DNA from: Linnemannia elongata
Taxonomy: Eukaryota > Mortierellomycota > Mortierellomycetes > Mortierellales > Mortierellaceae
DNA length: 64,000 nucleotides
Direction of reading: 5' to 3'
Assembly (NCBI GenBank): GCA_036320915.1
Contig: JAXBDG010000004.1
Coordinates: forward strand, 1,178,001 to 1,242,000
Positions within the stretch are counted from its first letter, which is position 1, and each line of letters starts with the position of its first letter. This document shows positions 1-64,000 of the stretch, piece after piece. The notes under the pieces are model-generated. The model worked only from the letters and a program-made list of their open reading frames with translations, had not been told where the DNA came from and did not search any database. A program made the position numbers and the translations under genes.

Positions 1-1578
1 GAGATCGATTAGAAGTGTTATCCACCTTGTCCTTGTCCTTGTTCTTGTTATTATTATCAATGGCGAACATTTTGTTGCTATCGTTTTGTTTTGTCCCTGA
101 GTGGTGCGAGTTGCGTGGGACGGATGGCATCATTTTCGGTGCTTCTTGGTTTTTTTGTTGCTATTGGCCCCTTCGCACTTGACACTCTGATGTGTCCGAT
201 ATATAGTGCTGCTACATTATAAATGATCTGCCCTTGGCTGTAACAACGTCCTTTTGTTTGCTTTGTCCTTCTCCATTTTATTCCATCGTGAACAACAAAT
301 AACAAGGTCAGCGAATGAGCGTCGAGGATGGGCCTGCTGAGTAAGGGAGGCCACGCAGCAGTAGCATACCGTACAATGACAAGCAGGACCTGTTCGACGG
401 CGGATGGCGCGACCTGCAATCATAGTCAAGGGAGAGCTGTGACTGTCCTGGATCACATCATTTCATGCTTTTTGCGCAAATCAGCCATAGATCTTTTTTC
501 TTTCTTTGACTTCTTGAACCACCCCTACGTGACTGTTACACAGGCACCTTTTAATTCTGGACGAAAAAGGAGGGAAGGAACGAAAGGAACAAAGAACCAC
601 CTTTTCTCGTTATTCTTTCCTTCTTTCCCTCTTTTCTTTCCTTCCAACACTATTTCTCAGATGGAGTCTGATCCTATTTACTCATCACCACCTTCCAGCA
701 TGGACCACTCACATAGTCTAACCACGTTCTTCTTCGCTGCTTATGCTCTTCCATCCGCGCCTCAATTGCTTAATCCTATACCCTTCTCGCACAAGATATG
801 CGTGTTAACATGGGTGCATATTCATACTAATGGCTCCAGCGAGACGATGACAAGCGCGTGGTCCAACTTCATTCTCTCCTTCAACCCTGCCAACCTAGGC
901 GAGCTCTGCATCACGTAAAGATCAACGTAGTTCCTGGACGTCAATGCATGTTGAACTAGCAAAGAGAATAAGGCTAGCGTTGATCGCCATGTGGCGCGAC
1001 ATACCTAGTGCGGATCATACGAAAGAGATAGATAATGACCATGGACGACCATGTGTGCCCCTGTCGCCTTGTTGACTGAGAATAAAAATAGGAGACAGAT
1101 TCGCCCCTGAAATGGCTAGATACCCCTTGTCAGACATGGTTGCCACTGAGCTTTGACCACTGTTTAAGCTTAAAATTGAACCATAGCATCCTCCGCCTGC
1201 ATCATTGAATGAAAAGACAGTACATGTACAACAACTAATGACGCACTAATATCGTAACGGCTGCCCTGCCTTGCTCAAGAAGGTCCCTCGACGAGCCGAT
1301 GGCGAGCATCCATACCATCATCATCGCCGTCATCATCACCATCATCATTGCATGGACACTAATAGCCTTCAATAAAAAAACCTCCATCCCCTTCGTCGCC
1401 CTTCTTTTTTTGCCTTCTTTTTTTCTCTCGTCACTCTCACTCATTCTTTCATTCTCTCATTCATTCACTTTCACATTCGCTTCACCAACGTGCCCTCATC
1501 TCCTTCAATACCACCTATACTTTCATACATAAATATAGATACAAACATACATACCCCTAATCTTGTAATACTGGAACA
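1..1578. other. Intergenic / upstream region, no supported gene
   Basis: No convincing coding region is seen. Open frames here (for example 328-918 on the plus strand) are low-complexity, lack a recognisable domain and have no supporting splice structure. Pyrimidine-rich tracts at about 600-650 and 1400-1480 resemble the leader/promoter style of other genes in this window, so the last few hundred bases probably carry the promoter and leader of the glucosyltransferase that starts at 1579. Confidence 0.5.
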
Positions 1579-4500
1579 ATGGTTCTCGCTGATAAACTCG
1601 CCATGCCGCCCACAAGTGGGTCGGCGCTTCTCCAGATATTCGCCGCCGCATTTCGTTCGGTATGCCTGTAGACTAAATAACAAGTGAGCAATTCCTCGGC
1701 TATCTACGGGTTCATACCTCTCACATCACCGCTCTTTGCTTTTTGTAGGGCGATGACGACTCGGACTCTGACGATGATACCGATACCTCTCAGCAGCTTG
1801 GTAAGAAAACAATAGGGCATGGATTACCTATCATTTGCTTACACCACCTGCAGGGTCAATTGTCCCACCAGGTCCAAAGTTACCGAAGGTTTGACAGAGG
1901 TTTGTGCGCTCACTATCGCTGCCCTTTTGCCTATACCTCTCATCGATAGCAGGGCCAAGAATTGACACAGACATCGCGCAGCAACAGCAGCAACAACATC
2001 ACGACAGGGACGAGACCAACCCTCAGCGACCCTACGAAGCTTCCTCTTCCAGCAAGACTCACCCCAACGACAACTCGACTACAGGACCTACACCGCAGGA
2101 TGTCCAGAGCGGCTTCTCTCTTGGCTCCGTCGAGGATAAGAAGCGTGTTGCCAACAAGCTGCAATCCGCATTCGGCTACTCAAAGGATGAAGAACTCATT
2201 GGAGGTATGTAACCTGGCCTCGCATTTTCTCTTTTGTTTTACATATGTCATCGTTTTAGGTCTATCCGCACAAAAACGTATTTTTATCGCTCTCACTGTC
2301 AAATGACGACGATGCCAACTAGGACTAACCCAGATTATTCATTTCTCCTTATGTACAGAGTACTCGTGTTGGCTGGCGCGGTCCCTGTTGCTGCCTGGAT
2401 ACCTTTACATCACCACCCACCATGTCTGCTTCTACGCCAACCTTCCCAGTAACCATGTACGTGATATTCAAGTTTTTGTTTTATTTCGCACACACCTTTT
2501 TTGGCAACTGTCCATTGACCATTCAATTCTTCTAATTCTTCTCTTTCATTTTATTACCCCCTACAGGATGTCGTGCAAAAGGAGGGCTTCTTTTCCAAAA
2601 AGTCAACAAAAACCACCAAATTCACCCGGTACTGGTTCATTCTCAAGAATGATGTCCTAAGCTACTACTCGGACCAGTCGGTAAGGATCCCTTCACCTCA
2701 ATCGACCATTGCCTTTGATCAACATAGACGGTGACTCCCCCTTTAACCCCAAACTTCATTCTCAATGAACAATAGGAGGTTTATTATCCAATCAAGACCA
2801 TCGACCTCAAGGACGCTCTGTCTGCAGAACCATCTCTCAGGAATGAACTGGCTTTTTACATCCACATGCCTACCCGTCGCATCAAGTTCAAGACAGACTC
2901 GGAACTCGCTCGCGCAGATTGGGTCAAGGCGATCCAAAAGTCAATTTTTCACGCCAAATTGAACGAGGACAATGTCAAGGTAAACTGCGCTCCTTTCTTT
3001 TATTCTTTGCATATTTCATTATTGAACAAACGATCCCTGTGGGCTGACATACTTCATTCCTTTACCTCTGCCTTCTAGATCTCGGTCCCTCTCTCCTACG
3101 TGACAGACATCGAGTTAAACCCGACCTCGTTCGTTGACACCATTCAGCTCACAATCAAAGACACTGACAGCGCTGAAGACGAGGTGAGGAGCGTGAGCTG
3201 GTCTGTTGGCGAGAACCGTGCTTACGCTGTTGGCATTGAAAAAGACACGAATAATGCTTTTGACTAACTTTTTCTATCTTTTTTTCCTTTATAGTTCTTT
3301 TTCACGTACTTTGATGATACCCAAGGAGCGTTGACTTTGCTCAGGAAACAGATGGAAGAGTCCAAACAAGCAGAGACAGAAAAGCACCTCAGGTTGTTCG
3401 ACAGTACGTCACCTGGAGCTGATGGCACCAGAAAATCTCTCCAGGACGGATCACCACAGGGTCCCCTCGCATCGTCCATCTCTGGATCCAACCAAGTTTC
3501 CTCTCAGTCATCGGTCCGTGGTACGGTTTCAAAACTTAATCCTCTCCGATACTTTCAGACTGCGGTTGCTGGAGAAGGTGACGACTCTACCAACAAGGGA
3601 CTCTCCCCTTTCTCTTTCTTTGGAGCACCTTCGACAACAACCAATCAGTCCTTGGAGCAGAACTCGGACGACGAAGGCGACATCGATCTTGACAACCAAG
3701 AGCAGGAGACGTTCAGGAAAGAGTTCTCTCTCCCTGAGGGAGAAGCCATAGGAGAGGTTATTCCTGGGTATCTCTTGAGGTACCTCCCCCTCTCCGGCAA
3801 GGTCTATCTCTCGGACAACTATATCTGCTTTCGATCGACTGTCTACGGGACCAACACCAAGGTCATCGTCCCACTGTCTGATGTAGTCCATGTCGACAAG
3901 CACCGTGGTACTCGCTTCTACTTTCATGGACTGGGCATATTTACTACGAGAGACGAGGAGGTCTTTCTCGAGTTCTCTAGTCGAGATACCCGTAACTCGA
4001 TCCTTGCCAATCTGCGCAATCGCATTACACCAGAAGCCCAGGAAAGACGGAAGCAACATCTCGCGCAAGCCGTAATCGACTCTCCCTCTGTCCAGCTAGA
4101 TGACCCTATGGAGTCTCGTGTGTTGGACTCGCTGCATTACCAAGATCAACCCATGTCGCTTGCAGCCCATCCAGGTTTCAAGCCCTCGCGTCCCCTCCAT
4201 ATTACCTGTCTCACGATTGGTAGCCGGGGCGATGTGCAGCCATACATTGCGTTCTGCAAGCGACTGATGCAGGATGGCCACTCTTGTCGCATTGCCACCC
4301 ACGGGGAATACAAGGAGTGGGTTGAGAGTCATGGCATCGAATTTGGTCATGTTGGGGTAAGATAACGACAAAAAAAAAGATGTTACCGAGGGAATGATCA
4401 TCTTTTTTTTGTGCCCTGTGCATTATCTCGATATGAATCGATTAGAATGCGTCCTTCCTTCCTTCTCTCTCTCTCTAACTCTTTTCCTCACGCCTCTCTT

Positions 4501-6378
4501 CCCTTTTTTTTATTGCAGGGTGACCCAGGGGAGCTGATTGAACTGTGTGTCGAGAACGGCATGTTCACGGTGTCGTTCATGAGAGAAGCACTTAAGCGGT
4601 TCAGAGGATGGCTCAACGACCTGATGGAGACAGCATGGACGGCCTGCCAGGGCACAGATGTGTTGATCGAGTCCCCCTCCGCGATGGTCGGTATCCACAT
4701 TGCCGAAGCGCTCGAGATTCCATACTTCCGAGCGTTCCCTTTCCCCTGGACACGAACACGATCGTTCCCGCATCCATTTGCAGTACCAGAGCGCAATCTG
4801 GGCCGCGGGTATAACTACATGACGTTTGCGATGGTGGACCAGGTGTTGTGGAAGGGAATCTCTGGGCAGATCAACAAATGGCGCAAGAAGGGACTGGGGC
4901 TCACGTCAACGACCGCAGAGAAGATGGAAGCGCATCGTGTTCCTTGTCTGTATTCGTGGAGTCCTCATCTTGTCCCTGCGCCGATGGATTGGCACTCTTG
5001 GGTACATGTGACGGGATATTGGTTTCTGGACAATCCGCATCTCGATTGGTCGCCTCCAGATGGATTGGAAGAATTCTTGGAAGCCGATCCTGTCAACAAA
5101 CCCGTTTACATTGGGTTTGGATCCATGGTCGTGTCTGACCCTGAGGAAATGACAAAAATCGTTGTCGATTCCGTCATCAAGGCTGGAGTTAGAGCCATTA
5201 TCTCTAAAGGTTGGTCGGACAAGTTGTCGTCATCGGAAAAGGATGGTCCTGTGGCTGTGGTCAAGAAGGAAGAAGGAGACAGCAAGGACAAGGAAAAAGT
5301 CTATCCCTCGGACGTCTACATGCTCAAGTCCGTGCCACATGATTGGTTGTTTCCTCGCTTGGCTGGAGCAGTCCATCACGGCGGTGCAGGCACAACAGCT
5401 GCAGGTCTTCGTGCAGGGATCCCGATTGCGATCAAGCCATACTTTGGAGACCAGCACTTTTGGGCTCAGCGTGTCGAAGACGCCGGTGTGGGTGTCTGGT
5501 GTCACGATCTAACCGTCAAGAAACTGTCCGCGGCTCTGACAGCCATTACTACCGACGAGAAGATGATCAAGAAGGCCCAGTTGCTGGGCGAGCGTATCCG
5601 TGCAGAGGATGGAGTCGGTACCGCCGTTCACCACTTCTACCACGACCTCCCCATCGCTCGAGAGCGCCTCAAGAGTCTCCAAGAAGCTAGAAGTAACCTT
5701 ACTGTCTCGTTCAAGGGTGATGAAAAAGGAGATGGTAGGGTCGTTGTTGAGCCTCCAACAGAAACTGGTTTGGCAGGTACCCGGAGCAGCAAAGTTCCAA
5801 TCCAGCATGCGGCCTCGATACATCCCGACGGTCACCCGCCTGCCAAAGGAGCAACCACTCCCAAGCAAATGCCCCTTCGAGATCACCTCAAGTCTTCTGC
5901 AAGTGAGCCCAGCCCCGATCACTCCTTGTCCAAGATCGACGATAGCGACAAGTCTGCCGAGGGTCTTGCTGCTGAACTCGAAGCTATGCAGCCTCGTCGC
6001 CCTGACCAAGCTATCCGTCTCGCTCACGACGACCACCTCGCTTCAAAGCGCCCCGACAAGAGTGATGACAAGACCGACAAGACCGATGAGACGACTGAAA
6101 AAACCGAGGAGAAGGATGAAAATGATAAGAAGGATAAGGACGGCAGTAGTGAGGAATCAGAGTCGTCTTCTAAGGGAGAGGTGAAAAAAATTATCACCAT
6201 TGACAGCAAGAAGCCATCCAAGGTCCACCGAGCTCTCGGAACCATCAAGTCCAAGATGAGTCGTGTAAAGGGGCACCTAAACCCATCCAAGAAGGGCGAT
6301 ACACCCAGGAGTGGTCGTTTGTCTCCGTCCGCAACACGCTCCGATATCTCTGGCAGTAACAGCCAGAATAGGAATTGA
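1579..6378 (+). CDS. ATG26: Sterol 3-beta-glucosyltransferase, Atg26/Ugt51 type (multi-exon)
   Basis: Transfers glucose from UDP-glucose to the 3-OH of ergosterol-type sterols at membranes; in some yeasts the family is linked to pexophagy. The first exon begins with ATG at 1579 (MVLADKLAMPPTSG) and splices at 1659/1749 to an acidic DDSDSDDDTDTS exon. An N-terminal GRAM domain follows (KRVANKLQSAFGYS, then EYSCWLARSLLLPGYLYITT), interrupted by introns at about 2206 and 2455. A PH-like segment lies at about 2580-3250. A second GRAM domain (GYLLRYLPLSGKVYLSDNY) is at about 3765-4040. The GT28/UGT catalytic half starts with LTIGSRGDVQPYIAF near 4210 and contains the nucleotide-sugar motif HHGGAGTTAAGLRAGIPI near 5377. 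The last intron ends at about 4519. The C-terminal 250 residues are a charged Lys/Asp/Ser-rich tail with no domain seen. The order GRAM-PH-GRAM-UGT is diagnostic of fungal Atg26. Some 5' exon borders (about 1854-1960) are less certain. Confidence 0.93.
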
Positions 6379-6615
6379 TTAGCAGTAAAACACTTTATTT
6401 GTTTTATGTTCGACAAGTACATGTACACTTCGAGATCGGTAAGAGATCCTTTCGTTCTCTCGTGAGAGAGTCAGGACATAAGGGCAATTCGAAACACTGC
6501 ATACATCGGAGGGACGATTAGGTATCAAGAACAACAAGAACACGAGAGCGAAAAAGGCGTCAAAAAAAGGGTCTTCTGTCTTTTTGGTGGCAAAATAATA
6601 TTACATTAGGGTAAA

Positions 6616-9188
6616 CTATGGGCTTGAAGGTTCCCGTTCTACTAGGCTTGCAGGGACATAAGCGGATCGTTTCTGGGGCCGCGGTTGAAGCTCTCCTGGG
6701 ACTTCTACGAATGGGATGCACTCTAATTGAGGGCGATCGTAGCTCCATTTGTCGTTGATGATCTGGGAGAGCCACCGGGGCATATGTCGAAGGGCTACCT
6801 TGCGAATAATATCATTCATCATTCCCTGAAAGAAGGTATTTTTTTTTAAAAAAAACAAGGAATTGAACAGAAAAGTGGTTAGCAAAGCATTCCTTTGCTA
6901 GGATATCATGCTTTCTTCAAGTTAAAGACATAACTTGACGGTGGTGCCGCATGAAAGGTGCTCATGTTACCTTTCGGTTCATGAGGTTGCCGACACGGCT
7001 GGACATGTTGACGACTGTCCGACCAACAGGCGACCGTGCCTTGAAATATGATTCGAAAAGCTCCTCAATGTCCGGCACAGTGTTGCTCTTGAGTTGAACC
7101 AGGAAGTTGGTCAAGGCCAACACGTCATGGATACATTGGTTGGCGCTATTTGAAGGAAAAGGTATCATGAATGTAAGTATCAGCAATGACAAAAAATTGT
7201 GAGCTGTAGAAATACACGAGACCCGCTCAGATTGGGTTCCTGACTTACCCTTGACCTCCAAAAGGCAACACTTTGTGAACAGCTACACGAATAGACGATA
7301 TGCAAGAAAGGTACGTTGTGTAAGCGCCTCGAACTAGCGAAATATCCCCCTTCGATAATGTCATGAGCACCTAGCTGTGTGGTGTTAATTGTGATTACCA
7401 TCTCCGGTTAAAACGACACGACCCTTGTACCACGTTTTGTAGAACTAAAAGATAGTCCAGCGAAAGGAGTATCAACAGAGGAATGTTAAAAATGAAAGCA
7501 AACTCGACACCAAGTTCCAAGTCCGTCTCGTCTTTTTCATCCACCAAAAGGAGTGTCGTTGTCAACGGTGATGATGGTTGCGCCTTATGCTTACCTTTTC
7601 TTCCAGCATAACCTTGGCCATAGATCCCTTGGGCGTATTATCCATTATTTCTCCAAGCTCGCATCCATAAGCGGTTATAAGCTCGCGGAACTCGTATGAC
7701 ATTAACTCTGCAGCTTCAGCGCCCCAACCGGAATGCTTGAAGAGCTGTTCCTCGGCGTACTTTCTGCCCTTGTTGTGAAACTTCACCACCATCCATGAGA
7801 TACGATTTCCAACCAGTGGAATGCACCAGTACTACAGAGGTAAAGACGGAAGGTTAATGTTTGGACTCGCCCTGTCTTTTTACAGTGAAAAATAATGGTG
7901 AAACTTTGTTGTACATGCAGAGGTTTCTTGTTGATCTTACAGAGCAGTTGGCGTCTTTTGCGAGGATGGTCTGGAACTCAGAGAACTTGCCAGCCAAGGA
8001 TGGATTCTTACTAGGGTCCATTGGGTCCGTGACGCCAACTAATTCATGTGCACACATGGCCCATTAATGAAATGAGTGTCAAGGTCAGTACAGAGGACAA
8101 AGTAGGAAATAACCATTAGTCATCGAAAAGATGAGCAAAAATAATATAATCACAGGTCCGAGTAGCTCCAGAAAATATGGTTGGTTACCTAAACAGTCGT
8201 ATTGGTAGCCCATGGGGGCATTGTCCTGCTTGGGCAATTCACCCTTTGCACTCAAGTCTGCGTAGAGGCCTTGTCTGACAGCACTGTACGCTCCATCGCA
8301 TCCAACAAGGATATCGGCGTGATGCACCGACTTGTCGGAACAGCGGATGATGACCTCGCCAGCGTTCTGTCTGACCTCGAGAACTCGCTTGCCAAACTTG
8401 ATCTTTTCTTTGGGAATCTGTGCTGCTAGTAGAGCACAGAGATCCCTCCGAGCAATGATCCGATTGTAACCACCATACCTTTTGCGTTGTATTGAGAGAA
8501 CGAAGCGTAAATGAGGTACCAAAGAAAAAAGTTTTTTTGTGATCAGCAAAGGACCTGAGGATGAATTTTAAAAAAACAGAGCACGTTGTTTGTTATCCCA
8601 GATTTGCAACTACAAAAAACCTGCTTGAGGCACATTGTTTTACCGGTCATTAATATCCAGGGGCGTTTGCGCGCTGAATGTCCCAATGATGTTGAGATTA
8701 TCTTCCCGGAAGATCATGGCACCAAACGGTTTAGAAAGCCGATGGATCTCATCCATGAGGCCGAGCTGTCTGAAAAGAGGCTGGACCGAGGGTTCGAGAC
8801 AGATGGCGCTTCCTGTGTAATGATAATAATATCGCATGGGGATGTTGCGGCATAGTATACGTTTTATGTGGTACAAAGTAAAATGAACAATGATGAGCAA
8901 AGTGAAGCTATTCGTGCCTGGGCGTGTGTACCTTTTTTGTTTGTGACGAAACAATCGAACATATGATGTCGAAAAGGGATCGTGAAACAAAAAAAAAAAA
9001 AAAACGTCGCGGGGTATGGAAGGGTTACCAAGGGGGTTGTGGAATGGGTGCTTTTCGAGGATAGTGTACTTGATGTCGGCACGCTCGAGTAATATTCCCA
9101 TCATTAGACCGCCAATGCCGGCTCCCACAATGCAGACGTGGCAATCGAGAATGGCGGCCTTTGTATCGTCGATGTCTAGGGATGCCAT
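6616..9188 (-). CDS. FAD-dependent monooxygenase (FAD-binding-3/PHBH-like), multi-exon
   Basis: Probable flavoprotein hydroxylase of the para-hydroxybenzoate hydroxylase fold; substrate unknown. The start MASLDIDDTKAAI at 9188 is followed by the dinucleotide-binding motif VGAGIGGL and an E at the end of the second strand (ILEKHPF). After introns come the conserved RRDL segment (about 8440) and the second FAD/NAD(P)H motif GCDGAYSAVRQGLY (about 8290). The third FAD motif, GRVVLTGDAVHKVLPFGGQG, is split by an intron near 7390/7270. The C-terminus is VEREPSSP, stop at 6616-6618. At least seven short introns are inferred from GT-AG sites. Related enzymes act on aromatic or quinone substrates, sometimes in secondary metabolism, but nothing next to the gene suggests a cluster. 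Length is about 430 residues, usual for the family. Confidence 0.85.
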
Positions 9189-10280
9189 GACGTCAAAGTA
9201 TGAGGAAGGGGAGGGTGGGGAGACGATGGCAAGGTAGTGATAAAAGGTAATTCAACCGGATCGAGTGCGGATTGAGAGAGGAAAGGGTCGAGGCAAGAGG
9301 AGGGGAGGGTGCGAACAAAGAGACCTTGCTGGGTTTGAGGTGAAGTGTGTAAGTGGTAGGGGTTCCTGAAAGCGAATAATGCTGAGAGAGGGAGGTTGCT
9401 AGGAGTGGGTTTGAGAAAGAAGAGGAGCAGGTATAGTGAGGGAGGAGTGAGGGTGAAAGTGAGAGAGGGTGGGAGAAGTTGAGAAAGGAGCCAGAGAGAA
9501 CCGAAAGGAAGGCGAGATAGAAAAGACGAGGAGGAAGGCAGTGAGAAGGAGGAAGGTGATCGTCAGAAAGAGAGTGAGCGAAAGAAAGGAAGAAAGAGAA
9601 AGAATGAAAAAGAGCGAGCGAATCGGGGAATGATGAAAAAAAGAAAAAAAAGAAAGCGAAAAGGAGGGAAACAATTCAAAAAAACAACAAAGGCACACAG
9701 AGAATAAAAAGAAAAAAGAAAAAAAAAGAGGGGACCATGCGGACAAGCAGGTTTCCTTCCTTCCTTCATACCATTTTCACACACCGCAGGGGAGACAAAA
9801 AAAAATAAGAGAAAGAGGCGCATCTCAAGTCCGAGGAAGCGCACTTGTTTGTTGTTCATTTTCCTTTATCTCGTCTTTGTCTGGACCATTGCTTTTCTTT
9901 TAAGGTTGACAAGCAACCATTCATTCGTTCCCGCATTGGGCGTCGAAAAAATCATTGGTCCTTCTCGGTCGGTTTTTTTTGTTTGTCTTCATTCTGCTTG
10001 AGTCTCATCCTTTATTTGTCTGTGTTTTACGTGTGCACAGAATGAGCAGGTGGCCAATTCCACTCCACTGAACTCGACTCAACCCTATTGCCTCGACCAC
10101 CTCGTAACAGTCTGTCGCAGTTTCAAATGGCTCTTATTCACAACCTTCTGTGTTCCTTCTCTCCCTCCTTTTTTTTTTTCTTCATCCGGCCTGTGTTCAT
10201 CAAATAGTGCTTGTTTTGCATGGAGTATCAAAGTCCTCTCACTTTTCTTCCCAACATGAGCGTCAATGACCAAGAAGGCT

Positions 10281-10316
<36 letters not shown>

Positions 10317-11413
10317 TTCAAACTCGATTGGGTGCTTCCCATTGTGGACTTGTGGCACGTTGCTTACCCTTGCATTCGATTGTTTTTTGCACCTTCGTCT
10401 ACAAAAAACAACAATCGGACACGCAATCCTTCGTATGGCTGCCTAAATGCAATCAAAAAACTGAATTACTGTTCAACCGTCTCGGTCGTTCTCTTTTCAC
10501 AAGACAAGACAACTGAGGGAGGTGGGGCCAACAGCCAGGACTTGCCTCCTCTCTCCTTTATGTCATAATTATCTGCTCTGCGTTGAGATGGGGGGGGGGG
10601 GGGGGGGTTGACACCCCCGCTTCTTTTTCGTGCACTTCGACCCCTCGCTTGAACCACATTTTCGTGCATACAGCCCTCGGCATGAAAACGCAAAACGAAA
10701 AAAAAAAAAAAAAAGTCCAAACGAGGGGAATAAGGGGGTTGCAAGGTACCATGGTTGGTCTTATGTTGTCTTATGTTCATTTTTGCTTTCTTTATGGCCT
10801 AGGTCATGAAAACAGTCGCCTTGCTGCCCATCTCACAACAGAACGTACTCAGGGTAACATCTCCTTCTCGCTTCCTTGGTCTTTCTTTCGCGCATAAATT
10901 TTTAAGAGCCTGATAGAAAATGAACTCGACACCTGGGCCAACTGAAAGCGAAAGGGAGATGTCCTGTAAGGGTCTGACCACGAATCTAGATCCCCCCGAT
11001 TGGACAGATCACAACGCTAAACAGCTGTTCCTGGATTCTGCTTCGCCATTGTTACCCGTTGCTGGGTGTCCTTATAACGAAAGCAACTCTTACTTTAGGG
11101 TGTTGAACCAGGAAGTTTTCAAGCAACCTGATCGTAAGCATAGCGCCTCGCCCTTCCTTCAGAACGGATATCTCTCACTCACCCACCTCTCATTCACTTC
11201 AGTGCAATGACAGACATGAAAAATAAAAAGACGCCTATATGACTTCATTCGCCATCCACTGTCTGATGTTCACTGATGGTAAGGATGAGAGCTGGGACCC
11301 TCAGGAGCAAGAAAGCAAAAAAATGAGCGTGCATGAAAAAATAGCAATAGCCTGAACTGGCGAAGCCAAAAAAAAAATGAATGACCATAGCCTTTCAAAA
11401 GCAAAAGATCAAG
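9189..11413. other. Long intergenic region with homopolymer tracts
   Basis: About 2.2 kb without a gene I can support. It holds a purine-rich leader (9190-9750) upstream of the FAD monooxygenase, a T run at about 10284-10315, a G run of about 18 nt at 10591-10608 and an A run near 10700. A 96-codon open frame at 10920-11210 begins MNSTPGPTESERE but shows no domain or splice context, so I leave it uncalled. The last 200 nt are the 3' flank of a tRNA-Leu gene. Confidence 0.5.
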
Positions 11414-11496
11414 TGAAGAGAGTGGGATTTGAACCCACGCCTACGAATAGACCGCGGCCTTAACGCGGCGCCTTAGACCAACTCGGCCATCTCTCC
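11414..11496 (-). tRNA. tRNA-Leu (anticodon AAG), copy 1
   Basis: Cloverleaf read on the minus strand: acceptor stem GGAGAGA pairs with TCTCTTC, discriminator A. The D-arm contains the A-box TGGCCGAGTTGG. Anticodon stem CCGCG/CGCGG encloses loop TTAAGGC, giving anticodon AAG. A long class-II variable arm (TCTATTCGTAGGC) precedes the T-arm GTGGG-TTCAAAT-CCCAC (B-box). T runs just beyond the 3' end (CTTTTGCTTTTG on the tRNA strand) fit pol III termination. Two further copies with the same sequence lie at 38566 and 43121. Confidence 0.93.
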
Positions 11497-11597
11497 AACT
11501 GTTAGATGGGTGTATTCTAAGTTCTATTTGAATACATAGCACTTTAAGTCCGCCACCAATCTCGAGACGCCACCAACTCTTCTGACCCCTTAATAAA

Positions 11598-12062
11598 AAT
11601 AGCCAGGCAGTAGCCGTGCACAGCGGTAGTCCTGCGGACCTGGAAACCCCGATGCTCCGCGACTATCGCGTGGAAGCAGACCCAGGGCATCTCTGTGAGG
11701 GATAAGACATCCAAATACACAGGTCCTCGTGGTGACTGGAGTCAAGGATATCTTTACATCACGCGTGATGGTTTCTGCCCCTGTAGCGCTTCGCTAGCCA
11801 CACATGAGGATCGGACATGCCCTAGAGCGACCAAGAATCCACGAGCAGCTGATGAACGGCTGTTAGACAGCTTGTTAGGAAGGAGGAAGTTATCATTAAT
11901 GAAGAGGATGGGAAGAAGTCCCTTTATTCGTATCTAGTTTTATTTTCTTCCATTATTGCTGTGAAGAGCAGCGACAATTGTTGCACAGAGCCAGGTCCCG
12001 GACCGGACTGAGACTGGGGGATGGAGCTTTGAAGAGTTTGGTCTGTAGCTCCTTTCCTTAAA
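11598..12062 (+). mobile_element. 5'-truncated LINE (non-LTR retrotransposon) 3' fragment, copy a
   Basis: A coding remnant (about 11698-11937) ends with TGPRGDWSQGYLYITRDGF, a Cys/His-containing stretch, then the closing SPFIRI and stop. It closely matches the fragments at 43337-44014 and 44830-45065 and is followed by a conserved untranslated tail up to about 12062, after which similarity to copy d stops. No reverse transcriptase domain is present. Calling it a LINE rests on the poly(A)-tailed, 5'-truncated sister copies and on the LINE-like C-terminal motif in copy c. It lies about 100 nt upstream of tRNA-Leu copy 1 and points away from it. Confidence 0.6.
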
Positions 12063-12621
12063 CTCACAAAAATGAAGGAGGACCTGGGTGCAACTCATCA
12101 TGGTTGACATGTTATAGGCTGGCTACCCTTGGGGTGGTTGTGTTCACCCTCTAAAAGATGTCTCCGAGTTAAGGCGTCACAGATGTAGGTTTTTTGCTGC
12201 AACTTTGCTCCTCGTTTTTCATTTTTTCGTTCCTGTGGGGCATTCTGGTTTATTCATCTTTGTCTTGATAACAGAAACGTATTAGTGAAAGAGAACCTGC
12301 CAGTGCATTTACTTGTAAAAAGTCGACGGCTCAACCTTGACTGGGTACACTATTTTTTTTTTTTTTTTTTTTTTTTTTTCGTTTTCGTTGGTAGACGAGC
12401 GATGGATGAAGTGAACGGAGTCTTAGAGAAGTGATCATCGGGTAGAGGACAAGCGCCAGTAAACAGAGTAGGAGAGGTCTGATGTGAAATGAGCGTAAAT
12501 TGAATGAAAAACTATTCTTATGACCAGATATTATACGACAGCGAATGCAAAAGAAGTTTTAATGTGTTTAAGGCGAGCAAAGATATCTGAGGGAGGGTGT
12601 GTGAGGGACAGGGAGGTTGAA
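12063..12621. other. Intergenic, contains a 26-nt T run
   Basis: No gene seen. It has a T run at about 12353-12379 (possibly a remnant of an insertion tail on the opposite strand) and the 3' flank of the minus-strand transcription-factor gene that ends at 12622. Confidence 0.5.
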
Positions 12622-14555
12622 TTACTGGAAACTGGCGTGTTGTTGCTGGTGCTGCTGGTGTTGCTCTTGAAGTTGTTGCTGTTGCTCCTGGAGTTGCTTT
12701 TGCTGTTGCTCCAAGAGTTGCTGGTCGTTTTCCTTCAACAAGGCTGAGACCTGTTGAACAACTTCGTCGCTGTTATCGACGGCCGAGGATCCAACACTGG
12801 CAGCGACACTTGCAGCCACGCTGTTCAAGCTTGCCTGGAGTTCTAGCAGTCCCTTGCCACCATCCTCTGCCAAGACCCGCTGGACAATACTGGATGACAA
12901 AGGCATGTCCGACATGGGCACCGAGATGGCAATTGATCCGCCAACGAGGCCCTGGGTCTGGAGTGCGACTGCGTTAGATGCCAAGAGGAGTTGTTGGACA
13001 CTGTCACTGTCGAGATGATCCTGTGTTGTTGCCTGATGCTGGTGTTGCTGCGCAAGCTGCTGCTGGGAAGACGCCACATCCTTCATGACCTGCTCAATGG
13101 CATCGTCCTTGATGCCAGCAAAGGCGTGGGTGAGCGGCGAGGCAGGATCGTCGCTGCCGCCCCTGCTGCTGTCAAGAGTTCCGTCTTGATCCATGCTCTT
13201 TTTGTAGTAGTGACTCCAGTAACGGACTTGCGCCTGTGTGATTCCCAACGATGGGTTTTGCTCCTTGAGATTGTCGTACAGCGTCCGGGGGGCAAGCGAT
13301 AGGTTCTCTTTGACATAAACACGGACGTGATCAGGACACTTGCGGTTGTCGTACTTTTCATGCTTTTTGTGGTTGTAGACAACTCGGACATGGTCGACAT
13401 TCTGGTAAAAGGTCATCGTGAGATTCCCTTTGCAAGGGAAGTAAGCCTTGGTCGAAGGACGGTTGCGCTTCCTGCTCTGAGTCTTGGGTGCTGGCGGTGC
13501 ACGTCGATCCTCTCGTTGCGAGCATCCGTAGATCTTGAGTCGAGTCTTAGCCTGTGTTTCATCGTTCGTCCTCGAGTGGCTACAGGATTGAGGACATAGC
13601 AGCAATTGGTCAGCTGATTTTTTTTTTCCAGACATGACATATCCAGCGACCTCGCAAAAAGATATCCAACTTACGAGAACCAGTAACCAGTGGACTCATA
13701 AACCTGAGCAGCAATCAATGCGCCCCGGTTCTTCAGTGTCTCCGGGTCCATCTCAACGGATCCTCCCAAGCGGATCATGACATCTAGACTTGAAGCCTTA
13801 TCTGGTGTGTTCTCAAGCTCCTTGAGCTTCTCTCCAAACTCTTCCATGGAGATTGTCGGCCGGTTAGGGATAGTAGGAGGCTTAACAACCTTTTTCGAGT
13901 TCACCCTAGACTTGAGACGGCAGGCATTGCAGGATTTGAAGATTCGGTTGGTCGTTGGGCAGGTGTAGTGTTCGACAGAGAGGTTTCGACAGCAGCCTAG
14001 ACAGAAGATATCATCCGGGTTGAAGCGCTTGGTCGACACAAAAGGAGTCCTGGTGGATGAAGAAGACGAGGACGACGAAGAAGATGCAGAAGTCGATGTC
14101 GAAGTGGCGGTGGTCAAGGTCGAAAGTTTTGATGCAACAGGGATAGGAGCAGAGACCTGCTGTGATGGAGATGGAACAGGTGACAAGGCTGCGTGGGTGA
14201 CGACTGGTGCTGGAGAGACGGGCGCAGAGAGTGCCGCTGGGCTGCTGATTGCCGAAGGGATCAGCTGCTGGATGATATCCGCGGGAACTGCCTGGGTCAT
14301 CGCCGCAGCAGCATCGGCAACCGTCTTTATCGTATCCGTTTGCACACCGCTGACGGCGGCGGCGGCGGCGGCGGCCACAGCAGCAGCAGCAGCAGCAGCA
14401 GCGGCTTCCTCTTGTTGTTGATGGGCGACGGCAGCCTCGATGAGAGCACGGACGGTATTTTCGTCACTGAGAACGGAGACTACGGGATCATTCTCGTCCA
14501 GGAGGGTTGATGGAGTTGTGTTGGGCTGAGATGAGGAACTCGGCGGCAAGGACAT
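12622..14555 (-). CDS. Probable transcription factor with Cys-rich and GCM/WRKY/FAR1-like DNA-binding segments (two exons)
   Basis: Exon 1 runs from ATG at 14555 (MSLPPSSSSQPN) to about 13678 and exon 2 from 13580 to the stop at 12622, with clear GTAAGT donor and TGTAG acceptor. The N-terminal part is low complexity (Ala and Ser runs). Around 13900-14010 is a cysteine cluster CLGCCRNLSVEHYTCP...FKSCNACR, a possible zinc site. Exon 2 begins basic and contains YFPCKGNLTMTFYQN with a downstream YNHKKHEKYDNRKCPDHVR. This Cys/His spacing and the 'H-x-H...CP-hVR' ending resemble zinc-binding DNA-recognition domains of the GCM/WRKY/FAR1 group; the family is inferred, not certain. The C-terminus is a Gln-rich coiled region (QQQ repeats). 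The end of transposon unit 1 lies only 106 nt upstream of the start codon. Confidence 0.6.
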
Positions 14556-14651
14556 TTTGTAGATTGGCGGCGCACAGGAAATGCGAGGAAGGAGGATTCA
14601 GAATGAACATGGCAACGAGAAAAAACCTTTCGAGGAGCAGGAGAAGTGCCA

Positions 14652-14660
14652 CAAGCGCAA
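14652..14660. repeat. Left 9-bp direct repeat (candidate target-site duplication) of unit 1
   Basis: CAAGCGCAA occurs here and again at 20642-20650. The two copies abut the inferred ends of the unit at 14661 and 20641. A 9-bp duplication is typical of Mutator-like DNA transposons (established for MULEs); assignment to that group is inference. Confidence 0.65.
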
Positions 14661-14834
14661 GGTCACAGAACAATTGGCGCTTAAACTACGTCACCGGAGT
14701 GAGTAATCTCAGCGCCTCGGCTACGATGAAGTAGCCGAGCTCACGTGACCCCGCTCTGTGGAACATGCTTACAAGCATGTCTATCTAACTATGGATGCTA
14801 TAGTGCATTTTACAAAATGGTGAAACTCCTATGC
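14661..14834 (-). ncRNA. Candidate guide/omega-like RNA region in the 3' end of unit 1
   Basis: Between the stop codon (14835) and the unit's 3' terminus lies a strongly foldable segment. At 14690-14749 three nested stems pair: GTCAC (14690) with GTGAC (14745), GTGAG (14699) with CTCAC (14740), and CTCGGCTAC (14716-14724) with GTAGCCGAG (14731-14739) around a GATGAA loop. A second hairpin ACATGCT/AGCATGT is near 14763-14780. The block ACGTCACCGGAGTG at 14688-14701 is identical in unit 2 and sits 27 nt from the terminus in both. In TnpB and Fanzor systems the guide RNA scaffold is made from this end of the element (known). That this is one is inference. Confidence 0.5.
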
Positions 14835-17800
14835 TCACGTCGCTTTCTTCTTGGTACGGCTGGATGAAGAGTCGAGTGCATCAGCCGTAGGATCGATCGA
14901 AGCGGCGCGTCTCTTCTTGGCTGATGCTGCTCCTCCGTCACCACCACCGCCTGCTCCATCCTCACTGTTGTCCATAGCCTCATCTGATGTCCCGCCTGCT
15001 TCCCCTCCACCAACACCATTACCGCCACCAGAAGCATCCATCCACGGGTAAGATCCGTCTTGACGCCGAGGTTGGAGATAGAGGGGCCGCTGCTGCTGGA
15101 TTAGATGGTCTTTGATGGCGTTGTTCATGTTCATGGAGGCCATAACATCACGCTGTCGGAAGCGTTTGCACGTCCTGCAGTAGAGGGTCCGCCAGTCCGA
15201 CGTCGCGCAAACAAAGCCATGGCAGTCTGGGCATCTTTTGGAGGTGAAATATTCGTTAACTCCAATGACTAGATAGCCCAATGATCGAGTCTAAGTCAAG
15301 AAAACAAAAAATAGAGGCATTATTAGCATGTTACTATAAAGGAATCACTTTGCAGAACCGTTGCAAAGATTGTCCTACCAGACTGACGAAAAACGCCTCG
15401 AAACTGCCGTTGAGCGCTGGTGGGCCATGTATAGCAGAAAACTTGGCCAGGCCAATTGCGATCACAATATGCTGGTGCGGCATTCTTGGCCTTCTGACGG
15501 ATCCACCCACCATATTGAGCAAACCCTCCGCAACCTTGTAAAACTCCTCCTTCTTGCAGACGTCGGCGTCCCATTTATGCTTCCAAAAGTTGGTTTTGTT
15601 GTAAAAGCCGTACAGGTCGCTTTCAAAAGCCCGGCGCGTTGCAACGTACTCGCAAAACGAAGCACCCTCTCCCTTGAGCGGTGGAAGGGCCGACTCGAGA
15701 TCGTGAATAGCCCTGCCGGTAGACGGCCCCGTGGTGTTCTCCTTTCGTTCCTCAAGCCAGTTGGCAAAGCTGTCTGTCGGGCGAGATACGGCCTTGCGCT
15801 TGACCACAAGATCAAAGTACTGAGTCATCTGAGGCTGCTTGGCCAGCTTGCGCGCTTTCTGTCTCTTTCTCTGCCGCCTCCGATCACCGGGCTTCAGCTT
15901 GGCACGCCTTTTCTTGTTCCTCTTCTTCTTTTGATCGCCCTCTTTGCCGAGGGGTCGCTTCAATGTTGCAGGGGTCTGGCCAGGTGGGAGCGAGACGGTG
16001 GCACCGACAATGCAGGAGGTGCCCAAATCGAGCGACAGCACCGCGATCTGACTTGGATCTGCCGCCAACAGGCTCTCCACATCGGCTGCTGTAGAGAAGA
16101 CATTGCGGGCCTCGGTCAAGTAACTCCCTGTGCCACCGATGGTGGTAAGGAGTGGGTTGGGCAACCTATCCTCGGGAACACGACGGTACCGAACACACTG
16201 AAGTTCCTTTAACTTGAACGCTAGCAGTTGAAGCAGACGGCCATTCGTCCGGATCGAGCCCTTGAGGACATAACCCTTCCCGCGCCACTCCTTAGGGTCA
16301 AACGTCTCGGTTCGTAAACATTTGAGGTGTTCCCGGAGACCTTCCTTGCCGTCCTTGCCGTCCACATCCATGACTGTTGTCGCCTTGCGGTAGCCCTTGT
16401 CGTGCTTGTCTGGCGGGAGACCGACATCCGATAGGAAGGTGATGACGAGGCGGCCAGGCGTCGTTCTGGCTAGCCATTCCAGAGCATCTGCTTGCGAGGG
16501 AACTATGGCTGGATCCTGAAAGTAGCGATCCTCGCTCATCATACGCCGAATTTTGTCCTTAAGGGTTGGCCAGGACCAGAACAGCGGGAGCAACTGTCGC
16601 TCAGAGAAGGTAACGTAGCGAGGTGCCAGGGGTGAAAGGGGTGCAATTTGTCTCGATCTGCCGCTGGCCTTATTCAGAATCATATAGTTCTCAATAGCAG
16701 GCAGCTTGGTGTCGATCTTGGGAAGTACCGTGCCAGTTTGGCCATCCGCTTGTGAGTTGATCTATTGCAAAGGGAAAGGAGACATTAGTTTGAAATAGGT
16801 TTTAATGAACGCTACTCTCTTCGTATTTCATTAGCAACAAAGCTTAGACAGGCAGCTTCACATTACCTTTGTTTCAAGGGCGACCGAGCCGTTGCGATAC
16901 ATCATCTTCATAGAACAATAAAGTTGCTTGGTGGTCGACTCGAGCAATCCGGTAGTTTGATAGGAGATGTTGCGTGGAGGAACAGCAGGCAACGTGATGC
17001 CCAGGGAGGTGGCACGTGCAAGCAGCTGGCCAACTTGCCGCTCGGCAACCGTCTTGAACTTGGTCTTGCGGGAGTAGATATGCGCCAGAAGAATCTGATA
17101 GAAGGCAATAAAGGGCTTGTCCATTGCGGACGGCTCGGCATCTTCGTCGCCTTCATCCCCCGAGTCTTCATCACCATCATCCTCCGCGCCTACCTCGCCT
17201 TCCTCGCCTACCTCGCCTTCCTCGCCTTCCTCGCCTTCTCCGCCTTCCCCACCTTTATCCTTGGTGGAAGTGCCGGCGAAACTGCTGCTGATTGCTTGAG
17301 AGACCTGGTTGGGTTGGGGCGCCACACGGACCTTAGACTCGACGCCGGGGCACAAAGAGGACAGGATAGTTCGATCGTCCACGGTCAAACCACGCTCAAA
17401 GACGGTCTCGATGAGCGCGCCCAAATACTCCTGTGCGTGTCTCTTCGTCATATGAGCTTGCTCAACAACCTCCAGAATACAGGCAGAGACCTCTTGCTGC
17501 TGATGTTGCTGTTGCTGCTCAGACGAGACCAGCTGACTGGTGTCGACAGTGACTGCTGCCGCTGCCCGCTTGCTGTTGGCGTTGACCGTGCCGACGGGAA
17601 GGGAGACAAGGGGATGCTCGTACACCATAGCATTGATCAGTTGAGCCTTGTTCATCTCGCTGATCTTAAGCGGCGGCTTCCTCTTGGCTAGCTCATTTTC
17701 TCTTTTGAGTTGCCGGCCCTCACGCTGCCGTTTCTTCTTCGCCTTAATCTTCCTGGCCTCAGCTATCGACTCCCGGTATCGTGCCTCTTGCTGCGCCGTG

Positions 17801-19289
17801 TAGGGCTTTTATTGGTATTGCCTGCATATTGATGGCTGCTCGTGTTGCTGCGGTTCTGCACGTGCCTTGTACGAGTGTCGCGGCCGGTGCACCTGTTGCG
17901 AGACTCCAGCCTGGTCAGGTGGCCGATCGATCACTCGGTGCCATCTAAATCCCCTGTGCTTGCCCTGCCGATTGGGTGTGGCATTGCTAGAGCGTGTCGA
18001 AGAGTGCAATAATAGGCAAACAACGTGTTAGACTGTTTGAAAGTGATGGGAAAGCCATGCCAAGGGTTGTATGAGAGAATCAGAGAATCCAAAAGCGCCT
18101 AATGTGTTACCTCTTGCTGCTCGAGTTCCCTTGGCGCTTCTGTTCCTTGGCATTGGCATGCTGGTCCTTGACCAATTTGTACTGCTGACAGAGCAGTTCG
18201 TAGGACAGGAAAGATGCAGGGGAGGCCGTTAAAGGCATCACTGACTGAGAGGACGTCGATGGAACAGAGGATACGTCCGCGGGAACAGCAATCTCCTGGG
18301 TCATTGTAGTAAACACGAGAACAGACGCCGTGAAGTCGATGCCTTCCTGATTGCTGCAGATCACGCTTGGACTCTCAAGATAGTCTTTCACCAAGGACGA
18401 CACGTCTAATAGAGAAACGGGTTAAAAAAGGAGTCATGATAAGTTTGGGCATATTCACAAAGAATAAAGGCGATATGGGCATGCTGGGAAGTTATTCGTT
18501 CTTACCTGCATCGGGTAGATCCTTAATAATGCTGTAGTTGGTGGCAATCCCCATCGATGGGATGTTCTTGTTCTGGTCATTGCTCGAGACGCATGCCAGG
18601 GCTGTCAGCTTGGTGGTCGACAGTCGTATCTGCGTCAGCACCGCCTCTCTCCCATATTCTAGGACCCTGACGTCGTCCCACTTGCCCACAGGACGCCAGA
18701 GCGTTGCGACGGAATCATAAGCAAAGAAGTCCGAATCTTGAGATAGAACAATGTCTTTGGGTTGGCACTCTGCAGCGATGTCAATGTCGGCCTCGGTTCT
18801 GCACAGGTGCGCGTCGAGCTGTTGAGCCTGCAGAAAATCGACAAAGTCCTCCCGATCTTGGAGGGACCACTTGAATCCTCCACGGAGACCTGTCTCGACA
18901 TTTTTGAACATCTGCTTGGTGGGCGGCTTGTCTTGACTGACGCGGTTCCCGAGCATCTCAATGGCGACCTGGGCGTTCTTAAGAGCCTTGTTACGTTTCT
19001 CGTTTCGCTCGCGGTGAGTCTCCTTTTTCTCGAGAGCAGGGGCGCCGTCGACATAAAACACCATCCGCGAGGGGTTGCCGTATTTCCTGAGATGCTCAAA
19101 CAGGATAGCTTGCGCCATTGTCTTGTCGTTTGCATGCTTGGTGTAGATGTAGCGTATTTTGGTGAAGAAGGACAGAACATCCACGCGAATAATGGAGTCG
19201 TCAGGCAGGTGGTGGTGCATGGGGTGACGTAGTGTGGGATAATAACCCCTCTTCTTGCGGAGCCAAGGATAGAACCCTTTCAGTCCCAT
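14835..19289 (-). CDS. Fusion nuclease: FEN1/XPG-type PIN domain plus TnpB/Fanzor-like RuvC and zinc finger, copy 1
   Basis: Five exons with GT-AG borders: 19289-18506, 18405-18111, 17986-16867, 16761-15379 and 15290-14835 (phases 1,2,0,0; 1,345 codons). Residues 1-260 resemble FEN1/XPG nucleases: the start MGLKGFYPWL parallels MGIxGL. Acidic residues D37, D81, E166, D168, D185, D187 and D238 fall at FEN1-like spacing. A linker with an acidic Glu/Asp-Gly run follows, then a region with TFSERQLLPLFW and GSIRTNGRLLQLLAFKLKE. RuvC-I is VLSLDLGT (D about 978). A very basic stretch (about 1015-1050) could be nuclear targeting or nucleic-acid binding. The RuvC-II position has Gly, with E1207 in GVNEYFTSKRCPDC. 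The zinc finger uses C1214, C1217, C1232, C1235, and RuvC-III is QRDVMASMN (D1242). Exon 3 contains an in-frame TAA at 17811-17809 (codon 419) in the linker: decay, an unrecognised intron, or a boundary between two proteins. Confidence 0.72.
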
Positions 19290-19792
19290 GTTGGCTAGTG
19301 GTGGATGAGATGAGAGCTTGGGGGGTGTGTGGAATAGAGAAGAAGGAATAACGATAGAAAGTAAAGGCTAAGCAGTTGGGACGAAGGTTTTGTTAGTTTC
19401 TTAGTAAGTGCTCGTGCCCACCAGCCCTTAAAGGCATATCTAAGAGTTAATCAGTTGCGATATCAATCTAATGGACGGTGAGGAGAATAATATTTCACCG
19501 TATATCCTTTAAAGCACCGGGCAGAAGAACGAGAACAAGAGAGGTCAGACCGGGAAGTCGCAAACACCTTGGCGTTCGAGGCAAGCGAGGCCAAGCACAG
19601 ATCACTGCGGAAACAATACTTTATGAGATAAGAGCTCAAAAAAAGAGAAAGTGTACTCTCCAGTATATGCAAACTGTAGAAGTAGGACTTCAGCGCAATT
19701 AGCTTGAAGTCAACACAGTGGCTGCCGGCCATACATGTCAGTGAATAGAGTGATAAAAAACTCCAGCAAACGAATTGTCAAGGGGTCTTCTA

Positions 19793-20249
19793 GGCTCGAT
19801 TCCATCCCTCATCGAAGCGACTAATCCTTCTGTCCAAATCAGGGCTCTGACCGCCTTTATATATATGGTTAGACCTTGTCAATTATGAGAATTTTGTTAT
19901 ACAATCCACATGTAATTGACAAGGTCTAGCCATAAAACATAGAAGGCGGTCAGAGCCCTGGTCCAAATTAGGACAGATGGGCATTTGCTTCTCAGAGGGC
20001 TGGCGTCAAACTCATGGGTTGACTTATGATATGAGAAAATAGATTTCTTTCATCCAAAACCCGTGTAAATCCATTTAAGGGTTACTGCACCTATTTTTAT
20101 CTTATATTGCTCTAGCACGGACAGATTTCTATTTTCTCGTATCATAAGTCAACCCATGAGTTTGACGCCAGCCCTCTGAGAAGCAAATGCCCATCTGTCC
20201 TAATTTGGACAGAAGGATTAGTCGCTTCGATGAGGGATGGAATCGAGCC
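19793..20249. mobile_element. MITE A, long palindromic element flanked by TA
   Basis: Terminal arms GGCTCGATTCCATCCCTCAT (left, 19793) and its reverse complement (ending 20249) extend into a long inverted repeat. The inner arms at about 19969-20055 and 20125-20205 also pair. TA dinucleotides flank both ends (19791-19792, 20250-20251), as for Tc1/mariner-type non-autonomous elements. It carries MITE B inserted in its left arm. Confidence 0.8.
19840..19960. mobile_element. MITE B (hAT-like), nested in MITE A
   Basis: A 121-bp element with terminal inverted repeat CAGGGCTCTGACCGCC and an inner pairing of TTAGACCTTGTCAATT with its complement. It is bounded by an exact 8-bp direct repeat GTCCAAAT (19832-19839 and 19961-19968). 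An 8-bp duplication and a CAGGG terminus are typical of hAT transposons. Confidence 0.85.
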
Positions 20250-20251
20250 TA

Positions 20252-20524
20252 CACTCCTTTTCGCTGAAAAATCCACTTTTCATAGTAAATGTGGATCTTT
20301 TCCACTGAATTGATAATATAACGAGGCGTTATTCAGTCCATCTTATCTCTGCTTGGATTTACGGATCACAAACCGTCCTACCTCTTGTTCAGTCGCAAAC
20401 TATGCGAGGATATAAGATAATTCGACCGTCACAGAGGGTCTGAATAACGCCACGTTATATTATCAATTCAGTGGAAAAGATCCACATTTACTATGAAAAG
20501 TGGATTTTTCAGCGAAAAGGAGTG
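20252..20524. mobile_element. MITE C (Tc1/mariner-like), adjacent to MITE A
   Basis: A 273-bp element with long arms starting CACTCCTTTTCGCTGAAAAA and ending in the reverse complement. TA flanks it at 20250-20251 and 20525-20526. The arms extend about 90 bp with few mismatches. It appears to have inserted into the TA at the right edge of MITE A. Confidence 0.85.
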
Positions 20525-20619
20525 TAGGGGTCTTCCTCAGAGGCAGAAAAAACACAGTGTCAATTGTCGATCCATATTAGGAAAGATCTCATACGTAGCT
20601 TCAGCCAATAAGAGAATTA

Positions 20620-20650
20620 TGGCGCCAATTGTCCTGGACCCCAAGCGCAA
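20620..20650. repeat. Right terminal inverted repeat and 9-bp direct repeat of unit 1
   Basis: TGGCGCCAATTGTCCTG at 20620-20636 is the inverse of the left terminus at 14666-14680 (one mismatch over CAGAACAATTGGCGC) and matches the right end of unit 2 at 49900-49916. It is followed by GACCC and then CAAGCGCAA at 20642-20650, the second copy of the flanking direct repeat. Confidence 0.7.
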
Positions 20651-20730
20651 CACATACGTCATCAGGTCTTCTTATTCACGTGACTAAATATTTATTTTGC
20701 CACCAATCGGGTCCTAAAAAAAGGCGACAC

Positions 20731-22573
20731 CTACGAGATGAACACCTTCTTTATCTGCGTGATATCATAGATCGCTCCGGTCCTTGGGCAAGTGATCTTG
20801 CCATTGTTCAGGCTTGCCATCTCCGCCAATGCCTAAAACGAATAAAGAGACGAAAAAGCAACTGTCAGTTTACCCTGCAGCCGCGGCCAAAAAAATTGTT
20901 CAGCGCATCATAGAACAGCTACATACATTGTATGAGTAGACATAGCCATTGGGAAGCGCCATGGGGAGGTTGTCCTCGTTCATAATCTGGCCACTAATCC
21001 TGCACACGATTGACGAGTTGAAATGATGACTCAGTGGGAGGTCTGTAGCGAGGGCTCCAAGGGTGTCAGGATCGCAGACTGGGCAGTTGATGTTGCGATG
21101 TTCCTCCTGGTAGCACATTGGGGTTTTGAGAGCTGACAATCCTGCCTGAAGCGTGACATTCAGAAGCGGCTCGGGTGTGAAAAACTGCAGTGCAAAGTTG
21201 TTGGAGCGAAACTGAGAGATCAAATCATTCCATCGCGACTTGCCGTAGAGCCTCTGGATGCAGAGTAAAGCAAATAACAGTTAGGGATACCATGTATTGC
21301 TTAGGTCTATTATCCATTCCTCATCGAGAACACACCTCAAAGTCATCCAATTCATTCCTCACCTTATAGGGATGGCACTTGGTCTCTGGTAGGAAGGCCA
21401 GCAATCCCATCACGTGGTTAATCTCCTTTTCATGCGTATCTTTCCAAGGGATGAGATGCTTCTGGGCATAGGCAATGGCCTCCTGCCACCGACGCTCCCT
21501 GGCGAGCTCAATGAATTCCTGTTCGCGCAAACTGAACTCTAAGGTGCTCTAAGTGTCAAAAATGATGGTAACGCATAGTTAACTATAGAAAACTAGCGCA
21601 GTGTGTCCAACAAGGTGTCAAAGCATTCAAAAGCTGCAATTTATCCATACTTTGATCTTCTTGAGACTAGAGTTGTTCTCTTTGCACCACTGCAAGCATT
21701 CTGCACAGCTCTGTCGCATCAGTGCTTGCTCAACCTTGGCAGACTGAACAAACAGCTCAATGTCAACCAGATCCTACAGTTGTTCACATGAATAACGTTT
21801 ATGGTGTCAGAGGCAAGGAAAAAAGGCATCCGCGTAAATCCAAAACAAAACTCTACAAGGCCAGCAATGGAGGCTCACCTCGATGTGCTCACTCTTGGCT
21901 AGGAGTGTCGCGGTCTCCCTGAAGCCGTCGCGAAGCATGTAGTCAATCAGGATACGGTTCAACCGGACTCTGCTCCAGCGTGCAAAGTCGTCCGAATCCA
22001 GCGAAGGGATGATGGTGAATTCTTGAAGGTGCTGCAGGCGGACTTTTGTTCTTTGGGAGTAGAGAGTTTCCTCTGCGCGAGTATCCTTGAGCTGGAGGAG
22101 TAGACAGAGAGGCAACGCGTATTTGCGTTAGGAAACGTATAGTAAGATCATGGCAAACCAACAGCGTGAAAAAAGGTAGTAAAGACTAGCTCTCAAATCC
22201 ATTGTGTTTTTCATACCTTTCGCTTCAGAGTACTCAGACGAGTCACAATGGCCTCCAGTGCAACCTCGACCTGCTTGGGGTCCATGCTACCCTGGACGGA
22301 CTTTTTGGATATCTCAGAGACGGTGCTGGTCAGAGTCGCAATTTCCTTTTCGATGTGCTTCTGCGAAACTCTGAGAGACGACCTAAACTTCTCTACCGGA
22401 ATCTGTATTGTTGCATGCCACCCACAGAAGGGAGAAGGAGGTCATTAGTTTTGGACAAACAATGGAGACAAGAAATAAACGAGCCATGCAGACAACTGCA
22501 TGGTCTGCTGTAGTCTTGCCTTCACAAAAGGGTGCTCCAGAGAGAGTAGCTGTTCGTGGTTTATTTTGTTCAT
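20731..22573 (-). CDS. FYV10: MAEA/FYV10 (Gid9) subunit of the GID/CTLH E3 ubiquitin ligase
   Basis: Catalytic-core subunit of the GID/CTLH ubiquitin ligase, which in yeast degrades gluconeogenic enzymes after glucose is restored. The start MNKINHEQLLSLEHPF at 22573 is followed by a coiled N-terminal region (FRSSLRVSQKHIEKEIATL). A LisH-like segment (ARWSRVRLNRILIDYMLRDG) lies near 21950. CTLH/CRA follows (EQALMRQSCAECLQWCKE, then LREQEFIELARERRWQEAI). The C-terminal degenerate RING is INCPVCDPDTLGALATDLPL with CRISGQIMNEDNLPM. The last exon encodes MASLNNGKITCPRTGAIYD and stops at 20731-20733. At least six introns. Domain order and C-terminal zinc motif match MAEA/FYV10 closely. Transposon unit 1 ends 90 nt beyond the stop codon. 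Confidence 0.92.
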
Positions 22574-22799
22574 TGTTGTTGGTTGTTGGGATGAGGGGAA
22601 GACTGAGAGCGTGTGCGAGTGTATGGATAGGTGTTTGGAAGTGATGAGTAATGAGTAGAGGGAAAAGGGGGCTCTGAGCAAGGAGTGGCATGGCAAGCTG
22701 CAGAAGTGTCCGTGACTTGCAATTCAAATAGTCAAACGCCCATCACGAAAGAAGAGTTGCACAAGATGCTATTATTTTGACTTTCCGCAGGAGAACCAC

Positions 22800-22907
22800 C
22801 TAGAGCTTCAACCGTGCCACTTCCTCAGGATGAAAGTCAATTCTAATGGCGAGAAGGTGAATTGTTGAGAACGAAAATACAATTAGCAAAGATTACCGTA
22901 GCAATGG

Positions 22908-22940
<33 letters not shown>

Positions 22941-25900
22941 GTGACGAGTCCGGATAGGGACATACCTGGAACGCAAGATGCGCCGCACTTCTCCATCCGT
23001 CAGCCGCCAGGTGATTGCGCCAGCGTTGTTTCCCCAGATTTCGTACAGATCCTCGAGTTCCTCCAAGTCGAGTAGCATAGCCATCTGGTTGAGTCGCGTC
23101 AGTTTCTCACGCAAGGGGAAGGACGTCAATGACACTATGTAAAAGCCGACCGCGCGGAGATCCTTCTCGAAGCGGATAGCGCCCATCTTGTTGAACTTTG
23201 TGTCAAAGATAATGTCCTCCCAGGTCCTTGTCAACGTCGTCACCGCGTTGGCGATCACTTGATTGTAGTTGTCATCCGTCAAGGTCGACTATGTAATGAA
23301 GTATCAAAGGATAGCAGTATTAGACGGTGCATCTGATAAGACAAAAGCTGAGTTGCCCCATGCTCAGCATCGTCCTTGTCAGTTACCTTGAACGCATCTA
23401 CCAGGTTATCCAAGCCAGACATGAACCGATTCACAAAGCTATTCAGGGCCTCTTGCTCCGCATACTCCTCGTCTGTCACGACGTATTTGATGTCCTTGTA
23501 AGAGTCCTGAAGAAGAGGCCTCAGTCGAGGCTTTAGTGTCCGCTCATATAGCTCCTCGATACCGTGGTTCAGGATCCGCTTGAACTTGCTCGAAGATCCC
23601 GTAAGTCCAGATAGCACCACCTTTGCCTTGGCCAGCGAATGCTCCGATAGCGAAGCGATCGTTGACACGCACTCTTGCTCAATCTCGACAGTGAGCTTTT
23701 CCAAATAGTCGATGCTGACATTGACATTGTTCAAAAGAATCTACCATGGACACAGAGGAGGGCATTCCAGCGTTAGTTTGTAGTACGTGGCGACAACATG
23801 AAGATAGACAACAATGGTTAGTAGCAAACATTTGATGTTCCCTTACCATGTACTGGAAGCGGGCATCCCGTGTATCTCCATTTGAAAAGACGCTCGCCAT
23901 ATTCCTCTGAAAACCCGAAATGTAGTCCATTTCGAGGGTGTTCTTAATAAAGTTGATCATTGCAGCCAAGCAGTCGACGTTTGAGGTATAGACAGCTCGC
24001 GAAATGGTTTTCTTGAGGATATAAAAGACGTCGTCCACACAGCTGGAGGTCTGATTGCCTGCATCATATTCGTCAATCTTCATGGCCCTATCAACACTTC
24101 TCCTCAGGAAGAACTCTTCGATAGCCAAGTAATGATCAATGACCTCCTCAACCTTGCGTGACAATCCACTTACGCGAAGCAGACCTGATTCGTTGTGAAG
24201 GTCCTTTTGTTTCTCCAGGAGCGCCTCTCCAGCATGATCGTCCTTCAGCTGCTCCACCTCGGACTAGATGGTGAACAGTAACGGCACAGTGTTAGAACGT
24301 CAATCGTGAAAACTACAACCATCGCGAATGAAGACACCCCTTTGATGATCTTTACCTTAGCTCTTGACTCCAAGAAGCGGTTGTAGAGATGCGCTCTTTG
24401 AGAGATGAGAACCATTTCGTTCAGGTTGATATCCAACTCGCGTGGGTCGATAACCTCGGGGATAGAGGAGGATTGTTGCATGTTGGACGAGCCGGGTTGG
24501 GGTGTGAGGCTTCGGATCGTTCCTGAGGACTGGAGTGTAGTCCGTTTGGGTTCCCGGAAAGCTTTGATCTCAGCAACCTGTTAGCCAAGGGTGTGTTGCT
24601 TACGCGTTAGTTCCAAGTATTCTTATGTGATCCTTGTCACGAAAGCCTCTAACGAGTATTCACGTCCAGAACGCACCTTCCTAGCGATTTCGCGCTCTTC
24701 TTCAAAGGCCTCGAGAACCTTTCTACTCCGGGTATCGCTCTCTTCCTGCAGCCTCTGAATCACTCGAAGCATCTTTCCTGGACCGTAAAACTTTTCAATG
24801 ACAGGCTGGTGCTGGTCAATGATGACTGCAACAGACTCGAACAGCCTGATCAAAGTATCGGCATAGAACGTAGGCGATTTCGCTAAAAGTAATGGAGAAG
24901 AAATATGACCAGTAAATAATTGTCCTGAAAGAGCCAATTCCTCAACAACTCTAATGTTGATCTGAGCTGGAACTTACGAGGTCCAGCAAGAGAGGCTTGC
25001 GCCTTTCCTGAGACAATTGCGCACACAAACTGGGAGTACTTGTCCAGTCCAACCTGCTCCTCTCCCAAGAGTGGGAACAGCTTGAAGTACCGTGTGATAT
25101 CCTCCTCTGACTGCCTCTGTGTTGCTCCTTCGAATTCTGTCGAGATAATCTCCAGTAGCTTGGCCTTGGAATTAGCCAGCATCACGGTGGGATACTCAGG
25201 GTTCGACGCTGAAGGCTATATGAGAAATTAAGACCTTGTTTGTTAGCTTCCTCAAAGTACCGCTACAACTCCCTGTCCTCGCTCAACTCAATCAAAGGCA
25301 CTACTGCCAGCCGAACATACCACTGAGATCTCGGCAAATGATCCTTCAAGGATACGTTTATCAAAGCCAAGGGCCTTGTGCATATGTCGTGCCGCATCCT
25401 CGTATTCCAAATGTTCCATTGCCCGTTGAATTCCTGAGATACAGAACTTGAGTTCCTGAACATCCTCGACGTGCTTGATAGCCAGTTGAACGCGTGATTG
25501 CTCGAGATCGAGCTGTCGAACCTTCACGCTGATACTCTCAGCCAATCCTGAAGTGTCGCTAATGATCTTTACAAGCGACTTTGACTCGTGTTGCAATCCA
25601 CCAAGTTGAGGCCTACCATGGTAGGTTTTCATCCATGCAGAACGCAAGTTTAGTCTGCGGGCCAGTTATCAAAACGTCAAGTCTCAAAAGTATCGTACTT
25701 GCCGCCGACCAATTACTATCCCATGTTTTGCAGTTTACTATGAAGGCGACACAAAACTTACTCCAAAACTTCCAGTTTGTCAAGGCTCGCTTCCAATTCT
25801 TCACGCTCTGCCAGCAACTCGTCCAGGTCGGCATCAACTTTAGTCTCTTCTAGCTCGAGTTGTCGAAGACATTCCTGAATGTCGGACACGTTGGTTAAGG

Positions 25901-26020
25901 CTTTGATGAACTCCAAGCTGGGGTTGGGCTTAAAATGAGTTTCTGTTGGATGGTTGTCCTTTGAAGGAACATCGCTGTTTCTTTGAGATGTGACCGTCGT
26001 CTCCTGTACTGCTGGCGCCA
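22800..26020 (-). CDS. COG4: Conserved oligomeric Golgi complex subunit 4
   Basis: Lobe-A subunit of the COG tethering complex for retrograde transport within the Golgi. The start MAPAVQETTVTSQ at 26020 leads to the conserved N-terminal LTNVSDIQECLRQLELEET and coiled-coil DADLDELLAEREELEASLDK. The next exons carry SVKVRQLDLEQSRVQLAI and DVQELKFCISGIQRAMEHLE, characteristic of the family. Later exons show YSQFVCAIVSGKAQASLAGP and SSCVDDVFYILKKTISRAVY (about 24050). The C-terminus, DLEELEDLYEIWGNNAGAIT, ends after an intron with a poly-A tract (22906-22937); the final exon is IDFHPEEVARLKL, stop at 22800-22802. About ten introns. Strongly recognised. Confidence 0.93.
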
Positions 26021-26210
26021 TCTGAGTTGTGAAGGTGACGATGTGTTGGTGAAAACAAAAAAAAAAAAAAAAAAAAAAAAAATGAGGGCAAAGCGAGATG
26101 ATGGAACGACAAAAAAAGTGCAGTCGCAAATGTCGCAAAGAAATTCAAAAATTCCAGGGACAAAAGCAATAGGGCGATGTCGCTTTGATGGACATTTTAT
26201 TTTTCTGCGG

Positions 26211-26903
26211 TTACTTGTCTGCTGGTGCAGGTAGCTGCTTTGGCTCCTCCTCCACATTCTGCACAAGTTCTCCAATGGACTTTTCTAGGTCGTCAATCCT
26301 CGATGACATCTCATCCACTAGAAAGTATAAGCAAAGAAGAAAGGGCCGGCGTCAATGAAGGGTCAGCTACTGGACACTTGAAAGAGGACTTGCGCCCCCA
26401 AAGATAGCTGGCGCGACGTCAAATGAAACTTCTTCTTGAGCTTGACATCCATACTGACACTTACTTTTACCGAGGATTTGACCAGACACTCCGTCAAACT
26501 TGGCATTGATTTGCTCGAGCAGCTTTTCGACCTATTCCATGCAACGAGAGTCAAACACACAAAAACGAGTCCGGTTAACTTGAGCTCTTAAGAAACAGAG
26601 ATGAACGCGCTTGTGAGGAGTGTGAAGAACATGTGGCGGTTCCAAACAACCAACACGTACATAAAGAGTCAGTTCTTGAGGACTGATATTTTCGCTGTTG
26701 GGGTCGCCCTCCAATGGTTGGTGCTGCTGAGGTTGCTGCTGATGTTGTTGTGGCTGTGTTTGTTTGCCATGAATGTCTAGAGAATGAGTTTGAGCCTGCG
26801 CCAAAGGAGCTGGTTGTGATTGAGAGGGGATGGTGGCGTTGTCGTCGCCGAGTTGTGCTGCGGTGCCAGGCAATGAGTCGTGCGTGCTGTCGGAGGCCAT
26901 CAT
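26211..26903 (-). CDS. HSBP1: Heat shock factor-binding protein 1 homologue
   Basis: Small coiled-coil protein that binds trimeric heat shock factor and dampens the heat-shock response (known from animals and plants). ATG at 26903 opens an N-terminal Gln/Pro-rich extension not usual in the animal protein (MMASDSTHDSLPGTAAQ and a QQ-rich stretch). Then comes the conserved core, split by introns: LTLYV..., VEKLLEQINAKFDGVSGQIL and GKMDEMSSRIDDLEKSIGEL. MSSRIDDLEK is the family signature. The gene ends LPAPADK with the stop at 26211. It lies head-to-tail with COG4. Confidence 0.88.
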
Positions 26904-27009
26904 TCGCTGTTGTCGAGAATTTGTGTGGAAGGTGTTGAAGGAATTGAAACGAAAGAAAAAGAAAAGAACAGGGAAAAAAAGGCGCCTTGTTCGTGACTTG
27001 AAAATTTTA

Positions 27010-28976
27010 TTAGAGTCTGGTCAAGGTCATGACGCCCTCGACGTGCCTGGTCTGGGGGAAGAGATCGAAACCGCGGATGGCCTCTACCCTGTAGCCAAGC
27101 AAGCCCTTGGCGTGGCAGCGATCTAGCAGTCCCTGGAGATCCCTAGCCTGCGTCTGGACGTTACAGCTCACATAGACGACACGCGCTGGCAAGAATGCCA
27201 CCATCTGGTCCAAAAACTCGTCCGAGCACCCCTTCCTGGGTGGATCGATAATCAGCGCCGTCTCCGCAGAGGGAAAGTCAATGTGGGCAAAGATCTTGTC
27301 GGCATCATCTAGATGGAATGCTGTTGTCTCCGTCGACAGCTTGTTCAGAACAAGGTTGTTGGTGGCGCAAGAGATAGAGGCTGCTGAAATCTCAACACCC
27401 AACACCTTCTTGAAGCCCTCGTGGCAGGTGATACCAAACAATCCTGAGCCGCAGTAGGCATCCACCAAGTATTTGATTTCGTGGTTCAAAGATGAGGTTG
27501 ATGCTGAAATAGAGTCCGAGGAAGGAACTGGTGTGGTCGAAGAGGTGAGAGGAAGGTGAAGCTGCTGTTGAACATAACCGATCAGAGATGGCAAGATGGC
27601 GTTGTTGTTCTGGAAGAACGATCCAGCTGGGTAGTCGAACCGGAATTTTCCAACCCACTCTGTAATGGTCTCCTTGTGATCCGTCACGCAAACCTTGTTG
27701 GTGCTAGGGGGATTCTCTGACTCTGTTCCTGGGACAATTGGGTTGCTTTCACGAAGAAGCATAGTGGCACCCTTCTTGTATGTTGCAATGTTTCTACGCA
27801 GCCATAATAGAGACGCAATGGTTAATACCTCGATCCTGCAAATATTTCCACGATACGGATGACAAGGTCGTTAAGTCTTACTTTTGCACCTCGGCTCTCA
27901 TGGTCTTCATTCCTTCATTGACAATGGGTGTGGCGATGGGGCACTCCTCAATATCCAAAATTCTGCGCTTTCCTGCTTGCATGAATCCGATCTGGACAGG
28001 TTGGGCTGTTCCTGCTGACTGGTGCTTGGGGTTCAGAGCTTCAAAGTGAGGAGTGATCTTGGTGCGGTAGTTGGATTGAATGGGTGACTGAGAAACAGGG
28101 TCGACAGGCGGGAGTGTAGCAAAATACTTTTCTATTATTTCAACATCGGCAACAAACAGCAATGTTAGCGTCCGTCCGTTTAAAAGCGAGCATGGGTGGA
28201 TACCTGATTGGTAACAATCGTTATGAACACTTGCCAGCGTAATTCTTGAATGCATTCTCGACAACTTGACGCTTAAACTTCATCTGATCGACGTAGGATA
28301 TGTGCTGCAGCTGGCAGCCGGCGCACGCACCAAAGTACTTGCACAAGATGTCGTCCTTGGCAATCCTGTTTTCTGCAGGCTGGATAACTTCAACAAGATC
28401 AGCGTGCGAATAACCCCTAAGGATAACAAAAATAGAAAGGCATAAATGTAAGCATATGTGGCGTTCATTGTGTATCCATAGTCCAGATCATGACCGCATA
28501 CGGATACAGCACTTGTCAATGTACCAATTGTGTCTGTAAACTCTGGCCTTGACCTTCTCGCCTGGCACAACAAATGGGACTACCAAGACCCATCCCTCCC
28601 CACGATCAGGTAGGAGGGCTAGACCCTCGCCAGACTGAGCGAGACTGCCAATAGTAACCTCCAATTCCTCGAAGTTCTGAAAAGGAGGAGGGGTCTTTGG
28701 GTCCCAGTCCCAGTGGTTGTGTCCTCGCAGCTCAACGATATCGTGCATCAAGACCTCGTCGATGTCCTTCTTGGTAAGTTTCTTAACCTTCTTGGACCGC
28801 TTCATGGCAGGAGCCTCTGCCTTTGGGACGGCAGTTGGCGCGGGGGGTTCAGCGGACATAGCAATGTCCGAGATCACAGGTGATGGTGCAGGGGATCCTG
28901 ACATGAAGAATCGAGGGGAAGTTCGTCGTTGGGAGTGGTAAAGTGGAATAGCGAGTCGTCGGAAATGGCGTAGCAT
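27010..28976 (-). CDS. TRM2: tRNA (uracil-5-)-methyltransferase, TRM2 type
   Basis: Makes 5-methyluridine-54 in the T-loop of tRNAs. ATG at 28976 (MLRHFRRLAIPLYHSQ) could encode a mitochondrial targeting leader, and a downstream in-frame Met gives a shorter cytosolic form. A basic segment (MKRSKKVKKLTKKDIDEVL) is followed by a TRAM-like domain (EELEVTIGSLAQSGEGLALL, GEKVKARVYRHNWYIDKC). A cysteine-bearing linker (CKYFGACAGCQLQHISYVDQ) may bind iron-sulfur as in RumA relatives. The catalytic domain has SAM motif LVDAYCGSGLFGITC, DPPRKGCSDEFL, the nucleophile in VVYVSCNVQTQARD, and the final HVEGVMTLTRL with the catalytic Glu. Stop at 27010. Confidence 0.92.
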
Positions 28977-29104
28977 GCAGAGAGAGAAAACACACACGGA
29001 GTTTTTTTTCTGTCTTTGTGGCCAGTCTGCTGTAAGGTTGGAAGAAGTTCGGATAAAGCTTTTTTTTTTTGGAGGAGGGGACAGAATAACATTGTGACTT
29101 GCAT

Positions 29105-32100
29105 CTAGGCTCGCCTCCTGAGTGCGGTGTAGAACCGTTCCCCACAGTATCCGCACAGACTATGTGCTCGGAGTACAACCTCTAGCCACGAGGTCGCCGT
29201 GGTGCCCGGCAACGTAGATGCGCCAGCCTGTGCATCAGGGACCATCAGCGTCTTTCGTCCACAGCCAAGACACGTCCGAGGGTGAAAGTCTGCTATCACA
29301 AGCAAAGTCACCGAGCACCTCTGCCATGTGTGCCCGTTCGCACAAGTGGCCTCCTGTATATTCTCCAACTTGATTTCAGTATCGCATGCCGGACACTCTT
29401 CCCTCCCTGCTCCAAACAAGGCAGGATCCGGAGACGTGCCCTTTTTGATGTCCTGAAGCACTCTCAATTGCTCGTCGACAGCACACGAACTTTGGAGTCG
29501 AAGATACGTGGTCTCTGCTGTTGCCAACAGATGCTTGTCGTCGTTGTGGAACAAAAGAATGCTGTCGCACAGAAGCAGGAGCAGCGATCGATCACAGTCT
29601 ATATGTAAAGGGTATCAATAGCAATACCAACATTAGTGACCTGCTCCTTACATAAATTAGCACAGACCTGCAAATGTTGCCAATGGTGCATTACCTTGCA
29701 GTGGCGATGTAGATGTGGCTGACGCCTCGTTATGCAAGGCAAGGACGCTACCGGTAATATGCTTCCTGACGCGAGTTTCTGCATCGCGAACATGATGCTC
29801 AAATCGCTCTACTACTGATGCCTCTAACTCGCAGCGCTATGAAGAATTGATTATAAGCCACGATTAGCGAGGGGTCATGACAACCATGCCGTTATACATT
29901 TCCAAGAAACTGTCCAAGTTCGTCTTTACCTTCAGTTGGCTATAGAGATAGATTGCAACCCGCTCTGGGTTCACTGTCGTCTTGCTAAAGAGAGTACTTT
30001 TGAGTCTAGAGTCGCCGGTCAAGGTTAATTGCATGGAAACGCTCCGATATTCCCTGAAAGAAAAGGCCGATCTGTTCTTCCCGAGTATTACCTTGCTTCC
30101 AGAGAGGTATTCGGGTCGACGATTGCATCTCTATTGGAGAGCATTTCAAGAGTACCTGGTGTCTTTTTTGTCTTGCTGCTTAAAACCGTCATCAGTCGCT
30201 CGAGGTCGGCAGCTCCAGTATCCCTAGCCTTCCAGCTTTCCCCCAGTAACAAAAGCATGTCCCACATGTGAAACGCCGGATTTCTACTCAGTGCTACCAC
30301 AAGCGAAAAAAACATTAAGTGTTAGCATCTACCAACAACTGATCTACGCACTCTAGTACATGTCAACTTGGGGACAAGAATGAAGTATACCTGCGTTAGG
30401 AAGGCGAATGTACGTATCCAATCTGTCGAACAAGGCGCTTGCAGGCGCACCCTGAAGGGTCTTGTGGGCTTTGGAGAGCGTCAGCGTTGATGACTGGTAT
30501 CGTTCACGTTGGAACTCCATGTGGAATGGAGAAGTAACACTATGAGTGAAGAAAAAAAGGTCAGGCCTTGTCAACTCCTGACCATTATATCACTACAGCG
30601 CGACGAAATGCAAAATGTGCTCACTAGTATGCTGTGGCAAGTTGAACCCTCTCGGATGAGGCATTTCCGGAGGTGATGTGCAGCTGCAGCTTGCTTCCCA
30701 TGACCGCCCCTCCACTGTTCTCCTCATCTGCACCCTCGTCTTCTGCATTGGCGCTATCAGCGTCGCCTTCATCCTGTGTGATGTTCGTTTTGGTTTGCAT
30801 ATGGCAACGAGAGATAATGTTTTGGTGGATGAATTCGACTTGTTCGTCGTCCACCTTCAGGCCGTCATCCTGCAAAAGCAATACACAGTGCTTGCCATCC
30901 ATGAAAAATACAATTAGTCGCTTCCCATGTGTGTCCCAAGTGATGTCCGCAATCGCCTTTGCAATAGGTCGCCTCCACATCACTGTCCTGTTTGAGCTTG
31001 GAAACCACACATTCAGTCTGTTTCCTCGACTGAAAGCCAGTATGTTGCGCTTATTTGCCGTCTAGTCCCATGGAAATGATAGGTAAGGGTATCAGTCTCA
31101 GTCGCTTCGAAATATACAAACAAAACCACGGCAGGATTATTTGGAGAGCAATTATTAGTTACCTCGTAAGATGTTGGGCTCCACCGGAGAACCGTACATG
31201 GGTGGAGAGTCTGGTTGGGGGCTTCCATCACATTTTCAGACACTTCAATACCCTCCAGTGGCAACTCCGGATTGAACTTCGCCTCTCGGACCCGAACTTG
31301 TCCGTCTGCGGTAGCATAGGCAAGCATAGAGACATATCGGCCCCTTTCCAGAACCCAAGGCGACCAGGACAACTGAATTACCCATGTCTCGCTTCCTGTT
31401 TTCCAAGATTCGATGCAGCGAACGTTCTCCTTGCTGGTGACGTGCCAGAGGGTGACATGTCCTGCTTTGTTTCCTAGAGCCAGTACCGATCCAATCCCTC
31501 CGAAATGAATCTTTGGAGACCATGCCAAAGAGACTGATTCAAGTTTGTCGGCCATCTCGGGCTTGATCTCCGGCTGTGTTCCCCAGTATATCGAAAGGTA
31601 TTGATCCAAGACCACATACTATTCAATGTCATGGAGAATTTTGATATCAGTGAGCGCCGACATATACTTTTGCGACATGACAGATGTATATACCGTTCGA
31701 TTATGACAGTACCTTCTGCCATTGCCTGTCAGCGTGCGAGGATGTTGGGATGTACAAAAAAACTGAGTGCCTTGAAGTAATAATTGCGAGTATGCATCTA
31801 AATCGTTCATAACAAAAACGCGTCAGTCTGTCGAATTGATGATATCCATGCACCTTGCTGCCTGCCATCAACGCCAAACATACCCTTTGAGAGGCGAGCA
31901 TCCAGTTGGTGACCAAGCTCCTGCCAAGTAATCGATCGCCAAGGGCGACACAGCATTCCTGATATTGGCCACTAGAAGAAGGGTGAATAGAAATTGCTGC
32001 TTTTTAGTGAGAAGGGGTTCAGCTTGCCATCGCCTTGCACTATTCTCACGGTAACATAAGAGAAGGGTAGTGTACCATTTGCAATGAGCTTCCAAGGCGG

Positions 32101-32521
32101 ACTATCGTCAGCAATAGTCAGGGCTGGAGTCGAAGTCAGCAAAAACTTTATCGGGGACCGATCCAGAGCTCCAGCCAGGCAGGGAGTCTAAACCAGACAT
32201 CATCATTTTAGAAGCAGGTTAAAAAATGTCAACATGGCGACGCGTTTGCTGTGTGAGTGTGGCGGTTCCTGGAGGAGAGCTGATTGAACGTACGACGATG
32301 TTGACGCAGGCAGGAGTGACCAGAGCGAGGATGTTATCCTCGGACCAGATTAGCGATCCTGGTCGGACAGGTCTTGAATCAAATTCCACTTCCATTGGTG
32401 CTGCCGAACGACGCTGGAATGGTAAAAGAGCGAAGGAGAGATTCACAACTTGTCAGAATCATTCTTTTTCTACAACAAGTTACAAGCCAGCTACGTGACT
32501 GCATACGAAAATTGCCACCAT
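29105..32521 (-). CDS. Transcription factor IIIC 90-kDa-type subunit (WD40 plus zinc finger)
   Basis: Subunit of TFIIIC, which binds the A/B boxes of tRNA genes and recruits pol III. The start MVAIF at 32521 splices into RRSAAPMEVEFDSRPVRPGS and ILALVTPACVNIV. A WD40-like region follows (LESVSLAWSPKIHFGGIGSV, ALGNKAGHVTLWHVTS, WVIQLSWSPWVLERGRYVSM, TVLRWSPTSYE). The C-terminal zinc domain is EECPACDTEIKLENI, CANGHTWQRCSVTLL, PRTCLGCGRKTL and SLCGYCGERFY, the zinc-finger layout of the TFIIIC putative zinc-finger family (GTF3C4-like). More than ten introns; some middle exons (29600-30600) are less clear. It shares a short intergenic space (58 nt) with the divergent small gene at 32580. Confidence 0.82.
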
Positions 32522-32579
32522 CTTAATTTTTTTGTTGTAGACCTATTCTCACAAGCGAGCTTAAGAACAGCCTTGCATA

Positions 32580-32898
32580 ATGCTTTCCCCGTCCCCGCTA
32601 GACTCGATGTATGGACTCGACGCCATTGAGCAGTCGAAAGGTCTCTTTGACTGCTGCCAATTCTATACCCAAGGTGCCAACATCATGCTTGGTAAGAACA
32701 CTTTGCTTGCCGCTCTATATTCTCTAGGATCCACCGCCAACCAACGCCACGTTTAACTAGCCCCGGTATCTCACAACTACCATTCAACGGTAAATCTGCT
32801 CAGCCGAGAAGCGGTTGTATGAGAGTCATATAACAACCAACCCTCATTTGCGTTGCCTGAGGAGTACACATACGCCTTTGGTTGATAACAAGCCCTGA
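32580..32898 (+). CDS. Small two-exon hypothetical protein (68 aa)
   Basis: Exon 1, 32580-32691, encodes MLSPSPLDSMYGLDAIEQSK and ends with a GTAAGA donor in phase 1. Exon 2, 32804-32898, follows a CTGCTCAG acceptor and encodes EKRLYESHITTNPHLRCLRS before the stop. The joined frame gives one continuous short protein with an N-terminal helical look and no membrane segment. I do not recognise the family. It is divergently arranged with the TFIIIC subunit, suggesting a shared promoter. The call depends on the splice model; without it only a 46-codon peptide would be made. Confidence 0.5.
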
Positions 32899-34458
32899 GT
32901 GAGCCATCACAGCAAGGCCCATAACGCTTGTACCATTGGGTTTGAAGGAGACATATGAACTGGGCTGTGGTGGAGTAGGAGTAATAAAAAGCAGATTTGA
33001 GAGAAGAGAAGAGGGCGACAACGTGTTCAGTGAAGTGCCAAGTTGAACACATGGCCCGTCCATTGCTCACGCCATTAGATAGCCTTCAGCTCAACATGCC
33101 GTCGGAGATCGAGGCAAGGAATACGAAAAAAAAAACGAGGGTAATAAAAATAATGAAAAAAATGAGGGTCCTGTGTAAATAACCTCCACCACTGGCACAA
33201 AGAGTTTTATTAGGGAACCAATGACTTCAAAGAGAAGCCTAATGAACTCAAGGATGCTCGCGTGGTCATAGGCAAAAGAAAGGGGGCAAAGAGTGAAGGA
33301 GGAAGAATTGTTTTTTCCGAGAGGGGGGACAATGCGGGGTAAGAGAACTGGAAACGAAAGACCAGATGATGTCTGTGATGCTTGAGTGGACGTTACTTGA
33401 GGGTCGGGACTTTTTTTTTATTGTTTGGGCGTGCAAGGACGATATCGGAAGGAGAGGGAGTGGACCCAGGCTCAGCGGACCAATGAGAGGATTAGGGTTT
33501 GATCAGGAAAAGGGAAAAAAGTGGACAAAAAAGTGGGTGACACGCAAATCTTCATGAAAACGATCAAAACAAGGGCTAGGAGTCAACAACGGGCTCAATG
33601 GACGAAAAAAACAATAATACTGGGGCTTTGTCTTTGTTTTTGGACTTTTTTCCTTCTGGCAGGTCATTGTTGCAACAGTGGAACATGCGATGGATCCTGG
33701 TGGCCTTGGAAAAGCTTCTTTTTTCCTGGTTCTCGATGTCATTTATAAGGATGAATGCTTGCTTTACAAACACACAAGCGAGACAAGACAGAATGAGATA
33801 GAAAGACAGATAAGTTTTTAATGTTCTTGCAACGTGGACATAAGGAGAGTAAAACACTGTCAAGAGTACGATGCGATCGATACTTGATTTAGGAAAACGA
33901 GTGAAAAAGACAGGGCGAGAGAGAGTGAGTCGACTCCACTTTTTTTTTTTATCGCAGTTTTTAGTTTACTCCCACATTCAATTTTATTTTTTTCCCTTTC
34001 CGTCCGTCACATAAACAGACAGGGGCCATCAACAAACAAACAAACATAGTCAAGCAAAAAAAAACTGGGTCACCTCCTACTCTCAGTTGTTGTGCTGCTG
34101 CCAGCTGCTGCTGCTCTTGTTGTCGTTGTCGTTGTCGTTGTTTTATCTTCGTAACAAACACACTTCATTTTTAATTGAATTAGCAAAGTGTTGCTTGCGC
34201 CTGTCTGTAATAACTGTCATAGCTGATCCCTCGACCCTTCCACCCAGTCAAAGACATCGCCCTTCAATTGAACAAGTGTCAGAAATTCTCCTTTTTAATT
34301 TTTTTCTTCTTTTGTGTGAGTGCCTGCTTGCGTACAAAGAAGAACAACAAGAAGAACAAAATTCGCCGTTTGCCCCACCTGTTGCTTTCTCTTTTTTTCG
34401 CTCTCTCTCTTTTTTTTTTTTTTCTCACTTCGCATTTCTCACTCCTTCTCTGTTCCCT

Positions 34459-34494
<36 letters not shown>

Positions 34495-34969
34495 GTTCCT
34501 TGTCTTTCCTGGCTCCCATCCCCAACCCCACATTCACTTTCACCCCCCAAACTCGGTTCACATTCCAACCACCCATCCTCCTTCAACTCTTTTCTCTCTC
34601 TGTCCCTCTATACACCTCTTTCATTCATTCAATCTCAACTGTCTGGTCGACCTTCACTCCACTTCACCATTCAATCTCACTGCTGGATCTCTTCTCTCTT
34701 AACTGCTTGAAGAACCAGTCAGGGTTACACCCAAGCAGTGTACCTTTTTTTCTCCCCCTTTCTGATACACCTCGACCCCGCAAAAAAAAAAAACGATTCC
34801 CCACACTATTCAGGTCCCTTGCACACAGCCTCCGGATCTTTCTCCTCTTCCTATCCTTCATCTTCCTCCTCCTCCCCTAACCCCACATCATCCACGCTCT
34901 CGCCTTTATATTACTTATTACTTTTTTAAATTATCGACCACCACCACAACAACAACATCACCATCAATC
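32899..34969. other. Long intergenic region / leader of the C2H2 factor
   Basis: About 2 kb with no supported gene. It includes an A-rich tract near 33125, CAA/TTG-type simple repeats (34081-34145) and a very pyrimidine-rich leader with TC dinucleotide repeats (34380-34620) ahead of the start codon at 34970. Such long pyrimidine leaders fit a regulated transcription-factor gene. Confidence 0.5.
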
Positions 34970-35876
34970 ATGGATACAACTGCAGTCGCGATCACGCCCT
35001 CAATAGCCGCCTCTGCTGCAGCATCGACCTCGGACTCGCCCTCCTTGTCATCCATTCCGACCGATCTCGCTCCATACAATTTGCCCCGACCACCTACACC
35101 ACCCGCCAACGGAGAAGCTCCCAAGCCATTCCAGTGCCACCAAACCGATGCCCCGGAGCGTCCCTATCAATGCCCCGTCTGCCCCAAATCCTTCTACCGT
35201 CTCGAACACTCCAATCGACACATCCGCACCCACACAGGCGAAAAGGCCCATGCATGTAAATTCCCTGGCTGTACGAAACGGTTCTCAAGGAGCGACGAGC
35301 TCACGCGACACTCACGCATTCACACCGGACCCAAGGGGCTGCGAGTCTCGATGAAAGCTCAGGCACAAGCCCAAGCTCAAAATCAGGCCTCTAGCTCGGA
35401 GATGCCCCACCCAAGAAACGACGCTCCTATCTCTCCCGTTTCCGACGGAACGATCCCTTCGACAGCACCTTCTACCGCCTCGGTCGTCATTCCTCCCACT
35501 CTTCCTTCCCCAGTCAACCCACCGGCCCTTGTAAATACCTTTGTCTCCACTATTCCCTCCACATCAACACCAGCCCCTCCCAACACAACAGACCCGTTCT
35601 CACTCCCAATCCAACCACCTTCTCAATCGCAAGCACTCTCTTCAGGAACGACCCCATCCGTTGCAGACCCCACATCCCTCGCCTCCGTCCACCAAACTCC
35701 ATCATCTGTGTCTGGTGCGCAACCAAGCGGGCTGTCTATGTCAGCAATGCAGAACGGCCAAGTACCAAATATAGATGCAGGAGTACCTATCGGGTCCTCT
35801 GGAAGCGGCGTCAATAACACCAGTGTACCGAGCAATCCAGGTACTATATATGACGTCAAATGCAGACGGCGGATGT

Positions 35877-35909
<33 letters not shown>

Positions 35910-37521
35910 AGAAAGGAACATTTTTAATTCTTGACCTGAGGATGAATTATTTACCATGAATATTACCGTCGTTTCTTGTTAACCGGTAGATGGACGGCAG
36001 GACCCACCTTCAGACCAGCACGACGAGAACGACGACCCAGCCGACGAGACGGAGGCCAAACCAAAGAAATCTCACCACTGTCCATGGCCCAACTGCCACA
36101 AGACTTTCACACGCTCCGCCCACCTGGCCCGTCATGTCCGCTCTCATGGAGGCGAACGCCCTTACGCTTGTCCTCAGGAGGGTTGTGGGAAACACTTTTC
36201 TCGATCAGATGTCCTCAAGGAGCACATCAGGATCCACGACGTCAACAAGGTCCGGAAACGTAAGGCAAAACCACTGCAGGATCAACCAAAGGCCCCCAAG
36301 AAAACTAAGGCGCAGTCGAACTACACAGAGTCCCGATCGCCGTCGGTCATGTCTTTAGTCGATCACCAGTCAGTCCCTCCCCCAGACTATATCGGACTTT
36401 CGCAAGCTGACAGACAGATGCAGCCACCATCTTACCCACTCAACTACCACCCCCGCCTATCACACCAGAACCAGTACTCATACCAGCAACACAGGAACCT
36501 CAGTGCTCACCACCAAAGGATACCTCAACACCAACAGCCACCACGGCCTTACAGTGCACCATATGCCTACGACACTTACCCGATGCCACCACCCAACCAA
36601 CCGTCGTCGTTTTACATTCCCTTACACGATATTGGTGAGGATGAGCTCGATATGGCTATGGACTTCGACATGGACTTTGGGCTGGATCCACAAGGACGAC
36701 CCTGGCCTGCTGTATCTCCTGGGTTCTCGCCCCCTAACCCCTTTGGCGGTTCGCATCGACACCGTATGGATTCCATGGCATCTGTTTCGAGCGATTTTTC
36801 GGCAATGAACGATCCCAACCATTTGCACTCCAGAAACGCATATATGCACATGGATCTCATGGCGCCAAACTCTCTTGACGATCCCTACCAGTTCGACGAG
36901 AATGCGCTCATGACGCCAGTGTTTGACAACCCACCGTATGGTGTTTATCCCTCCCAGTCTCTACATCAGACACCGACAAGACCACTGGGTACGCAACATC
37001 CCCCCCAAGGATATCCTCAGCAGCAGCACAAACAACAACAGCATCTCCAACAACTTCAACAACAGCAGCAACAACAACAAGCGTCACACCAGCAGCCCCA
37101 GCAACAAGTGAGAGACAGGGAGCTTTCTATGGCTGCTCCATCCAACTACTCACTTTCACCGACACTGACTGACGCCGCGGTCCCTACACTTAAGACTTTG
37201 GCGCCCACGCCAGGTTCCATGATGTTGGAAGGTTCTGCGGCAGCAGCAGTGATGCAAATGAACCCAGGCGATATTCCCATTGGATCTCTCGACGAACTGG
37301 ATGCGATCGAGGCGGACCTTCTTTTTGCGCAAAAGGACTGGGGCTCGATCCCGGACGAATACCAAGAACCACCTTTTGGATTCTTCCCAGGCGAATCCCC
37401 ACGCCTGGCGCTGTCGTACGTGCCACCACCCCCACTACCCACCCCACCTCCAAGACGTCACCTCGGTATCCCACAGGTTTCGAACAAGAGCGTTGTCACC
37501 ACCCTTTCTTTGTATCCTTAG
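34970..37521 (+). CDS. C2H2 zinc-finger factor: CreA/Mig1-like finger pair plus a second finger pair
   Basis: Two exons, 34970-35840 and 35990-37521 (phase-1 junction), 800 residues. The first finger pair (about residues 62-120) has [20 protein letters not shown], linker HTGEK, then [20 protein letters not shown], very close to the CreA/Mig1 carbon-catabolite-repressor fingers. A Ser/Pro/Thr-rich linker holds the intron, which contains a 27-nt A run. The second pair (exon 2) has [20 protein letters not shown] and [20 protein letters not shown], then a basic KVRKRKAK tail. The C-terminal half is Pro/Gln/His-rich with an acidic patch ([16 protein letters not shown]) that could activate transcription. 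Canonical CreA has one finger pair, so this is a four-finger relative, not a plain orthologue. Confidence 0.85.
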
Positions 37522-38215
37522 AACAAAAAAAAACATAATACAACTGTACAATATTTATTTCTATTCAGCGTTTGTGTGCGTATGAAAACAGACGATAAGG
37601 TATTTTAAGCTTTTTGGACCGGGTCGGTTTAGAATGTCCCCTGGGTGAACCCGATCAGTGGGTGGGTGGCCAGGTTTCTGACAAATTCCACTGCTAATTC
37701 CTGGACCCTTTCATCAGAACCCATTTTTTTTTTTTGCTTGTTTAGCCTCAGGCTATACGTTTTGTTATACATTGCTCGCTTTTCCTCAAGTTCGTGTATG
37801 AGAAAGACAAAAAAAAAAAGTTCTCCTAGACTCTTAAGAAGAGCGAAAAATAGAAAAGAAAAACTGGCACATTTTTTTTTTTGCGCCTACGACTTTGTTT
37901 GCGTTCTCTTTTGTTCCCTGTTCACTTTTTTGTCGAGCATTCAGGCAACGTGATTAGCAAGCATTAGAACCGTTTGTGGAGAGTGGTTAGAAGCATTTGG
38001 TTGCTCTACCTATAAGTAAAACCCAGCTTAAAGAGAACACAAAACCAATTACACGCGAAGAAAGTGGATTCTTCCCATCCTCTCCAATATTGATGACCCC
38101 CTCCTTCCCAACAAACTTTCCAGCAGCCGCTCGTCAGTAACGCATGAGTCCTCGGCCGCTCCAAGGCAAGCCTTATCCTCATGTATGGCTAGCTAAGCGC
38201 CACCCGCTTGGGGGG
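37522..38215. other. 3' flank and spacer, no gene seen
   Basis: 3' region of the C2H2 factor with T and A runs (37727, 37810, 37871). Nothing in it resembles a coding region. It ends at an 8-nt G run (38210-38217) that abuts the reversed LINE tail. Confidence 0.5.
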
Positions 38216-38385
38216 GGTTATACACAATTTTATTTCTCAGACAAACAGACCAAAAGAGGTAAAAGGGACTACAGACCAAACTCTTTAGTGCGCCATCCTC
38301 CAGTCACAGTCCGGTCCGGAACCTGGCTCTACCCAACAATTATCGCTACTCTTCACAGCAACAGCAATAACGGAAGAAAATAAAA
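38216..38385 (-). mobile_element. LINE 3' tail fragment, copy b
   Basis: Read on the minus strand this contains the tail CAACAATTGTTGGGTAGAGCC-like segment, the conserved 'GGTTCCGGACCGGACTGTGACTG' region and the terminal AGAAATAAAATTGTGTATAA, matching 45065-45240. It stops at a G/C run (CCCCCCC on the element strand) rather than a poly(A). It is upstream of tRNA-Leu copy 2 and oriented away from it, as in the other two tRNA loci. Confidence 0.6.
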
Positions 38386-38565
38386 CAAGATACGAATGAA
38401 GGAGTTTCTTCCCATCCACTTTGGTTCTCACCTAGATCGGAACAGGACTACTGTCTGACTAGTTGTATTAAGGGGCCCTTAAAGTTGGTGGCGTCTCAAG
38501 ATTGGTGGCGGACTCTTAAGATACTATGTATTAAATAGAACTTAGAATATATCCCTCCATCAGTT

Positions 38566-38648
38566 GGAGAGATGGCCGAGTTGGTCTAAGGCGCCGCGTT
38601 AAGGCCGCGGTCTATTCGTAGGCGTGGGTTCAAATCCCACTCTCTTCA
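38566..38648 (+). tRNA. tRNA-Leu (anticodon AAG), copy 2
   Basis: Same 83-nt gene as at 11414 and 43121: acceptor GGAGAGA/TCTCTTC, anticodon loop TTAAGGC (AAG), long variable arm, T-arm GTGGG/CCCAC. Followed by CTTTTGCTTTTG, a likely pol III terminator. Two GTTGGTGGCG-type boxes lie about 60-90 nt upstream (38478-38510), as in the other copies. Confidence 0.93.
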
Positions 38649-38770
38649 CTATATCTTTTGCTTTTGACTGGTTCACCACAGGAACACTGCATTTTTGTTC
38701 GTGTTCTAGGTCCTTTGTTATTTTTTTTTTTTTTCTCTCGTCACCCTTCCACCCTCAGTGACTTCATACC

Positions 38771-40129
38771 ATGGAACCCAGGAGCTGCTCAATCCTTTTG
38801 CTCAAGGAACCTCCCACATCCCCCCTTCCCTCTCAACTACCCTCACAGGGCACCCCTTCTCCTCATTTAACCGAGCCCTACTCTGATGCATTGCATGAAG
38901 CATTTAGTCGGCATCAGCCTGATGTTGTACCCAAGGTCGAGTACCTGCCACCCATGACCACTGTCTTTCCCAGGACGACACAATTATCACGAGCCATTGC
39001 TGCTGGGTATCCTCCTGGGCACTCACTGAGTAAAGGAAGTTCTGAGCTTGCCAGCCTGTGGGCCTTTGCTGTTACGTCCCAAAACGCCGTCAGTGCAGTC
39101 GAGGCGGCTCTTCAGCACCAGCTTGATGCAGGTACGGAGAATCGATCGAATCTTTCTGCTAAATTTTATCTTACTACTTCCCTTTGACGCGACAAAGAAA
39201 GAAGAACCGCCGTGTAGACCTGACTTTTCGTGAATTTTCCTGTTGGAATCATCCATTATTTTTTAGATATTCGTGAGGCTTGGCTTCGGGTTCCGATCTA
39301 CTGTCTTACAGGAGCTACGCTTGCAAGTGTCAAGAAGGTAGGGTTTGAGACTATCAACCCTTCGGACACCTCTGGCTCCTCGTCTGAGGCTGATGCTGTT
39401 TTACCTGCACCTTCATTTGACAATGCTGCCCAGTTAGTCGACTTTTTGATCTCCATCAAATGGCCCGCCTCTGACACCTCTGCCAGCAGCACGGTGCAAG
39501 TCAGCGACCATTCTACGCGCCACGATACTGTGCCTACGAGTGGCGATACCGACCTGCCGTCTGTTGCTCGTCCTTCTCCTCCTGAGTTGTGGTTTCTGAC
39601 AGGCGAAACACGGATGAAGACCCTTGCCGAGAAGTTATCCGCCCACCAACGAGCATTCCGAGAAGTTGTTGTCTATGAGACAGGACCACGACCTGGCTTT
39701 GAGAAGGAGTTGTCTCGATGGCTTGCCGATACGCTAGACCTACACTCTAAAGGCGATATCACAAGCCATAATGTGACTGGGTGTCGAGACGTTGGAGCAC
39801 AGAGCACAATGAGCGCTGCGACAGACAAACCAACCAATCTGTGGTTGGTTGGGTTCAGTCCCAAAGGTGTCGATCTGACAGTACCTGTGTTGAATAAGTT
39901 CCTCGAGGTATGTCCGTCTTCTACCTCTTCTTCCTCTTCAGCACCGGTCCAGATCCATTGGGGGTCAATTGGGCCAACAACCGCGACTCGAATTCACGAA
40001 CACCTCCTCGCAACCGCCAACATATTCAAGTCTGGATCAAGGGCTTCACTTTCACCCACCATTGCCGTGGCCAAGTCACCCAAACCCGCAGCTTTGGCAG
40101 AGGCAATAACATCACACACTTCGGCATAA
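38771..40129 (+). CDS. HEM4: Uroporphyrinogen-III synthase
   Basis: Cyclises hydroxymethylbilane to uroporphyrinogen III in haem and sirohaem synthesis; cytosolic. Exon 1 is 38771-39131 and exon 2 39267-40129 (phase 1), 407 residues. It starts MEPRSCSILLLKEP, the usual '(V)lLLK' beginning of fungal HEM4. Family features visible in order: VEYLPPM...FPRTTQLSRAI, AFAVTSQNAVSAVEAAL, VPIYCLTGATLASVKKVGFE, ELWFLTGETRMKTLAEKL, FREVVVYETGPRPGFEKEL, LWLVGFSPKGVDLTVPVL and IHWGSIGPTTATRIHEHL. It is longer than the yeast enzyme because of Ser/Thr-rich insertions at about residues 205-235 and 325. Confidence 0.92.
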
Positions 40130-40454
40130 AAATAAGCAAACCTTTCTGCGTCGCAAAACAAAGAGAAAGCTTAATTTTGAAACAAAGAGTAGCCTGAGTC
40201 GCCCTAGGGCTGTTGACAGCGGAATAAGATAATCTGGCGTTGGATGTCAGTATAATTTAACAATGATGTTAAGATAATGATTTTCTGGCTGATCTGACAT
40301 GTGCTGTCAAAGTATATTTTTCAGAAAAGGTGTTCTGACATGCCGTTAATGTTAGATCACTTAGATATTCTAACCTGAAATACCCATGTGGTCCTTGTTG
40401 TGTCTAGGGGAAAACAGATATGGATGCCATAAAAGAGTGATAGAGTGTGTGTGT

Positions 40455-41490
40455 GTGTGAGGGTGTGAAAAAATGATGTGAGCTGGATAGAAACGTATCC
40501 TTCTTTGCGCTAGTAAACATGGCGGCTGCTGCGACTAGAAACTGCTAGTGCGTACACAATATGTGGGATCGGCTTGGGATGATTGCAGTGATTTGGATAA
40601 GCATTTTAACTTACGAAGAGCACTTTACTAGGAATCTCAATTTGTCATTGAACACAACAGCTATTCTGACTGTAATGTACATAAGGATATTCTGACCTCC
40701 AAAATCATGGTGTTAAAACATCATTTTGCGGGTGGATATTATGCGGGTATAAGTTGCCCACCCATTTTGGTCACCTTATGGTGCCTGTAGTATTCTCCTC
40801 TCCTTCCCTCGATTTAAAGCTTAGGCGTTGCCACGAGTTGCTATAAACGCTGCCCACTACTAATCGTTGCCCACCACTAACCGTTGCCCACCCCTCTCTC
40901 ACCCAGTCAGCCCCCGGTCTCGGCGACATTGTCAACAGGGCCAGAGTGGAGGTATGGTTTTATGTTGATCATAGCAAAGGTTAAGACGCATGTAAAACAA
41001 ATGGTGTACTGTGATGGAGAAGTAGGGAAGGCGAGAAGAATGTGATCTCATGTGCTGGCAGTCCACAGCTAGTATTCGACGTTGAATTCCAAGTCGTGAA
41101 CTTTAAAATCCTTTCGCTGGCAGTCTCTGCTTGAGGCTTTAGAGGCCGACCTGACATAGCCCTAGCATTTCCCTGTACTCAGTTTCTAGCCCTTGATCAA
41201 AGTTCTCTTTATCTACTCTCTTCTACTTCTCCATCTGCCTTCTTGACACTGGTAATGTGTTAATATCAATGGCGGGTAACAAGAGCGTGAAAAAGACGTG
41301 AGCTGGACAGAAACGTATCCTCTTTATTATCTATCTGTCTTTGCTTTGTAGTCTGTCTTATCATACGAGTAAACATGGAGCTGGTGCGGCTAACAACTGC
41401 TAAACATCTCACACATGTTGTGCGCATACACGGCATATGGGATTGGCTTGGGATGATCGCAATGACGGGGATGGGTATTTTAATACTATT
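40455..41490. repeat. Diverged direct repeat pair (about 170-200 bp units)
   Basis: The segment at 40470-40620 (GTGAGCTGGATAGAAACGTA, then AGTAAACATGG...CTGCTA, GGGATCGGCTTGGGATGATT) recurs at 41300-41490 with substitutions and small insertions. Neither copy codes for protein. The space between (40620-41290) holds TTGCCCACC motifs near 40754, 40867 and 40884. The unit looks like a degenerate non-autonomous repeat; no ends could be fixed. Confidence 0.6.
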
Positions 41491-41571
41491 AATGTTAAGG
41501 CCTCTAATCTCCATCCTGTTTTTATAACATACACTCACAGTTTTTGCGCACAACTGGCTGTCAGCCCCCTG

Positions 41572-42180
41572 CGGTCCGCGTCGTGAATCTTCCGTCCCTT
41601 GTCGTCATCAAAACGGCTTTTAGATAGCTAAAAAGTGTCATATTCAACACTAGTGCTTTAATGATCATCTTGAAGGACATGCCAATGGTGTTTGAAGGGA
41701 GACCCCAAAGGAAAGCAAGTCGCTTCAAAGAGATTCGCCTCTTTTCTTCATGTTTTTATCTCAAAAACAGAAAAATCGTGTTGCATGGACATAGTATGGG
41801 GGTTGCTCGTGTTATTCGACAACCCCCATACTAAGTCCATGCAACTCACTTTTTTTGTTTTTTTTACACAGCACCTTGTTGCGATATCACAAGCTCATTA
41901 CTAATGTGTTCAATTCGTTGCCCTGCTTCCAATGGTTCAATTCATGGAGTTCGTGTCCCATATCGTCATCACCACGGCTTGTCAGTAGCTAAAAAGTGAA
42001 AAATTCAGCCAAAACGCTTCAATGATCTACTCTGAGGGTGCGCAAATGATGCTCCGAGGGAGCGCGAAGGGAAGCAAGTTGTCTCCATGAGTTTGGGCTC
42101 TCCTGTCCACGTTTTCGTTTTGAAAACAAAAAAAGTGAGTTACATGTACTTAGTACGAAGTTGTCGAATAATTCGAGCAA
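41572..42180. repeat. Second diverged direct repeat pair with internal hairpin
   Basis: A unit at about 41580-41870 (CGTCATCAAAACGGCTTTTA, TAGCTAAAAAGTG...) recurs at about 41965-42170 (CGTCATCACCACGGCTTGTC, TAGCTAAAAAGTG...). The first copy contains an imperfect palindrome at 41780-41845: arms of 26 nt beginning GTTGCATGGAC and ending GTCCATGCAAC, with a 14-nt loop. Non-coding. Confidence 0.65.
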
Positions 42181-42213
42181 CCCGGGTTGTCAAATAGGTT
42201 AACCCAATGTCAA

Positions 42214-43061
42214 GGATATATCTATTTGTTGCCCATCTTTTTTTGGTTTCTTATATGTTGCCCATAGTGAAGTCTATTCGTCGCCCACAATTATGCTCTA
42301 AACCGGTGCCCATCCCAAGATCTTAATTGTTGCCCAAGGCTCTGCCGCTATACGTTGTCCTATCTTCCTTCCCCCACCTGCGCCGCGGCATCATCTACCT
42401 GTAGAGAATTACTCTCTTTGTACGTATCCCATGGATGTGCACCAGGAACTCATAGGTCAGGGGGAGGGGGACGTGTCTTCTCTTCACAGTCATATTGCCA
42501 CGAATTGTACACTTTGACATAGCTCTATTTCGTACGCGTGTTCACTGTCCCATATGCTGCACCAGCTCTAGGTCTGTGCTCTTCTTCCTTTCATGGTCAA
42601 TTAACTCATACCAGTATGAGAGAGAGAAAAGAGAAAGAGAGAAAAGAGAAAGAGAGAAAAGAGAAAGAGAGAAAGAGAGTAAGAAGAACTCATAGGTACA
42701 TGTCTTAATACATAAGGCAACATATCTACGCGAAACTCAGAGGTACATAGCTCGATACATAAGGCAACCATGTCGGTAATGGTGCAGGTGGGAGGAGAGA
42801 ACGAGAAAGGGAGGAAAGAAAGTGCGCGGCTCATAAGGATACAATTCAACACATTGGGTAACTATGTCGAAGGCAACAAATAATTTTGCGGGGTGGGCAA
42901 CAGATTGGCGTTTTTTTTGGGCAACGTATAAGAGTATTCAATCTCCGATGGCAACCGGGGAGGGCAATGAATAGACTTCACTATGGGCAACATATAAGAA
43001 GCCAAAAAAAGGTGGGCATCACATAATATCTGTTGCCCGGGGGCAACAAATGGATATATCC
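42214..43061. mobile_element. 848-bp inverted-repeat element rich in TTGCCC motifs
   Basis: Left end GGATATATCTATTTGTTGCC and right end (reverse complement GGATATATCCATTTGTTGCC) begin inverted arms of about 100 bp. These include CTTATATGTTGCCCATAGTG and AAGTCTATTC on both sides. Many TTGCCC/GGGCAA hexamers point inward in both arms, as subterminal transposase-binding motifs often do. No coding sequence. Probably a non-autonomous DNA transposon; the flanking duplication is not clear. Confidence 0.75.
42616..42681 (+). repeat. (GAGAAA)n microsatellite
   Basis: Tandem AGAGAGAAA units of about 13 nt repeated roughly five times inside the TTGCCC-rich element. Confidence 0.85.
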
Positions 43062-43120
43062 AATATCTTCGTCCTCAACATGCGGGCACATTCGCAGCGA
43101 GACAAAAGCAAAAGATTTAG

Positions 43121-43203
43121 TGAAGAGAGTGGGATTTGAACCCACGCCTACGAATAGACCGCGGCCTTAACGCGGCGCCTTAGACCAACTCGGCCATCTC
43201 TCC
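43121..43203 (-). tRNA. tRNA-Leu (anticodon AAG), copy 3
   Basis: Same 83-nt sequence as the genes at 11414 and 38566, with the same cloverleaf and AAG anticodon. Its 3' flank (CAAAAGCAAAAGAT on the plus strand) and upstream GCGCCACCAA boxes (43250-43280) are also conserved. A run of LINE-family insertions begins about 100 nt upstream. Confidence 0.93.
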
Positions 43204-43300
43204 AACGGATGGAGATGTTGAGATCTTTAGGAAATGAAGTACAGCACGACGCCACCAAACGAAGAAGCGCCACCAACCAGGGCGTGATCATAACCGTCTA

Positions 43301-43334
<34 letters not shown>

Positions 43335-44208
43335 CCATGGACAAGATCGATGAGTGGGGCATCAAGGCAACAGACAGTTACAACGCGGCCAAGAGGCGAG
43401 AGCACGAGAGAGCAGAGGCGAGTGGTCGTCAAGTACCGCCCCCAGTGCCAGTTCCTTGGCGCTGTCCATCTGATGAGGAGCATGTCCGTGGGTTCTCTTC
43501 TATCGGTGGCGCTCAATCGGTTTATCGGGGCCTGCCGGTCCCCGATCGCGACCTGGATCCAAAGTGGCACGTCTCGGATCTACTGCGAGGCATCACCCCC
43601 AAGAGCATGCTGTCTGAGTGGTCGTCAGTCTTCCGATCCCCAAAGTCGATTGCACAGACGGTCCTGCACAAGTTTGTTGGCTACCTGGAGGCACAGGCCT
43701 CGGAGCTGATCTGGAAACCTCGGTGTTCGGAGACAATTGCATGGGAGCAGGCGCAAGGCATCACTACAAAAGACAAGACATCCAAGTACACTGGCCCTCG
43801 AGGAGATTGGAGCAACGGTTATGGCTATATCACCCGAGCTGGTTTTTGTCCCTGCGGCGCTTCGCTAGCCGCACATGAGGATGGGCATTGTCCGGGCCCG
43901 TCTTTGGATCCCATCGCTGCAGATGCACGTTTGTTAGAGAGTCAATTAGGAAGGAGGCGGTTGTCGTTGATGGAGAGGATGGGGAGGATCCCCTTCATGA
44001 GGGTGTGCGAGTAGTTTATTTTCTTCCGTCCCAGCCTGAGAAGGCGAGTGATTGTTGCGCTGAGCCTGCCGAGCTTTGGACTCAGGGACAGCGACTAGGT
44101 CTATGGCTACTGGGAGAGTTCATTTGATAGTGCCCTTTTTATTCCTTTGAATGCCTCCTGGAGTTGTTAACTAGAGAAATAAATCGCAAACAAAAAAAAA
44201 AAAAAAGT
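43335..44208 (+). mobile_element. LINE 3' portion with poly(A) tail, copy c (225-codon remnant)
   Basis: An open frame at 43337-44014 encodes the most complete C-terminal LINE remnant here: QTVLHKFVGYLEAQASELIW, KPRC, then TIAWEQAQGITTKDKTSKYT and a Cys/His segment GFCPCGASLAAHEDGHCPG. The W-x(2)-RC...WE motif is usual downstream of the reverse transcriptase in non-LTR elements. The untranslated tail ends AGAGAAATAAATCGCAAAC plus poly(A) (44190-44206). A T run (43304-43334) precedes the 5' edge. GTCTACCATTTTT occurs on both sides, a target-site duplication. Confidence 0.65.
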
Positions 44209-44284
44209 CTACCATTTTTTTTTTTTTTTTTTTTTTTTAGAGAAATAAATCGCAAACAAAAAAAAAAAGTCTACCATTTTTTTT
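44209..44284 (+). mobile_element. Very short LINE tail insertion at the same target
   Basis: GTCTACCA plus a T run is followed by only about 30 nt of LINE terminus (AGAGAAATAAATCGCAAAC), an A run and then GTCTACCATTTTT again at 44271. This reads as an extremely 5'-truncated insertion into the already duplicated target. Confidence 0.7.
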
Positions 44285-44303
44285 CCAAGTACACTGGTCC
44301 TCG

Positions 44304-44747
44304 AGGGCGGGCGAGCCCACCATAATGGTAAAGCTTCCCCCTCTCAGCGCGAGGGTCGTGGGTTCAGACCTACGAAGACACGCTCAATTAGGATTTGACG
44401 GTATTGCGCTAGCCTCCCCCTGTCCAGGAGGCCTGAGATGAAATAATTCTCAGACGCACAAAGTGCATGGACAGAGTGAGTATGCCCACTATATGGCTAC
44501 GTTAACCTGGTGATGAGCCAGTCTGAATGCCGTGTGGAGTCAGCCAAATCGGCGGACCGCTTAGACAAACCTTTCAGTGTTCTAGTACATTCTGTCGGGT
44601 AACCGGCTTCCTGCACAAGCATACTAAAATGCTTCTGTGCAAAGTACGCGCACCTAGTTTAGACATTAGATAACAAATATCGTGTACTGCACAAGATAGG
44701 CCAATTGTCAGAGGCAATTCTAGGAATAAAAAAAAAAAAAAAAAAAA
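44304..44747 (+). mobile_element. Candidate tRNA-derived SINE inserted in a LINE fragment
   Basis: After 22 nt of LINE coding sequence (44285-44306) comes a tRNA-like head with GAGCCCACCATAATGG (A-box-like). Anticodon-like stem CCCTC/GAGGG surrounds TCAGCGC, and GTGGGTTCAGACCTAC resembles a B-box T-arm with a 6-nt loop. An unrelated body of about 330 nt ends in a 21-nt A run at 44727-44747. LINE terminal sequence (GTTGTTAACTAGAGAAATAA) resumes directly after it. Confidence 0.5.
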
Positions 44748-44824
44748 AAAGTTGTTAACTAGAGAAATAAATCGCAAACAAAAAAAAAAAAGTCTACCAT
44801 TTTTTTAAAACCTTTCTTTCCCAA

Positions 44825-45260
44825 TTCCCTCCAAGACATCCAAATACACAGGTCCTCGTGGTGACTGGAGTCAAGGATATGGCTACATCACGCGCGATGG
44901 TTTCTGCCCGTGTGGCGCTTCGCTAGCCACACATGAGGATCGGACATGCCCTGGAGCGACCAAGAATCCACGAGCAGCTGATGAACGGCTGTTAGACAGC
45001 TTGTTGGGAAGAAGGAGGTTAACATTGATGGAGAGGATGGGAAGAATCCCCTTCATCCGTATATAGTTTTATTTTCTTCCGTTATTGCTGTGAGGAGCAG
45101 CGACAATTGTTGCGCAGAGCCAGGTCCCGGACCGGACTGTGACTGACGGATGGTTCACTGAAGAGTTTGGTCTGTAGTCCCCTTTACTTCCAAATGCCTC
45201 CTTTGTTCTGTTTGTCAGAGAAATAAAATTGTGTACGAAAAAAAAAAAAAAAAAAAAATA
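44825..45260 (+). mobile_element. LINE 3' fragment with poly(A) tail, copy d
   Basis: Begins within the coding end (AAGACATCCAAATACACAGG), encodes the closing residues up to the stop near 45066, and continues through the complete untranslated tail to AGAGAAATAAAATTGTGTACG plus poly(A) (45239-45258). Its sequence is closer to copies a and b than to copy c, so at least two LINE subfamilies meet here. Its poly(A) directly abuts the truncated 5' end of unit 2. Confidence 0.65.
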
Positions 45261-45481
45261 AATCTTATTGGCTGAAGCTATGCATGAAATATTTCCTAAT
45301 ATGGATCGGCAGTTACTGTCAATTGACACTAAATTACATTGAATATCGGCACAATCATTTGACCCAGTAGTCTATCTTCATCCACTGCTTTTGAACTCTT
45401 TTTCGACCTACTTTTACTTTCTACTTCCCAAGTCCTTTCACGACACATCCATTACTTCCATCACATGAACTCTCCTTCATA

Positions 45482-48400
45482 ATGGGACTATTCGACTGGT
45501 ACCCTTTCATTCGACGTAAGGGCTACACACCTGTCCAACTTTACCGATCAATACTCGCGAGCATCATCACCAACGGTCGACGGCGACTGGATGTTCTTGG
45601 GTCGTGCTATAACGTCATCAGGAGCTCTTACTCCAACATGTAGCAAGACGCCGCCCACCGCAGTCTGGAGAAGGAGGTCAGTCGGTTCGGAACGGCGTTA
45701 GACATGACTCTTTACATTGATGGGGACCCGGCCATGGAGAAGAGTGAGACCGCAGCCGAGCGCCAAAAACGGCGAGAGAAAGCTCTGGAGCAAACAGCAA
45801 CAAGCTTAACCACTCTCGAATCACGCATCGACAACAGTCAACGTCTGAGAAAACGCCATTTTGCCGACGTCCGCTCAGGTTTAGCCTCCTCCTTCTACTG
45901 GTCGATGGAGAGCCGGAGGAGCTTTGCGGATTATATGACGGAACGAGGCTGGACAGTCCAGGTTGTGGCTACAGAGGCTGACTTGGCAATCGCTATCGAC
46001 GCAAACCCAGGGGACATTATCATCTCTCGTGATTCAGATATGCTCGCCTATGGATCTATCGTGACTTTGTGGCGCCCCGTTTCAAACGACATGATCCTGG
46101 TCTACTCCATCCCTGACCTCCTCTTGGCCCTCGGCATCACCCGCGCTCAGCTCACCGCACTTGCAGTAGTTTCCAAAAACGATTACAACAAGAATATTTG
46201 GTCTCTTGGTCCAGCCACGAACTTCTCTATTATCAAGTCCATCAACAGCATGGGTAATGATCGAATATGTTTCTATTTCCAGGTCTGAATGTTCTTGCCG
46301 TCTTTACATTGAGAACTAACTGCGCTTACTGTCTTTTCTTTTATTATATAGACCCTAAGGAGGTGGTGCACAGCTATCTGGCGGACACTCGAGTCATCTC
46401 AAAAAACAAGGACAAGAAGGAATTTGAAGACTCTATTCGCGTGTTTATCGACAAGCGTCAAACAAAACTTAACAGAGTCGATTCCACATCAGATGCTCAG
46501 ATCCTGTATGAGCAACTGCATCTTCACTTCAAGGATCTATGTACCCGGCATAACGAGCTCAAACGCATCCGTATACAGGAGCTGCATCCGAGGTATTTTC
46601 ACTGATAATTTGCAAAGCTTATTTTGATGAAGCAATCATGTGAATTATTTCTCATTACATTTGATTAATAATATAGAGAAACCAGTGACGAGATTATACG
46701 TCTGCGAGTGCCAAGATCCTGGAATCGCTACCGTACTGTGGAATCGCCAAGACATATCTCCAAGGCCTCTGGAACCCTTTCAGGGCCTCAACCCGGCATC
46801 CCCCAGGAACCTACTTTTACCTCTTTGGGTCAGGAAAACTTTGGCCATCCAGCACTGCCTAGGACACGAGTACCCCGACACAGCCAACGGTTTTCTTTCA
46901 AGCGATACCAGGGGAGCGTGAGCCATGAGCCTCCTGCAAGGGCCAAGCAACTCGTGTGGAAGGCTCCCAAGGTGATGTCTCACTCCAACAGTAACCCCCC
47001 CACCACTGACACCACGGACAGCAAGGGCAAGCAGAAGTCGGACAAGGCACCATCAGTTGCTGGCCTGAAGGCATCCAAGATGACTAACAAGCAGAGGCTC
47101 ACTAAGTCACTCGGCTGGCATCACCCCACAGTTTCTCTTGAGGTCGGAACGTTGGAGGCTAACACTAGGCGAGTGTCGTCGCTTTCGCCGGAGCTGCAGC
47201 AGGAGGTGGCGAAATGTCTGAAGGAGGGTTCCCAGCTGGCAGTGGACATCAAGAGGAAGGCCCAACGCCTTATTGGTCGCTTTCTGGAGACGTTGCGGAC
47301 TCGTATTGAGGATGCGGTGGCTGAGGCTAGGAGAAAGAAAAATGGCGAGGCTTTGTTGGAGTCTGATCGGTTAAAGGTGAGACGCGAGGCGGTATCGGAT
47401 GATGAGCGAGTGGTTCTGGATTATCTCTGCGAGAGGGTCAAGCCGAAGGTTGACGGAGCTAATGGACTCGACGGTGGCCAGAAGGATGCTGGCCAATCGA
47501 ATCTTGATGAGGAGACCGACAAATGTGTGAAGTTCCTTGAGACCTTTCTGACGTACCTATACTCGGAGAATCTTCCCAACAAGAACTCTACAATTGGTAA
47601 AGCAGTCGACAAGTTTATCGGGATCTTGGTCGACCTTGAACTATTCGATGCCTCTCGGAATCGAGGCGAGATCAATGTCAGTATGTCGTTCACGCCGAGC
47701 ATGCTGGTGCGGTCCACGGCTAGTCAGCTTTCTGTTGAACTCAAGAAGCATTATCGTCATGGAACCCATTTGTTGTACGATAAGGTAATGATATGATTCG
47801 TATTGACGATTACTCTACTAGAGGTCATCATTACAGGCAAACATATAACTGATGCTTATCTTTTTTATTGTAGGTGTGTACTCTGAAGGACAAGGGGCAA
47901 GTTAAGGCATATATCGACTTCAACATTCAGGAAAACATATCAGCAGCGGAAAATTTCATCGCTCTCAACGACATGCATCCAAACAAGTGGCGGATCGTAC
48001 CCCTCACCTCGTCACAGCAGGGATTTGTTACTTTTTCAGAGAGAGAACTGGCTACCTTCTTTTGGAAGCGAGACTCGTTGAGGCAGAGGCTGGTGGAGTT
48101 GGCTTCATTGGACCATGACAACCCCGCCACTGTTACTTCAACAAATGACCTGGAAACCTGGATCGGTGGGAAGGAGCCGGGATTTATAATCAAGAATTTC
48201 GTCAGCGACATCGATCTCACCGGCCTGTCGAACCGACAGAGGCGCAAAACTGGACACCGCGCCGCAATCAATCTTCGGTCGTTGAGTGAGATTCAGGATC
48301 ACCTTCAATTTGTTGAGCAGACGAAGCCCAAGGACTATCACCAAAAGGGCTACATACCCCATGGATCACTACGAACGGATGGATTTAGACTCCAGGTCTT

Positions 48401-49810
48401 AGCGTTTAAGCTTCGAGAACGTCAAGATGCGCGGTTCAGGAGATTACCCGAGGATGATCTCCCTTCAAGGCTGACTACCACGGTTGCCGGGTCCAACTAT
48501 TACCTCTCTGAAATCCGCAACGTCATTCAGTCCAAGGAGGACATCGCCAAGTTGTGGCCAGGAAAGAACGTAGATGACATGAAGATCGTTACCTTGGACG
48601 GCGGTCAAGTTTGCGTGGTCGGTGGCTTTGCGTATTTGCCTAAGGATCTGGACGATGAGTGCAAGGGCAAGGAGAAAGCAACTGGGGGCTTGTGCATGGA
48701 GGGTATCGTTTTGTCTTGTCAGGAGGCAGCAGATGAACTGATGACCAACCCATTTCCAGTGCCAGATCTGGTCTCGACTCCCGTTCATGACCCAGTAACG
48801 GATCCGCGTGGCGACTCATCCCAGCCTCCCTTCTACAATCTGGCTGTTAAGCAGAAGGCTATCTACCAGCCAGTATTTCGACATCGTAGGTGGCTCGAGT
48901 GCGAGAAGGGGGTGACTCCTGAAGGTGAAGAGGAGTCTGTTGCGGATCTTGAGTCCCGTTTGCCACCCCTGAGAGGACAGTCAGGAAGCGTTATGAACTA
49001 TGTGGAGGAGTTGGAGCTGGTTGAGACACGTCTGAAGAAGTTCTATGCTGGGGATGACAATCGTTACAAGAAGCATGCGTGGGACTTGGAGAGGGCCAAG
49101 CAAGCAGAATATCAGGCCCTTGCCGAGAGGTTGCTGAATCTGGTTGGAGGAAGTCTTGGTCGACGAGTCGAAGACAATGAGGATAAGGATCCCATTTTGT
49201 TTGGAGTTGGCTTGGGCCAGTTTTCCACCAACTCCAAGCTTTCGACACTGCATTCCACATTTCTCTCGTACTTTGTCCAAACGGTAAGCCTTTGTCATCA
49301 AAGTCGTTGGAAACATCGCTGATATAATTCAAGTGTTATAAACTAATGTACTCATTGACTCTCAATGTTTAGGTGCGCTCCCTAGGCTATGTCGTTGTCG
49401 GTATTAACGAATACTACACTTCGAAGAAGTGCCCCCGCTGTACCGAGTTCATTGCGCAAGTGACCCTTCGGAGTTTTTATTGCTACTCGTGCAAGCAGTA
49501 CTTTCATCGTGACACGATGGCTGCTCAGAACATGTGCGAGATTGTTCTACACCGGCTCAAGACCTTCGAGAGGCCCAAGCACCTGCAGCCGCTTGCAGCA
49601 GATGGATCATACCCATGGATGGCGAGTTCCAGTACAAGTTCAAGCAACATGGCAGCAAGCAGTACCACGGCGGCAAGCAGTACGGCGACAAGCAGCACCA
49701 CGGCAGCAAGCAGCAGCAGGTCTTCCAGTTGCGCCCCGTCACTTCGCAAGAGGGCTTCCACAGTTTCCAGTCAGGAAAAGGGCAGGAGGGGCAAATCGAC
49801 CCGAGCTTAG
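45482..49810 (+). pseudogene. Fusion nuclease: FEN1/XPG-type PIN domain plus Fanzor/TnpB-like RuvC, copy 2 (one nonsense codon)
   Basis: Exons 45482-46253, 46352-46592, 46677-47784, 47874-49283 and 49373-49810: same number, order and phases (1,2,0,0) as copy 1; 1,322 codons. The PIN part starts MGLFDWYPFIRRKGYTPVQL and keeps the acidic motifs RRLDVL, LYIDGDPAMEK, TEADLAIAID, IISRDSDMLAYGS and SKNDYNKNI. The linker holds RLTKSLGWHHPTVSLEVGTL, aligned to copy 1. The RuvC half has GSLRTDGFRLQVLAFKLRER, RuvC-I IVTLDGGQVCVVGG (D about 949), a Gly at RuvC-II (ILFGVGLGQFS), GINEYYTSKKCPRC (E1190), YCYSCKQYFHRDTMAAQN (D1224) and a Ser/Ala-rich tail. An in-frame TAG at 45641-45643 (codon 54) interrupts the PIN domain. 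Initiation downstream (ATG 45704) could still give the RuvC half. The active-site residues are otherwise kept, so decay may be recent. Confidence 0.7.
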
Positions 49811-49921
49811 ACTAGATTTTTACGCGTGTGTGAAACCACGCATTAGTGCTGGATTGTGGGGATTAGTTCCACGATGACGCCACTCCGGTGACGTCATTTT
49901 GGCGCCAATTGTCCTGCAGCC
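49811..49921 (+). ncRNA. Candidate guide/omega-like RNA region in the 3' end of unit 2
   Basis: From the stop to the unit terminus. Hairpins: GCGTG/CACGC near 49822-49840, and an imperfect stem ATGACG.CCAC / GGTG.CGTCAT at 49874-49897. CACTCCGGTGACGT (49881-49894) is identical to the unit 1 block and lies 27 nt from the end in both. As in unit 1, this is the position where TnpB/Fanzor scaffolds lie. Transcription and processing are not shown by sequence. Confidence 0.45.
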
Positions 49922-50040
49922 GTTAAAAAATCACTTATAAAATTGTATACGAAAAACCCCCCCCCCCCATTCTCCTTTCACGTCAGAGAAATAAAATTGT
50001 GTACGAAAAACCCCCCCCCCCCCCCCCATTCTCCTTTCAC
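49922..50040 (+). repeat. Two tandem minimal LINE tails with C runs upstream of SF1
   Basis: AAAATTGTATACGAAAAA plus a C run and ATTCTCCTTTCAC (about 49939-49981) is followed by AGAGAAATAAAATTGTGTAC, AAAAA, a longer C run and the same ATTCTCCTTTCAC (49986-50039). The duplicated C-run/ATTCTCCTTTCAC looks like a target-site duplication around a LINE insertion of about 28 nt. It lies in the promoter/leader of the next gene. Confidence 0.65.
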
Positions 50041-50086
50041 CATCCATCCTCAAGGAACCCCCCTCCCCTTGTCATCCACGCCCACC

Positions 50087-52578
50087 ATGTCGAGGAACGC
50101 TGGCAAAACAGGATCCAACAACACCCCGCTTGGTCCGCGCAAGCGTATGATCGGCGAAGTCAGTCAGAGTGATCAAGACGATCAGCAATTCAGAGGACGG
50201 CCCACCGAAGTTCCCTCCCGGTTCTTCAATCCAAACCAGAATGCCACCGGCGGTGCAGGAGGATATCCTTCACAATCGCCTGGTGGGTTTTCGTCTCAGT
50301 CGCCTGGGTCCAGTCCGTATGGCGGTAGTCCTAGGAGTGATGGTCTCCTTCCTGCCAAAAGAGAAGGTACAGGTTGATATCTGCGAACACGGAAAGGCTT
50401 TTATTATTCAATCGATATAGTTTGTTGCTTGATTTGTTGCGCTGACTAATGGTTCTCGTATTTTCACTCAACTTAGATGGAAATGAAGAGCCAAAGCGCA
50501 AGAGAAAGAGTCGTTGGGCTGCAGAGGATGAAAAGGTCACTATCCCTGGAATGCCAACGGCGTTGCCCACCAACATGACTGAGGAGCAGTTGGAGATGTT
50601 TTTGCGTAAGTGCTAATAGCTTTTTATTGCATTTGTGGTAAATGCATGGTGTGTTTTGACCTCCGTGAAACTAATGTCGTCTCTTCTTGCTTGTTTTATT
50701 TTATCTACAATGTAGTGCATACCCGACTAGAGGAGATTACAAAGAAGCTAAAGTCTGGCGACGTTCTTCCCTTGGATCGCGAGAGGTATGTGCTAAGAAG
50801 TTAATGTTGCTCACGTCATTTGCACAGGTGCAGGCGATTCCTGGTTGCAACCTAACACACTTTTCTCTCTTCTACTCCCAATTCGATTAGATCTCGTTCT
50901 CCTCCACCAGTGTACAATGCTGAAGGAAAGCGTGTCAACACCAGAGAGTACCGTTACCGTAAGAAGTTGGAGGACGAGAGGCATCAATTGATCGACGGCG
51001 CTATCAAAAAGTACCCCGACTTCAAACCACCAGCAGACTACAAGCGACCCACCAAAACTATGGACAAGGTCTATATTCCCGTCAAGGAATTCCCCGAAAT
51101 CAACTTCATTGGACTCTTGATCGGACCACGTGGAAATACTTTGAAGAAGATGGAGACAGAGTCGGGCGCCAAGATCAGTATTCGTGGACGTGGATCGGTC
51201 AAGGAGGGCAAGAGTAGTCGCTCTGACTCTGCATCGAGCGCCAACCAGGAGGAGGATCTTCACTGTCTTGTCTCTGCCGACTCGGAAGATAAGGTCGCTA
51301 AGGCCATTCAACTCATTAACAAGATCATCGAAACCGTAAGTGCCTTCTTGTATTCATCAGATGTTTGAAATTTCCAATGATGTTTTTCCTTCAATGAACC
51401 AACCTTTCGCCTTTCCTCTTTTATCCTACTAGTCTGCATCGGTTCCTGAGGGCCAGAATGAGTTGAAGCGCATGCAGTTGAGAGAGTTGGCGTCGCTGAA
51501 CGGAACGCTTCGTGACGACGAGAACCAGACGTGCTTGAACTGTGGTGCTGTTGGGCATCGCAAGTTTGAGTGCCCCGAGATCCACAATGTCACCATCAAC
51601 CTTGTTTGTGGTATCTGTGGCGGACATGGACACGCCACTCGTGACTGCAGAGAGCGCAACAACCCAGAGGCAGCAGAGAAGGCTCAGCAGAGGAACCAAA
51701 AGATCGACTCGGAGTACCTGAACCTCATGGCTGAGCTCGGAGAGCAGGTGCCCGCAGGAATGACAGGACAGTCTGCTCCCCCAGCTCCCGAACGCGAAAA
51801 TAGTCATTCTGGCTCATCTGTAAGTATTGACAGCATTCGTCAGCTATGTGTTATTGCTCGTTATTGAACGTTGACGAACGCCTAAATTAATATTTGCCTG
51901 TAATCACATTAGGGTCACTATGGTCCTCCTCCAAGAAGTCAGTCAGGATCAGCGCCTCCTCCATGGGCTAACAGTGGACCTAGAGATAGAGAGCCCTCTA
52001 GCCACAGCTCTGCACCTCCACCTTGGGCTGCTCGTGCTGCAGCTTCGGCCTCGCAAACGTCTAGCCCTGCACCTTGGCAACATCATGGCGCCCCAGGAAC
52101 CAGTAGTGGCCCACCACCGCCTCCCGCAGCTGCACCATGGCAGCAAGCTAGCGCAGCACCTGCTAACCCCTGGAACTCGCATCATTCTAGATCAGACGCC
52201 GCTGCGCCTCCACCCCCCCCTGGCTACCCTGGTCAGTCCTACCCATATGATCCTTATGGAGGATACTACTCATCATATGGCGCGCCTCCACCCCCACCTC
52301 CAGTCGCTCCTCCTAGCTGGGTACGTTGAACTTTAAGCCTCGCACAATGCTGTCTACTTGCCGTTTGTTCTATATCATTCACGGATGTACTAACTCTACT
52401 TTCATATTGAATCGTTATTCTTGTCTTTCTTTCGCAATTGCAGACTGGGGCTCCAGGGTTGCCTCCACCACCCCCTCCTCCTTCTTCAGCAGCACCGCCA
52501 CCGCCTCCTCCAGCACTCCCAACCCCCCCTCCCCCTCCATCATCTAACCCTCCTCCTCCTCCCCCTCCCAGTGCCTAA
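50087..52578 (+). CDS. Splicing factor 1 / branchpoint-binding protein
   Basis: Recognises the intron branch point with U2AF in early spliceosome assembly; nuclear. The start MSRNAGKTGSNNTPLG is followed by the basic U2AF-interacting motif RKRKSRWAAEDEKVTIPGMP and PTALPTNMTEEQLEMFL. The KH-QUA2 region has LDRERSRSPPPVYNAEGKRV, YRYRKKLEDERHQLI, VYIPVKEFPEINFIGLLIGP and RGNTLKKMETESGAKI. Two CCHC zinc knuckles follow: CLNCGAVGHRKFEC and CGICGGHGHATRDC. The C-terminus is Pro-rich (GPPPPP runs). Six introns are visible; stop at 52576-52578. Domain order matches the family exactly (yeast MSL5). Confidence 0.95.
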
Positions 52579-53070
52579 CTGACGCTGTTTCCTCGTTTTT
52601 TTTTCTCACCTTTACCTTGGATGCAATGATGTAACCAACTCTTTTTCTCTTTCTCCCAAAGCCCATCTAACAATATTTTTTTTTCTCTGAATAAACCAAC
52701 GAACGGGACGGGACCAACTGCTGAGCTGGTAGGGGAGCGGGGCCACAAAATGGACATTCCTCTTAGGTTCAAAACTCATCCTCCTCTCTTGACTCCACAT
52801 AGGCAGGGTTCCCCCGTTCGTTTCGCAGTACAGTAACAGTATGGGTGTTTAATCTACTGACTTTTTTTTTGTTTGTCGATTAGCTTTTTTATTCGCTTCG
52901 CTTTGTTCATTTATGCGCAAGGTAGAATGATTAGGAAAGACAAAAACAAAAAAATAAAACGAAAATATTTTGAGTATTGTACAAGTGGGGGATCGGCTTA
53001 TTTCTTTGCGAAGGAGTGAGAAGAAAAGAAAAGAAAGGAGGGAGGAAAAGCGCGACATAAACGAACGCGT

Positions 53071-56000
53071 CTAACAGACCATGCACGGACGACAACGATC
53101 ACTGCAGTTCCCTGAACAAAAGTGCTTGCCGCACTGAAGTGGCTTCCCGCAAGGATGGCTGCAGAACATGTCATCGTGGTCACCGGCATGGCATTGGAAG
53201 GGACAAGGGTGTCCACAGTCCGGGAACACGCCTTCACAGGGTTTGGAGCACCCTCCGTCTTGGACTTGATCGAATTCGGCCTCGAGACCAACTAGGGAAA
53301 TCATCTCGGGATGACGAGGACATTGAAGCTTAATGCGATTACCGATCTTGAAGCCCTGACTTTGGTGTAGCAAACTCATGATAATTGTGTTCCAGAGCTT
53401 CGACTGCTCCTTCAGCAATTGGGCATTACCAAGAATATACAAGCCCTAGCAAACACAAAGATTATTGAAATCACGCGCGTCAGTATATCAAAAACGAGAG
53501 AGTAGCAAGCATGAAAAGAACCAAGCGATTATACTTCAATTTGTTTACCTTTTTAGCGCGAGAGAGTCCGACACAGACGCGGTTGCTAGTCTTCAAGAAT
53601 CCAATACTGTTGTTACTGTTGCTTCGAACCAAACTCAAAATGATAATGTCGTTCTCCTCCCCTTGGAACCCATCGACGGTTGAAACGCGGATGTCACTCG
53701 CACGAGGGACGATGCTCTGACGCAGCTTGTCCATAATCTTGAGTCGCTGACCGGCATACATGGTCAGAATGGTGACCAAGGATGGGTCGTACCCTTGCTG
53801 CAAAAGGTAGATCGCCAGCTTCGCTGCCACTCCGACCTCATGTACGTTGATGTGAGAGTTGTTCTGTCCGACCATATCCGGTTCATCGTGTGTCAAAAAC
53901 CAAAGCTAAGCGATATGGAAGTTCGAGTATCAGTTATATTACAGTTGCCTCCCATACTATGCACCCAAACAAGAGATAGAATGAGCTTACGTTGTCAACC
54001 ATGCCGCGGACGTCGTCGTAGTGGCAGACAGAGTCGTGGTCCCAAAGGTTCTTGTAGATTGGTCGTATCAGCCTGCGAATTTCTGGTCGCATGCGTCGTT
54101 GACAATCCAGCATTGTGTACGGAAAATGATTAGTGACAAGGCGCTCGAACAGTGACACATCGATGTTTAGGGTCTTCAGGTCGTCCACCGACATGCTTGG
54201 CCGAAGCTGCTCGTGATCTCCAATCAGGATGAGGTGCTGGATGGTCGGTGTCAAGGCAGATATGATATGGGCTTCCAGCGTTTCCGACGCCTCTTCGCAT
54301 ATCATGACCTTGGGTTTCAATGCCCAAAGCAGGTCGTGGTACTTGGACTATAACAAAATGGGTTGATCATTCATATTAGCTACTGTACTTACATATAACT
54401 CAATCTGAAACTGCTCATCAAATGGCCTTTGACTTACGGCTCCTGTGGTGGTCATGCCGATGACCCGGGCAGTCTTGAGGATGTTCACGTCGTTCGCCCG
54501 CAACCCGGCGCGAATGTTCTCTCCGATAATGTTGAACTTTTCGTTAAGCTCGCCCAGTTTTTTGATGATCGTTGCCTGATACCGTTGGAGCCAGATCTTG
54601 TAGACACCCATGCGCTTGTTTCCCGGGATATCGTGCACGTTGGGCATCGCGACGAAGGGCCGGACGTCTCCGACCGTAGCGTCGTTCAAGTGGCGCACAA
54701 TTGAGGGCTTGACGTTGACGACGTTTCCCGACATCTTTGTCTCATCCAAATTGCCCGAAATGAACTCGTCAACTCGCTCCTGAAGCTCCTCTTCGTCAAT
54801 TTCAACGACATAGTCATCCTGCAAAGACGCATCGTCGAAAACAGAAATGTCGTGTGGATCCTGCATGAAAGGTGCTGATTGGAGCCAGGTGCGTGCTGTG
54901 GGTTCATCCTCCGGTTCTGAAAAGGTCACCCACTCATCTGAGGAGAAAGAATCGTACTGTTCCTGCGAGATGATCCCCAGATCCAGAAACTTCGACAATG
55001 GCGCATATTCCACAGCCAATTCCTCCAGAAGATCCAGCATGTCGGATTCCAGCTTGTCCTTCATCCTGAAGAACCGCACTGGCGGGGAGTTTACAACGTT
55101 GTCGTTACGGGCCTCCATCGGATTCTCCCTGTAGTGCATTCGAACGTTGTAGAGGGTCCTGGGTGATACTATGGGGCTCTTGGAGCGCGATCCGAGTCGG
55201 ATGATGCGATCCTCGAACTTCATGATGCCCTCCAAGAACTGATCCAGCGCGTGGTTGGTCTGGCAAACGACTATGATGGCGCCTGTTGTACTAGTCGAAA
55301 ACTGCTCCAGGAGCAACCGCGTCGTCAAGAGGCCGAGGAAAGTCTTTCCTGTACCGGGAGGTCCTTGAACCACTGCAAACTCCTTGGTAAGCATTCGCTG
55401 CATCGCTTCCATGACACTTGGCTGAATATCCGAGGGCTCTGAGGGGGTTTGACAATCACTCCGGGCGGTTCCTTTGAGGATATCCGGGAATTTGAGAAGC
55501 GACTCTCGGAGATAATCTTCGTCTCGAATGCGCTGGTTGTGGTGACTGTATGCTGGTGATTCGAGCTCATGCTCCAGTCCAACGAGTTGCGGCTGAAAGG
55601 GAAGAGTAGACGGGTCGATGTCCTGGAGGCATCTCAAGACGTGCTGGTACGCCTCAAAGTATCCCTGCATAGACTCGATCATGGTGTAACACACGTCCGG
55701 ATCAAAGTCTAAGTGGGGATCCGGTTTGATGAATTTGATGCCAATACGCAGATCCCGAGGGTTCTGAAGGAACTCCAGGTCACGCTCCACCACAGTTGCA
55801 AATCGAAAGTGTTCAAAGTTGTCGACGGAAAGACAGACGATCGCTCCTGGAATAAGACGCTTGGATTGTCTCCAGTTGACTCTATGGCCCTCGACGATGA
55901 ACGACATGCGGTGAACTAATCCAATGCTTGCAAACAGTAACGCCATTGGGCGGACCTACGAATTCGACGAGGTTGAAAAGTGTTAGACCCTATGCGGAGG

Positions 56001-57330
56001 TTACCAAGATCTTCTCATAAATTCTAGCGCCAATTCTCGGGTACCGTATCGATACATACATTGATGTACTTGGTCATGTCGTTGTCGTCCACAGTTCCAT
56101 AACGGTAAGATTGGATCGCGTCCCGCACAGGAAGAATGCAGTCGGCGCGTAACAGCTTGAAGTGTGTCTCCAGATAGTGTTCGGTCGAGTCGTACGCCTT
56201 GTGCACAATGTTCTCTGCTGGCTCAGGGTAATCCTCGTTAATGTCGGTATCAGTTGGGTAAACCGATTGAAAGCGAAAGTTGTCTATGCCGCCAAAAAAG
56301 GTTGTGTTAATAATTACCCACTCCACAAAAAAAAAAAAAAAACTCCACAGACGAGAAAAAATACTCTGACATGACTGATCGCCACATTTACCTGGTGGCA
56401 GCTGGTTCTTCCACGAGATGTCCATCATCGGCCTTGGCTTTTGCACATTAGCATAAATCTCCTTGGGTTTGTCCTGATTTTGCTGAGAGCGATTGTCTTT
56501 CCTGCCACCGCTTCCAGTACCACCACCTCCTCCTCGTTGATTCCGATTGTTGTTCCCACCTCCGCGTCCCCCTATTTGAATGCACAAGTTGATCGGTGTA
56601 TGAGTATACATGTCATTGAAACAGAAGAGGAGTCAAAATCAGAGGAAGCCTCCTAATAAAGATCAGTCACTAGTAGGTAGGTCTTACGATTGTTCTTTGA
56701 AAGAGGGGTTTTCCGCTGTTGCTGTTGCTGTTGTTGTTGCTGCTGTTGCTGCGGAAGTGATGGTGGGAGTTGCTGGGATCGGGCAGGTTGGTCTTGTTGC
56801 CGAAATCGTGTCGAGATATCTTTGCCAGGGGTCGGGCCTTTTTGTGCTGGTGGTGCATCGAACCAACCAAACTGTTCTTCCTTGACCCGGCCGCTGTTCA
56901 CCCTCCGATCAGAGCCCCGGTTGTTTGGTTTTGAAGGCTATGTTATACCAGCGAAAATACAGATGTGAACGGGAAATCAAAAGGTTAACCTCGGTTGTTC
57001 CCCGAGAAACAAAACAAATTTGTGCACGTAAAATGTGGTTTTTGCCTAATAAGCAAGGGACCTTACATGCGACGATCCCGAAGCAGAATGGGCTACATGG
57101 GTGGAATGTTGGATCGTTGGAAGTGAATAAATACAAAAAAACAGTTGCATGAGTGTACATCGTTCGCGTTTCGCTGTTCTTTTTGTTTCAGGAAAGTCGA
57201 TGTCGAGGGTTGGTGGTAGTGGTGGCGCTGTTTTTGATTCCTTTTTTCATGCCAGTGCCAGTGTCGTACCAAACTTGCAAGAGTCGCCGAATCTGCATGT
57301 GCCTGTGGTTTGAAAGTCGCGGCAAGACAT
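53071..57330 (-). CDS. ZNFX1-type SF1 RNA helicase with N-terminal CCCH finger and C-terminal NFX1-type zinc motifs
   Basis: The start at 57330 is supported by a CCCH zinc finger assembled over an intron: C-x8-C-x5-C-x3-H (MSCRDFQTTGTCRFGDSC, then KFAHSASGSSH). A Gln-rich and Gly-rich linker follows, then the conserved N-terminal helicase region (MALLFASIGLVHRMSFIVEG, NFEHFRFATVVERDLEFL). Helicase motifs: FAVVQGPPGTGKTFLG (I), IIVVCQTNHALDQFLEG (Ia/Ib), VMICEEASETLEAHI (II, DEAA-like with E-E-A-S), LILIGDHEQLRPS (III), TVDGFQGEENDIIILSLVRS (V) and VCVGLSRAKKGLYILGNA (VI). C-terminal Cys/His motifs include CGHPCPFQCHAGDHDDMFC and CGKPLQCGKHFCSGNC. Relatives act in RNA silencing and heterochromatin formation (ZNFX1, S. 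pombe Hrr1). About ten introns. Confidence 0.9.
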
Positions 57331-58175
57331 GAGTGTGGGAATGCCGTGCTTTGGGTATGTTGACTTGACGGAGGGGCCAGGGGGGGAGGAAGGAAAAAAG
57401 CGAGGCGAGTGGCGAAAGAATGAGAGAAGGAAAGAAGAGAGACAATGAGAGTGCGAATGGGCTAACGCGAATTAGAAAACTGGTAGCAAAAGAAGTGACT
57501 GTTGTGGCACGAGATTGGCGCGTATTCCCTCTCTCACATCACGCGAAAAGTGAAATAGTATTCCAGAGCACTTGTTAGAGGGAAAAGAGAGAAGTGAAAG
57601 GAAAGGGCTTGCTTTGACGTCATTTCCTGGATGTCCTTGGGACCCAGAATAGCCTGAATTAGAAAGCAAAGGTTATCATCAAGGAGTGTGAAGGAACAAT
57701 AGAACAGAAGGACCTGATAAGGATGACATGATCAAAAAGGGACAAGATGAAAAAAAGGTCCGTGGTTACTACGGGTCAAAAAGGCTGAAGGGGGGCTCCT
57801 TGATTTGGAATCATCATCATTGCTATCGACAAAGTGACCCAGGCACAAACAGCCGCTTGAGACGCAGTAGCAGCTCACAGAAAAGTCAAAGGAATGACAT
57901 CGTTTTTGCGCCGCAGAAGGGCCTGACGATCATTGTACTAAAAGTCGGATCTCGCATTCGCCTACATATATAAATTGGCTTTTTTTTTTATTTTTTTTCT
58001 TTCTTTTGCTTTACTTTCTAATCAAACACAACGCTTACACACAATCACATTCACACATTCCACTACAGACGAGACTACTTTCTTCTCTTCATTTCTACTA
58101 TCTTTCAATTCTTCACATCTTTCTCCTACCAACTACTCGCCTCCACCTCAGCTAACCCAAGCAACTACTAAAAAA
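57331..58175. promoter_or_regulatory. Divergent promoter region with TATA-like element
   Basis: Intergenic space between the helicase (minus) and the gene at 58176 (plus). CATATATAAA at about 57965-57974 is a TATA-like element roughly 200 nt before the start codon, followed by a pyrimidine-rich leader (57980-58170). No gene seen in between. Confidence 0.5.
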
Positions 58176-59018
58176 ATGGCTACCCTCTTTGCCCAGAACC
58201 CAATCACCCTTCGCAACCCATTCTCGTTGCTCGAGTCCGACTTCAACCTTGAGGACCATTCCCCCAACACTATTCCTACCATCAACGCATCCAAAACTAC
58301 CGAATCAGACTTGGACCTCTCCACCTGGTCCGTCGTCAATTCTCCTTCTGCAAGTGACGATGAGGATAGCGATAGTGACGATAACGACGATGACGAAATC
58401 TATCATTGGCAAACCTCCAACTCTGACCGTGATGGCGCCAGCAGTCCAGACATCGATATCCAAGCCCTCGAGCCCCTTCACCTGTCGACTGGCAAGGACG
58501 GATTCACCAATATCAGCAAGGCCAAGACCGCCCGCAGTATCAACAGTCTTGCAGCCTCCTGTCCTGAACATCGTGGTGCTTGGGTTCTCAAGGTGAATAA
58601 GAAGCGTCGCAACAAGTCCCAAGAGCCGCAGCAGCAGCAGCAGCAGTCGACAGAAACAGATACAGCAACCATTTCCACACAGACCCACGACAAGAGACGA
58701 CTGAGCCTCACTAGCACCGATTCCTCGTCCTCCTCCGAGACCCGGACCAAGTCCAAGTCCACTCGTGTGGAAACCGACGACCTCGACGATACGCTCTACA
58801 TGGACATGTCGGAGCACGAGCTCTCTAAATCCTCAAAGGCTTCCACGATCAAGAACAACCGTATTGCAACCTCCTATGAGCGCGAGCTCGCAAAGGACCT
58901 CCGGTGCTTCTCCGAGGAGACCGACAAGGTCGACAAGAAGCTCCTTCGCAGCTATCATCAACCCAAGACAGTCGGCTCCAGGAAGAGCAACAGGAAGGCT
59001 TTCTTCGATGAGCTTTAA
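58176..59018 (+). CDS. Hypothetical disordered acidic protein (280 aa)
   Basis: Single exon starting MATLFAQNPITLRNPFSLLE, with a leader and TATA-like element upstream. It is mostly polar and probably disordered: an acidic run DDEDSDSDDNDDDE at about residues 68-82, a Gln run, and Ser-rich stretches. Two segments look ordered: SINSLAASCPEHRGAWVLKV followed by basic NKKRRNK, and the C-terminal TSYERELAKDLRCFSEETDK with a basic ending RKSNRKAFFDEL. I do not recognise a family. It could be a nuclear or regulatory protein, but no function is claimed. Confidence 0.65.
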   Translation: MATLFAQNPITLRNPFSLLESDFNLEDHSPNTIPTINASKTTESDLDLSTWSVVNSPSASDDEDSDSDDNDDDEIYHWQTSNSDRDGASSPDIDIQALEPLHLSTGKDGFTNISKAKTARSINSLAASCPEHRGAWVLKVNKKRRNKSQEPQQQQQQSTETDTATISTQTHDKRRLSLTSTDSSSSSETRTKSKSTRVETDDLDDTLYMDMSEHELSKSSKASTIKNNRIATSYERELAKDLRCFSEETDKVDKKLLRSYHQPKTVGSRKSNRKAFFDEL

Positions 59019-59029
59019 GCCTCCTCCTG

Positions 59030-59060
<31 letters not shown>

Positions 59061-59290
59061 CAACCCCTTTCTCTCATCCCTCAAAAAAAAAAGTAATCCC
59101 TTTCACCCTTGCATGCTAACTTACTATGCTGGTTGGTCCAGTCCTAACAACATTCCTCCACTGACAGACAGAATGGAAATAATTCACTAATAAAGTTGTT
59201 GGGGGGCCCATTGGTTACTGAACGCTCCCTCTATTTTCATGCCTCCTTGTTGTGGTTTATATATTTTTTATTTATCTTTTCCTGCATCGA

Positions 59291-62200
59291 TCAATCCTTG
59301 ACATTGATGGCCTTCTTCATCTTCATCATTTTCTTCTTATCCTTCTGTGCTGACCTGCCCTTTCTCTTCCTACCAATCCCATGACCTTCCTTGCCCTTTG
59401 CCTCAATCTTGGCTTTAGCCTTGCCCAGCAAATGCTGCAACTTGGCCAACTTCTGATACTCTTCAATGTACTGAGGTCGAGTAGGCCCAATCTGTGAGCG
59501 CATCTTGCTCGTACCTGTGTCCTCCGTGCCTGGACCTGTGCCTGCGCTGCCTGCGCTGCTTGCACTACGACCGCCATCGTCAATATTACGATCACGACTC
59601 TGGGTCCGGACCAGCTCCAGCTCTCCGTAAAAGTACAACGATGGTGATAATTGAGCCTTGCCTATGTCGACGTTGATAAATGTAATTTTAGCGAACACAA
59701 ACTCAAACGCACAAACAAAAGGGAACAGTAAAATAAAAAAATGCGAGTACATGATGCAAAAAGGCAAAGGCTGGCAAACAATGCTGTCCAAGGCTACACC
59801 TGTCCTGTACTCTTTCATCTGGATGGTTACAAAATAATTTTGTAATTTGTTTTGTTTCTATCCTTCTGTAATTGTGGACCACAGCATGCATATCATGTCA
59901 TTTCATGATTGTTTGTTCTTTCCTTACCGTAACAAGGACTGGGTGTGCTCCAACCTCCAGCTGACAGACAGGTATAAGCTTGCCATGTCTCTGGACAACC
60001 TGGAGGGACAACACACTTGATGACGACCGTATTTCCAACAGGTGCCTCAGGAAGGACGAGCGGGTACTTGACAACAACGGGGCATCGATTGCGTTTGGAG
60101 GCAACATAGGGCACCAGTCCCGGTCTTCCAAGTGATTCAAGAGGGATGGTCGCCAATGAGGCGGGCGGTGCAGTCGTTGGCTGAGGACAAGCTCCTGGTA
60201 CGACTGGTACTGCGGCGATAGACGGGGGACTAGCCGCAGGCAATTGAGGAGTGGTCAGTGCTGCTGCTGGACTGCGGTTTGATCCTGGTGGCGCTGCCTC
60301 GACCTTGATTGTGCCTGGACCTTGCTCTGCGATCGTATCAGGAGCAACGAAAGCTGCTTGCCCGACAGCCTGTGCCGGTTCGACGGCATGCGTTGGCTCT
60401 GTAGAACTAGAGCTTTCGGCAGCAACGTCTATGACCGACGGCGCTTGTTCGACCGCTTGTACTGGTTCAAGGATTTGAGAACCTTCAACACCAGCCTCGC
60501 CATGGATATGTTCGGCTTTGGGTGCGAAGTATGGAACTTGAGGAATAGCTCTCTTCTGAGCCGAACCCGCCTTCTTCTTTTCCGTGTGCTTCTTCTTCCT
60601 CTTTCTGCTCCACATCGCGGTCATGTCGCTCGTCGAATCCAGGTCCTGGTCCAAACTCCACCACATCACGCCCGCAAGATCCAACTCTGTAACCATTTGC
60701 AGCTTCAGATCCAAACTCGGACGATCGTCATAGCCGACCCAGTTGTCCTGTCGGTTACCATACACGAAATAAAACGCCTTGCCGTCATTGTCCCACAAGG
60801 GCATCACCTTTAGCTGCTGTTGCTCTTTTGGAGGATGGATCAGACTTGCGAGCTCGTTGTAAGCCATATCCCCACGGGTTTCGATACAACTTGTCGGATC
60901 GCCTCCATCCTTAAACGTCGCCCTTCCAGGAAGTGAGTGTTGAGAATCGGACAGGACGAATGTTTTTCCATAGAGGGCGAGGCCGACGACGATCTTGTTG
61001 CGAGGGACGCCGTGGTCGAGGTACATCTCAATCGCGCCTTGGACGCTGTGGCCGCTGTGTTTCTCGGTTGGCATCTGGATCAATGCTGTGTGGATGTTCA
61101 CCACCTTGACCGCGTCATACGCCCCGTACAGGTCTACACGAATGCATGATTGTATCAGTGTGTCAACATTCATTGTCAATTTTCTCATGTAAAAAAGCAG
61201 CAATATAGGAACCAAAAGCGCAAAAGTATAGAGACTTACCATAGGACATGATCATGACAAAGTCAGCGTACGCGGCAACTTTCTCCATCTCAAACCCCTG
61301 AATCCCCTCCTGGAAAGAAGCCCCCGCTAGACTCAACACCAACCCACTTCCCTCTCTATCAAACGCCTCTCTCATCTCCTTGAACAACGCCGTGACCGAC
61401 CCTCGATCCTTGTACGCCGGATACTCATGATCGACATCCACCCCGTCAAACCCATAAAACTGACAAAACTCGATACAACTCTCAATGAAGGTCCTCCGCG
61501 AGTCCGGCGACCGAATCATATTCTCGAACCGGTACATCGTAGACGCTTCACGCTTGTTATCTGGGTGCGTAAAACCCCATCCACCAATCGAGATCATCAC
61601 CCTCGTCCCGCTCGCCAGCTTGAGCCGATTGATCTCAAAGTACAGATCCTCGTCGCTGGCATCGGCAGGATAGAGCTGATGGAAATCGTCAAAGTAGACA
61701 AACGCAAACATTACATAGTCCAGTGAAGACCATGGGATCGACGATGGGAGGTACGGTCGTTGATGACAGTTGTTTCGTCCTTGTCCGCGGTATTGGGTCC
61801 AGCCTGGGAAATATGCAATGTTGACAAGCGTGCCATTTGGCGGGAGTTTGTTGGTGGTTGTAGTCGCTGGGATTCGCAATCGTCGACCGTCTTGGTTGGG
61901 GAACTGCCGCTGCTTGTCCTGGAGATTGAAACCCAGTCGGGCTTTCTTATGGTGATGGTGGTGATGGGCCTTCGCGTCCACTGGTGCACCCAGGTGGCAT
62001 CGGCCGAACGCTGCTTGACACCCGACGAGACAATAGTCGGCATCGTTGCCGCAATAGCCCCACTGCGAGCAACAAGGTCTGTTGGAAGGACATTCGCCCC
62101 GTCCTGGTCCACAGGGAACATCAGTCGACATGGAAGACTGCCAGCCATCTTGCTTGCCCTTGTCCTTGTATTGGTGACCGTTTTGTTGGCGCCTACCGTT

Positions 62201-62572
62201 CTCCTCCGCCTCCTGCTTCTTCTTGTCGTGATCCTTCTTATCGGCCTTCCGCCCCTTCTCGTTCTTCTTCTTGCCATCGATGCCCTGCTTCTCATGCTTG
62301 TTGCCTTTGCGATCCTTCCGTTTGACGTCCTTGCGTTTATTCCCTTTAACAGACTTTTGTTTCTTGTCGATGTTGTTGTTAGCGTGATGTTTCTGGTGCC
62401 CACCCGTCTGTCCTTTCCCACCACCACCACCATGCTTCTCAACCTCTTTCGATCCTCCATCTTTATCTCTGCTCCTGGCGCGGGCTTCTCCACTAGTCGA
62501 CAATAGCAGCAGCAAGACCAATAAGGCTACTACCAAAAAGGCGGTATAGGCTCTCCTGCGACTGAAAACCAT
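59291..62572 (-). CDS. GH18 chitinase with signal anchor and CBM18 chitin-binding domain
   Basis: Hydrolyses chitin in wall remodelling or nutrition. The N-terminus MVFSRRRAYTAFLVVALLVL is a signal peptide or anchor, followed by a long Lys/Gly/His-rich region and a hevein-type CBM18 (CGPGRGECPSNRPCCSQWGY, CGNDADYCLVGCQ). GH18 follows: VNIAYFPGWTQYRGQGRN, YVMFAFVYFDDF, VMISIGGWGFTHPDNKREAS, the catalytic DGVDVDHEYP (DxxDxDxE, Glu as acid), LVLSLAGASFQEGIQGFEME and, after an intron at about 61250-61135, IVVGLALYGKTFVL and VMWWSLDQDLDS. A Pro/Ala/Val-rich linker leads to a short Cys/Trp module (CPETWQAYTCLSAGGWSTPS, PCYG). A donor there (GTAAGG, 59927) can join an exon at 59663-59291 in frame, adding a basic tail. 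Without that intron the protein stops at 59893. Confidence 0.88.
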
Positions 62573-62996
62573 GGGTCAGAGAGACGTGTATGAGAGCTGC
62601 TGTGCAATAACGTATTGAAAGGGCGGGGGATGAAAAAAAGATAAAATAAAGAGAAGTGAGAGCGAAAAGAGGATGAGTGTCAATCAATCGATGGATGGGC
62701 CTATCTTTCTTTGATCCTGGAGTGGTAGAGAAAAAGGGGTGTGTAATTGTAATAAATGATCCCCTCTCCTCACCACCACCATTACTCCTCTCTTTCTCTA
62801 TGTGTTTCTTACCCCTCAAACTTATCATCTGCCCCTGGCTCTGAAGAAAAGAAATGGAAGGGTGCTCATAAAGGTACAAAGGGGCACAGGCGAGAAAACA
62901 TGTATGAATGCGAAGTGTGTGAATTTTATTTTGATGTAAGTGGGTTAGAATGCAAAGAAGAAAAAAAAGGATTAGTGTCTAAATAAAGAAGTAGGT
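62573..62996. other. Intergenic, no gene seen
   Basis: Upstream region of the chitinase (minus) and downstream region of the Zn2Cys6 gene. Nothing beyond short low-complexity stretches and an AATAAA near 62985. Confidence 0.5.
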
Positions 62997-64000
62997 CTAT
63001 GGCAAGTTGTTGTGTGCGTTGCCAGTGTTGCCTATGTTCCCGTTGTCGCTCATGCCGTAGGGGTTTGCGTACAGGCTAGACCCAGAGTAGCTAGTGGTGT
63101 ATGTAGGTGCATAGTTGTTGTTGCTGTTGTTGTCCATTCTCTGGGCCTGAGTCTGGAAGGAGTAGCCTGTGCTTGATCCAGTGTTGGTGCCATATCCAAA
63201 GTCCAGAGGTCCTGACATCTGATTCATTGCCGACGACGTAAAGGGGAGCATATGCGATTGGGTGGGGCTGTTCATCGCTGTCACTGGCTCTGACATGTAT
63301 CCGATGGGTCCACCTGCCAGGACCGCGTGACTCAACGTAGGCGTTGTAGAGGCAGACGCTGATCCAATCTGGGTGGGTGGGGGTCTGCGCTTGTAGGGTC
63401 CACGCTTAACACCCTTTTTGCGAACCTTGCGAGTCGAGTCGACGCAAGTGTCAGAGAGGCCGTATTTGATGCAGCGTGAGCAAGGTCTGCCTTCGTCGCA
63501 CTTCTTGCAGGCTTTCTGGCAATTGACTAACGAGAATAAGCAATGAGGGAGAGGAAGAGGGGAAGGTTAGTTAGAGGTGACAAATGTGAACACGTTCCAA
63601 AGATTTTTCCTTTTGCAAAATGGCGCTCTCTTTTTTTTTTTTTTTTTTTTTTTGCATATGTTGTCATTTGAGAGTATTCTATCCTGTTCAGTCCCTCTTC
63701 TTTTTCCCAGGGTCACTCGCGCCATTCTGGACAGGGGAATCGAATGAAAAACACAAACAAGGGAGAATGGGGGTGTGTGCAAAAGAAATGAAATAGTCCA
63801 CGTATGGATAGCCGGTACGAAAACCAAAAAAAAAAAAAAAAAAAGAGGGAAGAGACAGAGAGAACAAAAGGGATGTGGGCTTGCTTATCACATAATCCAT
63901 ACAAGCGGGAAAAAAGTGTTAACAACTTACCACATGCATTCTTGACCTGTCGTCGCTTGGGCTTTTGAGCGAGGCTGGGGTCAGAAAGCTGCTGATATTC
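62997..64000 (-). CDS. Zn2Cys6 (Gal4-type) transcription factor, partial
   Basis: C-terminal end of a gene whose 5' part is beyond 64000. Exons: 64000+ to 63931, then 63526 to the stop at 62997, with an intron containing A and T runs between them. The joined frame reads RRQVKNACVNCQKACKKCDE, GRPCSRCIKYGLSDTCVDS. This is an exact C-x2-C-x6-C-x5-C-x2-C-x8-C zinc binuclear cluster, followed by the basic KVRKKGVKRGPYKRRPPP. The rest is Ser/Asn/Tyr/Gly-rich. Unlike typical Gal4-type factors, no fungal-specific transcription domain follows the cluster. Target genes unknown. Confidence 0.82.

Follow-up and report, generated by a model that had tools for sequence, protein, structure and literature searches.

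A transposon gene of Linnemannia elongata joins a predicted FEN1/XPG-type 5' nuclease to a predicted TnpB/Fanzor-type RuvC nuclease

A locus of Linnemannia elongata raises the question of whether a FEN1/XPG-type nuclease and a TnpB/Fanzor-type nuclease are joined in one transposon gene and, if so, what such a protein may do for the element that carries it. The locus lies in a stretch of 64,000 nucleotides (the window; contig JAXBDG010000004.1, positions 1,178,001 to 1,242,000), and all coordinates below are those of the window. The coding span runs on the minus strand from the ATG at 19289 to the end of the stop codon at 14835, in five exons separated by four GT-AG introns. Exon 1 (18506–19289) encodes the FEN1/XPG/Rad2-type domain with D37, D81, E166, D168, D185, D187, and D238, exon 2 (18111–18405) a linker, and exon 3 (16867–17986) the middle region. 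Exon 4 (15379–16761) encodes the RuvC half including D978 (codon 16027–16029), and exon 5 (14835–15290) the alternative glutamate E1207 (codon 15252–15254), the C4 zinc ribbon, and RuvC-III D1242 (codon 15147–15149), followed by the stop. With the four introns removed and the codons rechecked, every residue named in an earlier note on this DNA was found at the position given there. An exon 3 start at 17808 was ruled out by comparison of copies, which placed the start at 17986 and revealed an in-frame stop in the window copy. For exon 4, donor sites at 15349 and 15335 were likewise rejected in favour of 15379, with which the intron is GT-AG and the frame stays open in either group of copies.

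The window copy thus has the gene architecture that the earlier note claimed but is not intact. The stop lies at codon 419 (17809–17811, minus strand), between the halves, where other copies are open, and the window copy is therefore a pseudogene. A stop in this place would also suit an artefact, in which two adjacent genes, or a fusion made by gene prediction only, had been taken for one gene. This explanation is very unlikely, since 10 of the 20 modelled copies of this genome are open over both halves and across the four introns (L026 and L027 gave no gene model by splice-site transfer), the halves are paired in the same order and at near-constant spacing at 34 loci, and gene models made by other groups in other species also join them. 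Among 143 retrieved proteins, 22 matched both halves, all named from Mortierella-type fungi, though in some of these the FEN1-type part is present only as a fragment; other such fungi therefore have the architecture too. The claim of one gene is supported. The fusion of a FEN1/XPG part to a TnpB/Fanzor-type part is confirmed at the level of sequence, and chance is far exceeded, because the Rad2/XPG profile match (E 5e-8), the match of exon 5 to Cas12f1-like_TNB (Pfam PF07282, E 1.6e-9), and the pairing at 34 loci coincide. No earlier description of a FEN1/XPG-Fanzor fusion was found in the literature searched, which did not cover one major Fanzor survey.

Residues 1–262 are predicted to form a FEN1/XPG/Rad2-type 5' nuclease domain, as the earlier note had proposed. 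A profile of seven family sequences matched Rad2/XPG structures over residues 75–258, with E 5.1e-8 to RAD2 (4q0w) and 3.7e-7 to XPG (6tux); the window sequence alone gave only E 0.042. Pfam XPG_I scored 14.1 bits on the window copy against a cut-off of 24.9 and matched 5 of 13 relatives at E ≤ 0.01 (best 2e-6), and PF00867 is a precomputed annotation on the database proteins P0008 and P0012. The seven active-site acids are complete in 26 of 27 rows, comprising the window copy, 21 other genome copies, and 5 database proteins, the exception being the fragment P0007 with Y for D168. Gly2 is present in all 23 rows that extend to that position. Gene models that skip parts of the domain, e.g., P0002, P0004, P0005, and P0009, stand outside these 27 rows, as do P0013, with G for D81, and P0015, with N for D168 and V for D185.

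Residues from about 470, a lower limit set by eye, to 1268 are predicted to be a TnpB/Fanzor-type RuvC nuclease. D978, E1207, C1214/C1217/C1232/C1235, and D1242 follow the TnpB/Fanzor-type order, and the guided_TnpB model NF040570 matched with E 4.2e-9, yet far below its curated cut-off. The window protein satisfied a search with the motif given by Bao and Jurka in 2013, D-X(125,275)-[TS]-[TS]-X-X-C4-X(5,50)-RD (PMC3627910), with 231 residues from D978 to T1209. Yoon et al. (2023) give as a Fanzor fingerprint an alternative glutamate six residues before the zinc finger (PMC10711439), and E1207 stands in this relation to C1214. The glutamate is present in 17 of 18 rows (K in L025), and the catalytic D-E-D with C4 is retained in 17 of 18, the rows being the window copy, 12 other genome copies, and 5 database proteins; P0001 and P0003, models without part of the region, and the frame-broken L015 stand outside them. 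The DPG fingerprint of RuvC1 is absent from all 18 rows, which have DLG, DGG, or DAG, and the protein is therefore not classed as a Fanzor in the strict sense of Yoon et al. (2023). The claim of a Fanzor/TnpB-like C-terminus thus holds for the residue order, the C4 ribbon, and the alternative glutamate, but not for the DPG of strict Fanzors. A TDG (13 rows), TNG (4), or CDG (1) triplet at a plausible place is a candidate for the TDG motif of the Fanzor1 WED domain.

The copies carry the signature of purifying selection on both halves. Between the window copy and L014, dN/dS was 0.126 in the FEN1 part, 0.259 in the middle, and 0.165 in the RuvC half; the comparison of L014 with L017 was noisy (0.72 in the RuvC part, on 13 changes). 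In L020–L024, protein identity (98.7–99.8%) exceeded DNA identity (97.2–98.8%). The predicted proteins have about 1,322–1,361 residues, and the four introns have the same phases (1,2,0,0) in two clades that share only about 40% identity in the FEN1 part. Clade B is represented in the window by a second, divergent element on the plus strand (45263–49921), which has lost its left terminus. Its exons lie at 45482–46253, 46352–46592, 46677–47784, 47874–49283, and 49373–49810, with an in-frame stop at codon 54 (45641–45643).

That the gene is transposon-borne, as the earlier note held, is supported by inverted ends, 8-bp target duplications, and boundaries shared among copies. The clade A element in the window exceeds the gene and spans about 6 kb on the minus strand (14661–20642), with homology between copies stopping at these bounds on both sides. 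Its ends, GGGTNCAGGACAATTGGCGCC.../...GGCGCCAATTGTTCTGTGACC, form a left (20622–20642) and a right (14661–14680) terminal inverted repeat, flanked by the duplication TTGCGCTT, in minus-strand reading, at 20643–20650 on the left and 14653–14660 on the right. In its 5' untranslated part, the window copy has a repeat-rich nested insertion (19761–20530) that is not in the sister copies L009 and L010 and contains the inverted repeats I5, I7, and I13. Two base pairs before the left duplication lies the insertion-site motif (20653–20661, minus strand), which reads TGACGTATG here and TGACGTCAC in the family. A TGACGTCAC-like word, 2 bp, and the duplication precede the element in 13 of the 14 complete elements, in one orientation, and among these 14 the motif is confined to the left side. 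Elements of this genome thus insert one way at TGACGTCAC-N2-[8-bp duplication]. The TGACGTCAC-like word would occupy the place expected of a Fanzor target-adjacent motif. This one-way placement and the guide-RNA-like fold of the right end described below are new.

Inverted ends and 8-bp duplications are hallmarks of DDE transposition, and a DDE-type transposase acting in trans may read TGACGTCAC and the ends of a non-autonomous element. The fusion protein would then have an accessory role, in regulation or retention, and its FEN1-type part would act on flaps or gaps in intermediates of transposition or repair, whether or not a guide RNA takes part. We consider this reading quite possible, though somewhat short of probable. 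Fanzor1-only elements described as transposase-less, with MuDR-like ends and 9-bp duplications, in Rhizopus, Phycomyces, and Mucor (PMC3627910) offer a parallel, and the genome has MULE genes, with 24 matches, of which 22 exceed the cut-off. Neither the four exon pieces nor another five open frames in the element matched MULE; with no MULE transposase among these and with 8-bp instead of 9-bp duplications, the element does not qualify as MuDR. A MULE as helper through shared ends was unsupported: the end of the one readable MULE family (GGGTTAATCTATTTGG...) differs, the comparison covering that family, and a second MULE pair matched over nearly all of the sequence compared and so showed no end.

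Searches of the genome with the end words gave 27, 15, and 13 matches, and at the four fusion-gene-less loci inspected (L029–L032) no transposase belonging to the family ends was found. Two of them, the family copies L029 and L031, each have a DDE_1 transposase gene between their ends (Pfam 2.2e-21 in L029 and 7.9e-17 in L031), which lends some weight to a helper in trans. However, each gene is flanked by inverted repeats of its own, 153 nt long in L029 and 93 nt in L031, which are 99% complementary in both cases and differ from the family ends; both are thus read as nested elements. The two loci were rejected as autonomous partners on this ground, L029 also holding a hAT gene. L030, also rejected as a partner, holds host-like open frames in an inverted duplication, and L032 showed by eye no transposase-like frame. 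Simple DDE transposases do not usually place elements in a single orientation strictly tied to a motif, which counts against a helper of this kind.

The right end folds as a predicted guide-RNA-like scaffold (14661–14752, minus strand), and a guide would begin just outside it. Its RNA fold had a z of −6.45, with 0 of 200 shuffles equally stable, compared with −0.08 at the left end and −0.78 in an adjacent stretch, and it closes at the final base of the element. The right end of clade B folds less stably (z −1.85, 9 of 200 shuffles equally stable). The hairpins may be DNA structures, such as binding or cruciform ends, and not a guide RNA, in which case the RuvC half would have lost guided activity or would act on DNA structure only. 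The word TGACGT, common to the right-end hairpin and the target motif, is what a shared DNA-binding site would give, and covariation is thin: one two-sided compensatory pair was found, a pair count reached by 402 of 500 shuffles, whereas the covariation score was reached by 8 of 500. We regard this interpretation as rather unlikely, given that the right end alone is structured, that the fold closes at the terminal base as an OMEGA-type scaffold should, that UUCG, UCCG, and CUCG loops with C-G closure recur in the hairpins, and that the catalytic residues are retained in nearly all rows.

Taking these observations together, we propose, as a scenario whose chances we judge to be evenly balanced, that the protein cuts DNA under RNA guidance and that its own 5' nuclease helps the element to be copied back. 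The last ~90 nt of a right-end transcript would serve as the guide-RNA scaffold, and flanking host DNA would supply the guide sequence; the three known Fanzor1 guide RNAs have 75, 90, and 150 nt (PMC11423790). The RuvC half would cleave the element-free allele next to TGACGTCAC as target-adjacent motif, in line with SpuFz1 elements, in which CA is conserved immediately outside the left end and the target-adjacent motif is CATA (PMC10432273). The FEN1-type domain may then trim or resect strands with 5' ends, whether at the R-loop or at 5' overhangs produced by cleavage; SpuFz1 leaves such overhangs (PMC10432273), and purified XPG cut an R-loop flank (cited in PMC7286691). Such trimming would disfavour simple end joining and favour copy-back of the element through homologous repair, the first insertion probably having been made by a transposase in trans. 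Against a guided reading stand the position of the motif 2 bp off, not abutting, the expected guide match, the non-DPG RuvC1, predicted relatives without some of the FEN1-type acids (P0013, P0015, P0007), and the single compensatory pair and weaker clade B fold of the right end. The motif and the right-end structure could instead serve a DNA-binding transposase. In a further scenario, improbable in our view, the FEN1-RuvC protein would move the element by itself, without a DDE transposase. Guided by right-end RNA, it would find TGACGTCAC-N2 as its target-adjacent motif and open the site, and strand processing by the FEN1-type domain would let the element be copied in next to the motif, always in the same orientation. 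If this were true, the element would be a eukaryotic mobile element that is RNA-guided, motif-directed, and independent of a DDE transposase.

Among known systems, the protein resembles Fanzor1 (SpuFz1 of Spizellomyces punctatus and PpFz1 of Parasitella parasitica, the latter with an FRI domain) in the C-terminal order D...E(alt)-TS-C4-RD, in its residence in elements of early fungi with terminal inverted repeats and no transposase, and in the structured right end; the conserved word outside the left end is shared with SpuFz1. It differs from Fanzor1 in its size (about 1,322–1,361 against 400–700 residues, PMC10432273), the N-terminal FEN1/XPG domain, the DLG/DGG/DAG of RuvC1, and the 8-bp duplications with a 9-bp motif 2 bp off them. 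With TnpB of IS200/IS605 and IS607 it shares the RuvC and C4 ribbon and, as predicted here, the layout of right-end scaffold and left-flank motif, whereas the alternative glutamate, the FEN1 fusion, the terminal inverted repeats with 8-bp duplications, and the lack of TnpA set it apart. The seven acids, the MG start, and the profile match liken it to Rad2/XPG/FEN1 5' structure-specific nucleases, from which it differs in its high divergence, its fusion to a TnpB-type nuclease, and its residence in a transposon. Academ transposons likewise carry XPG-like nucleases, and we know of no TnpB-type half in them. The role of Fanzors for their transposons is still described as an open question (PMC10432273), and the joining of a 5' nuclease to an RNA-guided-type cutter suggests that break processing matters to the element. 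Two concrete predictions follow, with the fixed word of the left flank as target-adjacent motif and the right-end structure as guide scaffold. If active, the protein would be a natural cutter and end-processor comparable with engineered fusions.

Of the 39 genome matches to exon 1 of the window copy (11 at 89–100% identity and the remainder at 23–65%), 35 were paired with 34 distinct loci of the 62 returned by a zinc-ribbon search, the query of which was a hand-made blend of sequences, when pairing demanded the same strand and a FEN1-type match 0.5–6.5 kb upstream of the zinc ribbon. The spacing was 2.9–3.4 kb, with one exception (4.3 kb). Zinc ribbons without a FEN1-type partner numbered 28, many of them weak matches. 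Seven of these 28 lie within approximately 16 kb of contig ends (C2:8295, C3:12093, C6:6335, C32:6137, C9:1447283, C27:2931559 and C31:2724578); a diverged TnpB/Fanzor-type ribbon recurs near chromosome ends, and the one on C6 (locus L047) matched Pfam TNB at 3.1e-9.

The window corresponds to G000:C27:1178001-1242000 in a genome of 51 Mb and 32 contigs. The fusion coding sequence of the window copy occupies 19289-14835 on the minus strand, with five exons and four GT-AG introns, the start of exon 3 (17986) and the end of exon 4 (15379) being set by comparing 11 close copies including that of the window. The residue numbers in the earlier note are exact under this model. The window copy carries a single in-frame stop, at codon 419 between the two halves, a position that is open in the other copies. 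A database protein named as Linnemannia elongata showed 97% identity to the search query, which came from contig C31 of this assembly. Among the 11 clade A copies, four (L011, L012, L014 and L016) have both halves open; L018 ends four codons early, the window copy and L017 have one internal stop each, and L009, L010, L013 and L015 are frameshifted. In clade B, both halves are open in six of nine copies (L020–L024 and L028), a denominator that includes L026 and L027, which are without a frame call; the last stretch of L022 is altered. The window holds a second, divergent element of the family (clade B, 45263-49921, plus strand), which has lost its left terminus and has a stop at codon 54. The two clades share approximately 40% identity in the FEN1 part and the same four introns, in phases 1, 2, 0 and 0. 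Between the window copy and L014, dN/dS was 0.126 in the FEN1 part, 0.259 in the middle and 0.165 in the RuvC half, and comparisons with L011 and L016 gave values close to these.

Protein database searches returned 15, 22 and 135 matches (the best 120 of the 135 were taken), giving at least 143 proteins, many of those listed being fragments on short contigs. Among the matches listed, 22 of 143 reached 1e-5 or better against each of the two family profiles, the FEN1-type match covering only a piece in some, 6 matched the FEN1-type profile only and 115 the RuvC profile only. The 22 are named as Linnemannia, Dissophora, Mortierella, Entomortierella, Haplosporangium and Podila, so that the architecture was found in other Mortierella-type genomes, where the earlier note had suggested looking for it. 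One RuvC-half fragment (P0088) is labelled Apophysomyces.

The proposed FEN1/XPG-type character of the N-terminal half was borne out by a seven-sequence family profile, which matched RAD2 at 5.1e-8 and also XPG and, weakly, FEN1 among structures, mostly over residues 75-258 in the match to RAD2/XPG and with the acidic positions aligned, and by the retention of all seven acidic residues in 26 of 27 aligned sequences. The window sequence alone reached E 0.042 against Rad2/XPG-type structures and fell under the cut-off for Pfam XPG_I, which 5 of 13 relatives matched at 0.01 or better (best 2e-6). Two database proteins outside the 27, P0013 and P0015, have changes at acid positions.

Homology between copies stops at 14661 and 20642, which delimit the window element. 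The inverted ends read GGGTNCAGGACAATTGGCGCC on one side and GGCGCCAATTGTTCTGTGACC (clade A) or GGCGCCAATTGTCCTGCAGCC (clade B) on the other. Perfect 8-bp duplications flank 11 of 14 two-ended copies, namely 10 and the window copy, its extra G being assigned to the element; those of L018 (7/8), L013 (5/8) and L017 (4/8) are imperfect. Another five open frames in the window element had no Pfam match. An inverted-repeat-rich nested insertion (19761-20530; repeats I5, I7 and I13) lies in its 5′ part; 122 bp of it are identical in L014, and by eye its inner arms look like the inverted repeat of 93 nt that encloses the L031 DDE_1 gene. A dispersed repeat unrelated to the fusion gene, with direct and inverted copies (D2, D15, I1-I4, I6 and I8), occupies 11395-12055, 38047-38667 and 43100-45190.

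Searches with three end-word patterns (up to three mismatches) found 27, 15 and 13 places in the genome, among which four loci lacking the fusion gene were inspected. Two of them, L029 (C9:199751-207750) and L031 (C1:4501801-4505800), have family ends, no fusion gene and one DDE_1 gene each (Pfam 2.2e-21 and 7.9e-17, respectively), and L031 has TGACGTCAC at the family offset. These DDE_1 genes might act as helpers for the family; each gene, however, lies within its own separate inverted repeats, and L029 additionally holds a hAT gene. We read the DDE_1 units as nested elements. Inspection of L032 by eye revealed nothing transposase-like, and L030 (C5:1159501-1163500) holds a small host-like gene (187 aa) duplicated in inverted orientation, together with a stretch that fits the 27-place left-end pattern, with no further homology.

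Insertion is asymmetric and oriented, as a word fitting TGACGTCAC at six or more of nine positions occurs on the left-end side of 13 of 14 complete copies (L012 is without it), whereas the right flanks (n = 20, within 40 bp, both strands) contained no match better than 6/9. The word ends exactly 2 bp ahead of the duplication, at an offset of 10 in 12 copies and of 11 in the window copy because of its extra G. Such a match arises at a randomly chosen window position with a probability of 0.010, a descriptive figure since the motif was derived from the flanks it scores; the effect is very large. The core ACGT at -17 to -14 was kept in 17, 17, 18 and 17 of 23 left-end matches, some from outside the family. 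SpuFz1 elements, which have two conserved letters (CA) outside the left end and CATA as TAM, provide a precedent for a conserved left-flank word forming part of a TAM (PMC10432273). The window element seems to sit upstream of a host-like open frame (13671-14597, minus strand; possible start 14555, approximately 106 bp from the right end), between that gene and the TGACGT word. L014 (around 1946; C31:23364) is inserted beside a stretch that resembles the right end of another family member and contains TGACGT, with a diverged zinc ribbon just upstream.

The last 92 nt of the window element are predicted to form a closed, multi-branched fold finishing at its last base (z -6.45; 0 of 200 shuffles equally stable). 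Three known Fanzor1 guide RNAs measure 75, 90 and 150 nt (PMC11423790). Another clade A end gave z -6.02 and a clade B end -1.85, and the controls gave -0.08 (left end) and -0.78 (stretch adjoining the right end). Both clades share a hairpin, GATKAC...TCAC-UUCG/UCCG/CUCG-GTGA, with one two-sided change that, by shuffling, is weak support for the pairing.

FEN1/XPG-type nucleases act on 5′ flaps, gaps and overhang-like ends. Beyond the identification of the domains, we infer each step in this scenario: the fused FEN1-type domain may process displaced or 5′-ended strands of a guided cut, and this processing may bias repair toward copying. In the role proposed for TnpB, it cuts the sister that lacks the element, after which the element is copied back, and the SpuFz1 cut leaves 5′ overhangs (PMC10432273); in work cited in PMC7286691, one flank of an R-loop was cut by purified XPG.

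No description of a FEN1–Fanzor/TnpB fusion was found among the titles and abstract openings listed for the literature on Fanzor/TnpB, FEN1/XPG/flap endonuclease/PIN and Mortierella transposable elements, and the 2023 Fanzor survey in Science Advances may contain an earlier notice. In the available text of Bao and Jurka, Fanzor N-terminal halves are described only as highly variable, and one element has separate GIY-YIG nuclease and Fanzor1 genes (PMC3627910). The C-terminal half, which the earlier note had assigned to the Fanzor/TnpB type, carries the Bao–Jurka motif and matched Pfam Cas12f1-like_TNB at 1.6e-9 and the guided_TnpB model at 4.2e-9, the latter at 36 bits versus a curated cut-off of 100; among structure profiles, the TnpB-like protein L79 was matched at 2.7e-4 and SpuFz1 only at 1.4. 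The RuvC D-E-D and the C4 finger are kept in 17 of 18 aligned sequences, the exception being L025 with K for E. The strict Fanzor fingerprint, as given in the available text of Yoon et al., combines a RuvC1 DPG with an alternative glutamate (PMC10711439); the fusion has this glutamate, but its RuvC1 motif is DLG, DGG or DAG. Because the Bao–Jurka motif is present and the strict fingerprint fails at DPG, the assignment stands in its broader sense, and by its sequence the C-terminal half is a TnpB-superfamily, Fanzor-like domain.
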